Shown in pieces: positions 1 through 64,000 of a stretch of DNA of 64,000 bases (position 1 is the stretch's first letter; each line of letters begins with the position of its first letter). The DNA lies in contig NZ_JACHGY010000001.1 of NCBI RefSeq assembly GCF_014207595.1, positions 2,548,836-2,612,835 of the forward strand, given 5' to 3'. The notes beneath the pieces were generated by a model. The model saw nothing but the letters and a program-made list of their open reading frames with translations. It was not told the DNA's origin and made no database searches. Source of the stretch: Algisphaera agarilytica. Its GTDB lineage: Bacteria; Planctomycetota; Phycisphaerae; Phycisphaerales; Phycisphaeraceae. A program made the position numbers and the translations under genes.

Positions 1-362
1 ATCCCTTCGGGCAATAGCTCGGGCACGGTGGCTCGGCCGGCGTGGAAGAGCTGGGCGAAGATGAGGCTGCCCGCTTCGTGGACCGCGTCGGTGACGAGCT
101 TCCAGCCGTCGCGCTGGGCGTCGGAGTAGATGCCGGGCATGGCGTGGTAGCCGAGGCCGCCGGGGTTGATGTGGGTCGCTTCGCTGATGATCAGGCCGGC
201 GGTGCTGCGCTGGGCGTAGTAGGTGGCGTTGAGGGCGTTGGGGATCTCGCCGGGGAGGGTGGATCGGCAGCGGGTCATGGGGGCCATGACGACACGGTTT
301 TTGAGCGTCATCGGGCCAAGTTGGTAAGACGAGAACAGCGGCGGATCGGACGGCGAGGCCAT
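1..362 (-). CDS. Old Yellow Enzyme family NADH:flavin oxidoreductase / alkene reductase (N-terminal part, cut by window edge)
   Basis: The visible 120 residues begin MASPSDPPLFSSYQLGPMTL and continue through LKNRVVMAPMTRCRS, YYAQRST and LIISEATHI to GWKLVTDAVH. This is the N-terminal third of an FMN-binding TIM barrel of the NemA/xenobiotic reductase group. MAPMTRCRS and the Gly/Thr-containing strand after it contact FMN in this family. These enzymes use NAD(P)H to reduce activated alkenes or nitro compounds in the cytoplasm. The active-site His-x-x-His/Asn and the C-terminus lie outside the window, so the substrate class cannot be narrowed. Confidence 0.9.
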   Translation of the reverse strand, partial: MASPSDPPLFSSYQLGPMTLKNRVVMAPMTRCRSTLPGEIPNALNATYYAQRSTAGLIISEATHINPGGLGYHAMPGIYSDAQRDGWKLVTDAVHEAGSLIFAQLFHAGRATVPELLPEG

Positions 363-439
363 GGTGAATCTCCGGGAAAGGACGCGGCCATGGTAGGCAG
401 GGGCCTCGGAATTTTCCATACATTTAACAACACGGGCGG

Positions 440-1048
440 TCAGGCCTCACGCCACGTGCGGATGAACCCCGCAAACGCCCCGACGATCGCCCCGATCAGG
501 ATGATCGCGGGGTGGAGGCCGACGGTGAGCAGGATGCCGAAGGCGGCGCCGAGGGGGAGCGTGACTACGAGCTTGGGGTTGTGGTGTTCCTCGATCGTTT
601 CGAGGGCGAGCACCACGCCGATGAGGATCCACGGCGTGAGGGCGAGAATGCCGAAGGCGAGGACGACATCGGCGAAGCGTCCGCCGAGGCTGTCGCCGAC
701 GAAGTGGATGATCGGCCGGCCAAGGATGAACCAGGCGAGCAGGCCGTAGCCGGCGACGCGGGGTTTCTGGAGGAAGAAGTTGTCCTGCGTGGGCAGGGGG
801 GTGTCGCGGGTGGTGGAGTCGTCGTTCGGGTCGAACTCTTTTTCGCAGCCGGGGCAGGGGCTGACCTCAACGAGGGTGAGATCGAACCCGCACGCACGGC
901 AATAGCGGGCGGGGTGCATGATGATCTCGAGGTCGCCGCGGGGCGGGTTGTCGGAGACTTCGCCGAGCTCGTACTCGCCCGAGGCGGACGGGGTGTCGTC
1001 GAGCGCATCTTCTTCGCTGAGTTCGTAGATGTCTTCGTCTTCACGCAT
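440..1048 (-). CDS. Zinc-ribbon multi-pass membrane protein of unknown function
   Basis: A 202-residue protein read from the ATG at 1048 (MREDEDIYELSEED); an upstream in-frame Met at 1123 would add 25 residues of low-complexity sequence and is less likely. The acidic N-terminus is followed by a zinc-ribbon-like motif (CRACG, then CPGC about 14 residues later) and three or four hydrophobic segments in the C-terminal half, for example ILALTPWILIGVVLAL and AIILIGAIVGAFAGFI. Such cytoplasmic zinc ribbon plus membrane domain proteins are common in planctomycetes with no known function. It lies downstream of leuS on the same strand, separated by a palindrome. Confidence 0.7.
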   Translation of the reverse strand: MREDEDIYELSEEDALDDTPSASGEYELGEVSDNPPRGDLEIIMHPARYCRACGFDLTLVEVSPCPGCEKEFDPNDDSTTRDTPLPTQDNFFLQKPRVAGYGLLAWFILGRPIIHFVGDSLGGRFADVVLAFGILALTPWILIGVVLALETIEEHHNPKLVVTLPLGAAFGILLTVGLHPAIILIGAIVGAFAGFIRTWREA

Positions 1049-1129
1049 GGGACATCTCTGCAGTTGAAGGACATGTGGCACACTGATCATAGCCGCGGCG
1101 CTACGTATCGCTGGTCGCGGCATGGGATG

Positions 1130-1153
1130 GCCGGGGACGCGTAGCGTCCCGGC
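1130..1153. repeat. Palindromic element between leuS and the zinc-ribbon gene
   Basis: GCCGGGGACGC - GT - AGCGTCCCGGC forms a near-perfect hairpin (one extra G in the left arm). It follows the leuS stop codon on the minus strand, but no T-run follows on that strand, so a classical terminator is not supported. It could be a REP-like interspersed palindrome or part of a Rho-dependent or processing signal. Confidence 0.5.
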
Positions 1154-1196
1154 TATTGAGTTACGACCTAGACGATCGCAAGGAATTTTACGCGGA

Positions 1197-4121
1197 TCAG
1201 TTGGCGATCAGGTTCACCATGCGGCCGGGGACGACGATGACCTTGCGGATTGTTTTGCCCTCGAGGTGGACCGCGACGTTCTCCTCGGCCTTCGCGGCTT
1301 CGACGATGGCGTCTTCGTCGGCGTCGGCGGGGACGGTGACTTTGCCCCGCATCTTGCCCATGACCTGCACGGGGTATTCGATGGTGTCTTCGACGAGCAG
1401 GCTCTCGGAGTACAGGGGCCAGCCGGCGTCGGCGATGGTGTCCTTGGGCGTGTGGTCTGTGGCGTGGGGCAGCCGCTCCCAGAGTTCCTCGGCGACGTGC
1501 GGCGCCATGGGGGCGAGCATCTGCAGCATCGCCGCGGCGGTGAACCGCGGCACGCGCTCGAGCGGCACCAGCGCGTTGTTGAGCTCAATCAGCGCCGCGA
1601 TGGCGACGTTGAAGCTCATCGACTCCATCGCGTCGGTGACACGCTTGATGGTCTTGTGGGTCAGACGCAGCAGGTCGTCCGGGGCGTCGTGGTTGTCGAT
1701 CAGCGACTCGCCGGTGTCTTCGTTGACGAAGTTGCGCCAGAGGCGGTTGAGGAAGCGGTGGACGCCGACCATGTCTTGGGTGTTCCAGGGCTTGGACTGC
1801 TCCAGCGGCCCCATATACATCTCATACAAGCGAAGCGTATCCGCGCCGTACTCTTCGCAGACATCGTCTGGGGCAATCGCATTTTTCAGTGATTTACCCA
1901 TTTTTCCGTAGACCCGTTTCACAGGCTTGCCATCGAAGAAGAATTTCGCGGATTCTCGTTCGCGGCGGTCGAGATCGAAGGCCTTTTTGCCGTTTTCATC
2001 TACGACTGAGAACGCATCGACATACACATCTCTTTCGTCACGGAACGCGTCTTCCTGGATGTAGCCCTGGCTGAACAGCTTGCCGAAGGGTTCGGGTGTG
2101 GAGACGTGGCCGAGGTCGAAGAGGACCTTGTGCCAGAACCGGGCGTAGAGCAGGTGGAGCACGGCGTGTTCGACGCCGCCGATGTAGAGGTCGACCCCGC
2201 CGGCGTGATACCCGCCGGAGGATTTCTCGCTGAGCATCCAGTACTTCTCGGCCGCCTCGCCCACGAGTGCGTCGGCGTTCTTCGGGTCGAGGTAGCGCAG
2301 GTAGTACCAGCACGAGCCGGCCCAGTTGGGCATGGTGTTGAGCTCGCGGGTGTACTCGACGCCGTCGATCGAGACGGTCTTCCAGTCGTCGCCCGCACGG
2401 CCGAGCGGGGGCTGAGGCGGCGCATCCGGATCGTCCGTGCCGCGCGGCTTGAAGTCTTCCATCTCCGGCAGGTTCACCGGCAGGTCGGCCACATCCACGG
2501 CCCGCAGCTCGCCATCGGGCCCGTGCAGAATCGGGAACGGCTCGCCCCAGTAACGTTGTCGGCTGAACAGCCAGTCGCGTAGGCGATACTGCACCTTGGC
2601 CTTGCCTTGACCCTTCGAGGAGAGCCAATCGGTGATGAGCTTCTTGGCCTCGGCAACGGGTTTGGCGTTGAGCGAGACGTCGTCGTTGGCGGAGTTCACC
2701 AGGTCGCCGTCGCCGGTCCAGGCCTGGGCCTGGATGTCGTGGTCGGCGGGGGATTGCACGACCTCGATGATCGGCAATTCGAACTTCACGGCAAAGGCGT
2801 GGTCGCGCTCATCGTGCGCGGGCACCGCCATGATTGCGCCGGTGCCGTAGCCCATCATGACGTAGTCGGCGATCCAGATCGGGATCGACTCGCCGTTGAC
2901 GGGGTTGGTGGCGTAGGCGCCGGTGAAGACGCCGGTCTTTTCCTTGTCGGCCTGGCGGTCGACGCTTGTCTTCGCCGCGGCATCGGCCTGATAAGCCTTC
3001 ACGGCCTCGGCCTGCTCGGGCGTGGTGATCACGTCGACCAAGTCGTGCTCCGGGGCGAGGACCATGTAGGTCGCGCCGAACAGCGTGTCGGGGCGGGTCG
3101 TGAAGACGGTGATCGTTTCGTCGTTAGCCCCCGGATTTGCCGGGGGGTCGGTTGTGTCGCGCTCCCCGGCAAAGCCGGGGGCTAAAGGTGCAACCGAGAA
3201 ATCGACTTCCGCGCCGATCGACTTGCCGATCCAGTTGCGCTGCAGCAGCTTGATCGGCTCGGGCCATGCGACGTCGTCCAAGTCTTCGATCAGTCGATCG
3301 GCATACGCGGTGATGCGCAGCATCCACTGCTTCAGCGGCCGTTTGTACACCGGGAAGTTGCCACGCTCGGACTTGCCGTCGTTGGTCACTTCTTCGTTGG
3401 CCAGCACGGTGCCGAGCTGCGGGCACCAGTTCACCTCGACGTCCGCAAGGAAAGCCAGGCGGTACTCATCCAGCAGCCGCCGCTGCTGGTCGGCGTCGAG
3501 CTCGTGCCACTTGTGCACGCCGATGCGTTCCCCAGCGATGGCTTCCATGTCCTCATCGATGCCCGACCAGGTGAGGTCGCCGTTGAACGTGATGTAGTAG
3601 TCCTCGCCCTGGAGCTTCTCGATCAGGTGCGCGATCGGCAGCGCCTTGTTCTGCAGCGGGTCGTAGTAGCTGTGGAACATCTGGAGGAAGATCCACTGGG
3701 TCCACTTGACGTACTCGGGGTCGGTCGTGGCGAAGCTGCGGTCCCAGTCGTAAGCCATGCCCAGCCGCTTGAGCTGCTTGACCATGTTCTCGATGTTGGC
3801 CTCGGTGGTGATCCGGGGGTGGACGTTGGTCTCGATGGCGTACTGCTCGGCGGGCAGGCCGAAGGCGTCGAAGCCCATGGGGTGCAGGACGTTGAAGCCG
3901 TGGGCCCGCTTGTACCGGGCGACGATGTCGGTGGCGATGAAGCCCAGCGGGTGGCCGACGTGCAGCCCGACGCCCGAGGGGTAGGGGAACATGTCCATGC
4001 AGAAGAACTTGGGCTTGCTGGCGTCAAAGCCCTCGTCGCCGGGGTTCCCGACGTGGAAGGTCTGGTCCTGGGCCCAGCGGGCCTGCCACTTGGCTTCGAT
4101 CTGTTGGAAATCGTATTTCAT
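1197..4121 (-). CDS. leuS: Leucyl-tRNA synthetase
   Basis: Charges tRNA-Leu with leucine in the cytoplasm. The 974-residue protein has the class I signature as HVGH at residues 54-57 (after MFPYPSG) and the second signature as KMGKS at 740-744. The CP1 editing domain shows RNWIGKS and the Thr-rich TVFTTRPDT, and the catalytic core shows RDWLFSRQRYWGEP. It is longer than typical bacterial LeuRS (about 860). Part of the extra length is a stretch at residues 313-333 encoded by a REP-like double palindrome (see the repeat entry), and part lies around the Leu-specific domain before KMGKS. The start ATG at 4121 matches family N-termini (YDFQQIEAKWQARW). It is divergent from the carboxyltransferase gene with 68 bp between them. 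Confidence 0.98.
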   Translation of the reverse strand: MKYDFQQIEAKWQARWAQDQTFHVGNPGDEGFDASKPKFFCMDMFPYPSGVGLHVGHPLGFIATDIVARYKRAHGFNVLHPMGFDAFGLPAEQYAIETNVHPRITTEANIENMVKQLKRLGMAYDWDRSFATTDPEYVKWTQWIFLQMFHSYYDPLQNKALPIAHLIEKLQGEDYYITFNGDLTWSGIDEDMEAIAGERIGVHKWHELDADQQRRLLDEYRLAFLADVEVNWCPQLGTVLANEEVTNDGKSERGNFPVYKRPLKQWMLRITAYADRLIEDLDDVAWPEPIKLLQRNWIGKSIGAEVDFSVAPLAPGFAGERDTTDPPANPGANDETITVFTTRPDTLFGATYMVLAPEHDLVDVITTPEQAEAVKAYQADAAAKTSVDRQADKEKTGVFTGAYATNPVNGESIPIWIADYVMMGYGTGAIMAVPAHDERDHAFAVKFELPIIEVVQSPADHDIQAQAWTGDGDLVNSANDDVSLNAKPVAEAKKLITDWLSSKGQGKAKVQYRLRDWLFSRQRYWGEPFPILHGPDGELRAVDVADLPVNLPEMEDFKPRGTDDPDAPPQPPLGRAGDDWKTVSIDGVEYTRELNTMPNWAGSCWYYLRYLDPKNADALVGEAAEKYWMLSEKSSGGYHAGGVDLYIGGVEHAVLHLLYARFWHKVLFDLGHVSTPEPFGKLFSQGYIQEDAFRDERDVYVDAFSVVDENGKKAFDLDRRERESAKFFFDGKPVKRVYGKMGKSLKNAIAPDDVCEEYGADTLRLYEMYMGPLEQSKPWNTQDMVGVHRFLNRLWRNFVNEDTGESLIDNHDAPDDLLRLTHKTIKRVTDAMESMSFNVAIAALIELNNALVPLERVPRFTAAAMLQMLAPMAPHVAEELWERLPHATDHTPKDTIADAGWPLYSESLLVEDTIEYPVQVMGKMRGKVTVPADADEDAIVEAAKAEENVAVHLEGKTIRKVIVVPGRMVNLIAN
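3124..3185. repeat. REP-like double palindrome inserted in frame in leuS
   Basis: Two 22-bp arms (3124-3145 and 3164-3185) are inverted copies with one mismatch, separated by 18 bp. Each arm is itself a hairpin: the right arm contains CCCCGGC-AAA-GCCGGGG. On the leuS strand the element is translated as roughly LAPGFAGERD...PPANPGAN (residues 313-333), at the start of the CP1 editing domain between the strand ending EVDFSVA and the strand TITVFTTRPDT. The family normally has only a short turn there. The nested symmetry is that of a REP/BIME element and not of ordinary coding sequence. Confidence 0.85.
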
Positions 4122-4189
4122 GGGACCGCTCAGTTTACCGGCTGAGCGGGGGGCCGTATTTCCACCCGAACAGGCGATATCATGCTCAC

Positions 4190-5776
4190 ATGCCCGACCG
4201 CATCTCCCTCATCGACTGCTCCCTCCGTGACGGCCACCAATCGCTGCTGGCCACGCGGATGTCGACCGAGCAGTCGCTGCGGGTGCTGCCGCTGATCCGT
4301 GACAGCGGGTACTCGATCCTGGAGCTCTGGGGCGGGGCGGTGCTCGACTCGTCGCTGCGGTTCACCGGGGACGACCCGTTTGAGCGCCTCGAACAACTGC
4401 GGGCCTGCCTCGACGAGACCGATCGGCCGATCCAGATCCGTTCGCTCTGCCGGGGGCAGAACCTCTTTGGCTACACGCCGTACCCCGACAACGTGGTCAG
4501 CGAGTTTCTCAAGGAAGCCATCCGCACCGGCACGCCCAAGCGTTTCAATCTGGCGACCGCGGCCGAGGCTTTCTCGCCCACGGAGCTGGTCGTCAACACG
4601 CACCGCATGCGCATCTTCGATGCCCTCAACGACCACCGGAACCTGGTCACCGCGATCATGGCGACCAAGACCTACAACGGCCACGCCGAGGCGGCGATGT
4701 CCTACACCGTCAGCCCGGTGCACGACCGCCAGCACTTCATCAGCTTCGCCCGGCGGGTCATCGAGGCCGGGGCCGACTCGCTGGCGATCAAGGACATGGC
4801 CGGCCTGCTGCATCCGTCCGATGCCTGGGAACTGATCGAGGCGATCAAGCAGGAGTTCCCCGCCGTCGAACTCACGATGCACAGCCACTGCACCAACGGC
4901 CTGGCCACCGCGAGCTACGTCGTCGCCATGATGGCCGGCGTCGATCACCTCGACACCTGCTACGGCCCGATGGCCCACGGCACCGCCCAGCCCCCGGCCG
5001 AGCTCATCAAGTACTTCGCCGATGAGTTGGGCATGGAGACCAACGTCGATTTCTCGACTGCACCCGAGATCGACGCGAAGCTCCGCGAGATCCGGGAAGA
5101 ACTGCGTGAGGTCGACAAAGACCCCGACCACGCCGGCCGATCCTGGCCCGCCGAGCCGACCGCCGAGGTGCGGGAGAAGGTCAAGCAGGCCATCGCTCTG
5201 CTCAAGAAACGAGACAAAGCATCCTGCGACGAAGCGATCGACCTGATCGAGCAGGGCATCATGGAGCCGCAGGGCTACCCCGCGATCGACAAGTCCCAGC
5301 TCGAGGGCCAGATCCCCGGCGGCATGATCTCGAACCTGCACAACCAGCTCAAAGAGCAGGGCCAGCTCGACCAGCTCCCCGCCATCCTCGAAGAGGTGCC
5401 GCGGGTGCGCAAGGCCGCGGGCTACCTGCCGCTGGTCACGCCGACCAGCCAGATTGTCGGGACGCAGGCGGCGTTCAACGTGATCCAGGGCAAGCCGTAC
5501 CGCATCGTGAGCCAGCAGTTCCGCGACGTCATGATGGGCCACTACGGCAAACTACCCGGCCCGGTCGACCCGCAGGTGCTCGCCGCGGTGTCCGACGGCA
5601 AGCCGCCTTTCCACGGCCGACCCGCCGACCGCGTTCCGGATACCGACATCGCCAAGCTCTACCGCGACTGCGGCGAGCTGATCAAATCCCACCGCGATGT
5701 CCTGCTGCTGCTGCTGTTCCCGATCCCCGCCAAGACGTTTCTTGAGCAGCGCGCCAAAGCGCAGTCCGGGGAATAG
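4190..5776 (+). CDS. Carboxyltransferase subunit of a biotin-dependent enzyme (pyruvate carboxylase B / oxaloacetate decarboxylase alpha type), without biotinyl domain
   Basis: A 528-residue HMGL-like TIM barrel plus conserved carboxylase domain. The metal-binding DCSLRDGHQS is at residues 9-18, the catalytic lysine is in AIKDMAGLL (K201), and the metal histidines are in TMHSHCTNG (H231, H233). The family transfers CO2 between carboxybiotin and pyruvate or oxaloacetate. The C-terminal biotin carrier domain with its AMKM lysine motif is absent; the protein ends shortly after the conserved carboxylase domain. Biotin carboxylase and carrier subunits must therefore be encoded elsewhere, as in two- or three-subunit enzymes. 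Whether it acts in carboxylation or decarboxylation cannot be told from this gene alone. Confidence 0.88.
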   Translation: MPDRISLIDCSLRDGHQSLLATRMSTEQSLRVLPLIRDSGYSILELWGGAVLDSSLRFTGDDPFERLEQLRACLDETDRPIQIRSLCRGQNLFGYTPYPDNVVSEFLKEAIRTGTPKRFNLATAAEAFSPTELVVNTHRMRIFDALNDHRNLVTAIMATKTYNGHAEAAMSYTVSPVHDRQHFISFARRVIEAGADSLAIKDMAGLLHPSDAWELIEAIKQEFPAVELTMHSHCTNGLATASYVVAMMAGVDHLDTCYGPMAHGTAQPPAELIKYFADELGMETNVDFSTAPEIDAKLREIREELREVDKDPDHAGRSWPAEPTAEVREKVKQAIALLKKRDKASCDEAIDLIEQGIMEPQGYPAIDKSQLEGQIPGGMISNLHNQLKEQGQLDQLPAILEEVPRVRKAAGYLPLVTPTSQIVGTQAAFNVIQGKPYRIVSQQFRDVMMGHYGKLPGPVDPQVLAAVSDGKPPFHGRPADRVPDTDIAKLYRDCGELIKSHRDVLLLLLFPIPAKTFLEQRAKAQSGE

Positions 5777-5783
5777 CCGCAGC

Positions 5784-6467
5784 TCAGAATCGCCAGCTCA
5801 AGCCCAGGTAAAACATCGGCCCGTCGTGGCCGACGTTGGGTTGCAGGGCGTTGCCGTTGGACATGTGCAGCCAGCCCGCCCCGGCGAGCAGATCCATGCG
5901 TTCTTCCAGGTCGTAGCGGATACCGACCCCGGCGCGGAGCCGGCCGTTGGCGTGCGTGCCCGAGCGGGGCATGCTTTCCGGGCCGACGTATTGCAGCCCG
6001 GCCCCCCACTCCAGGAACGCCTCCCACCCGTCGTATTCCCACGGCGTCCAGCGCATCTGCAGGTCGAACGACGTGATCCACGGCCGGTCCTGGTCGGTGT
6101 TCTGGGCCACGCCGAACCCGAGCTGCGGCACGACCTCGACGCGGTTGACCGGGTCGAATTCGTAGGAGGCTCCGACATGAGCCTGCACGGCACCGCCTTC
6201 GTCGCCGTACGCGAACGAGACAAAGGACTCGGGCCGCCACCGGATATCCTGATCCCCCGTTTCATCGAGAACGGATTCGCCATTGTCAGCGAGCAGGGCG
6301 GGGGTTGGCGTGGCGTCGTCCTGTTCGGCCACCGCGAACACCGAGGGAAAATACTCCGGCCACTGAGCGGCGCATAGCATCGTGGCGTGGCTTCCTGCGG
6401 CTCCGGGGAGGGCCATGCCAACGATAAGGAACAGGATGACAAGGGACGGAAGGGGACGGAGTTTCAT
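5784..6467 (-). CDS. PagL-like outer-membrane beta-barrel (acyloxyacyl hydrolase / lipid A 3-O-deacylase family)
   Basis: A 227-residue secreted protein: signal peptide (LPSLVILFLIVGMALPG), an acidic linker, then amphipathic strands ending in the outer-membrane signature ...LGLSWRF with terminal Phe. The segment AGWLHMSNGN matches the catalytic H-x-S-N of PagL. In Pseudomonas PagL the third catalytic residue is a Glu 12 positions after the Ser; here that position is Asp (in VGHDG), so activity is plausible but not assured. The family removes the 3-O acyl chain of lipid A. Together with kdsD and kdsC in this window it fits a Kdo/lipid A envelope. It is convergent with the carboxyltransferase gene, 8 bp apart. 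Confidence 0.72.
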   Translation of the reverse strand: MKLRPLPSLVILFLIVGMALPGAAGSHATMLCAAQWPEYFPSVFAVAEQDDATPTPALLADNGESVLDETGDQDIRWRPESFVSFAYGDEGGAVQAHVGASYEFDPVNRVEVVPQLGFGVAQNTDQDRPWITSFDLQMRWTPWEYDGWEAFLEWGAGLQYVGPESMPRSGTHANGRLRAGVGIRYDLEERMDLLAGAGWLHMSNGNALQPNVGHDGPMFYLGLSWRF

Positions 6468-6591
6468 GCCCAGGCTCCGTGGGGGGATGTCAATATCCTT
6501 TGTTTATCGTAGACCATCTGCCCGGCTGATCGCGTGAATTCTCGGCGAAGTTTGGGGCGGAAGCCCATCGATTTTGATACGCTTCGCCCCT

Positions 6592-7734
6592 ATGAAAGAT
6601 CGCGCCGATATCGCTAAATCCACCGCCGCGGGCCTCCGAGCTTTCGCGGCGCAGCCCAACCCTTCGCCCGCTCTGATCGGCTTCGACGGCTTTGTCGATT
6701 CGATCATCTCGGTGGTCGACAAACGCCACAGCGTCGAGAGCTTCGACCCGATTCCGACCATCGCCGACTTCGGCGCCCGGGTGTCCGCCAAGGCGGGGCA
6801 GTCCAGCAACTACGAGCTGGTGGTCAACCTCGAAAAGCTCGGCGGCAACGGCCCGATCATGGCCAACGCGCTGGCCTCCGCCGGAGTGGCGATCAGCTAC
6901 GTCGGCTGCCTGGGCTACCCGTCGATCCACCCGGTGTTCAAGGAGTTCTCCGAGGCGGCCGAGGTCTTCAGCGTCGCCGAGCCCGGCTTCACCGATGCGC
7001 TGGAGTTCGATGACGGCAAGCTCATGCTGGGCAAGTACGAAACCATCAGCAACCTCGATTGGCCGACGGTCGAGACGGCGGTCGGGGCCGACATGTTTGC
7101 CCAACTCGTCCACCGCAGCCGACTGATCGGCTTGGCCAACTGGACCATGCTCAACAAGGTCGAAACCATCTGGTCGCACATCGGCGACCTGCTCGCGGCC
7201 GAGAATGCAGCCGAACGCAAGAAAATCTTTGTCGACCTGGCCGACCCCGCCAAGCGGACGCCCGCCGACATCCGCGGGGCGTTGGACCTGCTCTCGAAAC
7301 TGCAGGGCGCGGCGGACGTGACCCTGGGCCTGAACCTCAGCGAATCGACCCAGGCCTCGGAAGTGCTGGGCCTGGATGTGCCGAGCGACCCGGAAGCGGC
7401 GATCGAGGCTTCTGCCGCTGCGATCCGCGAGGCGATGGGTATCTACTGCTGCGTCATTCACCCCCGGAAGGGCGCGGCGGCCGCGATGCTCGACGCCGAG
7501 GGTGGTGTCCAGACTGCCTCGTTCCTCGGCCCGTTTGTCGCCAAGCCCAAGCTCTCGACCGGCGCAGGCGACAACTTCAACGGCGGCTTCTGCCTGGGCT
7601 TGCTCGCGGGCCTGCCGATCGAAGAATGTCTCTGCACCGGCGTGGGCACCAGCGGCTACTACGTCCGCAACGCCCACAGCCCCAGCCTCGACCAGCTGGC
7701 CGAGTTCTGCGACCACCTGCCCCCGGCCGAGTGA
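6592..7734 (+). CDS. PfkB/ribokinase family sugar kinase
   Basis: A 380-residue protein read from ATG 6592 (MKDRADIAKS); a TTG six codons upstream is possible but less likely. Near the N-terminus GFDGFVDSII and LGGNGPIMANALA match the substrate-binding glycine region of PfkB kinases. The C-terminal signature STGAGDNFNGGF (about residues 322-333) carries the catalytic Asp and anion hole. It phosphorylates a sugar or nucleoside with ATP; the substrate is not evident. It is longer than a typical ribokinase (about 310) and has no clear operon partner. Confidence 0.85.
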   Translation: MKDRADIAKSTAAGLRAFAAQPNPSPALIGFDGFVDSIISVVDKRHSVESFDPIPTIADFGARVSAKAGQSSNYELVVNLEKLGGNGPIMANALASAGVAISYVGCLGYPSIHPVFKEFSEAAEVFSVAEPGFTDALEFDDGKLMLGKYETISNLDWPTVETAVGADMFAQLVHRSRLIGLANWTMLNKVETIWSHIGDLLAAENAAERKKIFVDLADPAKRTPADIRGALDLLSKLQGAADVTLGLNLSESTQASEVLGLDVPSDPEAAIEASAAAIREAMGIYCCVIHPRKGAAAAMLDAEGGVQTASFLGPFVAKPKLSTGAGDNFNGGFCLGLLAGLPIEECLCTGVGTSGYYVRNAHSPSLDQLAEFCDHLPPAE

Positions 7735-7771
7735 TTCCGCTCCGCGGCCTCCGGCTGGCGTGGGGTGTGAA

Positions 7772-7792
7772 GTAGGGTGGGCATCGCCCACC
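7772..7792. repeat. GTAGGGTGGGC-type palindrome, single copy
   Basis: GGTGGGC-ATC-GCCCACC is a perfect 7-bp-stem hairpin preceded by GTAG. The same family occurs as an inverted pair at 58781-58844, so this is an interspersed palindrome. It sits between the kinase gene and dnaB. Confidence 0.75.
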
Positions 7793-7875
7793 GTTGTTTC
7801 GTCAGCTTTTCCACGCTTTTCCGACACGGCCGGGCTCAGGCTCGGGCCGGTTAAACTGTCTTGTTGGAGATTCCT

Positions 7876-9300
7876 ATGAGCACGGCCAGCAGCTTTGAAT
7901 TCGGAGACCGGGATCGCAAACGCAAGGGCGTGATCGAGATCGGCCCGCTGTTCGACAAGCAGCCGCCTCACGCGCTCGAGGCCGAGATGGCCCTGCTGGG
8001 CGCTATGATCCTCGACTGGCAGGTCGTCGGCGACGTGCTGCAGGTGCTCAAGGGGGCTGACGATTTCTACAAGCCCGCCCACGCCGCGATCTTCGAGTCC
8101 GTCGTCGAGTTGTACGACCAGTCCCAATCGGTGGACATGGTCCAGCTCAACCAGAAGCTGGCCGACAAGCAGATGCTCGAAGAGGTCGGCGGGCTGGAAG
8201 CGCTGCTGTCACTGGTCGACGCGGTGCCCGATTCGTCGGGAGCGACACGCTACGCCCAGATCGTCCGCGACAAAGCGATCCTTCGCCGCCTGATCGAGAC
8301 AACCGGCCAGGTGCTGCACGAGTGCTACCACAGCGACGAGCCGGTGTACGACCTGCTCGACCGGGCCGAGACGCAGATCTTCGAGATCGCCGAGAAGAAG
8401 GGCGACGATGAGCCGGCAGCGATCGACGTGCTGCTCAAAGAAACCTTCGAGAAGCTCGAGCGCGAAGACGGCCGGGCGGTGACGGGGTTCGAGACCGGCT
8501 TCTTCGAGCTCGATGAGATGACCAACGGCCTGCAGGCCGGCGAGATGGTGATCATCGCGGCCCGCCCGTCGATGGGTAAGACCGCGTTTGCCGTGAACAT
8601 CGCCGAGCACATGGCGGCGATCAACAAGGTGCCGGTGGCGATCTTCAGCTTGGAAATGTCCAAGCAGCAGCTCGCCCAGCGGATGCTCTGCTCGCGGTCG
8701 GGCGTCGACTCGAACAAGGTGCGTCGCAACATGCTCAGCCGCGACGACTTCGGCAAGCTGACGCTGACCGTCGGCGAGCTCTCCGAGGCGCCGATCTACA
8801 TCGACGACACCGCGGGCCTCACGCTAATGGGCCTGCGTGCGAAGGCACGGCGGATGAAACAACGCCACGACATCCAGGCGGTCTTCATCGACTACCTCCA
8901 GCTCATGTCCGCCCCGAGTGCCGGACGCGACGGCCGTCAGAACGAGGTCTCGGCGATCAGCCGTGGCGTGAAGGCGCTCGCCCGTGAGCTCGAAGTCCCC
9001 GTTGTGTGTTTGAGCCAGCTGAACCGTGCGGCCGAGCAGCGTGAAGGCCACCGCCCCCGCATGAGCGACCTGCGGGAGTCGGGCTCGATCGAACAGGACG
9101 CTGACGTCATCATGATGCTCCACCGCGAGGACTACTACCACCGCGGCGACGAGGAGTACGAAGACAACAACATCGCCGAGGTCATCGTGAACAAGCAGCG
9201 TAACGGCCCGACCGGCACCGTGAAGCTCAACTTCCACGGCCCGACCACCCGCTTCCTCAACCTCGCCACCGGCAGCCAGATGGGCGCGGCGGGTTATTGA
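7876..9300 (+). CDS. dnaB: Replicative DNA helicase DnaB
   Basis: A 474-residue hexameric 5'-3' helicase of the replisome. The N-terminal DnaB domain (PPHALEAEMALLGAMI, DMVQLNQKL) precedes a RecA-like domain with Walker A ARPSMGKTA near residue 230, SLEMSKQQLAQRM, the Walker B region FIDYLQLM near 337, and SQLNRAAEQR followed by DLRESGSIEQDADV. The ATG at 7876 is preceded by TTGGAG at good spacing, so the in-frame TTG at 7861 is not needed. The length is typical. Confidence 0.98.
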   Translation: MSTASSFEFGDRDRKRKGVIEIGPLFDKQPPHALEAEMALLGAMILDWQVVGDVLQVLKGADDFYKPAHAAIFESVVELYDQSQSVDMVQLNQKLADKQMLEEVGGLEALLSLVDAVPDSSGATRYAQIVRDKAILRRLIETTGQVLHECYHSDEPVYDLLDRAETQIFEIAEKKGDDEPAAIDVLLKETFEKLEREDGRAVTGFETGFFELDEMTNGLQAGEMVIIAARPSMGKTAFAVNIAEHMAAINKVPVAIFSLEMSKQQLAQRMLCSRSGVDSNKVRRNMLSRDDFGKLTLTVGELSEAPIYIDDTAGLTLMGLRAKARRMKQRHDIQAVFIDYLQLMSAPSAGRDGRQNEVSAISRGVKALARELEVPVVCLSQLNRAAEQREGHRPRMSDLRESGSIEQDADVIMMLHREDYYHRGDEEYEDNNIAEVIVNKQRNGPTGTVKLNFHGPTTRFLNLATGSQMGAAGY

Positions 9301-9353
9301 TTCACAGATTCTTATTGGCCAGCCGAGTTAAGTTATCCGATAGACTCAGCACC

Positions 9354-10322
9354 ATGAAATACGAATCTGAGCTTCAAATCGCTGTGTCCGCCGTTCGTGC
9401 CGCCTCGAAGGTCTGCCAGCAGGTCCAGGCCAACCTGGTGACGGCCGCGACGCTGGAGAAAAAGGACAAATCGCCCGTTACCGTGGCCGACTTCGCGTCG
9501 CAGGCGGTGGTGTGCGGGGCGCTCAAGGCGGCGTTCCCCGGCGTGCCGGTGGTGGGCGAGGAAGATTCCAAGGAACTGCGGGAAGACGAAGCGGCCGAGT
9601 TGCGGGCCAAGGTCGCCCAGCACGCGGGCATGAGCGAAGCCGAGGCCCTCGAAGCGATCGACCACGGCGGGTTCGACCCCGCCAGCGACCCCGGCGTCAC
9701 CACTTATTGGACCCTCGACCCGATCGACGGCACCAAGGGCTTCCTACGCGGCGAGCAGTACGCGGTGGCCCTGGGCCTCATCGAAAACGGCAAGGTCGTG
9801 CTCGGCGTGCTCGGCTGCCCGAACCTCGACGGCGGCCTGCTCATGACCGCCGTCCGCGGCGAAGGGGCCAAGAAACTCTCGATCGACGGCGAAGGTACCG
9901 ACGGTGAAACCGTGGGCGTCAGCGACATCGAAGACGTCTCGCAAGCCAACTTCTGCGAATCGGTCGAGTCCGGCCACAGCGACCAGGACGCCTCGGTGAA
10001 AATCGCCTCGGAACTCGGCATCACCGCCGAGCCGTACCGCATCGACAGCCAGTGCAAGTACGCCGCGGTCGCTCGTGGCAACGCCGCGATCTACCTCCGC
10101 CTGCCCACGCGCCCGGGCTACCGCGAAAAAATCTGGGACCATGCCGCGGGCATGATCGTCGTCGAAGAAGCGGGCGGCACCGTCACCGACGTCCTGGGCA
10201 AGCCGGTGGACTTCTCGCTCGGCCGAACGCTGGAAAACAACCGTGGCATCATCGCGACCAACGGCAAGTTCCACGAACGCGTGGTCGAAGTCGTCTCGGG
10301 TGCGATCACCGTGGTGGATTGA
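9354..10322 (+). CDS. Inositol monophosphatase superfamily, HAL2-like 3'(2'),5'-bisphosphate nucleotidase
   Basis: A 322-residue Mg- and Li-sensitive phosphatase fold. Motifs are VVGEEDS (metal Glu, about residue 67), the metal site DPIDGTKGF (about 121-129), and the C-terminal site KIWDHAAGMIVVEEAGG. The stretch after DPIDGTKGF (LRGEQYAVALGLIENGKV) resembles the eukaryotic-type HAL2/SAL1 group more than classical CysQ. The likely substrate is PAP from sulfate activation, which would fit an organism rich in sulfated-polysaccharide metabolism; the substrate is inference. The start is ATG 9354; the upstream 19 codons lack family similarity. Confidence 0.85.
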   Translation: MKYESELQIAVSAVRAASKVCQQVQANLVTAATLEKKDKSPVTVADFASQAVVCGALKAAFPGVPVVGEEDSKELREDEAAELRAKVAQHAGMSEAEALEAIDHGGFDPASDPGVTTYWTLDPIDGTKGFLRGEQYAVALGLIENGKVVLGVLGCPNLDGGLLMTAVRGEGAKKLSIDGEGTDGETVGVSDIEDVSQANFCESVESGHSDQDASVKIASELGITAEPYRIDSQCKYAAVARGNAAIYLRLPTRPGYREKIWDHAAGMIVVEEAGGTVTDVLGKPVDFSLGRTLENNRGIIATNGKFHERVVEVVSGAITVVD

Positions 10323-10358
10323 CACGCGGGGTTAATGCTAAATAATTGACGCTCGAAT

Positions 10359-10380
10359 CCCTCATTCTGAGGGGTTTTGT
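10359..10380 (+). terminator. Terminator after the HAL2-like gene
   Basis: CCCTCA-TTC-TGAGGG stem followed by GTTTTGT, 36 bp downstream of the stop codon at 10322. Short stem and interrupted T-run, so moderate strength. Confidence 0.6.
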
Positions 10381-10404
10381 CTCTATTGATTTAGTGGGAT
10401 TCCG

Positions 10405-11853
10405 ATGCGAAAAACAAACGCGATGATTCTGGGCTGGTGTTTCGTGGCGCTCTTCATCCTGGCGGTGCCGGTATCGGCCCAGCCGGAGCCGGCTCGCCCC
10501 AACGTCTTGCTGATTTGCATCGATGACCTGCGCCCCGAGTTGGGCTCTTACGGCAAAGACTACATCCAGTCCCCGCACATCGATCAATTGGCGGCGCGCG
10601 GCCGACAGTTCAACCGGCACTACGTGCAGGCTCCGACGTGCGGCGCTTCGCGGTATGCCCTGCTCACCGGCCTGTACGGCCCGGTGGGGAATAAGGCGTT
10701 GAGCGATCGGGCGGATCGACTGAACAGCGGCGCCGATGTGCCGCCGACCATGCCGGCGTGGTTCCGACAGCACGGCTACACCACCGTCTCGGTGGGCAAG
10801 ATTTCGCACTTCCCTGGCGGGCGGATGGGCAATGGATGGAATCAGGACGATCGGCCCGAGCTGCCCCAATCCTGGGACCGACACCTGATGCCTGCGGGGG
10901 ATTGGGAGACGCCGGTTGGCGCGATGCACGGGTTGGCCCACGGTGAAGTTCGGAAGAAGCCCGGGGCGATGCATGTGTATCAATCCGCGGAGGGCGACGA
11001 CTCGATCTACCCCGACGGCCTGATCACCGAAGAGGCGATCCGCCAATTCGATGAGCTGGCGGCGGACAGCGGCAAGCCGTTCTTTCTGGCGGTGGGTTTC
11101 ATCCGTCCGCACCTGCCGTTCGGTGCCCCGGCCCGTTACATGCAGCCGTACGTCGGCGTTGAACTCCCGCCGATCCCGCACCCCGCCAAGCCCAAGGGGG
11201 TCTCGACGTGGCACGGGTCGGGTGAATTCAACCGCTACTTCCTGTGGGACCGCGACCCGAACGTGGACGCCGATTTTGCTGATGAGGTGCGTCGGCACTA
11301 CGCGGCCTGTGTGACGTATGTCGACGCCCAGGTGGGTCGGCTGATCGAAAGGCTCGAAGCGAGTGGGGCGGCGGAGAATACGATCGTGGTGCTGTGGGGC
11401 GACCACGGCTGGCACCTCGGGGAACACGCGGTGTGGGGCAAACACACGCTGTACGAAGAATCGCTGCGTTCGCCGTTGATCGTGGTGAGTCACCAGATGC
11501 AGCAGCAGGGCGTTGCTACCGACGCGGTGGTCGAGACGATCGACATCTTCCCCACGCTCAGTGATCTCGTCGGCCTGGCCAATCCCGAGTTTGCCGATGG
11601 GCGTTCGTTGCGTGCGATGCTGGAGGACCCGGCCGCGGTCGGCCACGAGGCGGTCAGCTACCACCACCCTGGGCGGACGCTCCGGACCGACACCCATCGC
11701 CTGGTCCTGCACAACAGCGGGGCGGTGGAGCTGTACGACCACACCACGCCCGAAGCGGAGACACGCAACCTCGCGGAGGAGCAGCCCGCGTTGGCCCAGG
11801 CCTTGGCGGAGCGGCTGGATGCCAAGCTGCCCAAGCGTTCGCCGGCGAAGTAA
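10405..11853 (+). CDS. Secreted sulfatase, iduronate-2-sulfatase-like (S1 family)
   Basis: A 482-residue protein with a signal peptide ([16 protein letters not shown]). The metal-binding [15 protein letters not shown] is followed by the formylglycine motif [11 protein letters not shown] with the modified Cys at residue 79 (C-x-A/P-x-R), then [10 protein letters not shown] and the second metal region [16 protein letters not shown] and [10 protein letters not shown] are typical of the iduronate-2-sulfatase-like subgroup, which acts on sulfated polysaccharides. Activity needs a formylglycine-generating enzyme, not found in this window. The protein acts outside the cytoplasmic membrane. Confidence 0.93.
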
Positions 11854-11967
11854 TTCCCTTCGATGCGGAAATGAATCCTGTGTCAACGAGGCCAGACGAA
11901 ATAGCGCCGGGCCGAGCACGGGACAGCGACCGGATTGATCTTGGATTTCGATGTCGGGTGTGTTCGA

Positions 11968-12171
11968 TTAGCCGGTCACATCGATCGCCAGCCCCTTGCT
12001 GGGGTCGATCGGCTGGGCGGCGATCTGCGACGCGGCGTCGAGCAGCGACAGGGCGGCAGCGCCTTGCTGCTTCTGGTGGTCCAGCGATTTCTTGGCCACG
12101 GCCATGCTCACCTCGGCGGCGATGGTCGATTGCGTCAGGGCGCTGGCGTCGGCGGCGGAGAAGCTGCTCAT
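11968..12171 (-). CDS. YjfB-like putative motility protein (small)
   Basis: A 67-residue protein starting MSSFSAADASALTQ. The pattern of a short N-terminus, an Ala-rich helix (IAAEVSMAVAKKSLDHQKQQG) and a C-terminal Leu/Ala/Gln region resembles the small YjfB family (putative motility protein). The start at 12171 gives family-like length. Function is unknown. The assignment rests on overall pattern, not on a catalytic motif. Confidence 0.6.
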   Translation of the reverse strand: MSSFSAADASALTQSTIAAEVSMAVAKKSLDHQKQQGAAALSLLDAASQIAAQPIDPSKGLAIDVTG

Positions 12172-12235
12172 GCAAACGCTATCGGCGTTCCCTCGAATCG
12201 GGATTGAGCGTGGTATTTGGTTATCGGATGAAGGA

Positions 12236-13378
12236 TCAGGCTTCGACCGGAGCGGCGGGCGTTTCCGGGACGAGTTGGCGGTAGACCGTGGCGATGTCCA
12301 GGTCGTGGCGCTCGCGTTGCAGGAAGACGCTGATCTTGCGGTAACCCGCGGCCTGGATGAGACGCAGGGCCTGGCGGAAGTTGGAGCCGACACGCTTGGG
12401 CGAGTGGGCGTCGGAGCCGAGCGTGATGGGGATACGTCGGCGGGCCATCTCGTAAAGGATCCGCGACCCGGGGCAGGCCTCGTTCATGGGGCGACGCCAG
12501 CCGGAGGTGTTGAACTCCATCGCGACGCCGGTCGCGGCGATGCGGTCCAGGCTCTTGCACACGTCGCCGAGGATCTTGCTCACGCTCCAGTGGCGGGGCA
12601 TGAGCATCTTGATCAGGTCGGGGTGGGCCAGCGAATCGAACAGCCCCGTCTCGGCCGAGTCGGCCAGGTGCTGGAAGTACAGCTGCTGGAACTTGAACGT
12701 GTCTTTTTCGTAGTACTTCGCCTGGTATTCGGGGACCTGTGGGTGCACCGAACCGAGCACGAAATCGAAGTCGTGCGAGGCGAGTTGTTTTTCGAGATAG
12801 GTCTCGTAGCCCGGCACGTAATCGGCCTCGAGCCCGAGCCGAACATCGACGCGGCCTTCCATGACGTGGCGGGCGCGGTCAACGTACATCACGTATTCAT
12901 CGAGCTGCGCTTCGTCCATGCGCATGTCCGCGGCGTAGCCGTCGGGCATGGGGTTGTGGCAGGTGACGATGACACCCGACAGGCCGCGTTTCAGGGCGAC
13001 CTGGGCGTATTGCTCGATGCCGCCCTTGGCGTGCTTGCACAGCGGGGTGTGCATGTGCGATTCGTAGAGCCCCAGGCCGTCGGCGTGGTTGCGGCGCGGG
13101 GGCTTCGGGGATTCGCTTGGCGGCGGGTCGGCCGCTTCACTGAACGTGAGCGACAAGCCCGGCCCGGCGTTGATGTCCGTCGCGGCGACATCGGGCTGCG
13201 AAGTCGGTGGGGTGGTGTGGGTCGGGGAGTCGCCACGCGGGTTGGGTGTGGCGTCCCAGAAGGTCAGCGAACGCGGCGCCTCGTTGGAGGCGTCAGTCGT
13301 CGAGTTCTTCGGCGTCGGGTTCGTTTCCGGGGTCGGCTTGTTTTCCGGGGGTGGGAACATCCCCAATGTCATCGGCAT
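12236..13378 (-). CDS. PHP-domain phosphatase, histidinol-phosphatase (HisJ/HisK) type
   Basis: The conserved part begins at YESHMHTPLCKHAKGG (metal-binding H-x-H and the HisJ-type CKHA) and continues through GVIVTCHNPMP, GLEADYVPG, FVLGSVHP, DSLAHPDLI, MEFNTSGWR and PITLGSDAHSP, covering the PHP metal sites in order. The family hydrolyses histidinol phosphate or related phosphoesters. The N-terminal 100 or so residues are Pro/Thr-rich and low complexity. No in-frame ATG lies between 13358 and the PHP domain, so the gene must overlap the end of scpA by 66-86 bp or use a non-ATG start. The start given (13378) is one of several Met codons, none with a clear Shine-Dalgarno. Confidence 0.8.
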   Translation of the reverse strand: MPMTLGMFPPPENKPTPETNPTPKNSTTDASNEAPRSLTFWDATPNPRGDSPTHTTPPTSQPDVAATDINAGPGLSLTFSEAADPPPSESPKPPRRNHADGLGLYESHMHTPLCKHAKGGIEQYAQVALKRGLSGVIVTCHNPMPDGYAADMRMDEAQLDEYVMYVDRARHVMEGRVDVRLGLEADYVPGYETYLEKQLASHDFDFVLGSVHPQVPEYQAKYYEKDTFKFQQLYFQHLADSAETGLFDSLAHPDLIKMLMPRHWSVSKILGDVCKSLDRIAATGVAMEFNTSGWRRPMNEACPGSRILYEMARRRIPITLGSDAHSPKRVGSNFRQALRLIQAAGYRKISVFLQRERHDLDIATVYRQLVPETPAAPVEA

Positions 13379-14435
13379 CGTCGGGCGGCGACTGACCCTT
13401 GGCTGCATAAGTTGCGCGGATTTTTGCGCGTTTCTCGGCGCGCAACCGGCTCGCCTCGTCCGGCCACTCGTATTCGATCTCGCCGGTCTCAGGATTGCGC
13501 CAGTCGGTGCTTGCCTGATCGTCACGATCGTCAAGGTCGTTGCGATCCGACTCGGGGCGGAGCTGCAGCTTGATGTCGCCACCGAAGTCGGCCTGAACGA
13601 CCTGGACGCGGCGTTGGCGGACGAGTTCGAGGGTCGCCAGGAACAGGCCGATCATCTCGCTGCGTGATTTGCGGCCGACGAAGATCTCGCGGAGCGTCAT
13701 GCCGTCGGTTCCGCCGTCGCGTTCGAGACGGTCGGCGATGTCGTCGGCGTGGAGGGAGATCGGGGTGTCGTCGTAGGTGACTTCGTGGTCGCCGGTGAAC
13801 CCGATGGCGTCGAGCATCCGGCCGAACGCGGCGCACAGGTCCATGACGTTCACGTCTTCAAGGTCGAGGTCCACCGGCTTGGCCGAGTCCTCGGCCTCGT
13901 CTTCCGGGCTGGCGGCTGGGGGCTTGGGCGTCTTGGCCACGGCGGGGAAGCGCACGTCCCATTCGCTGCGGCGCTGGTCGAGCGCCATCGAGGCGTCCTT
14001 GTACCGCTTGTAGGCCAGCAGCTGCTGGACGAGTTCGAAACGCGGGTCGACGTTGGCTTCTTCGGTGGGGTCTTCGCCCTCTTCGGTCTCGGCCTGGACC
14101 TGGGGCATGAGCAGGGCGCTCTTGATCTCGACGAGCGTCGCGGCCATCACCAGGAACTCGCCCGCCCGGTCCACGTCCATCGCCCCGGGCACCGCCTGGA
14201 TCACACGGAGGTGTTCGAGGTACTGCTCCGTAAGCTGAGCGATCGGAATGTCCTGGAGGTCGATCTCGTGGCGCTTGACCAGGTAGAGCAAGAGGTCCAA
14301 CGGCCCCGCGTAGGCGTCGAGCTGGACGCGGTAGTCGGTGGATTTCGGATTGGGGGTTTCGGATTTCGGAACTGCCGAAACACCGGGTTCTGGATCGGTC
14401 ATATCTCGCTCGTTGACGGAAAAAGGCAGGTTCAT
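13293..14435 (-). CDS. scpA: Segregation and condensation protein A
   Basis: The kleisin subunit that bridges SMC heads with ScpB in chromosome condensation. AYAGPLDLLLYLVKRHEIDLQDIPIAQL is characteristic of the N-terminal kleisin helices, followed by DVDRAGEFLVMAATLVEIKS. The winged-helix end (FVGRKSRSEMIGLFLATLEL) is near residue 270, followed by an acidic, Pro-rich tail; at 380 residues it is longer than typical ScpA (about 250). Residues about 23-32 (PKSETPNPKS) are encoded by a 30-bp heptamer repeat that is also translated at the start of the divergent kdsD. ATG 14435 is used; ATG 14402 is an alternative. Confidence 0.88.
   Translation of the reverse strand: MNLPFSVNERDMTDPEPGVSAVPKSETPNPKSTDYRVQLDAYAGPLDLLLYLVKRHEIDLQDIPIAQLTEQYLEHLRVIQAVPGAMDVDRAGEFLVMAATLVEIKSALLMPQVQAETEEGEDPTEEANVDPRFELVQQLLAYKRYKDASMALDQRRSEWDVRFPAVAKTPKPPAASPEDEAEDSAKPVDLDLEDVNVMDLCAAFGRMLDAIGFTGDHEVTYDDTPISLHADDIADRLERDGGTDGMTLREIFVGRKSRSEMIGLFLATLELVRQRRVQVVQADFGGDIKLQLRPESDRNDLDDRDDQASTDWRNPETGEIEYEWPDEASRLRAEKRAKIRATYAAKGQSPPDDADDIGDVPTPGKQADPGNEPDAEELDD
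14340..14369 (-). repeat. Heptamer array inside the 5' end of scpA (left arm of a 30-bp inverted repeat)
   Basis: Read on the minus strand the units are CCGAAAT, CCGAAAC, CCCCAAT, CCGAAAT, CC. It is the exact reverse complement of 14459-14488. Translated in the scpA frame it gives PKSETPNPKS. Confidence 0.9.
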
Positions 14436-14452
14436 GTTAACCTAATCGCTCA

Positions 14453-15520
14453 ATGTCCCCGAAATCCGAAACCCCCAATCCGAAATCCGGCGAAACCGAC
14501 TACGCCGCATTTGCCCGCGAGGTGCTCAACGCCGAGGCCGACGCGATCCGCCGGATCGAGATCGGCCCGAGCTTCACCGCCGCGGTACAGCTGGTGCTCG
14601 ATGCGACGTCGGGCCCCTCGGCCGAGGCCCCGGGCGGCGGGAGCCTGGTCGTGTCGGGCCTGGGCAAGTCCGGGCTCATCGGCCAAAAACTCTCGGCCAC
14701 GTTCTCCAGCACCGGCACCCCGTCACACTTCCTTCACCCGGTCGAGGCGATGCACGGCGACCTCGGACGCATCCGCCGGGGCGACGCGGTCCTGCTGCTG
14801 TCCTTCGGCGGCAACACCGAAGAACTCGTGACCTTGGCGGAACTGCTCAAGCAAGACGGCGTGCCCATGATCGCGCTGACGAAAAACGACGGCCCCGGCA
14901 ACGGGCTCGCGCGACAGGCCACCGTCACGCTCCCGGTCGGCGACATCACCGAGGCCTGTCCTCACGAGCTCGCCCCGACCAGCAGCACCACCGCGATGCT
15001 GGCGTTGGGTGACGCCTTGGCCTTGGCTGTGAGCCGGGCCCGGCGGTTCACTGCGGACGATTTCCAGAAATTCCACCCCGGCGGCGGGCTCGGCCGGCAG
15101 CTCACGCCCGTGGTCGAGGCCATGCGTTTTGCCGCCGGTCAGAACCTGTCGCTGATCGACCTGGGTACGGTGGTGCAGGACGCCTACGCCTTGGCTGAGC
15201 AACACGCCAAAGACTCGGGCCTGCGTCGCCCCGGGGCGCTGCTGGTCGTACACCCCGACGGCACCCTCGCGGGCATCGTGACCGACGGCGACCTCCGCAC
15301 CGCCCTGATCCGCACCGGCCCCCAGGTCTGGTCCGAGCCGATCGACCAAATCATGACGTCCAGCCCCACGACGCTATCCGACACCGCACTCGTCCGCGAC
15401 GCGGTGCACATCGTGCGTGAAAAACGCTTCGACGAAATCCCTGTCGTGGCAGCCGACGGAAAGCCGGTGGGCTTGATCGACGTGCAGGACCTCGCGGCAC
15501 TGAAAGTGATTGAAGGCTGA
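14453..15520 (+). CDS. kdsD: Arabinose-5-phosphate isomerase (KpsF/GutQ type), Kdo pathway
   Basis: Interconverts ribulose 5-phosphate and arabinose 5-phosphate, the first step toward Kdo. The 355-residue protein has an N-terminal SIS domain (VVSGLGKSGLIGQKLSATF; HGDLGRIRRGDAVLLLSFGG) and two C-terminal CBS domains (about residues 215-350: ALLVVHPDGTLAGIVTDGDL, DEIPVVAADGKPVGLIDVQD). Residues 3-12 (PKSETPNPKS) come from the heptamer repeat shared with scpA. The gap to scpA is only 17 bp if both annotated starts are right, which leaves little room for promoters outside coding sequence. kdsC follows after a four-helix-bundle gene. Confidence 0.93.
   Translation: MSPKSETPNPKSGETDYAAFAREVLNAEADAIRRIEIGPSFTAAVQLVLDATSGPSAEAPGGGSLVVSGLGKSGLIGQKLSATFSSTGTPSHFLHPVEAMHGDLGRIRRGDAVLLLSFGGNTEELVTLAELLKQDGVPMIALTKNDGPGNGLARQATVTLPVGDITEACPHELAPTSSTTAMLALGDALALAVSRARRFTADDFQKFHPGGGLGRQLTPVVEAMRFAAGQNLSLIDLGTVVQDAYALAEQHAKDSGLRRPGALLVVHPDGTLAGIVTDGDLRTALIRTGPQVWSEPIDQIMTSSPTTLSDTALVRDAVHIVREKRFDEIPVVAADGKPVGLIDVQDLAALKVIEG
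14459..14488 (+). repeat. Heptamer array at the 5' end of kdsD (right arm of a 30-bp inverted repeat)
   Basis: CCGAAAT-CCGAAAC-CCCCAAT-CCGAAAT-CC, a perfect inverted copy of 14340-14369, in the kdsD frame as PKSETPNPKS directly after Met-Ser. Confidence 0.9.
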
Positions 15521-15557
15521 GTAGGGGTTGGGATTTCGGGGTTAGGTTTTGGGGGTA
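15521..15557 (-). repeat. Heptamer array upstream of the four-helix-bundle gene
   Basis: On the plus strand GGGGTTGGGATTTCGGGG continues with TTAGGTTTTGGGGGTA; read on the minus strand it is composed of CCCCAAA/CCTAACC/CCGAAAT/CCCAACC-like 7-mers. It fills the gap between the kdsD stop and the ATG at 15562, and its G-run lies where a Shine-Dalgarno would be. It is an imperfect inverted copy of 15937-15968. Confidence 0.8.
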
Positions 15558-15561
15558 ATGC

Positions 15562-15930
15562 ATGACGAGCGTGAAGTCTTACCAGGATCTGGAAGTTTGG
15601 CGTGAAAGCATCGATGTGGTTAAACGAACCTACGCTTTGGCGAGAACATTGCCGGAGATTGAGCGGTTTGCATTGGTAACTCAGATGCAACGCGCTGCAG
15701 TTTCCGTGCCCGCCAACATCGCCGAGGGATGGGCTCGCGACTCGACCAAGGAGTACCTCCGGCATCTGTCTATCGCTCGTGGCTCGCTGGCCGAGTTGGA
15801 GACATTTTTCGTACTCTGTATCGAGTTGGGATACAGTCAGGCAGATCGGTTGGTTGAATTGCAAGCCGATTCCGAAACGCTCGGCCGGCGACTTAACGCG
15901 CTGCAAGCCTCATTACGAAAGCATACTTAA
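15562..15930 (+). CDS. Four-helix-bundle protein (23S rRNA intervening-sequence protein family)
   Basis: A 122-residue all-helical protein with the family signatures YQDLEVWRESIDVVKRTYALA, QMQRAAVSVPANIAEGWARD and KEYLRHLSIARGSLAELE. The family was first found in intervening sequences of 23S rRNA genes and is related in fold to Avd of diversity-generating retroelements; its own function is unresolved, though basic members bind nucleic acid. Here it sits alone between kdsD and kdsC, flanked on both sides by inverted heptamer arrays. Its stop overlaps the kdsC start (TAATG). The interruption of a Kdo gene pair suggests insertion. Confidence 0.9.
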   Translation: MTSVKSYQDLEVWRESIDVVKRTYALARTLPEIERFALVTQMQRAAVSVPANIAEGWARDSTKEYLRHLSIARGSLAELETFFVLCIELGYSQADRLVELQADSETLGRRLNALQASLRKHT

Positions 15931-16463
15931 TGGCTTCCCCCAACCCCCAACCCCCAAATCCCAACTCCGTCCGTCTCCTGGTCTTCGATGTTGACGGAGT
16001 TCTCACCGACGGCGCGATCACGTACCACCGTGAAGGTGGGGAGTCGAAGAACTTCCACACCAAAGACGGCTTGGGCTTGCGGGCAGCGATGCAGTCGGGG
16101 GTGAAGGTTGCGATCATCACGGCCCGCCAGAGCGACATCGTCGCCCGGCGGATGAGTGAGCTGGGCATCCAGGACGTGGTGCAGGGCTGCAAGGACAAAG
16201 CGAAAGAGGTGGCTCGCCTGGCTGATGCGTTGGGCGTGGCTTTGGAACACACCGCCTACCTTGGTGACGATCTGGTCGACCTGCCCGCGATGCAGAAGGT
16301 GGGCTACCCCATGGCCGTGGCCGACGCCGCGGCGGAGCTATGTGAGATGGCTGCTTTCGTGACCCAGCTCCCCGGCGGGCGTGGTGCGGCCCGTGAAGCG
16401 GTCGAGCACGTCCTCAAGGCGCAGGGCAAATGGGACGCGATCGTCGCGGGCTACCGCGGCTGA
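15930..16463 (+). CDS. kdsC: 3-deoxy-D-manno-octulosonate 8-phosphate phosphatase
   Basis: A HAD-superfamily phosphatase releasing Kdo from Kdo-8-phosphate. The 177-residue protein has LVFDVDGVLTDGAI (nucleophile Asp 20, Asp 22), IITARQSDIVARR with the Thr of motif II, and the motif III/IV region KDKAKEV with YLGDDLVDLPAM. The C1-type short form is typical of KdsC tetramers. The first 13 residues (MASPNPQPPNPNS) are encoded by the second heptamer array and are not family-like; the conserved domain starts at SVRLLVFD. The start overlaps the upstream stop codon, suggesting translational coupling. Confidence 0.94.
   Translation: MASPNPQPPNPNSVRLLVFDVDGVLTDGAITYHREGGESKNFHTKDGLGLRAAMQSGVKVAIITARQSDIVARRMSELGIQDVVQGCKDKAKEVARLADALGVALEHTAYLGDDLVDLPAMQKVGYPMAVADAAAELCEMAAFVTQLPGGRGAAREAVEHVLKAQGKWDAIVAGYRG
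15937..15968 (+). repeat. Heptamer array in the 5' end of kdsC
   Basis: CCCCCAA repeated three times, then ATCCCAA and CTCC: period 7. It is the inverted partner of 15521-15557 and is translated as NPQPPNPNS in KdsC. Confidence 0.85.
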
Positions 16464-16484
16464 GCAACTTCAGTTGGATGGCGG

Positions 16485-17108
16485 TTATCGATTGCCCAGG
16501 CCGCCGCGGTACTTCTTGACCTTATCGATGAGAAGCATGGCCAGGAGGTAGGCGTCGCGCTTGAGCGGGATCTTGGGCACGATGAGGTGTTGTTCGTCGT
16601 CTTTGGTGAGCACGACGAGCTCGTAGAAATCTTTCGATTCCCCTTCGCCGGGCTTGTTCACTTTGAATCGGCGGATGTTGTTCAGCGGTACCGCGACCCC
16701 CAGGCCGGGCACCGGGGGCCAGGGGCGGGCGATGAGGCCGACCTTGTTGATGCCCATCCGGGTGTGGGCGAACGAGGCGTAGATCGAGGCAACCAGCAGC
16801 GCCAGCGTGCCGATGGTGATGGCGATCTGCACGACGCCGAACTCGGTGATCGGCGGCACCAGGCCCAAGCCCCACACCGTGATGATCCCGATGATCACCG
16901 CCCCCAAGGCGAACCAGAACTTGCGTCGCCCCGGGGTGATGTGGGAGACGATCAGGATCTTGGGGCTGTCGTTGATCGAGACCCAGGTCGCCATCCGCTG
17001 GTGCTCGGTCAGGTGTTGATCCAGCGTCCAGCCGTCGCCCTGGCCCTTGGGGCGCCGGGTCTCTTTTTCAAGTTCCTGGGCGAGTTCGTAGGAGCTGAGC
17101 TTGCTCAT
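16485..17108 (-). CDS. Membrane protein with PH-like C-terminal domain, unknown function
   Basis: 207 residues. A hydrophilic N-terminus (about 75 residues) is followed by two membrane helices (FWFALGAVIIGIITVWGLGL and VVQIAITIGTLALLVASIYA). A C-terminal part (GINKVGLIARPWPPVPGLG, PLNNIRRFKV, FYELVVLTKDD, LIVPKIPLKRD) looks like the bacterial PH-type domain found in membrane proteins where a basic strand pair follows the helices. No catalytic motif. It lies on the strand opposite kdsC, 21 bp downstream, convergent. Confidence 0.55.
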   Translation of the reverse strand: MSKLSSYELAQELEKETRRPKGQGDGWTLDQHLTEHQRMATWVSINDSPKILIVSHITPGRRKFWFALGAVIIGIITVWGLGLVPPITEFGVVQIAITIGTLALLVASIYASFAHTRMGINKVGLIARPWPPVPGLGVAVPLNNIRRFKVNKPGEGESKDFYELVVLTKDDEQHLIVPKIPLKRDAYLLAMLLIDKVKKYRGGLGNR

Positions 17109-17208
17109 AGGCCAAAGATTAACGCGGCTTCGGCGGTTTTCCAGCCGAATGAGGCCCGGAGGAACGAATTTCAGGGTTGACCCCAGAGCCAGAGCGGCCG
17201 TAGGCGGT

Positions 17209-17520
17209 TTATTGCATCGCCAGCCGCAGTTCCTGGAGCTCGCCGACCGCTTTTGCGTTGCCGTCGGCGTTGGCCCGTTTGAGCCCCGCGTCCAGAACGG
17301 CCAGGCCGGCCTCGTCTTGGCCGATCTCGCTGAGCATCTTGGCCTTCTGGTAGTAGGCGTAGTGGTAGCCGGGGTCGAGGGCCAGGGCTTTGTCCAGCCA
17401 CTCCACTGCGGACTCGGGATCGCCCGACTTGGCGTGTTCCAGGGCGATCATGTACGGCACATCCGCGTCCTCGGGGTCCACGGCCAGCAGCTTCATCAAT
17501 TGGGGCAGTCGATCACTCAT
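17209..17520 (-). CDS. Small TPR-repeat protein
   Basis: A 103-residue protein from ATG 17520 (MSDRLPQLMKLLAV); earlier in-frame Met codons at 17532 and 17583 would add residues without repeat character. Two or three tetratricopeptide helices are visible: PYMIALEHAKSGDPESAVEW, ALALDPGYHYAYYQKAKMLS and EIGQDEAGLAVLDAGLKRA, each with the small-residue and Pro/Tyr pattern of TPRs. It probably mediates a protein-protein contact; the partner is unknown. Confidence 0.7.
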   Translation of the reverse strand: MSDRLPQLMKLLAVDPEDADVPYMIALEHAKSGDPESAVEWLDKALALDPGYHYAYYQKAKMLSEIGQDEAGLAVLDAGLKRANADGNAKAVGELQELRLAMQ

Positions 17521-17684
17521 CACCCGGATCATAACCCCCTGAGAGCGGTTTTTTGGCGAGCCGCACCGAATGCCGCGCAACATTTCTGGGCACGAGACGT
17601 CTAATTTGTGTCAGGTCTGCGAAACCCGCCGCGATACACTAATCGTGCAACAATTTTCAACTTTCCCTTCTTTTGGAGCTTCCT

Positions 17685-18626
17685 ATGTATCGCTTCTCGA
17701 ATTCACTGCTGATGGCCGCGCTGATGGCGTTTCTGATTTCGCCCGTGGCGGGGGCGGCGGACAGCATCGAACTGACCATGAACATGCAGCCCGGCCAGAG
17801 CAAGACGCTGGTGCTGGATATCGATCAGAAGATCAGCCAAAACATGATGGGCCAGCAGATGCAGATGGACCAGCTCATCGGCATGACGATGACCTACACC
17901 GCCCTCGACCGCCCGTCGGATAACGGCGGGGTCTGGATCGAGATCAACTACGACCGGGTCCGGTTCAAGATGGGCGGCATGATGTCGGTCGATTTCGATT
18001 CGGACGTCCCGGGCCAAAACAACAACCCGATGGCTCAGAGCTTCGGGGCGTTGGTGGGCCAGAAGCTGACGATGGAATTCCTGCCCAACGGCGACGTCCC
18101 CACCGTCGAAGGGGTTGCGGAGCTGCAGGAAACCATGATCGACGCGATGAACCTGCCCGAAGGCCCGCAGCGTGAGGCCGCCGAAGAGGCGTTCAAGCTG
18201 CAATTCAACGAAGAGATGATCAAGCAGATGGTCGCGGCGATGGGGGCGATGTACCCCGACGAGGCGGTGAGCCGGGGCGACGCGTGGGAAGACACGATGC
18301 AGATGAGCGGCATGACTCCGATGTCCATCACTACCAACTACACCCTCGAAGACTTCGACGACGCCACCGCGACCCTCGGCGTGACGGGCAACATCGGCCC
18401 GCACCCCGACGCCGAGCCGGTCGTGATGAACGGCATGGAGATGGACGCCGAGTTCAACGGCACGCAGACCGGCCAGGTTGTCATGGACCGCGCCTCGGGT
18501 TGGGTGATCTCATCGGTCGTCGATCAAGACATGGAGGGCGGCATGACTATGAACCTGCCCGACGGCCAATCGATCGACATCGACATGATGATCAAGAGCA
18601 AGATCACGATGAAACCCGTGGAATGA
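17685..18626 (+). CDS. Secreted Met-rich protein of DUF6263-like type
   Basis: 313 residues from ATG 17685, preceded by TTGGAG at 7-bp spacing. Signal peptide (SLLMAALMAFLISPVAGAA) then a beta-rich domain: IELTMNMQPGQSKTLVLDID, TYTALDRPSDNGGVWIEINY, LTMEFLPNGDVPTVEGV, NYTLEDFDDATATLGVTGNI, GWVISSVVDQDMEGGMTM. The alternation of 'quadratic' strands and the DGxV motif resembles secreted DUF6263 proteins of planctomycetes. Methionine is strikingly frequent. Function unknown; a terminator follows. Confidence 0.6.
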   Translation: MYRFSNSLLMAALMAFLISPVAGAADSIELTMNMQPGQSKTLVLDIDQKISQNMMGQQMQMDQLIGMTMTYTALDRPSDNGGVWIEINYDRVRFKMGGMMSVDFDSDVPGQNNNPMAQSFGALVGQKLTMEFLPNGDVPTVEGVAELQETMIDAMNLPEGPQREAAEEAFKLQFNEEMIKQMVAAMGAMYPDEAVSRGDAWEDTMQMSGMTPMSITTNYTLEDFDDATATLGVTGNIGPHPDAEPVVMNGMEMDAEFNGTQTGQVVMDRASGWVISSVVDQDMEGGMTMNLPDGQSIDIDMMIKSKITMKPVE

Positions 18627-18669
18627 TCCGTGGACCTCAGCGTCTTTCGAACTGATCCATACCTCCCAG

Positions 18670-18700
18670 GCCCCGCTCATGCACGAGCGGGGCTTGTTTT
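18670..18700 (+). terminator. Rho-independent terminator after the Met-rich protein gene
   Basis: GCCCCGCTC-ATGCAC-GAGCGGGGC stem, perfect 9 bp, then TTGTTTT. Confidence 0.88.
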
Positions 18701-18751
18701 ATGGCATGGGTTTTCCTTGCTCCGTGGTCGGACACGGGTTGTAATGCGGCG

Positions 18752-19297
18752 ATGAAGATCGGCATCCTCAGCGACACGCACGACCGCCTCCCCACGTTCC
18801 GCCGGGCGCTGCAGCTCTTTGCCCGGCTTGAAGTCGACGCCGTGTTTCACGCCGGGGACCTGATCGCTCCGTTCGCCGCCAAGCTGTTAACCGCGGACGC
18901 CGACATCCTGCCGCCCAAACTCTTCCCCGAACACGTCCACGTCATCTACGGCAACAACGACGGCGAGCGCGACGGCCTCAAGAAAATCCTGCCCCAGATC
19001 GTTGACGGCCCGCTCCGCGTCACGCTCGACACCCCCGGCTGCGGATCGGGAACGACCACGGTCGCGATGGCCCACTTCATCGACTGGTTCAAGCCCGACG
19101 ACCTGGCCGGGGCAGATGTGGTCATCTCGGGCCACGACCACACCCCGAGCATCCAGAGCCGTCCCGATGGCGACCGCGACGTCCTGTTCATCAACCCCGG
19201 CGAGTGCTGCGGCTGGGTCAACGAACGCTGCACGGTCGCTCTGCTGGACCTCTCCGGCCCCTCGCCGAAGGCGGACCTGATCGACGTGAAAGGTTGA
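18752..19297 (+). CDS. YfcE/MJ0936-type metallophosphodiesterase
   Basis: A 181-residue calcineurin-like phosphoesterase from ATG 18752 (MKIGILSDTHDRLP). Metal-site motifs are in order: SDTHD, FHAGDL, YGNNDGER, SGHDHTP and INPGECCGW. These match the short bacterial YfcE group, which hydrolyses phosphodiesters in vitro with Mn. The Asn-Asn-Asp of motif III replaces the more common GNCD/GNHD. The physiological substrate is unknown. Confidence 0.88.
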   Translation: MKIGILSDTHDRLPTFRRALQLFARLEVDAVFHAGDLIAPFAAKLLTADADILPPKLFPEHVHVIYGNNDGERDGLKKILPQIVDGPLRVTLDTPGCGSGTTTVAMAHFIDWFKPDDLAGADVVISGHDHTPSIQSRPDGDRDVLFINPGECCGWVNERCTVALLDLSGPSPKADLIDVKG

Positions 19298-19439
19298 AAG
19301 TTTCTCGGCCAGCAGGTCACCCGGGAAACCGCTAAACTGCCGCGAATTTAGCGCGTCTTGCTGGAGGGCCCCACGGGCACCCCGGTCGAGGAGCCTTTGA
19401 CGCGCCACGCCTCCCCCCGCGACTCACCCCCGTACGCCC

Positions 19440-22835
<3,396 letters not shown>

Positions 22836-22864
22836 GTGGGAAATTGATTCGGTTTTGATCTTGA

Positions 22865-22896
22865 TCGCTGGACTCCGCGTCCGGCGATTTATTTTT
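22865..22896 (+). terminator. Rho-independent terminator after carB
   Basis: TCGCTGGAC-TCCGC-GTCCGGCGA (9-bp stem with one G-U pair) followed by TTTATTTTT. Confidence 0.8.
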
Positions 22897-22904
22897 GGCG
22901 TGCG

Positions 22905-23717
22905 TCAGTCTTTGGCGTTGCTCTGCTTGCGCCACGCCTGGGGCGTGATGTTCTGGCGCTTGGCGAAGTCTCGGGAGAACACACTCTGCGCGGAGAACCC
23001 GCAGGCGGCGGAGACCGCGTTGAGCGACAGGTCGGTCCGCTTCATCAACTGCTTGGCCCGGTCGTGCTGGACCTGTTTCATCGCTTCGAGCGGGCTGACA
23101 CCCATGGCCTGCATGAACAGCCGACGCAGGTGGCTGGGCGAGACCGAGACCGACCGCGCGACGTCCTCGACGCTGGGCCGCTGAGCCAGGTGCTCGGCGT
23201 ACCACGCCAGGCCCGCCGCGACCTTGTGCTGAGCGGTGTCCCGGGTGTTGCTTTCGCGGTCCGCCAGGACGGTGATCGACAACTCAAGCAGCAGCCGTTC
23301 GGCCCGCAGCCGAGTGAGTTCGGTGGGCTGGATGTAGTCTTCCTCAAGCTCCAGGAACAAGCTCTTGAGCTTGGCGACCTGCTCGGGCGTCAGGGGGACC
23401 GAGATGGCCCGTTGATGTTGGCTCAATGCCTCGGGAACCTGGTCGAAGTGGGCGACCAGGATCTGGCAGGGCTCCTCGGGGACACCCGTCCAGCCGTGCA
23501 CCCCGTCGGCGGGCATGGCCCAGAGCCGGTCTCCTTCGAGATGCGGGCGTTGCCCGGGGCGTTCGGTGGGGGCACATCGCCCCTCGACGACCGCCAAAAA
23601 CTCCCAGCCTTTGCGGCGGACGGGGAGCGTGGGGTGCTCGAAAAAGCTGCGTTCGCCGTGGTTTAGGTACGTCAGCATGGTTCTAGCGTCGGCTTTGGAG
23701 GCGATATTGTCAAGCAT
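22905..23717 (-). CDS. AraC family transcriptional regulator
   Basis: 270 residues. The N-terminal cupin-like effector domain (TYLNHGERSFFEHP, WEFLAVVEGRCAP, LEGDRLWAMPADGVHGW) is followed by a C-terminal double helix-turn-helix: QRPSVEDVARSVSVSPSHLRRLF, GVSPLEAMKQVQHDRAKQLM, and LSLNAVSAACGFSAQSVFSRDF. The second HTH motif is a close match to AraC/XylS. The effector is probably a sugar or glycoside by family analogy. No adjacent transport or catabolic operon is present, so the target is unknown. ATG 23678 is an alternative start. Confidence 0.9.
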   Translation of the reverse strand: MLDNIASKADARTMLTYLNHGERSFFEHPTLPVRRKGWEFLAVVEGRCAPTERPGQRPHLEGDRLWAMPADGVHGWTGVPEEPCQILVAHFDQVPEALSQHQRAISVPLTPEQVAKLKSLFLELEEDYIQPTELTRLRAERLLLELSITVLADRESNTRDTAQHKVAAGLAWYAEHLAQRPSVEDVARSVSVSPSHLRRLFMQAMGVSPLEAMKQVQHDRAKQLMKRTDLSLNAVSAACGFSAQSVFSRDFAKRQNITPQAWRKQSNAKD

Positions 23718-23726
23718 TGGGCCGAT

Positions 23727-23754
23727 AAAAAAACCTCCGCGAGGTGCGGAGGTT
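23727..23754 (-). terminator. Rho-independent terminator after the small lipoprotein gene
   Basis: On the minus strand AACCTCCGC-ACCTC-GCGGAGGTT is followed by TTTTTT. It lies 27 bp beyond the lipoprotein stop and just before the AraC gene. Confidence 0.88.
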
Positions 23755-23780
23755 TGGGGAAAACGGTGTGGGGAGACGAA

Positions 23781-24032
23781 TCAGGGCACCACTGCGGGGT
23801 TCAGCCGCGAGTTCTTATCGAGGAAGAAGATGCGGGCAAAGTCGTCCCAGATGGTCCGGGTATTGTTGTCGATGACCCGGGCGTAGGTGTTGGCGTCTTG
23901 TTCTTCGCTCTTGCCATAGGAAGCGAGTTCCGGAGTCAAATCGTTGCTGTAGTTGGTCGCACAGCCGCCGGTGAGCAGGAGGCCACCTGCGAGGAGAACG
24001 GCTGCCAGGGTGCGTTGGATCGCTTGAATCAT
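23781..24032 (-). CDS. Small lipoprotein, unknown function
   Basis: 83 residues. The signal peptide has a clear lipobox (LLLTGGC, Cys about residue 24). The mature part of about 60 residues is hydrophilic with TYARVIDNNTRTIWDDFARI, resembling small planctomycete lipoproteins that end in a conserved amphipathic helix. No partner is evident. The strong downstream terminator indicates a monocistronic unit. Confidence 0.75.
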   Translation of the reverse strand: MIQAIQRTLAAVLLAGGLLLTGGCATNYSNDLTPELASYGKSEEQDANTYARVIDNNTRTIWDDFARIFFLDKNSRLNPAVVP

Positions 24033-24149
24033 CGGGGGGACTTCCTTGGGGGAACACGGATCAGCCAGGGGAGAAAAACATTGTCGGGGGCGACCCGGCT
24101 GCTGTCAACACGAATACGCAAATCCCTTCAGAACGGGTAGCATGAATCC

Positions 24150-25475
24150 ATGAGTTTACTCGTGGGCTTGATCGTGCAGGCATTGGGATCGATGGGGCTG
24201 TTCGCCTCCCGGGCCTTCGTGCCCGCGTTCGCGGCGGCTTTGATATTGAGGCTCGGGCCCCATCTGCCGTTCGGTTTGAATGAGGCGGGCATGCTCAAGG
24301 CCTTGGGAATCGTGGCCGGGGCCACGCCGACCTGGTTCACCAGCAACGGCTGCCTGATCGTCCTGGGGATTTTGGCGGGCCTGGAGATCGCCGCGACCAA
24401 GAACCCCGACGCCCGGGCGATCCTCAACGAGATCGACAAATACGCCAAGCCGGTCATGGCTGCGCTCACGGTCATGGGGGTGGCCTCCGCGGGGGACGCC
24501 GAATTTGCCAACAGCATCATCGGGGCGGTCGAGTCCACCGGCGGGCTGGCGCTGGTGCCCGTGTTGGCGGCCGGGCTGACCTGGTCGGCGATCCCCGCGG
24601 CCTTCTCCGCGGCCGGCACCTTTGTCATCGCCTCGACCCGGTCGTTCGTCGTGGGCCTGCTCATCGGCGCCGACGAAGACGACGACGTGGGCATCCAGAA
24701 ACTCATCAGCTGGGGCGAAGACCTCTGGGCCTTGTTCGGCCTGTTCTTCTTCATTCTCTTCCCGATCGTGATGCTGATCCTCATCGGGTTGGCGACCGGG
24801 TTTATCTACCTGATCAAGTGGTGGGTCCACCGCAAAGAAGAAAAGTCCAAAGTCCCGTGCACGAACTGTGGCGAGTTGATGTACCGCTGCGCGATGAAGT
24901 GTGGCAACTGCCGGACGCCCAACCCCAAGGTTTGTGATGTGGGTTGGCTCGGGCAGTCCGACACCGACGACCCCGCGGACATGGTCACGCAGCCGTACCA
25001 ACTCGCCGCCGCGAAACGATGCCCGACCTGCGCGACCAAGCTCGAAGAGCGCAAGCCCCGACAGAAATGCGTGGCCTGTGGCGACGACCCGTTTGAGGAC
25101 CCCGAATTCACCAAGGCCTACATCGATCGCATCGGCATGCGGGTGCCGTTGGTGCTGCTGATCTGTGCCGGGCTCGGCGCGATCTGGATCGTCGGTGTGA
25201 TCCCGGCGGTGATTGTGTACCGCATGACGCTGGTCGCGCCGTTCCGCCGGTATATCCCGCGTGGCCGCAACTTCGTGATGAAGTGGGGGCTGCGGCTGGT
25301 GTTCTTCATCCTGCTGGCGTTGCAGATCTTCCCGGCGGTCGGCGCGGTGACCGTGCCGGTGATGGCGCTGCTCAGTTTCCTGGTGTACCGACAGATGTTT
25401 GTCTGCATGGCTGAGGACGACGAAGAATGCGCCAGCAAGCCGTCGTTGATCACCCAGACACCTGCGGCGGGCTGA
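24150..25475 (+). CDS. Multi-pass membrane protein with DUF4126-like N-terminal domain and two zinc ribbons
   Basis: 441 residues. The first 190 residues are four or five hydrophobic segments with conserved features of DUF4126-type proteins (ALGSMGLFASRAFVPAFAA, GDAEFANSIIGAVESTGGL), followed by a helix near 200-225. The middle of the protein has cytoplasmic zinc-ribbon motifs, CTNCGELMYRCAMKCGNC and CPTC...CVACG (about residues 236-320). Two or three further membrane helices end the chain. DUF4126 association is by pattern only. The combination resembles bacterial membrane proteins that sense or bind something through Cys4 zinc sites; no catalytic motif. Confidence 0.6.
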   Translation: MSLLVGLIVQALGSMGLFASRAFVPAFAAALILRLGPHLPFGLNEAGMLKALGIVAGATPTWFTSNGCLIVLGILAGLEIAATKNPDARAILNEIDKYAKPVMAALTVMGVASAGDAEFANSIIGAVESTGGLALVPVLAAGLTWSAIPAAFSAAGTFVIASTRSFVVGLLIGADEDDDVGIQKLISWGEDLWALFGLFFFILFPIVMLILIGLATGFIYLIKWWVHRKEEKSKVPCTNCGELMYRCAMKCGNCRTPNPKVCDVGWLGQSDTDDPADMVTQPYQLAAAKRCPTCATKLEERKPRQKCVACGDDPFEDPEFTKAYIDRIGMRVPLVLLICAGLGAIWIVGVIPAVIVYRMTLVAPFRRYIPRGRNFVMKWGLRLVFFILLALQIFPAVGAVTVPVMALLSFLVYRQMFVCMAEDDEECASKPSLITQTPAAG

Positions 25476-25536
25476 GCGGGACGTTTCGCGTTACCCGTTA
25501 AACGTTCTATCGCGAGTCGGGTGATGGCACGATTGA

Positions 25537-26292
25537 TCACTCGGCGGGCTGAAAACGCAGCTTCAGTTTCGTACCCACCGCCGGGATGACCGGGGTGTTC
25601 GCGGTCCACAACTCGGTTCCGCCGTCCTGGGAGTCGGTGGTGGGGCGGCTGACCAGTTCGTCACCGAAGTTCAGGAGCGAGACGACCGTGCCGTTCGTTT
25701 CGGCCATGAAGTGGTTTTGGCCTTTGAACTCGATGATCGTCGAGCCGGTGAACACCCAGCGGTTGCCGGGCATGACCTGGCCGTTTTCCTGATCGATTAC
25801 CCACTGGTTGGCGGGGATCGGTTGATCGGGTTGGTCTTCGAGGACGAAAAACAGTTCGAGCTCGGGGCCGTGGGGCGCGAAAAACTGCAGCTCGCCGTTT
25901 GCGTCTTTCTCCGCCCGTGCAGGTTGTCCGGGCTCCAGGCCCAGCAGGATCAAAGCGGTTTGCAACTGGGTGGCCTCGGCGTCCACCGCCACGATCGATT
26001 CGTAATCACGGATGCCCGGTCGGCAGGCCAGCAGTTCCAGCCAGTCGACTTCGCGCCCCACGACGGTGGCCTGAACATCCACGTGCCGATTCACGCGGTC
26101 GAGGATCACTCCGGGGTAGATCTCTCGCGGTGTTTCCGGAGGCGAAGGCTGATGGGTTTGGTCTTCAGCAATGGGGGTGGCGCTGGAGCATGCGAGCATC
26201 GACCCGCACACCCACGCAAGCAGCACGGCAGTCCAGCCCACGGCTTTCGAAGAAGCGGGATGTTCAATCGGCTTTGCCGTGGTTATGTTCAT
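25537..26292 (-). CDS. YdjY-like lipoprotein
   Basis: 251 residues from ATG 26292 (MNITTAKPIEHP); a longer frame to 26364 would overlap the divergent gene. A hydrophobic signal ends in a lipobox-like LACSS. After a Pro-rich linker come PGVILDRVNRHVDVQATVVG, DWLELLACRPGIRDYESIVA, TALILLGLEPGQPA, QWVIDQENGQVMPGNRWVFTGS and the C-terminal NFGDELVSRP. This order matches the YdjY domain proteins frequent in planctomycetes. Function unknown; probably exported and membrane-anchored. Confidence 0.72.
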   Translation of the reverse strand: MNITTAKPIEHPASSKAVGWTAVLLAWVCGSMLACSSATPIAEDQTHQPSPPETPREIYPGVILDRVNRHVDVQATVVGREVDWLELLACRPGIRDYESIVAVDAEATQLQTALILLGLEPGQPARAEKDANGELQFFAPHGPELELFFVLEDQPDQPIPANQWVIDQENGQVMPGNRWVFTGSTIIEFKGQNHFMAETNGTVVSLLNFGDELVSRPTTDSQDGGTELWTANTPVIPAVGTKLKLRFQPAE

Positions 26293-26325
26293 GCCTGAGT
26301 TTAGCAGCCCCGACCCCGAGACCTC

Positions 26326-26697
26326 ATGATCCAGAACCACGATCCCGACTACGAACCCCTGCACCCCGAGCGTCTAACGTGGTCGGTGCTGCTCGGGCGC
26401 TGGGTCACGTTTGCCAAGTCGGCGTTGGCTCTGCCGAGCGATGACGCGGGGCGTAGGCTGCGGGATGCGGTGCCGGACATCATCACGCTGCAGGCGGTCT
26501 GGTTCTCGTTGGAAAACCTCGATGAGCTGGATGCGGACGAACGGGCGCTGGGGCTGGACAAGGCCCAAGTGCTCATCGAGAAGCACACCGCGGCGCTAGA
26601 GCAAGCCTGGGCGGAAGAGCCGATGCCTAAAGAACTGCTCGAGCTGATCCACGATGCAAAAACCGCGCTGCAGGAGCAACGCGGCCAGGAGGGTTAA
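26326..26697 (+). CDS. Conserved hypothetical protein, small helical
   Basis: 123 residues with no signal peptide, rich in Leu, Ala, Asp and Glu, predicted helical: RLTWSVLLGRWVTFAKSALAL, DAVPDIITLQAVWFSLENL, DERALGLDKAQVLIEKHTAAL. No motif I recognise. The divergent YdjY-like gene is 33 bp away, so the two share an intergenic promoter region. Confidence 0.6.
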   Translation: MIQNHDPDYEPLHPERLTWSVLLGRWVTFAKSALALPSDDAGRRLRDAVPDIITLQAVWFSLENLDELDADERALGLDKAQVLIEKHTAALEQAWAEEPMPKELLELIHDAKTALQEQRGQEG

Positions 26698-26735
26698 TCG
26701 GTTTTCAGGCCTCGGCTGAGGCGGGGCGAGACGGG

Positions 26736-27608
26736 TCAGGCCGCATCGCTTCGGGCGGTCGAGGGGCGAGGCCGACGCTTCACCGCGGGGCGTGGCTTGG
26801 GCACCGGTTTGCTGATGCCGGCCAGGGATTGGGCGGTGGTGACGGCCTGCTGGATCTGAGCTTTGACCGGGGTGGGGATCACCTCCCGGGCCAGCCGTGA
26901 CAGCGCCGAACGGCTGGCGATTTCCTTGTGCGGGTGGGTGAAGGCGAACTGGCCATCGGTCTCGGGGACCCAGCCGCGGTACTGGCTCTTGACCTCGTCG
27001 TACTCCTCACAGGTGATGCCCAGCGCCTTGCAGGCGTAGCGGGTGAGGAAGTCGAACGAGACCATACCCCGCTCGGCGCGACGGCGGATATCCGCCACGT
27101 CGGCGTAGGTGTTATCGTAGTCCTGCAGGCGGGTCGAGACCAACAGCTTGCTGCTGCGCATCAGCGTGATCGCCTCGCGGGTGTAGCCCACAAAGCCGCC
27201 CTGAACATTGGGGTAGCCAAGCGGCTCCTGCCCAGCCCAGGTGACCCACTCCAGCGTGCCGAAGACCTTGCAGCCCGTCGGCAGGTAACGCAGCCGGCGG
27301 TGGACCCAGGTGTCGGTGTCGATCTTCACGAGGTAGGGCGTGGGGTTCTCGGCATAGAGATCGAGCATGCGCTGGATCATCCGGCCGCCGTACTCCGTGG
27401 CGTAGAGCCGAGCCCCCGCGACATACCGGGCGTTATGCCGCTGAGCGATCTTGGGCCAGACGGGGTTGTCGTCGCCGTCCGAGACCATCAGCACCTTGGC
27501 GTTGGGGTAGACCCGTCGCAGGTTCGCCAGACACCACTTGGCCTCCCGCACATCGCGGTAGACCTGCAGGTAGAAGGTGATGTCGTTGTCGTGCGGGCGG
27601 TACATCAT
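26736..27608 (-). CDS. GT-A-type glycosyltransferase-like protein
   Basis: 290 residues. The N-terminus has a Rossmann-like start (DITFYLQVYRDVREAKWCL, VYPNAKVLMVSDGDDN) and a DxD-type motif in LVKIDTDTWVHRRL (about residue 98), as used for metal and nucleotide-sugar binding. GGFVGYTREAITLM and FDFLTRYACKALGI follow as in single-domain bacterial GTs. The C-terminal 60 residues are basic and low complexity (KPRPAVKRRPRPS). The acceptor and the donor sugar are unknown. Confidence 0.6.
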   Translation of the reverse strand: MMYRPHDNDITFYLQVYRDVREAKWCLANLRRVYPNAKVLMVSDGDDNPVWPKIAQRHNARYVAGARLYATEYGGRMIQRMLDLYAENPTPYLVKIDTDTWVHRRLRYLPTGCKVFGTLEWVTWAGQEPLGYPNVQGGFVGYTREAITLMRSSKLLVSTRLQDYDNTYADVADIRRRAERGMVSFDFLTRYACKALGITCEEYDEVKSQYRGWVPETDGQFAFTHPHKEIASRSALSRLAREVIPTPVKAQIQQAVTTAQSLAGISKPVPKPRPAVKRRPRPSTARSDAA

Positions 27609-27922
27609 GGATAAGCTTTTATCGGAACTTATTCGTGGGGAACTTGAGGTTTAACTGATCGCAAACTGAGCGTCACAAGTGAACTACAGCGAAACGACAG
27701 CGGCCCCGAAAGTCAGACCGATGGGTTCAGGAGAACGCAATTCGGCGGTATACACATCGGACGGCAGGGGACGTGAGAGGCAGTTTTAAAGCCACCACAT
27801 CGGGCCGATGCAAGTGAGGTCGAGCCAGGCTCGAACGCGGAAGGGTAGGGAAAAAAAGCAGCTTAGGCAAACCCAAAGCGATCAAAACAACCAGTGGGTA
27901 ATAATCGCCGTATAAGTGGAGC
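27609..27922. other. Intergenic region without a recognised feature
   Basis: About 310 bp between the GT-like gene start and the pdxJ end. No open frame with family character and no clear RNA fold was seen. The only structure is a small hairpin (ATAAGCTCCACTTAT near 27912). Confidence 0.5.
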
Positions 27923-28687
27923 TTATCGCTGGTTTAATAAATCTAGATATGAGCCAATGGTCGATTCCACACCGGAAAATAACGATTCGGCGACCAGGGC
28001 GTGTCCAATGCTGACTTCTTCGACTCCACCAACATGCTCGAGGAAGAGCCCGAGGTTGGCTTGATCCAGATCGTGACCCGCGTTCACGCCTAGGCCGGCG
28101 TTCTTGGCTGCTGCGGCCGTGTCCGCGAATCGGGTCACCGTTGCCCGCTGATCGGGGGTTCCGAACGCCTGGGCGTACGACTCGGTGTAGAGCTCGATCC
28201 GGTCGGCCCCGGTTTGCTTGGCCGCCTCGGCGGTGGCCGGATCGGGATCAACGAACAAACTGACCCGGCATCCCTGGCTCCGCAACTCCTCGACGATCGG
28301 GAGGAGTTCGCCGACCACTTCGGGCTTGGTCAGTTCAAAGCCGTGGTCTGACGTGTTCTGGTCCGAAGCATCGGGCACCAGGGTCGCTTGGGTCGGGCGG
28401 ACGCGGCGCACGATGGGCATCAGGTGGTCGCCGTGGGAGAGGTCGAGCGGGTTGCCCTCGATGTTGAATTCCCGGTCGGCGTATTCGGGTGAACTTAACA
28501 ACTCCGCGAGGGCATCGACATCGGTGATGCGGATGTGGCGTTGGTCGGGGCGGGGATGGACCGTGATGCCGTGGGCCCCGGCGTCGAGCGCAGCCCTGGC
28601 GAAGTCCACGACCGAAGGCACCTCGCCGGAGCGGGCGTTACGAAGCAGAGCCACCTTATTCACGTTGACCGAAAGAGCCGTTGACAT
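27923..28687 (-). CDS. pdxJ: Pyridoxine 5'-phosphate synthase
   Basis: Condenses 1-deoxyxylulose 5-phosphate with 3-amino-2-oxopropyl phosphate in the DXP-dependent vitamin B6 route. 254 residues of typical length. Markers: LSVNVNKVALLRNAR at the N-terminus, GAHGITVHPRPDQRHI (active-site His and Arg), FNIEGNP, TLVPD, RVSLFVDPDP, DRIELYTESYA, GLGVNAGHDLD and EVSIGHALVAESLF. It appears monocistronic. Confidence 0.96.
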   Translation of the reverse strand: MSTALSVNVNKVALLRNARSGEVPSVVDFARAALDAGAHGITVHPRPDQRHIRITDVDALAELLSSPEYADREFNIEGNPLDLSHGDHLMPIVRRVRPTQATLVPDASDQNTSDHGFELTKPEVVGELLPIVEELRSQGCRVSLFVDPDPATAEAAKQTGADRIELYTESYAQAFGTPDQRATVTRFADTAAAAKNAGLGVNAGHDLDQANLGLFLEHVGGVEEVSIGHALVAESLFSGVESTIGSYLDLLNQR

Positions 28688-28711
28688 GCCTCAACGATAG
28701 CACACCGCGCT

Positions 28712-29467
28712 TCACCTGGGCGACTGGGTGTTCTCCGTGACCCCGCGGACCTGGAACGCCAGGATCAGCGACCAGAAACACAGCACCAGGTTCTGCACCG
28801 GCAGCTGCAGCGCCAGCGGCAGGCAGTAGATCACCATCACGGCCGGCACCCACACGCCCCAGTTGCTGATCACCACCGGCAGCACGGACTGCATCCACCA
28901 TCGCTTCCAACGCGTCAGCGACCGTCCGCCCAACCCGATGCCCCGCAGCGAATAGCCCGCGTCCTTAAACGCGTAGGCCGCCACCGTTGTCGGCACCGCC
29001 CAGATCGGGCAGTAGATCCCCATGTCCACGATGATCTTCTTCGTCAGCGTGAGCACATCGCTTCCCTGGCCGAACCACATCGCCTGCAGGCGGTACATCC
29101 CGTCGACCTCCAGGCCCTTGATCCCCCAGAACACCACAAGAAACCCAAGGTGGTGCCACGGGGTGAACCGCCGCACGCTCGGCCGAGCCCGCTGCACCAA
29201 CCAAGGCAGCACGCCGCCGAAAAACGCGGTGCTGGGCACCACAAACATCCAGCCCAGCTCTGCTTTCAGATCCGCCAGCGCGTTCAACGCCGCCGTGACC
29301 GGCGGGACGTACCAGTAGCTCACCAGCAACCCCACCGCAAACACACTCAGCACCGCGCCGGGCACCGCGTTGGCCCGCGCCGCGGCGAGGCCCGCCTGCC
29401 ACGGATGGATCGCCGGGTCGGGCGAGCGGGAGGGGGGTAACGACATGCCGGCGGCAGGTTCGGACAT
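28712..29467 (-). CDS. Mpv17/PMP22-like membrane protein, tentative
   Basis: 251 residues, four or five hydrophobic segments. The C-terminal part NWGVWVPAVMVIYCLPLALQ followed by LPVQNLVLCFWSLILAF has the Trp-x-x-Trp-x-Pro...Pro...Trp layout of the Mpv17/PMP22 family, and KIIVDMGIYCPIWAVPTTVA fits its preceding helix. That family is mainly eukaryotic and organellar; bacterial members are few. The similarity is by eye only. The alternative is an unclassified membrane protein. Confidence 0.5.
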   Translation of the reverse strand: MSEPAAGMSLPPSRSPDPAIHPWQAGLAAARANAVPGAVLSVFAVGLLVSYWYVPPVTAALNALADLKAELGWMFVVPSTAFFGGVLPWLVQRARPSVRRFTPWHHLGFLVVFWGIKGLEVDGMYRLQAMWFGQGSDVLTLTKKIIVDMGIYCPIWAVPTTVAAYAFKDAGYSLRGIGLGGRSLTRWKRWWMQSVLPVVISNWGVWVPAVMVIYCLPLALQLPVQNLVLCFWSLILAFQVRGVTENTQSPR

Positions 29468-29504
29468 GGTCGAATGATAGCCGCAGGCAGATACGGGAAA
29501 TGGA

Positions 29505-30848
29505 TTAGCGTTTCGGCGGGTCGGCCAGCATCACGACGCGCAGGTTGTAGTGCACGAAGCTGTCGAGCTTGCCCCTTAGCCAGAGCAACGGTGCCCGGCT
29601 CGGGTCGCCGGGGGCCACGATCGGGCGGAGGTTGTCACGCTTGGAGTTCTGCGTGATCGGGGTCCACGACCACGTCTTGCCGAAATCCTTGGTGTGGCCG
29701 CAGAAGATCTCGTAGTGGCGCTGCTGATCGGCGGCACTGATCAGCGGCTTGCCGGTGACCGGGTCCGCGTCCGTGGAGATGTAGACCGTATTCACGGCAT
29801 ACGGGTGGATCACCGCCAGGCCGGGATAGTCCACCTCGGGGGGGTACAGGGCCCGGCCGGCAAAGGCCATCTCGTGCTCGACCCAGCGCTCGCCGTCGAA
29901 GCGGGCGTAGTGGTAACGCAGGTCGTTGCCGCCCGCGTGAAGGTTGTCGCGCACATCGCCGCCGTCCCGCTGCGTCGAGAAGATCATGACCGGAAGACCC
30001 TCGGCATCGAGTCGCAGGTCAACGGTCCACGCCACGTGGTTGCGGTTGCCTTCGTAGACCCGGGTGAAGGAGGGCGGTTGAAGCTCGGCCTTGTCGCTGG
30101 AGGACAAGGGGCCGATCACGCGGCCGTCGCTGTGGCAGAGCATCATCTTGTCGTCGATGAGCCGGGCCGTGCCGTGGTAGATGCTGTTGTCGTAGCCGCG
30201 TGGGTGTTCTTCGGTGGTGGCGAAGTGGATCGTGTCGCGGTGGTTCGAGGCGTAGCGGACATACGGCCGACGCCCGTCGTGCCCGGTGCTCTTCGGGTCG
30301 TCTGGCTTCGGGTTCCAAGTCATCAGCTTCCCGCCGTAACGCCAGGTTTCCCCGTGGTCGTCCGAGACGAGGTAGTTGGGTTTGTAGCCGCGACCGCGGT
30401 GGAAGTTGAACAGCCGATCGGCCGCCCCGTCGAGGGAGTAGAGGTTGGAGTAGCAGTACTTGCCACCCACATCGAGTTCCCGCTCGGGGAGCCAGGTCGT
30501 GGGGTCGTTGGGGGACTCGGTGATCCGCCAGCGGCAGAGTTGGTCGGAGCTGTGCTTGCCGTAGACCGCGAGGACCCGGCCGTCGGGCTGGACGTACAGG
30601 CCGGGCACGCAGTGGTCGTCTTCCTGGAGGTGGGCGTGCAGGACCGAGCGGGTGGTCTGGCCGGAGGCGAAGTCGTAGGTCGAGACCTCGATATTCCCCA
30701 CGCGCTGATTGCCGCCGGGCCCGCGACCGCTGGCCACCGATGCGACCCACAACCGGCCCTGGTGGATCAACGCACGCTCGTCCTGGTACCAACACCAGCC
30801 GCCGTTGTTGTTGATCACGATGCTGGTGGGGGCCGTTTTCTCTGACAT
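29505..30848 (-). CDS. BNR-4 repeat beta-propeller protein
   Basis: 447 residues without a clear signal peptide. NNNGGWCWYQDERALI near the N-terminus and repeated Asp-box-like strands (LVSDDHGETWRYGG, HTKDFGKTWSWTP) fit the seven-bladed BNR-4 group, whose members include polysaccharide-active proteins (some ulvan-lyase-like). RGYKPNYLVSDDHGETW and EDDHCVPGLYVQPDGRVLA are family-typical. Whether this one is a lyase, hydrolase or binding protein is not visible. It stands next to an OsmC gene without other carbohydrate genes. Confidence 0.78.
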   Translation of the reverse strand: MSEKTAPTSIVINNNGGWCWYQDERALIHQGRLWVASVASGRGPGGNQRVGNIEVSTYDFASGQTTRSVLHAHLQEDDHCVPGLYVQPDGRVLAVYGKHSSDQLCRWRITESPNDPTTWLPERELDVGGKYCYSNLYSLDGAADRLFNFHRGRGYKPNYLVSDDHGETWRYGGKLMTWNPKPDDPKSTGHDGRRPYVRYASNHRDTIHFATTEEHPRGYDNSIYHGTARLIDDKMMLCHSDGRVIGPLSSSDKAELQPPSFTRVYEGNRNHVAWTVDLRLDAEGLPVMIFSTQRDGGDVRDNLHAGGNDLRYHYARFDGERWVEHEMAFAGRALYPPEVDYPGLAVIHPYAVNTVYISTDADPVTGKPLISAADQQRHYEIFCGHTKDFGKTWSWTPITQNSKRDNLRPIVAPGDPSRAPLLWLRGKLDSFVHYNLRVVMLADPPKR

Positions 30849-30873
30849 ATGCGGTCGATCCTCAACTCACAGT

Positions 30874-31323
30874 TTACGCCGGTTCGACGTTGACGGCGCA
30901 GCTGACCGAGTTGGCGATGAAGCAGTGCTCGTGGGACTTGTGGTGCATGTCGTCGATCGTGGCGGCGTCCGGCGTGGTGTCGCCGCCGAACACGATCGCG
31001 GGCCGGAGCGTGACGGTGGTCATCGCCATCTTCTTGTTCTCCAGTGTGCCCAGCACGCCCGAGGCGTTGTCGACGTACGACTCGACGACCAGCCGCTTCT
31101 TCGCCGCGATCGCCAGGAACGTCAGCATGTGGCAGTTCGACAGCGAGGCCACGAACATCGTCTCGGGATCGACCTTCTCGGGATCGCCCATAAAGTCCGC
31201 CGCCGCCGAGCTCTCGACCACGTGCCCGTTGGCGAAGGTCACGGTGTGGTTCCGCGAATAGGTCTGGTAGGTGAACTCGGCGTCGCCGCGCTGCCACTCG
31301 ATCTTGGCGGTGTGTTCGCTCAT
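30874..31323 (-). CDS. OsmC family peroxiredoxin-like protein
   Basis: 149 residues with both redox cysteines in OsmC context: SLSNCHMLTFLAIA and SHEHCFIANSV. MFVASLSNCH and the C-terminal HEHC are typical of organic-hydroperoxide-reducing OsmC/Ohr proteins. Detoxifies hydroperoxides using thiols in the cytoplasm. It is directly downstream of the VOC gene (1 bp between stop and start), so probably co-transcribed. Confidence 0.88.
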   Translation of the reverse strand: MSEHTAKIEWQRGDAEFTYQTYSRNHTVTFANGHVVESSAAADFMGDPEKVDPETMFVASLSNCHMLTFLAIAAKKRLVVESYVDNASGVLGTLENKKMAMTTVTLRPAIVFGGDTTPDAATIDDMHHKSHEHCFIANSVSCAVNVEPA

Positions 31324-31324
31324 G

Positions 31325-31765
31325 TTAAAGGTCCTCGCATTGCATCAGTTCGACGGTCTCGCCGTCGGGTCCCTTGAAGAACGCCAGACGCAGCGTGACC
31401 GCGGCGGGCCCGGCCTCGGCCTGGTTCTCAATCGGTACGTCGTTCGGCTCCACCGTGATCGTCATCCCCGCCTGCCGGACACGCTCCACCACCTCGTCGA
31501 GGTTGTCACACCTCAGGCAGAAGTGCAGCAGGCGGGCCTCGTCCGGCGACGCCGGGTCGTCTTCGCCCCGCTCAAACACCTCGACGTAGTTGCCGTCGCC
31601 GATGTCGAGCATGACCGCCCGGGTATCCCCATCCATCAGCCACTGCATCTTCGGGCTCGCGCCCAGGGTCTGGGTGTAGAACGCGACCGAGCGGTCGAAG
31701 TCGGGGGTGCGGAGGGCGACGTGGTGGATCCCCCCGCCACGCAGATAAGGGTTGGTATGACTCAT
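31325..31765 (-). CDS. VOC superfamily (glyoxalase/bleomycin resistance-like) protein
   Basis: 146 residues from ATG 31765 (MSHTNPYLRGGGI). The single VOC module shows GIHHVALRTPDFDRSVAFYT, the strand ending YVEVFE, LHFCLRCDNLDEVVERV and the C-terminal FFKGPDGETVELMQ. H and E at the usual metal positions (IHHVAL, ETVELMQ) are present. Substrate unknown. It heads a two-gene unit with the OsmC gene. Confidence 0.85.
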   Translation of the reverse strand: MSHTNPYLRGGGIHHVALRTPDFDRSVAFYTQTLGASPKMQWLMDGDTRAVMLDIGDGNYVEVFERGEDDPASPDEARLLHFCLRCDNLDEVVERVRQAGMTITVEPNDVPIENQAEAGPAAVTLRLAFFKGPDGETVELMQCEDL

Positions 31766-31861
31766 GTACAGAATCATACCCCGTCGGCATGGTGACAGCC
31801 GTATGCCGTAGTCAACGGCATGCGTGACAGACAAGAAGGAGCTTGGCGAATCAACCGCGTA

Positions 31862-32824
31862 TTACGCAGTGCGCCGACGAGCCACGAATCCCAGAAGACC
31901 CGTCACGATCAACGCCGCGGCCCCGGGTTCGGGGATGACTTCGCCGATGGGGATGGAGGTTTCCATCTTGAAGTTTGAGTCGTTGTGATAACGCTCGGCG
32001 TAGAACAGGTCGAACTGGTGGTTGGTGCCGACCTCGGCCAGGCCGATGATGTCGTCGAGGTTGATCGAGCCGGAGACGAACGGCTCGGAAGCGCCGGTGG
32101 CGGCGTGGAGTCCGCCGAGGTCCAGCGCGAGTTCGCCGTCGATGAAGACCCAGAGGTCGTCGTCGCCGCGGAACGAGAAGGTCTCGCCGCCTTCGTACAT
32201 GAACTCGGTGCTGATATGCATCGTCCAGTGCCAGTTGTGGCCGGACTCGATCGGGGTGCCGTTGTAGAACGGGATGCCGCAGTCCGGCGTCAAGCCGTCG
32301 GCGTCGAGGCTGATGGTGTTGCCCAGGCCTTTTCCGTCGAGCGGGAAGAAGGCGTTGCTGTCGATGCCGTAGACGTTGGAGCTGCCGATCTGGTCCAGCA
32401 CCAGGGTCTCGCTCAGCATCACGTTGTAGGCCGCGTCCGGCTTGTACCACTTGTCGAAAAGCATCGCGTCGTTGTTGGTCGTGTTGGACGCCCCGGAGTG
32501 AACCGGCACGCCATCCACGCCCAAGGTGCTTTGCACGATGCCCGTGTCGAGGATCGAGTGACCCAACCCCCCGAGGAACGTCGGCGACTGATTCACCGCG
32601 TCCCAGCAGTGACCCATATCGAACTCGAAATCGGGGTGCGTGTTGACTGGGTCGGGCGCGAGGCCCACGCCGCTCGACTTGTCGCCGATGTTGTTCGTGC
32701 CGTTGAAATCATAAAACGTGACGTCGATTTCGAGCTGCTTCCCCTGCGCAATCGCATCGGTCCCCACACCCGCGATACACCACAACCCCACCACGACACA
32801 ACATCCCTCAAAGGAAAACCGCAT
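31862..32824 (-). CDS. PEP-CTERM-anchored fibro-slime domain protein
   Basis: 320 residues from ATG 32824, preceded by AAAGGTGCGAG. Signal peptide, then the fibro-slime/PA14-like core: IDVTFYDFNGTNNIGDK, HPDFEFDMGHCWDAVN, FSFRGDDDLWVFIDGELALD, LGGLHAATGA, HQFDLFYAERYHNDSNFKME. The C-terminus VIPEPGAAALIVTGLLGFVA followed by Arg-rich RRRTA is a classic PEP-CTERM sorting tail (PEP, membrane helix, basic end), processed by an exosortase. The fibro-slime domain is typical of secreted, possibly carbohydrate-binding, surface proteins. Confidence 0.9.
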   Translation of the reverse strand: MRFSFEGCCVVVGLWCIAGVGTDAIAQGKQLEIDVTFYDFNGTNNIGDKSSGVGLAPDPVNTHPDFEFDMGHCWDAVNQSPTFLGGLGHSILDTGIVQSTLGVDGVPVHSGASNTTNNDAMLFDKWYKPDAAYNVMLSETLVLDQIGSSNVYGIDSNAFFPLDGKGLGNTISLDADGLTPDCGIPFYNGTPIESGHNWHWTMHISTEFMYEGGETFSFRGDDDLWVFIDGELALDLGGLHAATGASEPFVSGSINLDDIIGLAEVGTNHQFDLFYAERYHNDSNFKMETSIPIGEVIPEPGAAALIVTGLLGFVARRRTA

Positions 32825-32992
32825 CTCGCACCTTTCGCAAAACAGCTCTTGACCTAACTCAGATGTACGAACCACTTAACCCAAAGAAATGACGTTCAGG
32901 CGTGTCGAAACACGCCGAATCAATCGGTACCCGTATATTTTGCGCTCAGGGAGTAAATTCAAAAATAGGTAAAAACCACTAGGGGTCGAAAA

Positions 32993-34981
<1,989 letters not shown>

Positions 34982-35093
34982 ATCAATCAGCCTTTCGAGA
35001 TGAGAAAATCAGATGAGGCGACTCGGCAAACAACTCGGTCCGGGTCGGTCCCTTCATGGTAATTGCCGTTCCTGCACGCCACAACGGGCGGTC

Positions 35094-35121
35094 TTGACAG
35101 CAAGCGAGTCCTCCCTACAAT
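35094..35121 (+). promoter_or_regulatory. Sigma-70-type promoter of the tRNA-Lys gene
   Basis: TTGACA (35094-35099), 16-bp spacer, TACAAT (35116-35121). The predicted start is about 35128, roughly 23 bp before the mature tRNA. The match to consensus is the best in the window. Confidence 0.85.
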
Positions 35122-35150
35122 CAGCGATTCGCTGGCGACGCCAGCCCCAC

Positions 35151-35224
35151 GCCTCCTTAGCTCAGTCGGTTAGAGCATCGGATTCTTAATCCGCAGGTCC
35201 TAGGTTCGAGTCCTAGAGGGGGCA
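35151..35224 (+). tRNA. tRNA-Lys (anticodon CUU)
   Basis: Seventy-four nucleotides fold as a standard cloverleaf. Acceptor GCCTCCT/AGGGGGC (with one U-G pair), D stem GCTC/GAGC, anticodon loop TTCTTAA (anticodon CTT, T33, A37), T stem CTAGG/CCTAG with loop TTCGAGT, discriminator A. Position 27-43 of the anticodon stem is a U-C mismatch. The CCA end is not encoded. It has its own promoter and terminator. Confidence 0.97.
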
Positions 35225-35230
35225 CTTCCC

Positions 35231-35263
35231 AAACGCTCTGCAAACGATGCAGGGCGTTTTTTT
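35231..35263 (+). terminator. Rho-independent terminator of the tRNA-Lys transcript
   Basis: AACGCTCTGCA-AACGA-TGCAGGGCGTT with a T7 run, immediately after the tRNA. Confidence 0.92.
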
Positions 35264-35306
35264 GTTGGACACACTCGGTTCGCTGGAACCGTGAAGGCCG
35301 ATCGCC

Positions 35307-35936
35307 CTGAGCCTGCTCACCCTCCCCTTTGATATACCGCAGACGCCGCTGCCCGACCGCAGCGAGGCGTTGGTCGCCGACGGCGAAGAACGCATCAGCG
35401 ATTACCTCGGGGCGCGACGCGGGGGCGGGGCCGGTTTCGGCGGGGGCGGGGGGGCGTTCGTGCCGGCCGACTACCGGCGGGTCTACACCGGGCTGGCCGC
35501 GGTCTACGAGGCGGGCCTCGCGCCGACCGAGCAGTTCTGTGAATGGGGCAGCGGCTTCGGGATCGTTGCCGCGTTGGCGGCGCAGCTCGGGTTCGAGGCC
35601 TGCGGGATCGAGCTCGAGCGCGACCTCGTGCCCCAGGCCGAGGAATTCGTGGCCGAGCACGACCTCGACGTGCCGTTCGCCCACGGCAGCTTCATCCCCG
35701 AATCGGCCGAGCACCTGGCCGATGTGCAGGACGACCTGGCGACCCTCGGCCGAGGCGTGGCGGACGGCTACGACGAGCTGGGCCTGGACCCCGACGACTT
35801 CGGCCTGATCTACGCCTACCCCTGGCCCGGCGAAGAAGAAATCGTCGAACAAATCTTCGACGCCGTCGCCGCCCGCGGTGCGTTGCTGCTCACCTACCGC
35901 AGCACCGAGGACTTGGTGTTGCAACGCAAGGCGTAA
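35307..35936 (+). CDS. Class I SAM-dependent methyltransferase-like protein, non-ATG start
   Basis: From the proposed start the protein is about 209 residues: (M)SLLTLPFDIPQTPLPDRSEA, a Gly-rich linker (RGGGAGFGGGGGAF), then FCEWGSGFGIVAALAAQLGF (the SAM glycine loop), GIELERDLVPQAEEF, a helical stretch, and FGLIYAYPWPGEE with ARGALLLTYRS. The fold is that of a small Rossmann methyltransferase; the substrate is unknown. No ATG is available in frame. The region upstream of a TTG at 35370 reads like coding sequence back to 35301-35307, where a GAAGG sits 9 bp before a CTG, so CTG is the probable start. The TTG at 35370 is the conservative alternative. Confidence 0.68.
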   Translation: MSLLTLPFDIPQTPLPDRSEALVADGEERISDYLGARRGGGAGFGGGGGAFVPADYRRVYTGLAAVYEAGLAPTEQFCEWGSGFGIVAALAAQLGFEACGIELERDLVPQAEEFVAEHDLDVPFAHGSFIPESAEHLADVQDDLATLGRGVADGYDELGLDPDDFGLIYAYPWPGEEEIVEQIFDAVAARGALLLTYRSTEDLVLQRKA

Positions 35937-35965
35937 AAAGCAGACAAGCGTTTTCACTTGCCTGC
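35935..35965 (-). terminator. Rho-independent terminator after the AhpD-like gene
   Basis: On the minus strand GCAGGCAAG-TGAAAACG-CTTGTCTGC is followed by TTTTT. It lies 24 bp beyond the stop of the AhpD-like gene and at the end of the convergent methyltransferase gene. Confidence 0.8.
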
Positions 35966-35989
35966 TCATTAATGGAAGTTCGGCGGGGG

Positions 35990-36292
35990 CTAATCCAAGA
36001 GGTGTGTGCCGTGCGTGAGTGCGGCACCCGCACGGAGTGCAGCGGCGACATGGATCGTCTCGGCGATTTCTTCTTGGGTGGCCCCGGCTTTGACCGCGGC
36101 CTCCTTGTGAAGCTCAAGGCAGTACACGCACTGCGTGGTGAGCGCGACGCCGAGCGCCATCAGTTCTTTGTACTTCGCGGGGATCGCGCCGTCTGCGAGG
36201 GCGGCCTGGTCGTACTCATAGAATTTGTTGAACGTGCCGCCATCGATCTTGCTGAGTGTGGGGAGTTTCTTGAGGTTTTCCATCGAGTGCAT
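35990..36292 (-). CDS. Carboxymuconolactone decarboxylase family / AhpD-like protein
   Basis: 100 residues. CVYCLELHKEAAVKAGATQE is the CMD/AhpD core with the redox CxxC (C55, C58) and His 62. The family includes AhpD-like disulfide reductases and peroxidase-type proteins. Downstream of the SDR gene with 34 bp between them, likely co-transcribed in a TetR-regulated unit. Confidence 0.85.
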   Translation of the reverse strand: MHSMENLKKLPTLSKIDGGTFNKFYEYDQAALADGAIPAKYKELMALGVALTTQCVYCLELHKEAAVKAGATQEEIAETIHVAAALRAGAALTHGTHLLD

Positions 36293-36326
36293 GGTGGTTT
36301 CCTTCTAGAGTTGAGCGGATTTCGGG

Positions 36327-37091
36327 TTAGTTGCGGCCGGCCATCACGCCGCCGTCCACATCCCAGACCGCGCCGGTGACCCAGCCGGTTTCGTCGGACA
36401 GCAGCTGGGTAATGACCGAGGCGACATCGGCGGGGCGACCAACGCGACCGATCGGGTGGAAATCATTGAAGCCCTGCAGGTTCTCTTCGATCTTGTCGGC
36501 GGGCATGAAGTTGCCGTAGATCGGCGTGACCACGACCGCGGGGGAGACCGCGTTGACACGGATGTTGTAGTCGCCGAGCTCCATCGCGAGGTGCTGGGTC
36601 ATCGCGTGCAGGCCGGCCTTGGCCATGGAGTACGCCGACGACGGGGTGGCCTTGATCGCCTGCTTGGCCCACATCGATCCGATGTTCACGATCGATCCGC
36701 CGCCGTACTGCTTCATGTTTTCCGCGACCGCCTGGGTGATGAAGAAGGTGGCGCGGTTGAGTTCGAGGTAGCTGTCGTAGTCTTCTTCGCGGTGGTCGAG
36801 GAACGGCGTGGGGTTGAACGTGCCCGCCGAGTTGACGAGGTAACCGATGGGCGTGGCCTGCGCCTTGAGATCATTGGCAAAAGCCTGCACGGCCCCGCGG
36901 TCATAGAGATCGAGCTGGCTGGTCTGCACCGTGCCCAGCTCGGCAATCTCGGCCCGGGCGACTTCGAGCCGCTCAGGGTTACGGCCGACGATATGGACCG
37001 GGATGCCGCGGCCGGCCAGCTGTTTCGCGGTTTCAAGGCCCATTCCGGTGGTGCCGCCGATGATCAAGGCTTGGGGTGTGTTATTCATCAT
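36327..37091 (-). CDS. Short-chain dehydrogenase/reductase family oxidoreductase
   Basis: 254 residues of classical SDR. NAD(P) binding at [17 protein letters not shown] (TGxxxGxG as GGTTGMGL), LVNSAGT, the catalytic tetrad with Ser in IVNIGS, Tyr-x-x-x-Lys in YSMAKAG, and [23 protein letters not shown] after the second strand suggests NADP preference. Substrate unknown. The gene lies between the TetR gene and the AhpD-like gene and has a palindromic operator in its upstream gap (37103-37118). AAGGA precedes the start. Confidence 0.92.
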
Positions 37092-37102
37092 AAATTCCTT
37101 AT

Positions 37103-37118
37103 TACCTACCAGTAGGTA
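37103..37118. promoter_or_regulatory. Putative TetR operator upstream of the SDR gene
   Basis: TACCTACCAGTAGGTA: palindrome ACCTAC-CA-GTAGGT. A 16-bp site of the same design precedes the tetR-like gene. Confidence 0.75.
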
Positions 37119-37137
37119 GTTATTGGGGGTAAAAAAA

Positions 37138-37731
37138 TCAGCCGCCTAACGGCCGAAACATTTGAAGCAGGGTTTTCGTGGCAGACTGCATGTGTTTGAG
37201 CCCGCCTTGGGTGCGGGCGATCAGCAGCGCGCCTTCCAGGGACGACAGGATGAACTGGGCCGAGGACTTTGACGAGCCGACGACCGCGAGCGTGCCGTCC
37301 TGGGTGCCTTCGTCGAGGATGCGCTTGATCCAGCCGTGGTTCTCCGCGAAAAACGCCAGCACCGCGTCCGCGGCGGGGCCGTTAAGCGTGAGCATCTCCG
37401 CGGCGAGCATGCCGCAGAGGCAGCCCCGGTCGTGAGGCGCTTCCCGCAAGGGCTCAGCAAACAACGCGGCATAGCGCTTGAACTTCTCGGCACCGTTGTG
37501 TTCGCTGTCGAGGATGTGCTGAACCGACTGGGCGAAACGCTCGCGGTACCGTGCCAGCAGCTTGACGACCATGTCGTCCTTGCTGGGGAAGTGGTAGTGC
37601 ACGCTGGCTTTGCGGATCCCCACCGCCTCGCTGAGGTCCTGAAAGCTCATCGCGTTGAGCCCCCGCCGCTGGACCAGGTCTTGGGCCACGTCCATCAGGC
37701 GGGTCAGGGTGTCGGAGGGGGAGGTCGTCAC
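37138..37731 (-). CDS. TetR/AcrR family transcriptional repressor
   Basis: 197 residues starting at GTG 37731. The N-terminal HTH is clear: [40 protein letters not shown] (residues about 30-50). The C-terminal ligand domain has a Cys pair ([10 protein letters not shown]), placing it near the YxaF/AcuR-like regulators that control small dehydrogenase units. Operator-like palindromes stand in front of it and in front of the SDR gene downstream, consistent with autoregulation and repression of the SDR-AhpD-like unit. Confidence 0.92.
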
Positions 37732-37745
37732 ACGGGAAGTCTACC

Positions 37746-37761
37746 TACCTATTGGTAGGTG
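37746..37761. promoter_or_regulatory. Putative TetR operator upstream of the tetR-like gene
   Basis: TACCTATTGGTAGGTG differs from the other site (37103-37118) at only 3 of 16 positions, with the same spacing of half-sites, 14 bp before the GTG start. Confidence 0.72.
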
Positions 37762-37953
37762 TCAAGCCCCGAGTGCAAAATTGCAGCGATTTGCTTGGTT
37801 CTGTAATGGGCAGGCTTCACATAAAGAAGTGGGCCTCACTTCGCAGGGCAACTCTGTAAATGGGGCAACAGATTCGGTATCGTTGCTGTGCGTGCGGCGC
37901 TCCGTTTAACGTGTCAGGGAGCCGAGGGTTTGGTGTTACAGCGAAAGTACAGG

Positions 37954-38649
37954 TTAACGCCCGCGATTTTTGGGGCGAATAAAGCCTTCCACTTCGAGAT
38001 TCCGCAACTCCAGTGAGACGCTGGGTACAAACATTGCTGTTTCTAAGTGCGAGGCCCGGATGGTGACGATGTCTCCTGACGCTCGGAGTTTGTCACCCAC
38101 CTCCAGATTCCGTGCTTTTCGTGCGAGAGCATTGTTGCCGAAGACTTTGATCTTGGCGATCGACTGCCTGAGTGTTCGGTTGTGATAGGTGACATCAACC
38201 GGCTCAAAGTCCAGGTAGATCACCCAAGGTGAAGCCGCAGCGTCTTCGGTTAGTGCGGGATTCTCCAGCACCGTGATCGACTTGATGACTGCTTCGTCCC
38301 TGTACCAGTCGTTCCACACCGAGTAGTTGAGAAGCAATTCCGCTTCCTCTGCGGCGGCTTTTGACCAGACCCCCGAATCTTCGTTGGGCTGAGCCTGGGG
38401 AGGGAATTTTTTCAATAGATCGGTGATATCACGGATCGGTTTGCTGACCCATCCGGAAGATTGTTTTGGGGTTTTCGGCGGGGAAGTATTGCCGCTAGCT
38501 TTTGCTTCGGCGTCTCGCAATTTCATTTTGAGCAATGCGATTTCGGCTTGAAGTTGCTCAACCTCCGCGTCCGTTGCGGCGTGGGCGATGTCGGGTGCGT
38601 GTAGGGACAGACCGATGAATAGGGCCAGGCAGGCGGCGGCGATACGCAT
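37954..38649 (-). CDS. Secreted protein with coiled-coil N-terminus, unknown function
   Basis: 231 residues. Signal peptide (ACLALFIGLSLHAPDIAHA) then a short coiled coil (VEQLQAEIALLKMKLRDAEA), a Ser/Thr/Pro linker, and a beta-rich C-terminal domain (SITVLENPAL, PWVIYLDFEPVDVTYHNR, SIAKIKVFGNNALARKA, VGDKLRASGDIVTIRAS). The C-terminal segment looks like an OB-like or single-sheet domain. No catalytic motif; its base composition is lower in GC than its neighbours. Confidence 0.6.
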   Translation of the reverse strand: MRIAAACLALFIGLSLHAPDIAHAATDAEVEQLQAEIALLKMKLRDAEAKASGNTSPPKTPKQSSGWVSKPIRDITDLLKKFPPQAQPNEDSGVWSKAAAEEAELLLNYSVWNDWYRDEAVIKSITVLENPALTEDAAASPWVIYLDFEPVDVTYHNRTLRQSIAKIKVFGNNALARKARNLEVGDKLRASGDIVTIRASHLETAMFVPSVSLELRNLEVEGFIRPKNRGR

Positions 38650-38700
38650 GGGAAAGCTTCCTCGGAAAAAGTTGTGGAATCTGAAACTTGGCGAGTCGCG

Positions 38701-40005
38701 TTAGGACCGCTCGTCCATCGGGGTGATGCCGTGCTTAGCGGGGCCGGTGTAGACCTGGCGGGGGCGGTAGATGCGGCTCTTGGTATCGCGGACTTCTTTC
38801 CAGTTGGCGATCCATCCGGGCATCCGGCCGATGGCGAACATGACGGTAAACATGTCGCTGGGGATGCCCATGGCCCGCATGATGATGCCCGAGTAGAAGT
38901 CGACGTTCGGGTAGAGCTTGCGGCTGGTGAAGTACTCGTCGTTGAGTGCGGCTTCTTCCAGACGGCGGGCGATGTTGAGAAGCGGGTCGTTGACGCCGAG
39001 CTTGTCGAGCACCTTGTCGGCCGAGGCCTTGAGGATGCGGGCGCGGGGGTCGTAGTTCTTGTAGACGCCGTGCCCGAAGCCGTAGAGCTTGCCCTTGGTG
39101 GCCTTGATGTCATCCAGGTACTGGTTGATGTCGACGCCGGATTTTTCGATCTCGTTGAGCTGGTTGATGACCGCGACGTTGGCCCCGCCGTGCAGCGGGC
39201 CGGAGAGGGCGGCGACGCCCGCGGAGACCGAGGCGAAGAGGTTGGCGCCGGAGCTGCCGACCATGCGGACGGTCGAGGTCGAACAGTTCTGCTCGTGGTC
39301 GGCATGGAGGATGAGGATGAGGCTGAGCGCCTTGATCACATCCGGGTCCATCTCGAAGTGGTCGTGCGGGTTGGAGAACATCAGGTGCAGGAAGTTCTCG
39401 CAGTAGCTGTTGGTCGGCTTGGGATACATGATCGGCAGGCCCGCCGAGGTGCGGTAGGCACCGGCGGCGAGGGTGCGGACCTTGGAGATCAGCTTGGCGG
39501 CGGCCTCCTCGAAGGTGCTGTCGTCTTCCATGTTCATGACCTCGGGCTGGTAGGCCGAGATCGCGTTGATGGTTGCCGAGAGGATGGCCATGGGGTGGCC
39601 GTTGGCGGGGAAGGCGTGGAAGGCCTGGATGACGCCTTCGTGGATCATCTGGTGCTGGGTGAGCAGCGAGCGGAAGTGGGCGACGTGGTCCGCGGTGGGC
39701 AGCTCGCCGTAGATGAGCAGCAGGGCGGCTTCGATGAACGAGCAGTTGGCACAGACGTCTTCGATGGGGATGCCGCGGTAGCGGAGGATGCCCGCCTCGC
39801 CGTCGATGAAGGTGATCTCGCTGCGGACGCTGCCGGTGTTGCGGTAGCCCTCGTCGAGGGTGATGTAGCCGGTCTGAGCGCGGAGCTTGGCGATGTCGAT
39901 GGCGTGTTCGTCTTCGGTGCCGACGATGATGGGCAGGTCAAGCGGCTCGTGGCCGGGGAGCTCGAGGCGGGCGGTTTGGGCAGGGGCCGCGTTTTGGGTG
40001 GTCAT
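38701..40005 (-). CDS. gltA: Citrate synthase
   Basis: Condenses acetyl-CoA with oxaloacetate. 434 residues from ATG 40005 (a TTG two codons upstream is not needed). The catalytic residues are seen in GPLHGGANVAVINQL (His about 271), GFGHGVYKNYDPRA (His about 311) and YPNVDFYSGIIMRAMGI (Asp about 368). The length and the N-terminal RLELPGHEPLDLPIIVGTED are typical of the large hexameric type II enzyme, which is usually inhibited by NADH in Gram-negatives. With acs nearby it supports acetate and TCA metabolism. Confidence 0.97.
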   Translation of the reverse strand: MTTQNAAPAQTARLELPGHEPLDLPIIVGTEDEHAIDIAKLRAQTGYITLDEGYRNTGSVRSEITFIDGEAGILRYRGIPIEDVCANCSFIEAALLLIYGELPTADHVAHFRSLLTQHQMIHEGVIQAFHAFPANGHPMAILSATINAISAYQPEVMNMEDDSTFEEAAAKLISKVRTLAAGAYRTSAGLPIMYPKPTNSYCENFLHLMFSNPHDHFEMDPDVIKALSLILILHADHEQNCSTSTVRMVGSSGANLFASVSAGVAALSGPLHGGANVAVINQLNEIEKSGVDINQYLDDIKATKGKLYGFGHGVYKNYDPRARILKASADKVLDKLGVNDPLLNIARRLEEAALNDEYFTSRKLYPNVDFYSGIIMRAMGIPSDMFTVMFAIGRMPGWIANWKEVRDTKSRIYRPRQVYTGPAKHGITPMDERS

Positions 40006-40163
40006 CGTCAAAAAATCCGTCGTGACTGGGGCTGAAAGGTGAGAAAATCAAGTGTAGGGGCTGATCGGGCTTCACGCCAGCGGCTTCGATGCCAAAACCA
40101 GCTTAAACACTATATTGACCAAAGGTTCATACACTTTCGGCCTCCATTCCTCTCGGATCCGCC

Positions 40164-41669
40164 ATGACGTTCATCCTCGCTCTGGATCAGGGCACCACCA
40201 GTTCGAGGTCGATCCTCTTCGATCGGGCCGGAGAAGCCCTGGGGGTGGCCCAGCAGGAGTTTGCCCAGCACTTCCCCCAGCCCGGCTGGGTCGAGCACGA
40301 CGCCGAGGTGATCTGGCAGACCCAGCTCGACACCGCCCGGCAGGTGCTCCGCGAAACCGGGACCGACCCCCGCGACATCGCCGCGATCGGCATCGCCAAC
40401 CAGCGGGAGACGGCCGTGCTCTGGGACCGCAAGACCGGCCAGCCGATCCACCACGCGATCGTCTGGCAGGACCGACGCACGGCAGCGTTCTGCCAACAGC
40501 TCATCGAAGAGGGCCACGCCCCGACCATCCGCCGGAAGACCGGGCTGGTGGTGGATGCGTATTTCTCCGCCTCCAAGCTCCGCTGGATGCTCGACCGTGT
40601 CGAGGGTGCACGCGACGCCGCCGAGCGCGGCGAGCTGGCGTTCGGCACGATCGATAGCTGGCTCATCTACCGCCTCACGGGTGGACAGCGTCACGTCACC
40701 GACCCCAGCAACGCCAGCCGGACCATGCTCTACAACCTGCACGATCACGCGTGGGACACGGAGTTGCTCGAGTTGTTCGACATCCCCGCGAGCGTGTTGC
40801 CCGAGGTGGTGGACAGCAGCGCGGTGGTGGGCGAGAGCGATGCGGATGTCTTGGGCGCGGCGATCCCGATTGCGGGCTTGGCGGGCGATCAGCAGGCGGC
40901 GCTCTTCGGGAACCAATGCGTCTCGCCGGGCGAGCTCAAAACCACTTACGGCACGGGCTGCTTCATGCTCATGAACACCGGCGATATCCCCGTGGACTCG
41001 GCCCACCGCCTGCTGACGACGGTGGCGTGGCGGATCGCCGGCGAAACGACGTATGCCCTGGAGGGCTCGGTCTTCATCGGCGGGGCGGTGGTGCAGTGGC
41101 TCCGTGACGGCCTGGGGCTGATCGTCAAAGCCTCGGAGATCGAAGCGCTCGCGGCATCGGTGCCCGACTGCGGCGGGGTGACCCTGGTGCCGGCCTTCGC
41201 GGGATTGGGAGCCCCGTATTGGGACGCGGACGCCCGGGCTCTGATCGCGGGGATCACACGCGGCACAACCAAAGCCCATTTCGCCCGGGCCGCGCTCGAA
41301 GGCATCGCCTTTCAGGTGGCGGACGTGATGGGTGTGATGGAGAAAGACGCGGGCCGGAAGATCGAAGCGATGCGTGTCGACGGCGGGGCGAGCGCGAACA
41401 ACCTGTTGATGCAGATGCAGGCCAACCTCTCGCAATGCGAGGTCATCCGGCCACGCGTGACCGAGACGACCGCCTTGGGCGCTGCGTACCTCGCGGGCCT
41501 CGCAGTGGGTTTCTGGGAAAGCCAGGAACAGATCGCGGCGCAGTGGTCGGCCGAGCGAACGTTCGCGGCCGAGATCGCGGAGGAAGCGGCCGAGGCGCAG
41601 CGTGCGCAATGGTCCCGCGCGGTAGAGCGGGCTGCCGGTTGGGACCGCGCAGCGAGTGCCGAGGGTTAG
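40164..41669 (+). CDS. glpK: Glycerol kinase
   Basis: Phosphorylates glycerol to glycerol 3-phosphate. 501 residues. FGGY-kinase motifs: [81 protein letters not shown] and [27 protein letters not shown] and WQDRR are specific to GlpK. No glpF or glpD is adjacent, so the uptake and dehydrogenase steps are encoded elsewhere. Confidence 0.97.
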
Positions 41670-41735
41670 GATCGCTTGGCGTCCGCCCGCTACCCAGTGG
41701 CAGACACGGGAATGGGTTCAAGGAGTATGTGTTCG

Positions 41736-43253
41736 ATGGACGTAAAGAAGTGGCAGGTGGTCGATCTGAAGTTCTCTGCTGCGGAGCAGGTTGCCCAGCC
41801 GTTTGAGGTCGAGTTCGCGGGGCGGTTTGTGTGTGGCGACCGCGAGTTGGTCGTGCCGGGCTTTTACAACGGTGGGCAGGAGTGGGTGCTGCGTTTCTCG
41901 GCCCCCGCTGAGGGGGCGTGGGAATACACCACCACGTCGTCGCTGGAATCGCTCGCGGGCAAGACCGGGCAGCTCATGGCGGGCCACAACACCAACCCGC
42001 GCCAGCACGGTGGGCTGGTGCTTAACCCCGAATCGCCGCAGGAGTTTTTCTACGAAGACGGCTCGCCGTGTTTCGTGTTGGCGTTCGAAGCGGATTGGAT
42101 GTTCGCGCTCGATTACGACAACGCCGAGGATGCACCCAAGAGCCGGCAACTGCTGGACCACCTCGTGGACTGCCGGGTGAACCAGGCGGTGTTGACGGTG
42201 TATTCCTACGACGTGGATTGGCCGAAGGATGCCAAGCTCGCCGACCACCCTGAGCATGAGTACGGCGGCCGGGATGATATCTATCCCTTTGGGGGGAGCA
42301 ACAGTGAGCCGGATTTCTCAACGCTCAACGTCGCATTCTTCCAGAAGTTCGACCGCGTGGTCGCGCTGATGAACGAGCGGGGCATAACCGCCCACCTGAT
42401 GATCTACGTCTGGAACAAGCTCGTGCAGTGGCCCGACGCGGAGTCGCTCGAGGACAACCGCTATTTCGATTACATCATCAAGCGGTACCAGGCTTATCCC
42501 AACGTGGTGTGGGACGTCTCGAAGGAAGCCCTCAACAACGCACGCTGCAGCGAGGACTACGGCCGGGAGCGGATCGAGCGTATCCGTAACCTCGACGCTT
42601 ACGGCCGGCTGGTCACCGTGCACGACGGCGGGTTCTGCGAGCGGAACGCGGAGTTGGTCGATTTCATCTCCTGGCAGCACTGGAGTGCTTCGATCTACGA
42701 CAAGATGCTGGCGGTGTACGAGAAGTATCCCACCCAGCCGGTGTTCAACATCGAGCACGGCGGGTACGAACTTTCTCACTACGAAGTCTTCCCCGGCGAC
42801 TACACCAACCCCGAGCTCTGCCTGCGTCGCAACTGGCTGATTCAATTCGCCGGGGTGTATACGACCTATTACTGGCAAGGCGCCGCATGGAACGTGTTGA
42901 TCCACAGCCCGTTCGATCAGCCTGACGGCTTCCCCGAGCCGAGGTTCGAGTATTACCGTCACTTCGCGGACTTCTTCGCCCAGTTCCCCGTATCAAGGTT
43001 CAAACCCGAGCCCGGGCGGAACTTCAGCTCGTTCTGCATGTCCGACGGCGAGGGCACACTGCTCTACTACATCCCGCAAGAACACGAGAAACTCTCGGTG
43101 TATCTCGCTCAGCCCGAGGGCACGATCCAGTGGTTCAACACCCTCACCGGGCAGTTCACCGAGCGGTTGCCCTCCACGGCCCCGTTCTACCAATCGCCTT
43201 GGCGGGGCGAGGCGGACGCGGTGGTGATCTGTCGGACGAAAGACACCGAATGA
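41736..43253 (+). CDS. DUF5060/DUF4038-type glycoside-hydrolase-like protein
   Basis: 505 residues from ATG 41736, preceded by AAGGAG at 10-bp spacing. The N-terminal beta-sandwich (FEVEFAGRFVCGDRELVVPG; GGQEWVLRFSAPAEGAWEYT) resembles DUF5060. The TIM barrel after it (FFYEDGSPCFVLAFEADWMF, NVAFFQKFDRVVALMNERGI, VWDVSKEALN, HDGGF, FNIEHGGYE) resembles DUF4038-type GHs including apiosidase-like GH140. EHGGYE gives a candidate catalytic Glu. No signal peptide is seen, so it is probably cytoplasmic, acting on imported oligosaccharides. The exact substrate is unknown. Confidence 0.75.
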   Translation: MDVKKWQVVDLKFSAAEQVAQPFEVEFAGRFVCGDRELVVPGFYNGGQEWVLRFSAPAEGAWEYTTTSSLESLAGKTGQLMAGHNTNPRQHGGLVLNPESPQEFFYEDGSPCFVLAFEADWMFALDYDNAEDAPKSRQLLDHLVDCRVNQAVLTVYSYDVDWPKDAKLADHPEHEYGGRDDIYPFGGSNSEPDFSTLNVAFFQKFDRVVALMNERGITAHLMIYVWNKLVQWPDAESLEDNRYFDYIIKRYQAYPNVVWDVSKEALNNARCSEDYGRERIERIRNLDAYGRLVTVHDGGFCERNAELVDFISWQHWSASIYDKMLAVYEKYPTQPVFNIEHGGYELSHYEVFPGDYTNPELCLRRNWLIQFAGVYTTYYWQGAAWNVLIHSPFDQPDGFPEPRFEYYRHFADFFAQFPVSRFKPEPGRNFSSFCMSDGEGTLLYYIPQEHEKLSVYLAQPEGTIQWFNTLTGQFTERLPSTAPFYQSPWRGEADAVVICRTKDTE

Positions 43254-43279
43254 AAAAGCCCACGGGGTGAGCCGTGGGC
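43253..43279 (-). terminator. Terminator between the GH-like and ThuA genes (bidirectional shape, stronger on minus)
   Basis: GCCCACGG-GGTGAG-CCGTGGGC flanked by AAAAA on the left, giving GCCCACGG...CCGTGGGCTTTTT on the minus strand, just after the ThuA-gene stop. Confidence 0.82.
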
Positions 43280-43287
43280 TTGGTGGG

Positions 43288-44331
43288 TCAGTGCTTGTGG
43301 TCGTGTCCGTGATCGTGGTGGTGGTCATGGCCGCGTGACAGGTTGGGCAGGTCGACCTTGTTGCTGGGTGTCGTGTCGGCGGGCAGGTCGCCGGTGGCGA
43401 ACTGGATGCCCGCGAGGTAGTGCTTGAGCAGGAGGGGGTTCCAGTAGATGTCGTGGCGGTGGCCCAGCGAGGTGTAGAACACCCGGCCGTCGCCGACCTT
43501 CTGGACCCAGGCCACGGCGAAGTCGCCGTCCGTTCGTTTGGGGGCGTGCTTGGGCTCATCGCTGCGTTCGGGGTCGAGGTTGAGCAGGATGCGCAGGCGG
43601 TCGCGGGAGTAGTGCTTTTCGCTGAACTGGTAGATCTCTTCTTTGATGCGGAAGTCGTCGATGCCGTCGAACACGGGTTTGTTGATGGCGTGCTCGGGGT
43701 CTTCGACGACGATGGTGACGTTCATGTTGGCGGTCCAGGGGTGGCCCCAGAACTGTCCGCCGATGGCTTGGCCGAACTCGTGATGGCCGTAGCAAGCGTC
43801 GCTCGCGGCGTGGATGCCGACGAGGCCCCCGCCGGCCTCGACGTAGTCGATCAGGTTGTCGACCAGGCGGTCGTTGCGCTGCTTCAACCAATTCCACTGT
43901 TCATCGGTGAACTGGTCACGGATCGTGACCCAGTGGTTGTCACGGGGCATGAAGATGTTGCCGGACGAGTTGAGCAGGACGACGGTGTCGAACTGCCGCA
44001 ACGCATCCGGCTCGAAGTTGGCCGGGTCGTTGCTGGCCACGGTTTCGAATGCGCCCGTCGTTTCACCCATGCGGGTCAAGGCGTAGATTCCGGTGGGGAT
44101 CGAGCCGTGTCGAAAGCCGGCGGTGGCGCTGTAGACGAGGATTTTGCGTGGCTGCAACGGGGCTACGATCGCTTCGGTGGGCATCGCTCCGTCGATATTC
44201 TTGGCATGATCAGCGGGCACCGGCTTGTCTTCGGGGTAGGTCGGCATCCAATCGAAGTCTTCAGCACCTGCAGTAGCGGGTAACAGCAGGGCAGTGCAAA
44301 GCAGCATGACATGAGATGCAGGTTTAAACAT
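43288..44331 (-). CDS. Secreted ThuA-domain protein (trehalose-utilization-like)
   Basis: 347 residues from ATG 44331 (MFKPASHVMLLCTALLLPAT), a signal peptide ending at TAGAED. The ThuA fold is shown by KILVYSATAGFRHGSIPTGI, VVLLNSSGNIFM, GGGLVGIHAASDACYGHHEF, GGQFWGHPW, YQFSEKHYSRDRLRILLNLD, FAVAWVQKVGDGRVFYTSLGH. ThuA domains are widespread in planctomycetes and are usually attached to carbohydrate catabolism of unknown detail. The C-terminus is a histidine-rich tail (HDHHHDHGHDHKH), a likely metal-binding feature. Confidence 0.85.
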   Translation of the reverse strand: MFKPASHVMLLCTALLLPATAGAEDFDWMPTYPEDKPVPADHAKNIDGAMPTEAIVAPLQPRKILVYSATAGFRHGSIPTGIYALTRMGETTGAFETVASNDPANFEPDALRQFDTVVLLNSSGNIFMPRDNHWVTIRDQFTDEQWNWLKQRNDRLVDNLIDYVEAGGGLVGIHAASDACYGHHEFGQAIGGQFWGHPWTANMNVTIVVEDPEHAINKPVFDGIDDFRIKEEIYQFSEKHYSRDRLRILLNLDPERSDEPKHAPKRTDGDFAVAWVQKVGDGRVFYTSLGHRHDIYWNPLLLKHYLAGIQFATGDLPADTTPSNKVDLPNLSRGHDHHHDHGHDHKH

Positions 44332-44417
44332 GAGAAAGAGTCCTGGAGTACAGATGACGCCCAAGCGGGGCAGTGGGGATGATTCGGTTAATGTATTTTA
44401 ACTTGCTGTGTGAGCAA

Positions 44418-44441
44418 GAAAAAACCCCGCGAATCGCGGGG
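44418..44441 (-). terminator. Rho-independent terminator at the end of the atp operon
   Basis: On the minus strand CCCCGCG-ATT-CGCGGGG is followed by TTTTTTC, 27 bp after the atpA stop. It ends the operon after atpA. Confidence 0.92.
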
Positions 44442-44468
44442 CTTTGAGAAAACGAGTTGGGGGGTCGA

Positions 44469-46004
44469 TCAGGCGGACCAGCCGGACTTGAAGTTCTTGA
44501 CTTCTTCCTCGAGGCGGTCGGCCAGGCCGTCCTTCTTGAGGGTCTTCTTCTCGGCGAGCTCGTCGCGGAGGGCCTTGCCGGGTCCGTTGAAGTGCTCGAT
44601 CAGTGCAGCGGCGAACGGCTGAACCTGTTCGATGGTCAGGTCGTCCAGAGCACCCTTACCACCGGCGAAGATCTGGATGACCTGGTCGATGACGTCCATG
44701 GGCACATACTGGCCCTGCTTAAGCAGCTCGACCATGCGTTCACCGCGGGTCAGCTGGGCCTGGGTCGCGGCGTCGAGGTCGGTGCCGAGCTGGGCGAACG
44801 CTTCGAGTTCACGGAAGGCCGCGAGGTCGAGGCGGAGCGAGCCGGCGACTTCTTTCATCGCCTTGATCTGAGCGTTACCACCGACGCGGGACACCGAGAT
44901 GCCGACGTTAATCGCGGGGCGGACGCCGGCGAAGAACAGGTCGGGTTCGAGGTAGATCTGGCCGTCGGTGATGGAGATCACGTTGGTGGGGATGTAGGCC
45001 GAGACGTCGCCTTCCTGCGTCTCGATAATGGGCAGGGCGGTCAGCGAGCCGCCGCCGTTTTCGTCCGACAGCTTGGTCGCACGTTCGAGCAGACGCGAGT
45101 GGAGGTAGAACACGTCGCCGGGGTAGGCTTCACGGCCGGGGGGACGACGAAGCAGCAGCGACAGCTGACGGTAAGCAACCGCCTGCTTCGAGAGGTCGTC
45201 GTAGACGACCAGGGCGTGCTTGCCCTTGTTCATGAAGTACTCGGCCATGGTGGTGCCGGAGTATGGGGCGATGTACTGCATAGGGGCCGACTCGGACGAG
45301 CTGGCGTTGATGACGGTGGTGTATTCCATCGCGCCGTTGTCACGCAGGGCCTGGACAACGCCGGCGACGGTCGATTCCTTCTGGCCGACCGCGACGTAGA
45401 AGCAGTAGACGGGCTCGTCGGTGTCGTGGGTGGCCTTCTGGTTGATGATCGCGTCGATGGCGACGGCGGTCTTGCCGGTCTTCCGGTCGCCGATGATCAG
45501 TTCACGCTGGCCGCGGCCGACGGGGATCATCGAGTCGACGGCCTTCACGCCGAACTGCATGGGCTGGGTCACGGGCTGACGGGCGGCGATGCCGGGGGCG
45601 ATGATGTCGACCTTCGACGATTCGTCGGAAGCGATGGGGCCCTTGCCGTCGATCGGTTGGCCCAGGGCGTTCACGACGCGGCCCAGGACGCCTTCACCGA
45701 CGGGCACCGAGAGGAGCTGGCCGGTGGCCTTGACGGTGTCGCCTTCGCGGATGCCCAGGTAGTCACCGAAGATGACCGCACCGACGATGTCGGTTTCTAG
45801 GTTCATGACCTGACCGAGGACGGTGCCGCCTTCGGCTTGGAACTCGAGCATCTCGCCGGACATGGCTTTGGACAGGCCGTAGACGCGGGCGATACCGTCG
45901 CCGACCTCGACAACGGTGCCGACTTCGGACACCTCGAGTTCGGTGGCGAAGTTGGCGACTTCTTGTTTGATAACGCTCGTGATTTCGTCGGTCTTAATTT
46001 TCAT
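44469..46004 (-). CDS. atpA: ATP synthase subunit alpha
   Basis: 511 residues from ATG 46004 ([20 protein letters not shown]); the longer frame upstream is low-complexity and overlaps atpH. F1 non-catalytic subunit: N-terminal beta barrel ([17 protein letters not shown]), Walker [10 protein letters not shown] near 171, the nucleotide-domain signature [21 protein letters not shown] with [20 protein letters not shown], and C-terminal helices. Last gene of the operon; a strong terminator follows, so atpG, atpD and atpC are not downstream as in the usual order. Confidence 0.98.
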
Positions 46005-46056
46005 CGTATTTCTCGGTCGGGTCGGCGGGGCCGTGGGTTGGGGGTGCGTTGATGAA

Positions 46057-46644
46057 TTAGTCGAGTTCGGCGGCGGCGGCACGGGCTTTTTCCCGGCCGG
46101 CGGCGATGAGTTGTTGTTCGATACGGTTGAGTTGGCTCTGGACGCTGGCGTCGATCATCTGGTCGCCGATGCGGAGTTTCAGGCCACCGATCAGCGATTC
46201 GTCGACGTGCTGGACGAGGTTGACCTGCTTGCCCATCGAGGCGCCCAGGCCGTTGGCGACACGGCCGGCGGTGGCGTCGTCCATCGGCTGGGCGACGAAG
46301 GCTTCGACGTCGAGCTGGTTGCGCTTCTCGGCCATGATTTGGCCGAAGGCGCCGGTGATGCTGGGCAGCGAGCCGAGGCGTTCTTTCTGGTTGACCACTT
46401 GGAGGAAGCGGTAGAGCAGGTCCGAGACCTTGCCGGAGAACAGACGCTCGACCATGCCGGCACGGGCCTGGCTGTCGATGATCGGGTTCTCGACCAGACG
46501 CACCAGGTCGGCGTCGGATTCGAGCAGAGACGACAGGTCGGCGACTTCCTCGGCGACCGAGTCGAGCTGGTTCTCCGACTCGGCGAGTTCAACGAGCGCC
46601 TGGGCGTAGACGCGGCCGATGGCATCGGTGGGGTTGGCGGGCAT
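46057..46644 (-). CDS. atpH: ATP synthase subunit delta
   Basis: 195 residues. Helical N-terminal domain with [21 protein letters not shown] and the C-terminal region with [19 protein letters not shown], the conserved delta signature. Connects F1 to the b stalk. A small spacer separates it from atpF upstream and atpA downstream. Confidence 0.94.
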
Positions 46645-46732
46645 AAACAGGGTCCAAAGTCGAAGGTCTGAAAATTCAGGGTCTCAAGGCAAAAGGCCGA
46701 GGGGCGGGTTAACGCCGGTCGGCCGAGGGGGT

Positions 46733-47311
46733 TTAGTTGCTGTTGGCGCTGTTCTTGAACTGCTCGATCGATTCGTTGACCAGGCCTTGCTGGTCGCCTT
46801 CGTTGATTTCACGCTTCAGGATCTTGCCGGCGATCGTGGTCGAGAGGCTGGCGGCCTGGGTGTAGATGTCGGCCAGGGCCGCTTCGCGGGCCGCGGCGAT
46901 GTCGGCCTTGGCCGAGGCCTTCATCGAAGCGACTTCGGCTTCGATCTTCGCCTTGTCGGCGTTGGCGGCTTGCTGGGCGGCGGTGCGGGCCTCGGCGACG
47001 ATCGACTGGGCTTCCTTGCGAGCCTCGGCGAGCTTCTCGTTGTATTCAGCGAGGGCGGCTTCGGCTTCCTTCTTGGCCTTTTCGGCCGAGACCAGGTCGT
47101 TGCGCTGCTTGTCTTCGCGGGCCTGCAGGCCGCCGAGGATCTTCGGCCAGACGACGGTGCTGAGCACGGTGAAGAAGATGCCGAACACGATGATGGTGAA
47201 GAGCATCTCGGTCCAGACGATGTCCATCAGTCCGCGGCCGCTGTCGCCGGCGGCGAGGGCGAAGCTGGGGGCGGCGAGCACAGCAATCAGAGCAATCAGG
47301 TGGCGGGTCAT
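46733..47311 (-). CDS. atpF: ATP synthase subunit b
   Basis: 192 residues. A short N-terminal hydrophobic stretch ending in LAAG (signal-like) precedes the membrane helix (MLFTIIVFGIFFTVLSTVVW) and a long charged helix rich in Ala/Glu/Lys (EAALAEYNEKLAEARKEAQS). The N-terminal addition makes it longer than E. coli b (156). The peripheral stalk subunit pairs with AtpH. Confidence 0.94.
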   Translation of the reverse strand: MTRHLIALIAVLAAPSFALAAGDSGRGLMDIVWTEMLFTIIVFGIFFTVLSTVVWPKILGGLQAREDKQRNDLVSAEKAKKEAEAALAEYNEKLAEARKEAQSIVAEARTAAQQAANADKAKIEAEVASMKASAKADIAAAREAALADIYTQAASLSTTIAGKILKREINEGDQQGLVNESIEQFKNSANSN

Positions 47312-47402
47312 GGTTTGATCCGTAAGGGGGTAAGCAGTTTTCGTTCAGCGAGGCAAAAAGCCGTTCGGCCGGGTTAACGGCCGATCGGCGTGTGGTTTCG
47401 TT

Positions 47403-47693
47403 TTAGCCGAAGAAGTTGCCGATGAAGCCACCGGCGACCACGATGCCGAAGAAGGTGAAACCTTCGATCAGCGCGGCGGAGATGATCATTTGGACGAGGA
47501 TCTGACCGGCAGCTTCGGGCTGACGGGCGACGGCGGCGGTGGCGTTACCACCGATGTTGCCGATACCGCGGCCGGCGCCGAGGCCGAGGACGCCGATGCC
47601 GATGCCGCCGCCGATGGCAGCCAGACCGGCACCCAGGGCGGTGCCGCTGTCGACAGCGGCGATCAGGGTGATGAGCGAAGCGAGGATTTCCAT
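47403..47693 (-). CDS. atpE: ATP synthase subunit c
   Basis: 96 residues from ATG 47693 (MEILASLITL), with GGAG 9 bp upstream. Two membrane helices with the Gly-rich first helix (GAGLAAIGGGIGIGVLGLGAG), polar loop ARQPE (56-60) and the ion-binding Glu 77 in ALIEGFTFFG. There is no Gln in the first helix at the usual place and no Ser/Thr after Glu 77, so the sodium-binding pattern is absent and a proton ring is likely. It lies between atpB (upstream) and atpF. Confidence 0.96.
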   Translation of the reverse strand: MEILASLITLIAAVDSGTALGAGLAAIGGGIGIGVLGLGAGRGIGNIGGNATAAVARQPEAAGQILVQMIISAALIEGFTFFGIVVAGGFIGNFFG

Positions 47694-47784
47694 TTCAAAC
47701 TCCAAACAGGGGGTATAGGGGGTGGGGATGGATCACGTTGCCTGCGACTTGGGGGACCGGACGCGGGCGGGCCGGGGTTGGTTC

Positions 47785-47820
47785 ATTTGGCGATTGTGTG
47801 ATTGGGTGATTTGGTAATTG
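47785..47820 (+). repeat. Octamer array A1 in the atpE-atpB gap
   Basis: Units ATTTGGCG, ATTGTGTG, ATTGGGTG, ATTTGGTA, ATTG: period 8. It faces array A2 (47875-47914) in inverted orientation across 54 bp. Confidence 0.85.
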
Positions 47821-47874
47821 CCCGTTTTTGTCGCCGTGTTGTTTCATAAGGGAGGCTAGGTGTTTTGCCTTTCC

Positions 47875-47914
47875 AATCGCTCAATCACCAAATCAAGAAA
47901 TCGCCAAATCAATG
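47875..47914 (-). repeat. Octamer array A2 over the atpB stop codon
   Basis: On the plus strand AATCGCTC, AATCACCA, AATCAAGA, AATCGCCA, AAT: period 8. On the atpB strand it reads TGATTTGGCGATTTCTTG after the stop, nearly the same as array A3 after the APH-like gene. Confidence 0.85.
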
Positions 47915-48904
47915 CGAAGAGGCCGTTCCGGTCAGGCCTTCGCCGACGGCGTCGCCGGGCATTTCGCCTTCGTCGAGGCCGGCTTCGTGTTCGTCGTGTT
48001 CATCGTGGTGCACCGCACCCAGCGAGGTGAAGATCACCAGCAGGAACGCGAAGATGTAGGCCTGAAGGAAGGCCACGAACAATTCGAGGAAGCTGAAGAC
48101 TGCTGCACCCACGACGCTGATGCCGCGACCGAGTAATCCTGCGTAGACCGCGAGGATGATCAGCGAGCCGAGCACCAAGTGGCCGGCGACCATGTTGGCA
48201 AACAAACGGATGCACAGCGCGAAGCTCTTGATGAAGTAGCCGGCGAGTTCGAGGCAGAAAACCAGGATGCCCACAGCCCAGAGCACGAGCGTGATCGGAA
48301 TGATCATGTAGCCGGGCGTGCCTTCGGGTGCTTTGGTGGGGACGGGCCACATGTGGGCGACAAAGCCCATGCCGTTTTCCTTGAGACCGACAACCACCAT
48401 CATGAGCAGGGCGATGATCGCCAGGCCCGCGGTGAAGTTGATGTTGCCGGTGTAGGTGCCCCAGAGGTGGCCAGCGGCTTGGGAGTTGAGCGTGAGGCCG
48501 AGCATCGATCCGATCGGGATCAGGCCCAGCAGGTTGCCCAGCAGGATGAAGAAGAAGAAGGACCAGACCAGCTTGATGTACTTGTCCGTCAGGTTGCCCA
48601 GAAGCGGGCGGGTCATTTCGTCGCGGAGGAAGACGCAGATGGTTTCGATCAACTGAGCCAGGCGGCCGCGGGTGACGTAGTCCTCAGCCTTGGTTCCCGA
48701 GGCGACGGGCATGGCGTTGGCCGTGATCTTGAGGATCAGGATGCCCAAGACAAGAGCCACGAGCGAGACGAAGTGGTGGTTGGTGAACCAGGTGCTGTCG
48801 AAGACGGGGTAAGGAAGGACGTGGCTCATCGCCTCGAGCTTCTTTTCGGTCACTTCTTCGGTCGCCGGGAGGCTTTCAGCTGCGGCAAGGATCGGAGCCA
48901 ACAT
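47909..48904 (-). CDS. atpB: ATP synthase subunit a
   Basis: 331 residues with five or six membrane helices. The essential Arg is in ALCIRLFANMVAGH (about 232), and PIGSMLGLTLNSQA and FLELFVAFLQAYIFAFLLVI follow the family pattern. The C-terminus is extended with a His/Asp/Glu-rich tail (VHHDEHDEHEAGLDEGE). Its stop codon lies inside octamer array A2. The start overlaps the upstream atpI-like stop (TGAATG), consistent with translational coupling. Confidence 0.95.
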   Translation of the reverse strand: MLAPILAAAESLPATEEVTEKKLEAMSHVLPYPVFDSTWFTNHHFVSLVALVLGILILKITANAMPVASGTKAEDYVTRGRLAQLIETICVFLRDEMTRPLLGNLTDKYIKLVWSFFFFILLGNLLGLIPIGSMLGLTLNSQAAGHLWGTYTGNINFTAGLAIIALLMMVVVGLKENGMGFVAHMWPVPTKAPEGTPGYMIIPITLVLWAVGILVFCLELAGYFIKSFALCIRLFANMVAGHLVLGSLIILAVYAGLLGRGISVVGAAVFSFLELFVAFLQAYIFAFLLVIFTSLGAVHHDEHDEHEAGLDEGEMPGDAVGEGLTGTASSH

Positions 48905-49450
48905 TCAGACATCTCCTTCGAGGCCCGCACGGCCCGTGGGGGCGGCGGCGTTTGCATCAGAGGGTTCGGCCGAGGCGGGCTCGGCGTCTTCGGGGGCGGA
49001 TTCGGCCACGGCGGGGGCCACGGCGTGTTCCAAGAGGAAGGAAGATACCAACTTCACTTCCACCATGAGCGTCAGCAGGTACCAACCCGCCATGTAATAG
49101 ACCAGAAGTTTTGCGTGGGGGTAGCCCGACCACTGCAGAGCGAAGTACGCCGTCACACAGAGGGCCACCCGCAGCAGCATCCCGGCCATGAATCCCTGGG
49201 CGGCGCCGTGGCGGTGCTGCTTGGACAGGAACCACACCGGGACCAGCCCGACGATGCAGCCGACGCCGCAGATCGCCGCCGCGATCAGGTTCACCTGGGC
49301 GTGATCCGCCTGCCCCAACAGGTGGAGCCCCACCGAGATCAGCCCGGCGGGGAACAACGCCGCGCCGAGCACCTTGCCCGCCGACGGCATCAGCGGGAAC
49401 GGCACCGGGGTGTCGTCGGGGTCGGTCGGGGTGGTCAGGGCGAAGGTCAT
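48905..49450 (-). CDS. atpI: AtpI-like membrane protein of the ATP synthase operon
   Basis: 181 residues with four membrane segments (AALFPAGLISVGLHLLG, VNLIAAAICGVGCIVGLVPV, GFMAGMLLRVALCVTAYFAL, LLVYYMAGWYLLTLMVEVKL) and a disordered acidic/Ala-rich tail. The position between atpZ and atpB and the topology match UncI/AtpI, which aids c-ring assembly or Mg/Ca import in other bacteria. Length and tail are atypical, so the assignment rests on context. Starts 4 bp inside the atpZ stop (ATGA). Confidence 0.75.
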   Translation of the reverse strand: MTFALTTPTDPDDTPVPFPLMPSAGKVLGAALFPAGLISVGLHLLGQADHAQVNLIAAAICGVGCIVGLVPVWFLSKQHRHGAAQGFMAGMLLRVALCVTAYFALQWSGYPHAKLLVYYMAGWYLLTLMVEVKLVSSFLLEHAVAPAVAESAPEDAEPASAEPSDANAAAPTGRAGLEGDV

Positions 49451-49755
49451 GGCGAGGGCGGGTCTTGCGGGGGGGTGGGTTTCTTGGCGGGTCGGTTTGC
49501 GGGGTGTTTTTTCGTGTGGCCTCCGGGCGTGGGCATCTTGGAGGCTTCTTTAATCAAGTTGTAGCAGCCGCCGAGGGTGGAGACGAGGGCTCCGGTCAGG
49601 GCCAGCCAGGGCTCGGTGCCCCAGCGTTGGTCTCCGAGGTAGCCTAGGAACGTCAGGCCACCGATGATCAGTCCGAGTTCCAGCCCCATGCCCATCAGAC
49701 GCCAAGGCGTCGGCGGGCCGCTGGAAGATCCGGGCTTGGGTTTGGGGATCAGCAT
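49447..49755 (-). CDS. AtpZ-like small membrane protein of the ATP synthase operon
   Basis: 102 residues. Two membrane helices (LGLIIGGLTFLGYLGDQRW, WLALTGALVSTLGGCYNLI) and Pro-rich ends. GYLGD..W and GG.YN are typical of AtpZ/F0F1-ATPase subunit family (AtpQ/Z), encoded in atp operons and believed to assist assembly or cation transport. First of the F0 group here, after atpG. Confidence 0.75.
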   Translation of the reverse strand: MLIPKPKPGSSSGPPTPWRLMGMGLELGLIIGGLTFLGYLGDQRWGTEPWLALTGALVSTLGGCYNLIKEASKMPTPGGHTKKHPANRPAKKPTPPQDPPSP

Positions 49756-49842
49756 CGGTCGAGCCTTGCTTGCTAACCGTGATTACCCCGCACGCTTGGC
49801 CTCTCCTGAGCCAACCCCCGGCCGTGCCCCCTCGAGTGCGGC

Positions 49843-50730
49843 CTACTCCAGCGCTGCCGCACCGCCGATGATCTCCGACAGCTCGGTCGTGATCGCGGTC
49901 TGACGGGCGCGGTTGAACTGACGTTTGAGCGAGGTCTTCTGCTTGCCCGCCGCGTCGGTCGCCGACTTCATGGCGACCATCCGAGCGAGTTGTTCGCTGA
50001 CGACCGCGTCGTTGAAGCACTGGAACAGCGTGGTCTTCACCGTGACCGGCAGCAGTTCACTGAGCAGCGTCTCTGCGTCGGGCGAAAATTCGTATACGGA
50101 TTTCGTGGTCGAGCCGCCGTCGCCTTCCGCCGCGACCGGCGGTTCCAGCGGCAGCAGGGTCTGCACGACCGGCGTCTGCCGGCTCATTGACTCGAACTTC
50201 ATGTAGACGACCTTCACCGCGTCGTACTCGCCGGCGGTGAAAGCGTCCATGTATTTCTGAGCCAGAGCATCGACATCTTCGAAAGCCGGCGAGTCGCCGA
50301 AGCTGTAGCTCTCAGCAACGTCGAGGCCGTTGAACTTACAGAAGGCCTGACCCTTCTTGCCGACGACTTCGAGCTGGGTATTGTCCAGACCTTGCTCTTC
50401 GCGGATGTAGCTCAGGCCGGTCCGCATCACGTTGCCGTTGTACGCGCCGCAGAGGCCGCGTTCGGAAGTGAGGACCAGAACCAGTTCTTTGTTGGCGGGG
50501 GTGTCGGGCGGGCTGATGAGCGGATGGCTGATATCGCCGCCCGAGCCTAGAGCGGCGGCGAGTTCGCCGACCATCTCCCCGATCTTCTGGGTGTAGGCCT
50601 GCGATTGCGTGGCCTTCTTCTGCATCGCCTGAAAGCGAGCCGAGGCGATCAACTGCATCGTCTTGGTGATGCGTTGGATGTTGCCCACGGCCTTCATTCG
50701 GCCCTTGATTTCGCGGATATTTGCTGGCAT
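49843..50730 (-). CDS. atpG: ATP synthase subunit gamma
   Basis: 295 residues. N-terminal MPANIREIKGRMKAVGNIQR and C-terminal ARQTAITTELSEIIGGAAAL (the coiled-coil ends) with SERGLCGAYNGNVMR are standard gamma motifs. It forms the rotating F1 shaft. Here atpG heads the operon, ahead of atpZ-atpI-atpB-E-F-H-A, whereas it normally lies between atpA and atpD. No Shine-Dalgarno is seen; a promoter ends 10 bp upstream (50740-50767), so translation may be leaderless. Confidence 0.95.
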   Translation of the reverse strand: MPANIREIKGRMKAVGNIQRITKTMQLIASARFQAMQKKATQSQAYTQKIGEMVGELAAALGSGGDISHPLISPPDTPANKELVLVLTSERGLCGAYNGNVMRTGLSYIREEQGLDNTQLEVVGKKGQAFCKFNGLDVAESYSFGDSPAFEDVDALAQKYMDAFTAGEYDAVKVVYMKFESMSRQTPVVQTLLPLEPPVAAEGDGGSTTKSVYEFSPDAETLLSELLPVTVKTTLFQCFNDAVVSEQLARMVAMKSATDAAGKQKTSLKRQFNRARQTAITTELSEIIGGAAALE

Positions 50731-50739
50731 GGGGTAGGC

Positions 50740-50767
50740 ATCATAACGCTTATCTCAGGCGCAGCAA
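50740..50767 (-). promoter_or_regulatory. Candidate promoter of the atpG-headed operon
   Basis: On the minus strand TTGCTG (50767-50762), 16 bp, TATGAT (50745-50740). The expected transcription start lies only a few bases from the atpG ATG (50730), which lacks an SD, so a nearly leaderless mRNA is implied. Confidence 0.45.
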
Positions 50768-50822
50768 CGCGGTTCACCCCCTCGATTAAATAGAGACATC
50801 TGGGGTCCGAATCGGACATGGC

Positions 50823-50856
50823 AAAAGGGGACGCCGCGAACCGCTCGCGACGCCCC
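50823..50856 (-). terminator. Terminator after the Tyr/Ser-rich secreted gene
   Basis: On the minus strand a GGGGGCGTCGCGA stem, loop, and TTCGCGGCGTCCCC are followed by TTTT. The stem has small imperfections. Confidence 0.65.
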
Positions 50857-50884
50857 CGGGCCGGTGTTCAGTTGGGGGTGGGGA

Positions 50885-51337
50885 TCAATAACGACGGCAG
50901 CCGCTGCTGTTGCCCCATTGGCCCCGGCGGTCGTAGTCGTAGTGGCTGGACCGGTACGACGACCGGACGTAGACGCTCTTGTAGTAGCCCCGGCGGACGC
51001 AGACTTGGTAGGCCCGGCCGCAGTCGTCGTAGTGGGTGCGGTAGACCGGGGGGACCCAGACCTGTTTGTAGTAGCCGCCGCTGCGGTGGCCGTAGTCGCT
51101 GTGGTGGTAGCGGCTGGAGCGGTGGTGGCTGCGGTAGTGGGTGCTGGTCCCGTGCGAGCCGACGGTGATCGACCAGCTCGACCCGGAGGAGCGGCAATCG
51201 CCCGCCTGGGCGCTGGGGGCGGCGGTCAGCAGCGGCAACGCCAGGGCGGCGGCCCCGAACAGGGCGAGCGGCCCCGCGCGTCGGGTAGAGGGGGCGGTGG
51301 ACTGGGTTGCATCGTGATTCTGAAACGGGATCTTCAT
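50885..51337 (-). CDS. Secreted Tyr/Ser/His/Arg-rich protein, unknown function
   Basis: 150 residues. Signal peptide (PLALFGAAALALPLLTAAPS-AQA), then a low-complexity mature region with HYRSHHRSSRYHHSDYGHRS and YYKQVWVPPVYRTHYDDCGR. Four or five Cys may form disulfides (CRSS, DDCGR, QVCVRR, SSGCRRY). The composition recalls small extracellular basic proteins seen in planctomycetes (for example YXXX-repeat proteins), but no family is recognised. Confidence 0.62.
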   Translation of the reverse strand: MKIPFQNHDATQSTAPSTRRAGPLALFGAAALALPLLTAAPSAQAGDCRSSGSSWSITVGSHGTSTHYRSHHRSSRYHHSDYGHRSGGYYKQVWVPPVYRTHYDDCGRAYQVCVRRGYYKSVYVRSSYRSSHYDYDRRGQWGNSSGCRRY

Positions 51338-51754
51338 CGGAAGTCTCCTTCTGGACGTGGATCGGCAGAGATCACAGGGGGTGGCCGCCGATCGATCTGG
51401 CCTCCCGCTGGATGGGCGGTCTGGCGCTGGCCTGTGCGTCAGAGGAGAATTTAGTTGCGTCTTTAAATCTTTAAATTCATTTATTTAAGTTATTTAAATA
51501 AATTTAATTGCCCTGCATCCCCCATTTCGAATCGTCGAGGGGGTGGCAGCGTGGATAAAAAATTTTCTAGTTTCAAGCTGCTTTCAGGATTAGACTTATG
51601 GCGTATCAAAGTGTGTCCGGCGGAGTTTTCGCCAATAAACCGGCGTGTTCATCCGTACTACCGGAGGCACGTCCTACGGCCCCCTCGGGCCGTGAGCCTC
51701 GTCCCCTGTGCAACAGCACGTGATCAGGGGCGATCAACCTCCAAGGAGTTTCCC
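51338..51754. other. Long intergenic region with AT-rich patch and structured leader
   Basis: Between the divergent secreted genes. 51450-51515 is strongly AT-rich (repeated TTTAAAT/ATTTAAAT strings) in a GC-rich genome. 51655-51750 shows nested stems: ACGGCCC-CCTC-GGGCCGT, and CCCCTG...CAGGGG enclosing GTGC-AACA-GCAC, placed before the AAGGAG of the downstream small gene. No protein-like frame was found. Confidence 0.6.
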
Positions 51755-51910
51755 ATGCGAATCCGTTCTTTCCTTAGCTCGTTGGCCCTCGCCGCCGCGA
51801 TGTGTCTGCCGCTGTCCCTGGCGAGCACCGCCTCGGCCGAGTCGGGTGCCCACCGTCAGCCACCGCCGCCGCCGGTCGACATGCCCATCGTGATCGACGA
51901 ACTCGACTGA
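51755..51910 (+). CDS. Small secreted Pro-rich peptide, 51 residues
   Basis: ATG 51755 is preceded by AAGGAG at 7-bp spacing. A signal peptide (FLSSLALAAAMCLPLSLAST-ASA) leaves a mature peptide of about 22 residues containing HRQPPPPPVD and ending VIDELD. A structured leader precedes it. It might be a real short secreted gene or the leader peptide of the gene following. Confidence 0.6.
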   Translation: MRIRSFLSSLALAAAMCLPLSLASTASAESGAHRQPPPPPVDMPIVIDELD

Positions 51911-51968
51911 ATCGTTCCTCGAACGCCGTGGTCCCCGAGTGGCTGCGCGCCCACTGTTCTGATCTGCC

Positions 51969-53447
51969 ATGACCAAGCCCGTCGTCCATCCCGACTTCGA
52001 CACCCCCGCTCGCCACGCCGGCGACGGGGAGGGCGAGTCGCGCCAGCGCTGGCGGACGGTCTTTGTCGACGGCACGATCCTCGACTCGACCACCCCCAGC
52101 TTCGACGACAAGCCCGCCGCCGAGCCCCGCACCCGGACCGTGACCCGGCTGGACGACGAGGTCGCCGCGGTCCGCAAGAACGTGCAGGATTCGGCCCGCG
52201 CGGTCCTCGCCTGGCTTTCCGCGGTCGTCGCACACGAAGGCAAGACCGACCTCGACGACATCCTCGACCGCTGCCTCCGGCCCGGCCCAGATATCGAGCG
52301 GGTCAACTTCGCCGCCATGGCCGAGGACATCTTCCGTGTCACCGGCGTCGAACTCTCGGCCAAACGCGTCCAAACCGCGGTGACCCACCTCCGCGCCGCC
52401 CGCGAAAAAGCCAACGAACAAGCCGCCGCCGCTGCGATGCCCGCCAAAGACGAGCTCGCCGAGCGTCTGGCCGAACTCGATGGCCGACTGCGTGACAACT
52501 TCGCGACGCTCACTACCCAAGAGCCCGACGGCCAAGCCGCGCTCCGCCGTGAGATCGGCACCGCCGTGCTCACCGCCGTCCGTTCCGCCGCTGGCCGTGT
52601 GATCGACCGCGACTTCGGCGAAGGCATCCCCGACACCGTCAACCTTCACGCCCTCGAAGGCCGATTCCTCGGCTTCGTCCGCGACACGCTCCGCCAACAA
52701 GCCGCTTTCGGCTTAGCGTCCGATCACCCCACGCTCGAACACGACCTCCGCCGGCTGCTCATCACCCTCGCCGACCACGACGCCACCGCCGAGGCCGACA
52801 TGAAGCTGGTCATGCACGGCAGCGCCGTTGTCAGCTCGCTCCTCGGCGTCGACTCGCTGCCCGGCGTGATGGCTCAGCTCAACGTCCTCGTCTCCGGCCG
52901 GGGCCTTATCGACACCGACCTCTACGTCGCCGAGATGGTCCGCCTCGGCCACCTCGCCGAGTCGCTGCGGGATGACGCCGCGACCAAGACCTTCATGAAC
53001 TGGGTGCGCCGCCTGCCCGAAGATCAGCGTCTGCCCTCGCCGATCCGTGTCGCGAGTTACTGCCGATCCAACGCGACCACCCGCCTGCTCGACAAGCTCT
53101 TCGCCGGCGACCTCGACCCCGACGCCCTCGCCCTGGCCGACGCCACTCAGCCGCCGCGCACCTACCTCCAGCTCGCGCTCGACACGCACGACCGCATGCT
53201 CGAGCTTGACGCCGGCTTCACGCTCACGCTCACCACGCACCTCTTGCGACACGTCGTCGTCGCCCACCTCACGCGCAACAAGACCGACGCGCTGGCCCAC
53301 CTCGAATCGCTCGGCCCCGCCAAGTCGCTCGACCGCCTCGAAGCCCTCATCAAGTTCGACAACAACGACGAACTCGTCGCCGAGGCCCAGCAGCTGGTCA
53401 TTCAGGCGCACCCCAGCCTCAAACGCCAGCTCGTCTGCGTGCGGTAG
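51969..53447 (+). CDS. Unknown protein, largely alpha-helical, 492 residues
   Basis: No recognised family. It begins with a disordered N-terminus (FDTPARHAGDGEGESRQRWR) and VFVDGTILDS, followed by helix-rich sequence with many Ala/Leu/Asp/Arg/Glu: LDDEVAAVRKNVQDSARAVL, ELAERLAELDGRLRDNFATL, EIGTAVLTAVRSAAGRVIDR, EADMKLVMHGSAVVSSLLGV. No membrane helix and no catalytic motif were seen. Codon use is ordinary for this genome. 58 bp follow the small secreted gene on the same strand. Confidence 0.6.
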   Translation: MTKPVVHPDFDTPARHAGDGEGESRQRWRTVFVDGTILDSTTPSFDDKPAAEPRTRTVTRLDDEVAAVRKNVQDSARAVLAWLSAVVAHEGKTDLDDILDRCLRPGPDIERVNFAAMAEDIFRVTGVELSAKRVQTAVTHLRAAREKANEQAAAAAMPAKDELAERLAELDGRLRDNFATLTTQEPDGQAALRREIGTAVLTAVRSAAGRVIDRDFGEGIPDTVNLHALEGRFLGFVRDTLRQQAAFGLASDHPTLEHDLRRLLITLADHDATAEADMKLVMHGSAVVSSLLGVDSLPGVMAQLNVLVSGRGLIDTDLYVAEMVRLGHLAESLRDDAATKTFMNWVRRLPEDQRLPSPIRVASYCRSNATTRLLDKLFAGDLDPDALALADATQPPRTYLQLALDTHDRMLELDAGFTLTLTTHLLRHVVVAHLTRNKTDALAHLESLGPAKSLDRLEALIKFDNNDELVAEAQQLVIQAHPSLKRQLVCVR

Positions 53448-53517
53448 GCACCCTCATCGTTTGCAATCTGAATACGCCGCCATCGCTATCGCGTATCCAA
53501 AGTGTTGGACAGTCGTT

Positions 53518-53591
53518 CCTCACGGTGTGCCCGGTATCATGCAAACGCATTGATTTCATATCTGAGGCCGACCGATCGGCACACCGTGAGG
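53518..53591 (+). promoter_or_regulatory. Inverted repeat overlapping the Shine-Dalgarno of the Gfo/Idh/MocA gene
   Basis: CCTCACGGTGTGCC (53518-53531) is a perfect 14-bp inverted copy of GGCACACCGTGAGG (53578-53591), 46 bp apart. The 3' arm contains most of the SD (GTGAGGAG, then 8 bp to the TTG start), so pairing would hide the ribosome site. Confidence 0.75.
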
Positions 53592-53601
53592 AGTACATCT
53601 G

Positions 53602-54942
53602 TTGAAGCCACACCTCAACCGCCGCCAGTTTGTTAAATCCACGTTGTGTGCCAGCGCAGCTATTTCCTGGCCCGGTCGATCGAATGCCGGCGAGTCGTTC
53701 AAAGACAAGCTGAATCATGCCTCGTTCGGCGCCAGCGGCATGGCGAAGCAAGATATCCAAACGCTACTTCGCACCGGAGGGATCAACCTGGTCGCCGTAG
53801 CGGAAGTTGACGACATGCGGGCGCAATGGCTCAGGGCAGAGCATGCCGACACGCGCATTTACAAAGATTGGCGGGTGCTATTCGAGAAAGAGGGGCACCA
53901 CCTCGACTCGGTCAATGTAACGACGCCCGACCACACGCACGCGTCCATCGGCGTAACCGCCATGAAGATGGGTCTGCACGTCTATGGACAAAAGCCTTTG
54001 GCGCACAACCTATATGAGACGCGGCGTATGAGTGAAATCGCCCGTGAGACCGGGGTGGTGACGCAGATGGGGATCCAGATGGCGTCATCAATCAACGATC
54101 GGCTGACGGTCGAGGTCATCCGTCAAGGCGCGATCGGCAAGATCGAATCGATCCACATGTTCAGTGACAAGGCCTGGGGGGACAACCAGCCACGCCCCGC
54201 GCGTGTGGACGCGGTCCCGGCCACGTTGGACTGGGATCTGTGGTGCGGCGGGGCCCCCAAGCCGGAGTACCTTGGCCAGGGCTACTACCACCCCGGAAAC
54301 TGGCGGAGGCGATTGGATTACGGTTGCGGGACGCTTGGGGACATGGGGTGTCACATCTTCAACCCGATGTTTCGTGTCCTGGATGCGAAGCCACCGATTC
54401 GAGTTGTCTCGCTCGGCGACCCCGCCACCGAACACAATTGGGGAGAGAACGGCAGGTACACCTATACCTTCCGCGGCAACGGCCTTACCTCGGGGAAGAC
54501 GCTAGAGGTGCATTGGCACGGCGGGTCACACCGGGTCCCTGAAGAGCTCCGCAAGGCTTTGGGCAGGCACGGCGATTACATGCCCAAACAGGGTTCTCTT
54601 TTTGTGGGCACCGATGGCATGGTGTTGAAGCCGCATCAACGCAAGCCGATGCTCTTTCCGCAGTCTCAATTCGACGATTTTGTTTTCCCCGAACTCGATC
54701 AGCGTGATCATTATGTCGATTTTGTGTCGGCGGCTAGCGGGGCGGCGGTCCGTCCGATCGCTGACTTCGCGGACTACGGCGGGCCGCTGACTGAAGTGGT
54801 CCTGCTGGGCATGTTGTCATCACGCTTCCCCGGCCAAGATTTAGAGTGGGATGCGGACAGCCTGCGGGTCACGAACTTGGAGCAGGCCAACACCTACATC
54901 AAACGTCCGAACCGCTCGGGGTGGGAGGTTGAGGGGCTATGA
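53602..54942 (+). CDS. Tat-exported Gfo/Idh/MocA family oxidoreductase
   Basis: 446 residues starting at TTG 53602, preceded by GAGGAG. A Tat signal is at the N-terminus (NRRQFVKSTLCASA, twin Arg 7-8). The dinucleotide fold follows (NHASFGASGMAKQDIQTLLR, NLVAVAEVDDMRAQWLR), then the family motif GLHVYGQKPLAHNLYETRRM with the catalytic-type Lys-Pro. EHNWGENGRYTYTFRGN and TLEVHWHGGSHRVPEEL are in the C-terminal domain. Likely NAD(P)-dependent oxidation of a sugar outside the cytoplasm. It is followed by PilZ on the opposite strand and has no operon partner. Confidence 0.92.
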   Translation: MKPHLNRRQFVKSTLCASAAISWPGRSNAGESFKDKLNHASFGASGMAKQDIQTLLRTGGINLVAVAEVDDMRAQWLRAEHADTRIYKDWRVLFEKEGHHLDSVNVTTPDHTHASIGVTAMKMGLHVYGQKPLAHNLYETRRMSEIARETGVVTQMGIQMASSINDRLTVEVIRQGAIGKIESIHMFSDKAWGDNQPRPARVDAVPATLDWDLWCGGAPKPEYLGQGYYHPGNWRRRLDYGCGTLGDMGCHIFNPMFRVLDAKPPIRVVSLGDPATEHNWGENGRYTYTFRGNGLTSGKTLEVHWHGGSHRVPEELRKALGRHGDYMPKQGSLFVGTDGMVLKPHQRKPMLFPQSQFDDFVFPELDQRDHYVDFVSAASGAAVRPIADFADYGGPLTEVVLLGMLSSRFPGQDLEWDADSLRVTNLEQANTYIKRPNRSGWEVEGL

Positions 54943-54963
54943 ATAGGCGCAATCCGATCGCGA

Positions 54964-55743
54964 TCAACCGCGGCGATCCGGCACTTCCGCGTCCGGGTCG
55001 CACGCTTCGCGCAGCAAACGGGTGATCGTGTGTTGATCCGCTTTCGATAGTCCGCGGAAGTCCACGCCGACGCGGGTGCCCTCGGGGGTCTGCGACATCC
55101 AGATCACTTTGACCTTGACCCGCAGCGACGTCGTGCCGTGGGTGAGGCGCAGGTAGCCGCGGTTGCCCACGACCATGCCCGGGCGTTCTTCGACGGTGCA
55201 GAACATCAGTCCGGCCTGGGACAGGTTGAGCACCGGGCCGTACTGGCAATCCAGGTCTTTGGTGGCGACCCGTAGGTAGTTCCGCCGGTCGAAGGATCGG
55301 CTGGCCCGCGCCCCGCGGTACTCGATCAGCTTGGTCTTGGGTTTGTACTTGTATTGCCCGTCGAAACGCTTCCACCCGCGGGCCGCGTCGCTGTCGCGTC
55401 GGCGGTTGGGTTTGGGGGCATCCAGTTCGGCGCTGTCGCCGTTGAGCAGTTGGGCCACGGTGCTGTCACCCATGAGCACCGAGTCCCCGGTGAGCGTTTC
55501 TTCGTCGGGCGGCCCGTCGATCAATGCGTCGAGGTACCGCTTAATCAGCCGCACCCGGCTCTCGACGTGGACGGCCTTCCGGCCCCCGCTCCAGAAGCCC
55601 CGGCCGGTGAGTTCGTCGTTGATCTGCGTCGGCGTCATCCACCGATTGGGCCAGCCCCCGCGACGCGCAACGATGTCCTCGAACGCTCGGCTGAAGCCGG
55701 TGTTCTTCTCTAACGTAGCCAGTGCTCGGTCCAGGGCTTGCAT
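54964..55743 (-). CDS. PilZ-domain protein (c-di-GMP binding, N-terminal helical region)
   Basis: 259 residues. The C-terminal PilZ domain has the ligand motifs RRNYLR (153-158) and NLSQAG (173-178), i.e. the conserved RxxxR and D/NxSxxG. GVDFRG near the end closes the barrel. The N-terminal 130 residues are helical with no family match. It would read cellular c-di-GMP; the effector partner is unknown. It is convergent with the Gfo/Idh/MocA gene. Confidence 0.85.
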   Translation of the reverse strand: MQALDRALATLEKNTGFSRAFEDIVARRGGWPNRWMTPTQINDELTGRGFWSGGRKAVHVESRVRLIKRYLDALIDGPPDEETLTGDSVLMGDSTVAQLLNGDSAELDAPKPNRRRDSDAARGWKRFDGQYKYKPKTKLIEYRGARASRSFDRRNYLRVATKDLDCQYGPVLNLSQAGLMFCTVEERPGMVVGNRGYLRLTHGTTSLRVKVKVIWMSQTPEGTRVGVDFRGLSKADQHTITRLLREACDPDAEVPDRRG

Positions 55744-55893
55744 GAGACGATTGATCCTCGTCTCACAAAATCGGACGTTCTGAGCCCGCGCTTCAGCCCG
55801 TTCTCCGAACGAGGGATAACCCCGGGCGGGACGTGCCGTCTGGGGCGTGCCGCTGCGGGGGTGGTAGGGGTCGAATCGGTTGTAACGATCGGG

Positions 55894-57309
55894 TCAGCGC
55901 CCGCGGCGTTTGAACTTCGAGCCCAGGCCCTTAGGCGGCAGGTTCTTGGGGATCTTGCCGTCGGGGAACATGGCCTTGAGTTCGTCTTCGGTGTAGCCGG
56001 CCGCGGCGTCGAAGCCGCCCGCCACTTCGCGGTCGCCCACATCGCGGGGCTTGTCGCGGCGCTTCACGCCGGTGCGGCGTTCTTCCTGAACGTCCTTGGG
56101 CACCGGGCCGGGCTTGAAGTCGGGGAACTCCATCTTGGTGATCTCGGCCCCGGCCATTTTCTCGACGTCGGTCAGCATCTGGCCCTGCTCGGGTGTGACA
56201 AACGTCCAGGCGTGGCCACGACGCCCGGCGCGGGCGGTCCGGCCGATGCGGTGGATGTAGATCTCGGGGTCTTCGGGCAGGTCGTAGTTGATCACGTGGG
56301 TGATGTGGTCAACGTCCAGGCCACGGGCCGCGAGGTCCGACGCGATGAGCACATCGACCTTCTCCTTGCGGAAGGCCTCCATGACCTTGTTGCGTTTGGA
56401 TTGGTGCAGGTCGCCGTGCAATTCGCGGACGTTGAGCTCTTTCTTCTTGAGGTACTCCGCAACCTTGCGGCAAGTCGCTTTGGTCTTGCAGAACACGACC
56501 GTCGTCTCGGGTTTTTCTTTCACGAGCAGCTTGAGCAAGAGCGCCCGCTTGTCCCACGGCTCCACCGGCAGGTACTTCTGGTCCACCATCGCCACGGTCA
56601 GCGAACCCGACACGGTGGTGATCTTCTCGGCGTCCTTCTTCATGAACGACCGGGCGAGACGCTCGATCTGCACGTCCATGGTCGCGGACACAAAGATCGT
56701 TTGGCGGCCGCCTTCGGTGACGGGTTTGTCGATCGCGGCGGGGATGTTCTTGAGGATCTTGCGGATGTCTTCGAGGAAGCCGATGTCGAGCATGCGGTCG
56801 ACCTCGTCGAGGATCATGTAGCGGATGTGATTGAACGAGAGCTGGCCGCGGGCGTGGAGGTCCATGACGCGTCCGGGCGTGCCGACGATGAGGTGGCCGC
56901 CTTTCTCCATGGACTTCTTCTGGTCGCGCATCGACTCGCCGCCGATGATCACGCTGGTGCGGATGTTGGTCGCACGGCCGAGGCTGTCGAGTTCCCCCGC
57001 CACCTGGGCGGCGAGCTCACGGGTGGGGGCGAGCACCAGCCCCTGAGCGCGGATGTTGGGGTCGCACATCGACAGGACCGGCAGGCCGAACGCGGCGGTC
57101 TTACCGGTACCGGTCTTGGCCTGGCCGATGACGTCCTTGCCGGCCATGACCGGGGGGATCAGCGCGGCCTGGATGCCGGTGGGGTGTTCGAAACCCGAGG
57201 CGGTGAGGCCGGTGACGACGTCCTCGGAGAGCCCGAGGTCGGCGAAGGTGGTGGATTTGTCAAAGAGTTCGTTTTTGCTGTGCTTTTCGAGTTCGGCGGC
57301 TTCGCTCAT
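55894..57309 (-). CDS. DEAD-box RNA helicase
   Basis: 471 residues. Motifs in order: Q motif (TGIQAALIPPVMAGKDVIGQ), motif I AKTGTGKTAAF, Ia PTRELAAQ, Ib TPGRV, motif II DEVD (LDEVDRMLD, a DEAD variant), motif III SAT, then IV-VI: VVFCKTKATC, ARGLDVDHITHVINYDLP, HRIGRTARAG. The C-terminal tail is basic (GLGSKFKRRGR). Similar to RhlE/DbpA-type helicases in ribosome or RNA remodelling. The second motif-II residue Val replaces the usual Ala. Confidence 0.95.
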   Translation of the reverse strand: MSEAAELEKHSKNELFDKSTTFADLGLSEDVVTGLTASGFEHPTGIQAALIPPVMAGKDVIGQAKTGTGKTAAFGLPVLSMCDPNIRAQGLVLAPTRELAAQVAGELDSLGRATNIRTSVIIGGESMRDQKKSMEKGGHLIVGTPGRVMDLHARGQLSFNHIRYMILDEVDRMLDIGFLEDIRKILKNIPAAIDKPVTEGGRQTIFVSATMDVQIERLARSFMKKDAEKITTVSGSLTVAMVDQKYLPVEPWDKRALLLKLLVKEKPETTVVFCKTKATCRKVAEYLKKKELNVRELHGDLHQSKRNKVMEAFRKEKVDVLIASDLAARGLDVDHITHVINYDLPEDPEIYIHRIGRTARAGRRGHAWTFVTPEQGQMLTDVEKMAGAEITKMEFPDFKPGPVPKDVQEERRTGVKRRDKPRDVGDREVAGGFDAAAGYTEDELKAMFPDGKIPKNLPPKGLGSKFKRRGR

Positions 57310-57539
57310 GTCGGGTGGCTAATCACTTTCCCCCACGGCGGTGGTTCCGGGGGCGGGGCCGTGCGACATAAAAGTTTCCGCGTCGAACGGCGATGGGCAT
57401 CAAGAGACGTCGGCGTTCGGCGTCAGTGTTCGCAAGATTCTAGGGGTGGGCGGGTTTAACCACAAATGAACAGACTTTGGTCACCGAGCGGCAATGAAGT
57501 ATTCAATCCTTCACATCCTCATCCCGATACGATGTAGGC

Positions 57540-58757
57540 GTGAGTACGTTGAATCAGGAACAATCCACCGAGCCGATGAGCCGGGTCGAGATCGACACCG
57601 CGGCTTTGGAACGCAACGTCGCCACCGTGCGTCGGCTGGTCGGGCCGGACACCACGGTGTGCGGCGTGGTGAAGAAGAACGCGTATGGCCTGGGCGCGGT
57701 CACGATCGCCCACAAACTGACCAAAGCCGGCTGCGAGATGCTCGCGGTCTTCAGCCCCGAGGAGGCCGAGCAGCTCAACAGTGGGGCGGTGACCACGCCG
57801 ATGCTGCTGTTCTACCCGCTGCGCCACCTCGCCCGGACGGACGGCCTGTATCGCCCCGCGGTCGCCGAGCGACTGCACCTGACCATCCACGACCCCGAGC
57901 AATTGGAAGCGCTCGATCAGCTCGGCCGAACGTTCGGCATCAAGCTGCCGGTCCACCTCTACGTCGACACCGGCATGTCCCGCTCGGGCCTGTCCCCCGA
58001 GCTCTTCGCCGAGATCCTGGAATCGCAGAAGTCGCGTCACTACACCCGCATCGCCGGGGTCATGTCGCACCTCGCCACCGCCAGCGGCGACCCAAAGCGG
58101 GCGCAGAAACAGCTCGACACGTTCGACAAGCTGCTCAAGCAACACGAGGCCGACATCCCCGAGGATGCGCTCGTCCACCTGGCGAACTCCTACGGCGTCC
58201 TCCGCTCGCCGACCTACCACCGCACGCTCGTCCGTCCGGGCCTGGGCCTCTACGGATACGGCGAGCATGACCTGGTCGGCGAGCCGTCGATTGAGCCGGG
58301 CCTGCGCTGGTCGCCGACGGTGCGCTGGGTCAGCCGGGTGGTGCAGCTCGGCACGTACCCCCGCCACGCCAAGGTCGGTTACGGCGCGACGTACACCCTC
58401 AAACGCAAGAGCATCCTGGGCTTGGTCCCGGTGGGCTACGGCGACGGCTACCCGCTCGCGCTGTCATCGACCAAAGACCGCTGCGCCAAGGTGCGCGTGC
58501 GTCACGGTGGTGTTTGGCACGAGTGTGACGTGCTCGGCCGAGTCAACATGGACCAGCTCACCATCGACCTGACCGACCTGGCCAAGTCGCTCGACGACGA
58601 GGCCGACGAGCAAACGCTGCGGGGTGCCGAGGTCGAGGTCTACAGCAACGACCCCGAAGCGGCCAACGCGCTGCACAAGCTTGCGGAGATGGCGAATTCG
58701 CAATGCTATGAATTGTTGTGCAGGCTCGGGGCGCACCTGCCGCGGGTTTATGTTTAA
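57540..58757 (+). CDS. alr: Alanine racemase
   Basis: PLP-dependent interconversion of L- and D-alanine for peptidoglycan. 405 residues from GTG 57540. The PLP-Lys is in GVVKKNAYGLGAV (K45; the usual motif is VKADAYGHG). The other marks are YVDTGMSRSGL, RPGLGLYGYG, KVGYGATYT (catalytic Tyr region), PVGYGDGYP and NMDQLTIDLTD. Its presence supports a D-Ala-containing peptidoglycan. Confidence 0.94.
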   Translation: MSTLNQEQSTEPMSRVEIDTAALERNVATVRRLVGPDTTVCGVVKKNAYGLGAVTIAHKLTKAGCEMLAVFSPEEAEQLNSGAVTTPMLLFYPLRHLARTDGLYRPAVAERLHLTIHDPEQLEALDQLGRTFGIKLPVHLYVDTGMSRSGLSPELFAEILESQKSRHYTRIAGVMSHLATASGDPKRAQKQLDTFDKLLKQHEADIPEDALVHLANSYGVLRSPTYHRTLVRPGLGLYGYGEHDLVGEPSIEPGLRWSPTVRWVSRVVQLGTYPRHAKVGYGATYTLKRKSILGLVPVGYGDGYPLALSSTKDRCAKVRVRHGGVWHECDVLGRVNMDQLTIDLTDLAKSLDDEADEQTLRGAEVEVYSNDPEAANALHKLAEMANSQCYELLCRLGAHLPRVYV

Positions 58758-58780
58758 AGTCGAGCAAGAGTGATATTTTT

Positions 58781-58844
58781 GTAGGGTGGGCACCGCCCAC
58801 CACCCCAAATCTCAATTGAACGCGGTGGGCGGTGCCCACCCTAC
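58781..58844. repeat. GTAGGGTGGGC-type palindrome pair (inverted)
   Basis: Left arm 58781-58801 and right arm 58824-58844 are perfect 21-bp inverted copies around a 22-bp AT-richer centre, and each arm is itself palindromic (GGTGGGC...GCCCACC). Same family as 7772-7792. Confidence 0.85.
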
Positions 58845-58847
58845 GAA

Positions 58848-58892
58848 AGAAACCCCGTGTGCGTGACGAGGGTGACTCGCCGCGCACACGGG
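58848..58892 (-). terminator. Terminator after the lipoprotein sulfatase gene
   Basis: On the minus strand CCCGTGTGCG, an inner CGAG-CTCG stem, then CGCACACGGG followed by GTTTCTTTC. Long 10-bp outer stem 30 bp past the sulfatase stop. Confidence 0.75.
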
Positions 58893-58921
58893 TTGAATTC
58901 AAATAAGTTTTTTCTTAACCG

Positions 58922-60622
58922 TTACTCTTCCGGCTTCAGCTCCGCGAACGTGCCGGGCACGTCGTTGAGGTAGTTCTGCATCAGCACCTTCATCTCGGCG
59001 AGCTTCGCGGCGTGGGCCGGGTCGTCGGCGAGGTTGGTGGTCTCGTTCGGGTCGTCGTTGAGGTTGTAGAGCTGGTCGGGGTCGTGGTAGTTGGGCATGA
59101 ACGGCAGGTCCTTCTGGTGGAGGATGATCCGCTCAAAGAACGAGCCGCCGGCGGCTTGGCCCAGGTGGGCGTAGCGGGCCTCGGGGTCGATGAAGGTCCA
59201 GCTGGGGTTGTCCTTGGCCCAGGGGTGGTTCTTCTTGAGCTTCTCAATGGCTTCGAGTTGTTCGGGCATGCGCTCTGCGAGGGTGCGTTGCTTGCTGGGG
59301 GGCACGCGGAAGGCGAGGTACTTCCAGCCGTCGGACGTGGTGACCGAGCGGGTCAGGCCGACTTCGCCGTAGACCGAGTCGCGGACCGGAGTGTCGCTGC
59401 CCTTGAGCAGGTCGACGATGGATGCGCCGTCGAGCTCCATGTTCTCGGGCGGGGTGGCGCCGGCCAGGTCGAAGAACGTGGACGCGAAGTCGGTGTTCGC
59501 GGTCATATGGTCGAGCTTGGTGCCGGCTTCGATGGTGCCGGGCCAGTAGGCGACGGTCGGAGCGACCATGCCGCCGTGGTAGAGCGTGCCCTTGGACCAG
59601 TTGGCCATGCCGTGGTCGGGGAAGTAGATGATGAGGGTGTCTTCAGCCAGGCCGAGCTCTTCGACCTTGGCGACGATGGCGCCGACGCCGTCGTCGAGCC
59701 AGGTCGTGCCCCAGAGTTCCTTGGGGATGCCCGCTTCTTTGACGCGTTTGATCACGTCTTCACGCGAGGGCTGCACGCCGGTGATCGGCTCTTCGAGCAT
59801 GCCCACGGGCGACATCCGCGGGTCGAGCAGCAGGCTGTCGGTCGGCTCGGGCACGTGGGTCAGCGTGGTCGAGAAGTACAGGTAGAACGGCTGGTCCTTG
59901 TTTTCTTCGATGAACTCGATGCCCGCCTGCGTCAGCCATTCCTGGTTGTGGACGTTGAGGCCGGCCTTCTTGAGGTTCTGGTCGTCGTCGGGGTTGCCGA
60001 TGTAGATGTTCTTGGCGAAGTCGAAGCCAAGTGTTTTGAGGTACGTGCTGAAGACCTCTTGGTCGCCCTTGAGCTTCTGGATCAGGCCGGGGTCGGACGG
60101 GTCGGTCGGGTCGGCGCCTTCGGGGAAGGGGGGGCGCTTGCCATCCAGGCCCACGTGCCACTTGCCGACGAACCCCGTGGCGTAGCCCGTGTCTTGCAGC
60201 ACGCTCGGCACGGTCGGTTGGTCGGGCTCGAAGCCCTGGTTCCACATCACGTAGGTGATGCCTTCGGGGGTGATCTCGTTGAGGAAGGCCGGCGACTGGC
60301 TGCGGCTGGCGTACTGCCCGGTGAGGCAGGTGTATCGGCTGGGGGTACACACGCTCGACGTGACGTAGGTCTGCGACAGGTACATCCCGCCCTCGGCGAG
60401 CGCGTTGAGGTGGGGCGTCAGCGCCGCGCCGCCGATGAAGCCCAGGTCGTCGTAACGCTGGTCATCGGTGATGATGAAGATGATGTTGGGCTGACGCTTC
60501 TCGGCCTCGGCCTGGGGCTCGGGCTCGGCCACAGGCTCGGGTGCGCTTTCAGGGGCTTGGCAAGCGGTGAGCGACATCACCAGCGAGGCGATGCACGCGA
60601 ACGACAAAAAGAACTTGGGCAT
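58922..60622 (-). CDS. Lipoprotein arylsulfatase (formylglycine type)
   Basis: 566 residues. Lipobox-type N-terminus (LVMSLTACQAPES) and an acidic Pro/Glu linker. The sulfatase core has NIIFIITDDQRYDDLGF, the formylglycine motif SVCTPSRYTCLTGQYASR (CTPSR), GYATGFVGKWHVG, and IIYFPDHGMANWSKGTLYHG (metal residues). DLPFMPNYHDPDQLYNLNDD near the C-terminus is typical of planctomycete sulfatases. Anchored to a membrane and exported; substrate probably a sulfated glycan, not determined. Confidence 0.93.
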   Translation of the reverse strand: MPKFFLSFACIASLVMSLTACQAPESAPEPVAEPEPQAEAEKRQPNIIFIITDDQRYDDLGFIGGAALTPHLNALAEGGMYLSQTYVTSSVCTPSRYTCLTGQYASRSQSPAFLNEITPEGITYVMWNQGFEPDQPTVPSVLQDTGYATGFVGKWHVGLDGKRPPFPEGADPTDPSDPGLIQKLKGDQEVFSTYLKTLGFDFAKNIYIGNPDDDQNLKKAGLNVHNQEWLTQAGIEFIEENKDQPFYLYFSTTLTHVPEPTDSLLLDPRMSPVGMLEEPITGVQPSREDVIKRVKEAGIPKELWGTTWLDDGVGAIVAKVEELGLAEDTLIIYFPDHGMANWSKGTLYHGGMVAPTVAYWPGTIEAGTKLDHMTANTDFASTFFDLAGATPPENMELDGASIVDLLKGSDTPVRDSVYGEVGLTRSVTTSDGWKYLAFRVPPSKQRTLAERMPEQLEAIEKLKKNHPWAKDNPSWTFIDPEARYAHLGQAAGGSFFERIILHQKDLPFMPNYHDPDQLYNLNDDPNETTNLADDPAHAAKLAEMKVLMQNYLNDVPGTFAELKPEE

Positions 60623-60706
60623 GATTGGGATCCATCGGTGAAAAATGAGGGGCGATGGTCAACAATATACCCCGGCGTGGTTAAGTTTTTCACCTCGGCA
60701 AAAAAG

Positions 60707-61624
60707 TTATGCCGAGACCTCTCGGCAGAACCGCGCGACCGCCCGGTCGAGCTTCGGCCAGTGCTTGTGCACCAACGTGTTATGCGTCGCGTCGTCGATC
60801 CGCACGATCGTGACGTTGTCCCGTTCCGCCGCCGCGGCGAGCTTGTGGACGTGATCTCTCCCCGGCAGGTACGGGTCCTTGCCGCCCTCGGCCAGGAGCA
60901 CGGGGATCTCGATCTGCTTGAGCGCCTCGATCGCCGACGCCTCGTCGAGCTTGAAGCCCGCCTCGGCGGACGCGACATCGAACCCATCCTCAATCCACTT
61001 GCGGTCGAGCCAGGGCGTGAGCTTCCGCCGGAAACTCTCGATCGCCCCGCGGAAGTCGGCGAAGGGGGCTAGCCCCACCACACCCGCCACGCGCTCGTCG
61101 ATCGCCGCGTGCTGCAGCACCGTGCCCCCGCCGAGGCTGAAGCCCATCGTGATGACCTTCAGGCCGTCGTCGATGCCTCCGCGTGGCTTGATCAACCCTC
61201 GGCCCGCCGCCGAGTCGATCACCGCCGTGATGTCGTGTTTTTCTTCGACGCCGAACGTCAGCCGCCGCCCGGTTGATCGGCCGTGCACGCGGTGGTCGAA
61301 CAGCAACACGTCGTGCCCGCGCGCGTTCATTTTCCACGCCGTCTTGAAGTGCCGCTCCTTGGTCTCCATCAACCCGTGCGAGACCACGATGGGCAGACGC
61401 GGTTTCGCCTCGGCGTCTCGTGGCGAGAACCACGCATCGATCGTCACCCCGTTGGGTCGATACACCCGGAACCGCCGCCCGCCGCGCTCCCGCGACACCC
61501 GGCGGTGCACCGCACCCAGATACTGCCGCCCCGGGTAACGCCCCGCACTCAGCGTCAGCCGCCCCAAGGCCACCGACAGCCGCGAAGGCCCCTCGTCAAA
61601 ATCAAACGGTTCGGAATCGGACAT
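60707..61624 (-). CDS. Alpha/beta hydrolase
   Basis: 305 residues from ATG 61624 (MSDSEPFDFDEGPSR); the 71 in-frame codons upstream encode repeat DNA and are not protein-like. Core: PIVVSHGLMETKERHFKTAW, VLLFDHRVHGRSTGRR, GFSLGGGTVLQHAAI (nucleophile elbow G-x-S-x-G with Ser), PVLLAEGGKDPYLPG (acid) and DATHNTLVHKHW (His). The catalytic triad is complete. Substrate unknown. Confidence 0.88.
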   Translation of the reverse strand: MSDSEPFDFDEGPSRLSVALGRLTLSAGRYPGRQYLGAVHRRVSRERGGRRFRVYRPNGVTIDAWFSPRDAEAKPRLPIVVSHGLMETKERHFKTAWKMNARGHDVLLFDHRVHGRSTGRRLTFGVEEKHDITAVIDSAAGRGLIKPRGGIDDGLKVITMGFSLGGGTVLQHAAIDERVAGVVGLAPFADFRGAIESFRRKLTPWLDRKWIEDGFDVASAEAGFKLDEASAIEALKQIEIPVLLAEGGKDPYLPGRDHVHKLAAAAERDNVTIVRIDDATHNTLVHKHWPKLDRAVARFCREVSA

Positions 61625-61690
61625 ACCTCGATTGTACGAATCGTCGGCACTGCAGGTTTGCGAGATTTCCCCCGTGTATTCGTCAAGCAT

Positions 61691-61820
61691 CAACCCCTCC
61701 CCATCGGGGGAGGTGGCCGGCGAAGCCGGTCGGAGGGGGCAGGTGAGTCCACAAACGGCCCCGAGTGTGCCACGGCAGCAAGTGCCCTCACCCCAACCCT
61801 CTCCAGGGGGAGACGGGGCC
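61691..61820. repeat. Two GEGWGEG/TPTLSRG-type interspersed repeats
   Basis: 61691-61747: CCCCTCCCCATCGGGGGAGG, GGCCGGCGAAGCCGG, then GGAGGGGGCAGG, built of two hairpins. 61782-61820: CCCTCACCCCAACCCTCTCC with GGGGGAGACGGGG. Spurious peptides such as SPSPPGEGWGEG or ALTPTLSRGRRG are translated from them. The same kind of sequence is widely scattered in bacterial genomes. Confidence 0.75.
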
Positions 61821-61833
61821 AATCCCGCATGAC

Positions 61834-61871
61834 TCAATCACCCAATCGCAAAATCACGAAATCGCCAAATC
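61834..61871 (-). repeat. Octamer array A3 directly after the APH-like stop codon
   Basis: On the plus strand AAT recurs every 8 bp (CTCAATCA, CCCAATCG, CAAAATCA, CGAAATCG, CCAAATCT). On the coding strand it reads TGAGATTTGGCGATTTCGTG from the stop. It is almost identical to array A2 after atpB. Confidence 0.85.
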
Positions 61872-62921
61872 TCAAACCTCCCGCTCCAGCACCTCCAGCG
61901 CCGCCGTCGCGTGCCCCCGGCTGACCTCGTGAAACCGCGTCGCCGTGGCCATCGCCAGCAACGCCCGCTTCACCCGCGCCAGCTCCGGCCAGTCCTCGCC
62001 CGCCGACAAGCCGTGTGTCTTGCGTTCCCGGGCGATCATCGACACCAGCTTCCGGCCGTGCAGCCGGTGCGGCGTCGACCAAAACAGATGCTCCAGGTAA
62101 ACCGCGTCCTCCACCCAGTGCCCGACCCGCACCTCGGCGAGATCGATCAACGCCGCCGCTTTGAGATTCGGCGACTCGCGGTCCGCCTCGTCGTCGTGCG
62201 ACACCCGCGTCAGCGCATTGCCCAGGTGCAGGTCCCCGTGGCACCACCCGTCGCCCGCCCGGCCGTCCCACAGCTCGACCCACTTGTCCAGCTTCTTGTG
62301 CGCCCGCTTCAACGCCGCCTTCCAACGCTGCGGCTCGGCACACCCGCGGGCCTGCACCCGCTTGCGCCCCTCGGCCAACATCGTCGGCCAATCCCGTTTC
62401 CGCGGCCCCCAACTCGGGTCGATCGGCGTGTCTTGCGAGGCCTGGTAAAACCGGCCCGCCGCGTTCACGATCAGGTCGAACTCCCGGCCCTCCCACTTCT
62501 CGTCCAACGGCCCGAACGGCAACCGCTCCATCACCACCCAGGCGAAGTCGTACCCGCCGATCGATTCGCCGTGCGCCAGCACACGCGGCACCACCCCGCC
62601 CACCGCCGACACCGGCCGGGCAAACCCAAACGATTCGTCCCCGCGCCCCATGTCGTTCGTCGGCGTCGGCTGCAGCCGGACCAGCCACCGCCGTTCGCGC
62701 GGCGGCACCGGCAGCTTGACCACCACGTCGTGCTCGGCCCCCCGGTCGTCGGAAAACGTCGCAAACCCGGTCAACGCGCCGCCGCGCTGCCAAGCCGTCC
62801 GGAACCAATTGATCTTGGAAAGTCGCCCGCCACAGGCATCGATCAGCGGCTGCTCGAGCGCCGCACCAAAGGGCACGCTCGCCGCCTCGCTCTGGGCCTC
62901 GGATTCGTCACCCTGCCCCAT
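61872..62921 (-). CDS. Aminoglycoside phosphotransferase/choline kinase-like (APH) protein
   Basis: 349 residues. Protein-kinase-like fold: VVVKLPVPPRERR (the Lys strand), VVMERLPFG (hinge), and the catalytic loop GDGWCHGDLHLGNALTRV (H-G-D-x-x-x-x-N). ALIDLAEVRVG holds the metal-binding Asp in place of DFG/DWE. It phosphorylates a small molecule or capping substrate; there is no evidence for antibiotic resistance. Stop codon touches array A3. Confidence 0.82.
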   Translation of the reverse strand: MGQGDESEAQSEAASVPFGAALEQPLIDACGGRLSKINWFRTAWQRGGALTGFATFSDDRGAEHDVVVKLPVPPRERRWLVRLQPTPTNDMGRGDESFGFARPVSAVGGVVPRVLAHGESIGGYDFAWVVMERLPFGPLDEKWEGREFDLIVNAAGRFYQASQDTPIDPSWGPRKRDWPTMLAEGRKRVQARGCAEPQRWKAALKRAHKKLDKWVELWDGRAGDGWCHGDLHLGNALTRVSHDDEADRESPNLKAAALIDLAEVRVGHWVEDAVYLEHLFWSTPHRLHGRKLVSMIARERKTHGLSAGEDWPELARVKRALLAMATATRFHEVSRGHATAALEVLEREV

Positions 62922-63152
62922 CAGCCGCCTTTCGGTGTGTCGCTGAGCATCTCTAACTCAGTATATCCCCCAGTCCCCCCAACCCGGAGCAAGTCTCCCA
63001 CTGATTTCACGATTCTTATGGTTGTGGGGCAACTCAATGCCACAAAAAGAAGGCGAATATGTAATTAAGTTTTAATTTAAAAATATATTCAAAGGATGCG
63101 AGCTGCGTATTATTTAATTTTTAAGTTAAATAAATATATGCCCCCGTACGTT

Positions 63153-63206
63153 CTCCCCACTCCCCACTCCCCACTCCCCACTCCCTACTCCCTACTCCCT
63201 ACTCCC
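63153..63206 (+). repeat. Heptamer tandem array upstream of the M29 aminopeptidase
   Basis: Four CTCCCCA units, three CTCCCTA units and a partial CTCCC: period 7, no spacer. It ends 20 bp before the ATG at 63226, in the place of a leader. Confidence 0.92.
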
Positions 63207-63225
63207 ATCGCATACCATGCCGCCC

Positions 63226-64000
63226 ATGCGCGATCCACGAATTACCGCTCTGGCAAAGGTCCTCGTCCACTACAGCACCGGCGTGAAGCCCGGCCAGCTC
63301 GTCCGCATCGCCGGCGACCCCGTCGCGATGCCCCTGGTCGAGGCGGTCTACGAGCAAGTGCTCAAGGCGGGAGGGCACCCGCTGGTCCGTCTCAGCCCCG
63401 GCTCGTGCACCGACCTGTTCTACGAACACGCCAACGAGGAGCAGCTGCAGTACGTCAACCCGCTGCTGCTCGAAGAAGTCAAAACCATCGACGCGGCCAT
63501 CGGCTTCTGGGCCGACACCAACACCAAATCGCTCTCGCGCGTCGACCCGAAGAAGCAGGGCCTGTCCTCCGCGGCCCGCAAGCCGATGACCAAGATCTTT
63601 TTCGAACGCGCCGCCGCGGGCGACCTCAAGTGGGCCGGCACGCAGTACCCCACACTCGCCAGCGCCCAGGACGCGGAGATGTCGATCGCGCAGTATGAAG
63701 ACTTCGTCTTCAACGCCGGGCACCTCTTGGCGGACGACCCCGTCTCGGTCTGGCAAGAAATCAGTAAACGCCAGCAGAAGGTCGTCGACTTCCTCACCGG
63801 CAAGAAGTACCTGCACTTCCAGACCGCCGCGGGCACCGACCTGCACGTTGACGTCGAGGGCATGACCTGGATCAACTGCGACGGCCACGAAAACTTCCCC
63901 GACGGCGAAGTCTTCACCGGGCCGAACCTGTCCGCCGACAACAACTCGCCCGCGCCCGGCGGCGTGCAGGGCGTCGTGAAATACTCCTTCCCCGCCGTGC
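63226..64000 (+). CDS. M29 family aminopeptidase (N-terminal part, cut by window edge)
   Basis: The visible 258 residues start MRDPRITALAKVLVHYSTGV (ATG 63226; ATG 63217 is also in frame) and run through KPGQLVRIAGDPVAMPLVEA, VSVWQEISKRQQKVVDFLTG and DLHVDVEGMTWINCDGHENF to FPDGEVFTGP. DGEVFTGP carries a Glu of the dinuclear metal site of thermophilic-aminopeptidase-type M29 enzymes. The remaining metal ligands lie beyond the window. Confidence 0.92.
   Translation, partial: MRDPRITALAKVLVHYSTGVKPGQLVRIAGDPVAMPLVEAVYEQVLKAGGHPLVRLSPGSCTDLFYEHANEEQLQYVNPLLLEEVKTIDAAIGFWADTNTKSLSRVDPKKQGLSSAARKPMTKIFFERAAAGDLKWAGTQYPTLASAQDAEMSIAQYEDFVFNAGHLLADDPVSVWQEISKRQQKVVDFLTGKKYLHFQTAAGTDLHVDVEGMTWINCDGHENFPDGEVFTGPNLSADNNSPAPGGVQGVVKYSFPAV

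Follow-up and report, generated by a model that had tools for sequence, protein, structure and literature searches.

The intervening sequences (IVSs) of 23S rRNA in Coxiella, Leptospira, and Salmonella carry an open reading frame (ORF) of the S23p/IVP protein family. The origin and role of the 23S IVSs and of the IVP protein have remained open for decades. The IVS of Coxiella is closed by terminal repeats that form a 28-bp stem, within which RNase III cuts, and its 5′ arm contains tandem GACAGAT heptamers located beside the start of the ORF and at the RNase III cut (PMC4990558). The mobility of 23S IVSs by transposition is, according to the authors of that study, only a hypothesis, and the IVP protein of Xanthomonas is a homopentamer (PMC4990558). 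REP/REPIN–RAYT systems are composed of dispersed inverted short units, which are commoner where a resident gene flanked by them exists; the flanked gene encodes a Y1 (IS200/IS605-type) transposase. The fold-back (FB) transposons of eukaryotes have inverted termini built from short tandem repeats. Heptamer repeats have also been described from bacteria: GGGAATC heptamers of Xanthomonas form 70–75 inverted convergent pairs per genome, the repeats of Nostoc have the sequence GGGGA(C/T)T, and that description reports generally no association of these repeats with mobile elements (PMC4692102). The TAACTGA heptamers of Beggiatoaceae represent another orphan case (PMC4679880).

The window analyzed here is a stretch of 64,000 nucleotides from the genome of Algisphaera agarilytica. 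Inserted between two genes of the Kdo pathway, it contains a gene of the IVP family that is enclosed by inverted heptamer arrays. The components of the locus are as follows:
14453–15520, plus strand: kdsD, KpsF/GutQ-family arabinose-5-phosphate isomerase, the upstream host gene (TIGR00393, 241.8 bits, cut-off 203.7)
15524–15555, plus strand: left arm, inverted heptamer array of the GGGGTTN type (inverted-repeat scan, TRF, RNA fold)
15551–15555, plus strand: G-run within the left arm in the Shine-Dalgarno position, 6 nt 5′ of the IVP ATG (sequence)
15562–15930, plus strand: IVP, 23S-rRNA-intervening-sequence-type four-helix-bundle protein of 122 amino acids (PF05635, TIGR02436)
15937–15968, minus strand: right arm, inverted heptamer array (CCCCCAA...; inverted-repeat scan, TRF, RNA fold)
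15930–16463, plus strand: kdsC, KDO-8-phosphate phosphatase of the YrbI family, the downstream host gene (TIGR01670, 147.5 bits, cut-off 106.95)

In profile searches, the ORF at 15562–15930 scores 114.8 bits against PF05635 (cut-off 33.8) and 110.4 bits against TIGR02436 (23S-IVP; cut-off 24), and its neighbors are of the kdsD and kdsC types, in agreement with the initial annotation, which had placed an IVP-type four-helix-bundle gene within a Kdo gene pair. The left arm starts just 3′ of the kdsD stop codon, with its G-rich strand oriented towards the IVP gene, and the stop codon of IVP and the start codon of kdsC overlap in the sequence TAATG. The complementarity of the inverted arms is 84% over 32 nt, close to the approximately 85% over 33 bp that had been estimated by eye for arrays on both sides of the gene, and TRF reports a period of 14 at 15524–15556 and a period of 7 at 15937–15965. 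The arm score, 39, lies above those of all 20 shuffles (maximum 22) and above 29, which 99% of the mismatched pairings of flanks from 72 IVP loci do not exceed. Two further readings of the initial annotation also stand, namely that the left array supplies the G-run near the Shine-Dalgarno position and that the right array encodes the N-terminus of kdsC, which is the in-frame translation of the array, MASPNPQPPNPNS. Array codons can form or lengthen the ends of proteins (kdsD, kdsC, and argE), which calls for caution in annotation.

In the predicted fold of the window cassette, the arms constitute the closing stem with 28 pairs (z = −5.1), similar to the terminal complementary sequences of about 28 bp that close IVSs. 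The protein family, the organization as a one-ORF element of ~430–450 nt, and the terminal inverted repeats with a stem of ~28 bp are shared with 23S IVSs. By contrast, the window element is positioned between protein-coding cistrons, kdsD and kdsC, and not in 23S rRNA, both of its arms are heptamer arrays with a copy-specific unit, and gene-less array hairpins are scattered through the genome. Because the ORF family and the terminal stem are those of an IVS but the location in 23S rRNA is not, the element is IVS-related, yet a variant. The termini of the window element resemble those of FB transposons in being inverted short tandem repeats; however, there is no homology between the two, the arms of the window element are ~30 bp long, and its cargo is a single IVP gene.

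The 4.17-Mb source genome contains five PF05635 genes, four of which are framed by inverted arrays with a different unit in each: GTGATGA/GTGACGA, GGCGCTA/GGGGTTA, the GGGGTTN type of the window copy, and the 8-mers TTTAGCGA/TTTGGTGA. The fifth, divergent copy (L004) has no arrays. The framing of IVP genes in general was evaluated by aligning the 250 bp upstream of each gene with the reverse complement of the 250 bp downstream, and a common arm-score threshold of 29 was used for the counts. Inverted matching arms above the 99th-percentile score for mismatched flanks are present at 55 of the 72 IVP loci of the source genome and its relatives, which carry up to 10 IVP copies per genome. The threshold is also exceeded by 28 of 30 IVP genes from a Xanthomonadaceae-type family and by 56 of 79 from a scan of many phyla (Clostridia, Chloroflexi, Proteobacteria, Bacteroidetes, Acidobacteria, Gemmatimonadetes, an archaeal contig, and others), the latter set having been picked by likeness to a conserved motif and not randomly. 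Among the controls, the threshold is exceeded by none of 27 kdsC genes and by 4 of 422 ORFs (2/240 random and 2/182 neighboring), and no control locus has arms with a period of 7 or 8. Arrays at four of the five copies in the source genome and at about three quarters of those elsewhere bear out the expectation that other members of the family would be flanked in the same manner.

Of 110 framed copies, 93 have arms with a best period of 7 and 14 have arms with a best period of 8; the median arm length is 31.5 nt, and the G-rich strand points inward, towards the gene, in 99 of the 110. The repeat unit varies from copy to copy, while the two arms of one copy match. The order of units is shared between arms weakly, with 12 of 88 copies above the 95% level, and strict copying of the unit order from arm to arm was rejected. 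The role of the left arm as a source of the Shine-Dalgarno sequence holds in the window but in only 19 of 99 copies elsewhere, and the 7/8-mer size of the units is not explained by stop codons in all frames, as only 38 of 110 left arms, compared with 27 of 110 right arms, stop all three frames. Approximately one quarter of IVP genes, for example L004, L030, L101, L103, L114, and L117, lack detectable arms. All examined IVP copies are armless in the lineages represented by L030 and L101 (G031), L114 (G007), and L117 and L123 (G036); these lineages may have been domesticated or may use another terminus.

In 105 of 110 minimum-energy folds, half or more of the left arm is paired with the right arm, so that computation predicts a closing stem in RNA for nearly all framed copies. 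The IVP protein is under purifying selection (dN/dS 0.07–0.22), and the structures of two relatives have been solved: 2GSC, which is XCC0516 of Xanthomonas campestris, and 2RLD. The only profile matches of the window IVP are to IVP-type families and, weakly, to Avd, and none is to a transposase domain. The flanked gene is thus different from the Y1 transposase of REPIN/RAYT systems; Y1 genes are present in the order without a clear tie to IVP. The view that a Y1 transposase or a reverse transcriptase is a required partner of IVP was rejected, since the correlations are of modest size, genome size is a confounder, and there are clear exceptions. Carriage by phages was also rejected, as there is no IVP match in 50,697 phage records.

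Reading of the flanks places the cassettes in sense at the joints of conserved operons, the genes of which were named from motifs in their sequences and from what is known of the proteins rather than by a family search of each. The junctions are nuoC|nuoD in three alphaproteobacterial genera; carA|carB in Ramlibacter, Pseudoxanthomonas, and a Rhodanobacter-type genome; sdhA|sdhB in seven Bacteroidetes; accB|accC in 10 of 30 in the Xanthomonadaceae-type family; secD|secF; and kdsD|kdsC, which holds an IVP gene in four Phycisphaeraceae-type genomes (G000, G010, G016, and G053). Both neighbors are co-directional at 46 of 70 loci. The accB|accC junction of 15 genomes from one Rhodanobacter-type genus is a short array-free spacer without IVP in ten, contains IVP with inverted GGGATTC arms in three, an array-only GGGACTC hairpin in one, and is unreadable in one. 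At accB|accC, a target-site duplication cannot be seen, but empty and filled sites there also differ in the sequence of the intergenic spacer as such. The kdsD|kdsC junctions of the congeners G001 and G002 contain array-only hairpins whose units are not those of the window copy, and in G014, G017, and G044 this junction lacks both IVP and array. Each of the two junctions therefore exhibits filled, array-only, and array-free states, which answers the question of empty sites raised by the initial annotation, and the co-occurrence of filled and empty sites in relatives is a feature of classical insertion sequences and MITEs. These site states indicate that the arrays and the gene are gained or lost together. 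The proposal of a mobile cassette with repeat termini is well supported on the evolutionary scale by the site states and by the framing of other copies. Beyond that proposal are the copy-specific unit, the common array-only hairpins, and the similarly framed GxxExxY family described below.

IVP proteins encoded at one junction in related genera are 50–69% identical. The units of such orthologous genes can differ, yet the arms of each match, and the arms are therefore renewed in concert. The use of the same junction within a family might also result from old insertions and many losses. Among 30 genomes of the Pseudoxanthomonas genus, one locus (L284) has a cassette at carA|carB as far as the anchors resolve the junction, the carB anchor being missing in most of the others.

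Array-only hairpins are also present in the window:
14340–14369, plus strand: left arm of a hairpin between scpA and kdsD, GGATTTC/GGATTGG heptamers, 30 bp, perfect inverted pair
14459–14488, minus strand: right arm, within the N-terminal codons of kdsD, perfect 30-bp pair with 14340–14369
47782–47811, plus strand: left arm of a hairpin with 8-mer units like those in the arms of the IVP copy L005
47883–47912, minus strand: right arm, partner of 47782–47811

The genes scpA and kdsD are divergent, and the arm at 14340–14369 falls within the N-terminal codons of ScpA as called. Separately, positions 63153–63206 form one continuous array of CTCCCCA heptamers (7.7 copies, 97% matching), for which the inverted-repeat scan finds no nearby inverted partner.

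Inverted pairs of 7/8-mer arrays are associated with IVP genes: four IVP-bearing genomes contain 25 pairs in 864 kb (29/Mb, including the window cassette), and five IVP-free genomes of the order contain none in 400 kb (p = 1e-4; the nine genomes were partly sampled). The number of IVP genes increases with genome size. The units of the hairpins resemble the IVP arms of the same genome (444) more than those of other genomes (278 ± 22), and none of 2000 resamples is as high. Dispersed hairpins that share the unit of the resident flanked gene are reminiscent of REP/REPIN–RAYT, although the correspondence is partial, with 7 of 18 hairpins individually significant.

In genome G072, the pattern GGGAHTC has 249 matches, and the IVP copy at carA|carB has exact GGGACTC arms. 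The pattern occurs 38, 26, and 12 times in three other IVP-bearing genomes of the same genus and 6 and 11 times in two more, and is absent from nine of 15 congeners, among which is G084, whose IVP gene has a different unit. The paired arms of G072 are mostly exactly 30 bp long, most of the loops between them show no relationship to the IVP gene or to the other loops, and solitary arrays are present as well. In an argE-like gene (L377, G072:C1:86000–87300), two inverted 30-bp GGGACTC arrays are in frame, read RDSGLGTRDSG ... RVPSPESRVP, and flank 418 bp of the gene. The unrelated loops, the argE pair, and the solitary arrays suggest that the arms may spread on their own, apart from the cassette. 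Another region (L378, G072:C10:21100–24600) holds, in 3 kb, four homologous array hairpins whose loops are 71 nt long and which represent the amplification of one hairpin in place. The ends of the array-only hairpin L257 are similar to those of L266 (p = 0.001) and L261 (p = 0.0025), but the other four comparisons are not significant; with most end comparisons negative and the G072 loops otherwise unrelated, the origin of L257 by simple deletion of an IVP cassette was rejected.

The best model of these loci, which we regard as probable though by no means secure, is a transcribed IVS-like element that lies in sense between cistrons, has a stem of ~30 bp, and gives rise to REP-like array derivatives. 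Such an element is ~450 bp long and consists of one IVP (PF05635) gene inside a hairpin of inverted arrays, with about four 7-mers, or sometimes 8-mers, in each arm, and it usually occupies, in sense orientation, the joint between successive cistrons of one operon, which in the window are kdsD and kdsC. After transcription into polycistronic RNA, the arms would pair into a closing stem similar to that of the terminal inverted repeats of 23S IVSs. The Coxiella-like anatomy suggests that RNase III could then cut the IVP segment out of the mRNA, and the excision would limit the harm to the host operon. The arrays are acquired or lost with the gene, and genomes with IVP also hold dispersed array-only hairpins with related units, as REP/REPIN do with RAYT. 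REPIN/RAYT is invoked as an analogy: a transposase domain is lacking in IVP, and the hairpins consist of tandem 7/8-mers of varying sequence and not of a fixed REP. By this analogy, the IVP protein is probably a factor that maintains or spreads the arrays, and we infer that the elements move and that IVP acts on the arrays.

A broader generalization, to which we give somewhat less than an even chance, is that IVP genes constitute an unrecognized trans-phylum class of mobile elements with termini of inverted 7/8-mer arrays. The protein would act on the array structure and not on a fixed sequence, so each element could have its own unit, the arms would be renewed together, and gene-less hairpins would multiply in trans. 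The 23S IVSs would be those members whose insertion site was in rRNA, and a large number of orphan heptamer repeats, including GGGAATC of Xanthomonas, would be non-autonomous offspring. The IVP arms in Xanthomonadaceae use GGGAATC, GGGACTC, and GGGATTC; by contrast, the available part of the published description of the Xanthomonas repeats does not mention an IVP gene (PMC4692102), and the link to IVP is new here. Full-text searches of the open-license literature did not find a published connection between IVP genes and arrays, and the feature, which is real and widespread, has apparently not been described as a class. The findings would tie together three orphans: rRNA intervening sequences, “hypothetical” genes encoding four-helix bundles, and bacterial heptamer repeats. 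The units are natural tags, which makes mobility directly testable.

Other explanations account for part of these observations. The arrays could be REP- or SSR-like hairpins of host intergenic regions that originate and spread alone and serve as targets, not termini, with IVP genes inserting preferentially into their loops. The insertion of 23S intervening sequences within rRNA helices is a precedent for this, array-only hairpins and solitary arrays are common, the G072 arms surround host sequence that includes the interior of argE, and heptamer repeats have been published without a link to IVP (PMC4692102, PMC4679880). We consider this explanation unlikely, because the IVP-less sites in the Rhodanobacter-type genus are mostly array-free, IVP-free genomes of the order lack inverted 7/8-mer pairs in the 400 kb covered, and the array units match those of resident IVP copies. 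A different possibility is that the cassettes are vertically inherited resident operon genes with regulatory stem-loops that function in RNA processing or translational control, in which the arrays arose by slippage, complementarity was selected, and nothing moves. The purifying selection on IVP, the strong predicted closing stem, the translational overlap TAATG in the window, and the 50–69% identity of IVPs at the same junction in related genera are compatible with such genes. Patchy presence within a genus, different junctions within one genome, copy numbers of as many as 10 in a genome, the array-only states, and the dispersed copies make them distinctly improbable.

It is more improbable still that the loci are retro-elements, the RNA of which would be excised by RNase III, bound by an Avd-like IVP pentamer, copied by a reverse transcriptase acting in trans, and reinserted. 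The sense placement in transcribed operons, the similarity to Avd (NF033474, 23.7 bits), and the correlation of IVP and RVT_1 counts (rho 0.35) point in this direction; however, the Avd match is far below the equivalog cut-off of 80, the presence of RVT_1 is not significantly associated with IVP (p = 0.17), both counts scale with genome size, and no RVT_1 was detected in G045 or G053, which have seven and five IVP genes, respectively. In addition, the reverse transcriptase that is adjacent to Avd in diversity-generating retroelements (DGRs) has no equivalent at the window locus, the nearest RVT_1 being ~124 kb away (G000:C1:2439486 versus IVP at 2564418). Viewed by themselves, the arms in the window are short and rich in G/C and might be taken for low-complexity G-runs that flank an unrelated small gene by chance, but the probability of this is negligible given the control counts, the mismatched-pair null, and the matching of arms copy by copy although the units differ between copies, which refutes it.

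The IVS-like elements are not the only repeat-armed genes of the source genome. The sole other gene-sized enclosures in the 464 kb of sampled stretches used as background are GxxExxY/PDDEXK_3 genes with inverted arms of CACGGAG and TCGGAT units:
L076:15491–15986, source genome: GxxExxY/PDDEXK_3 gene with inverted arms
L077:8112–8556, source genome: GxxExxY/PDDEXK_3 gene with inverted arms

Matching inverted arms are present at 23 of 29 GxxExxY genes (TIGR04256/PF13366) in relatives, where the units are CACAGAG-like with a spacing of 8–10 nt. The GxxExxY cassettes resemble those of IVP in that a single small gene is enclosed by inverted short-repeat arms, and they occur in genomes with IVP cassettes. 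They differ in the CACAGAG-like unit and in the fold of the protein, which belongs to a nuclease superfamily and is not a four-helix bundle. The source genome also contains recurrent REP-like palindromes that are distinct from heptamer arrays, with the sequences GTAGGGTGGGCACCGCCCACC, GTAGGTCAGGC...GCCTGAC, and TTAGCCCCGGG..., at window positions 58777–58848, L066:17256–17321, L067:14791–14859, L079:3073–3150, and other sites.
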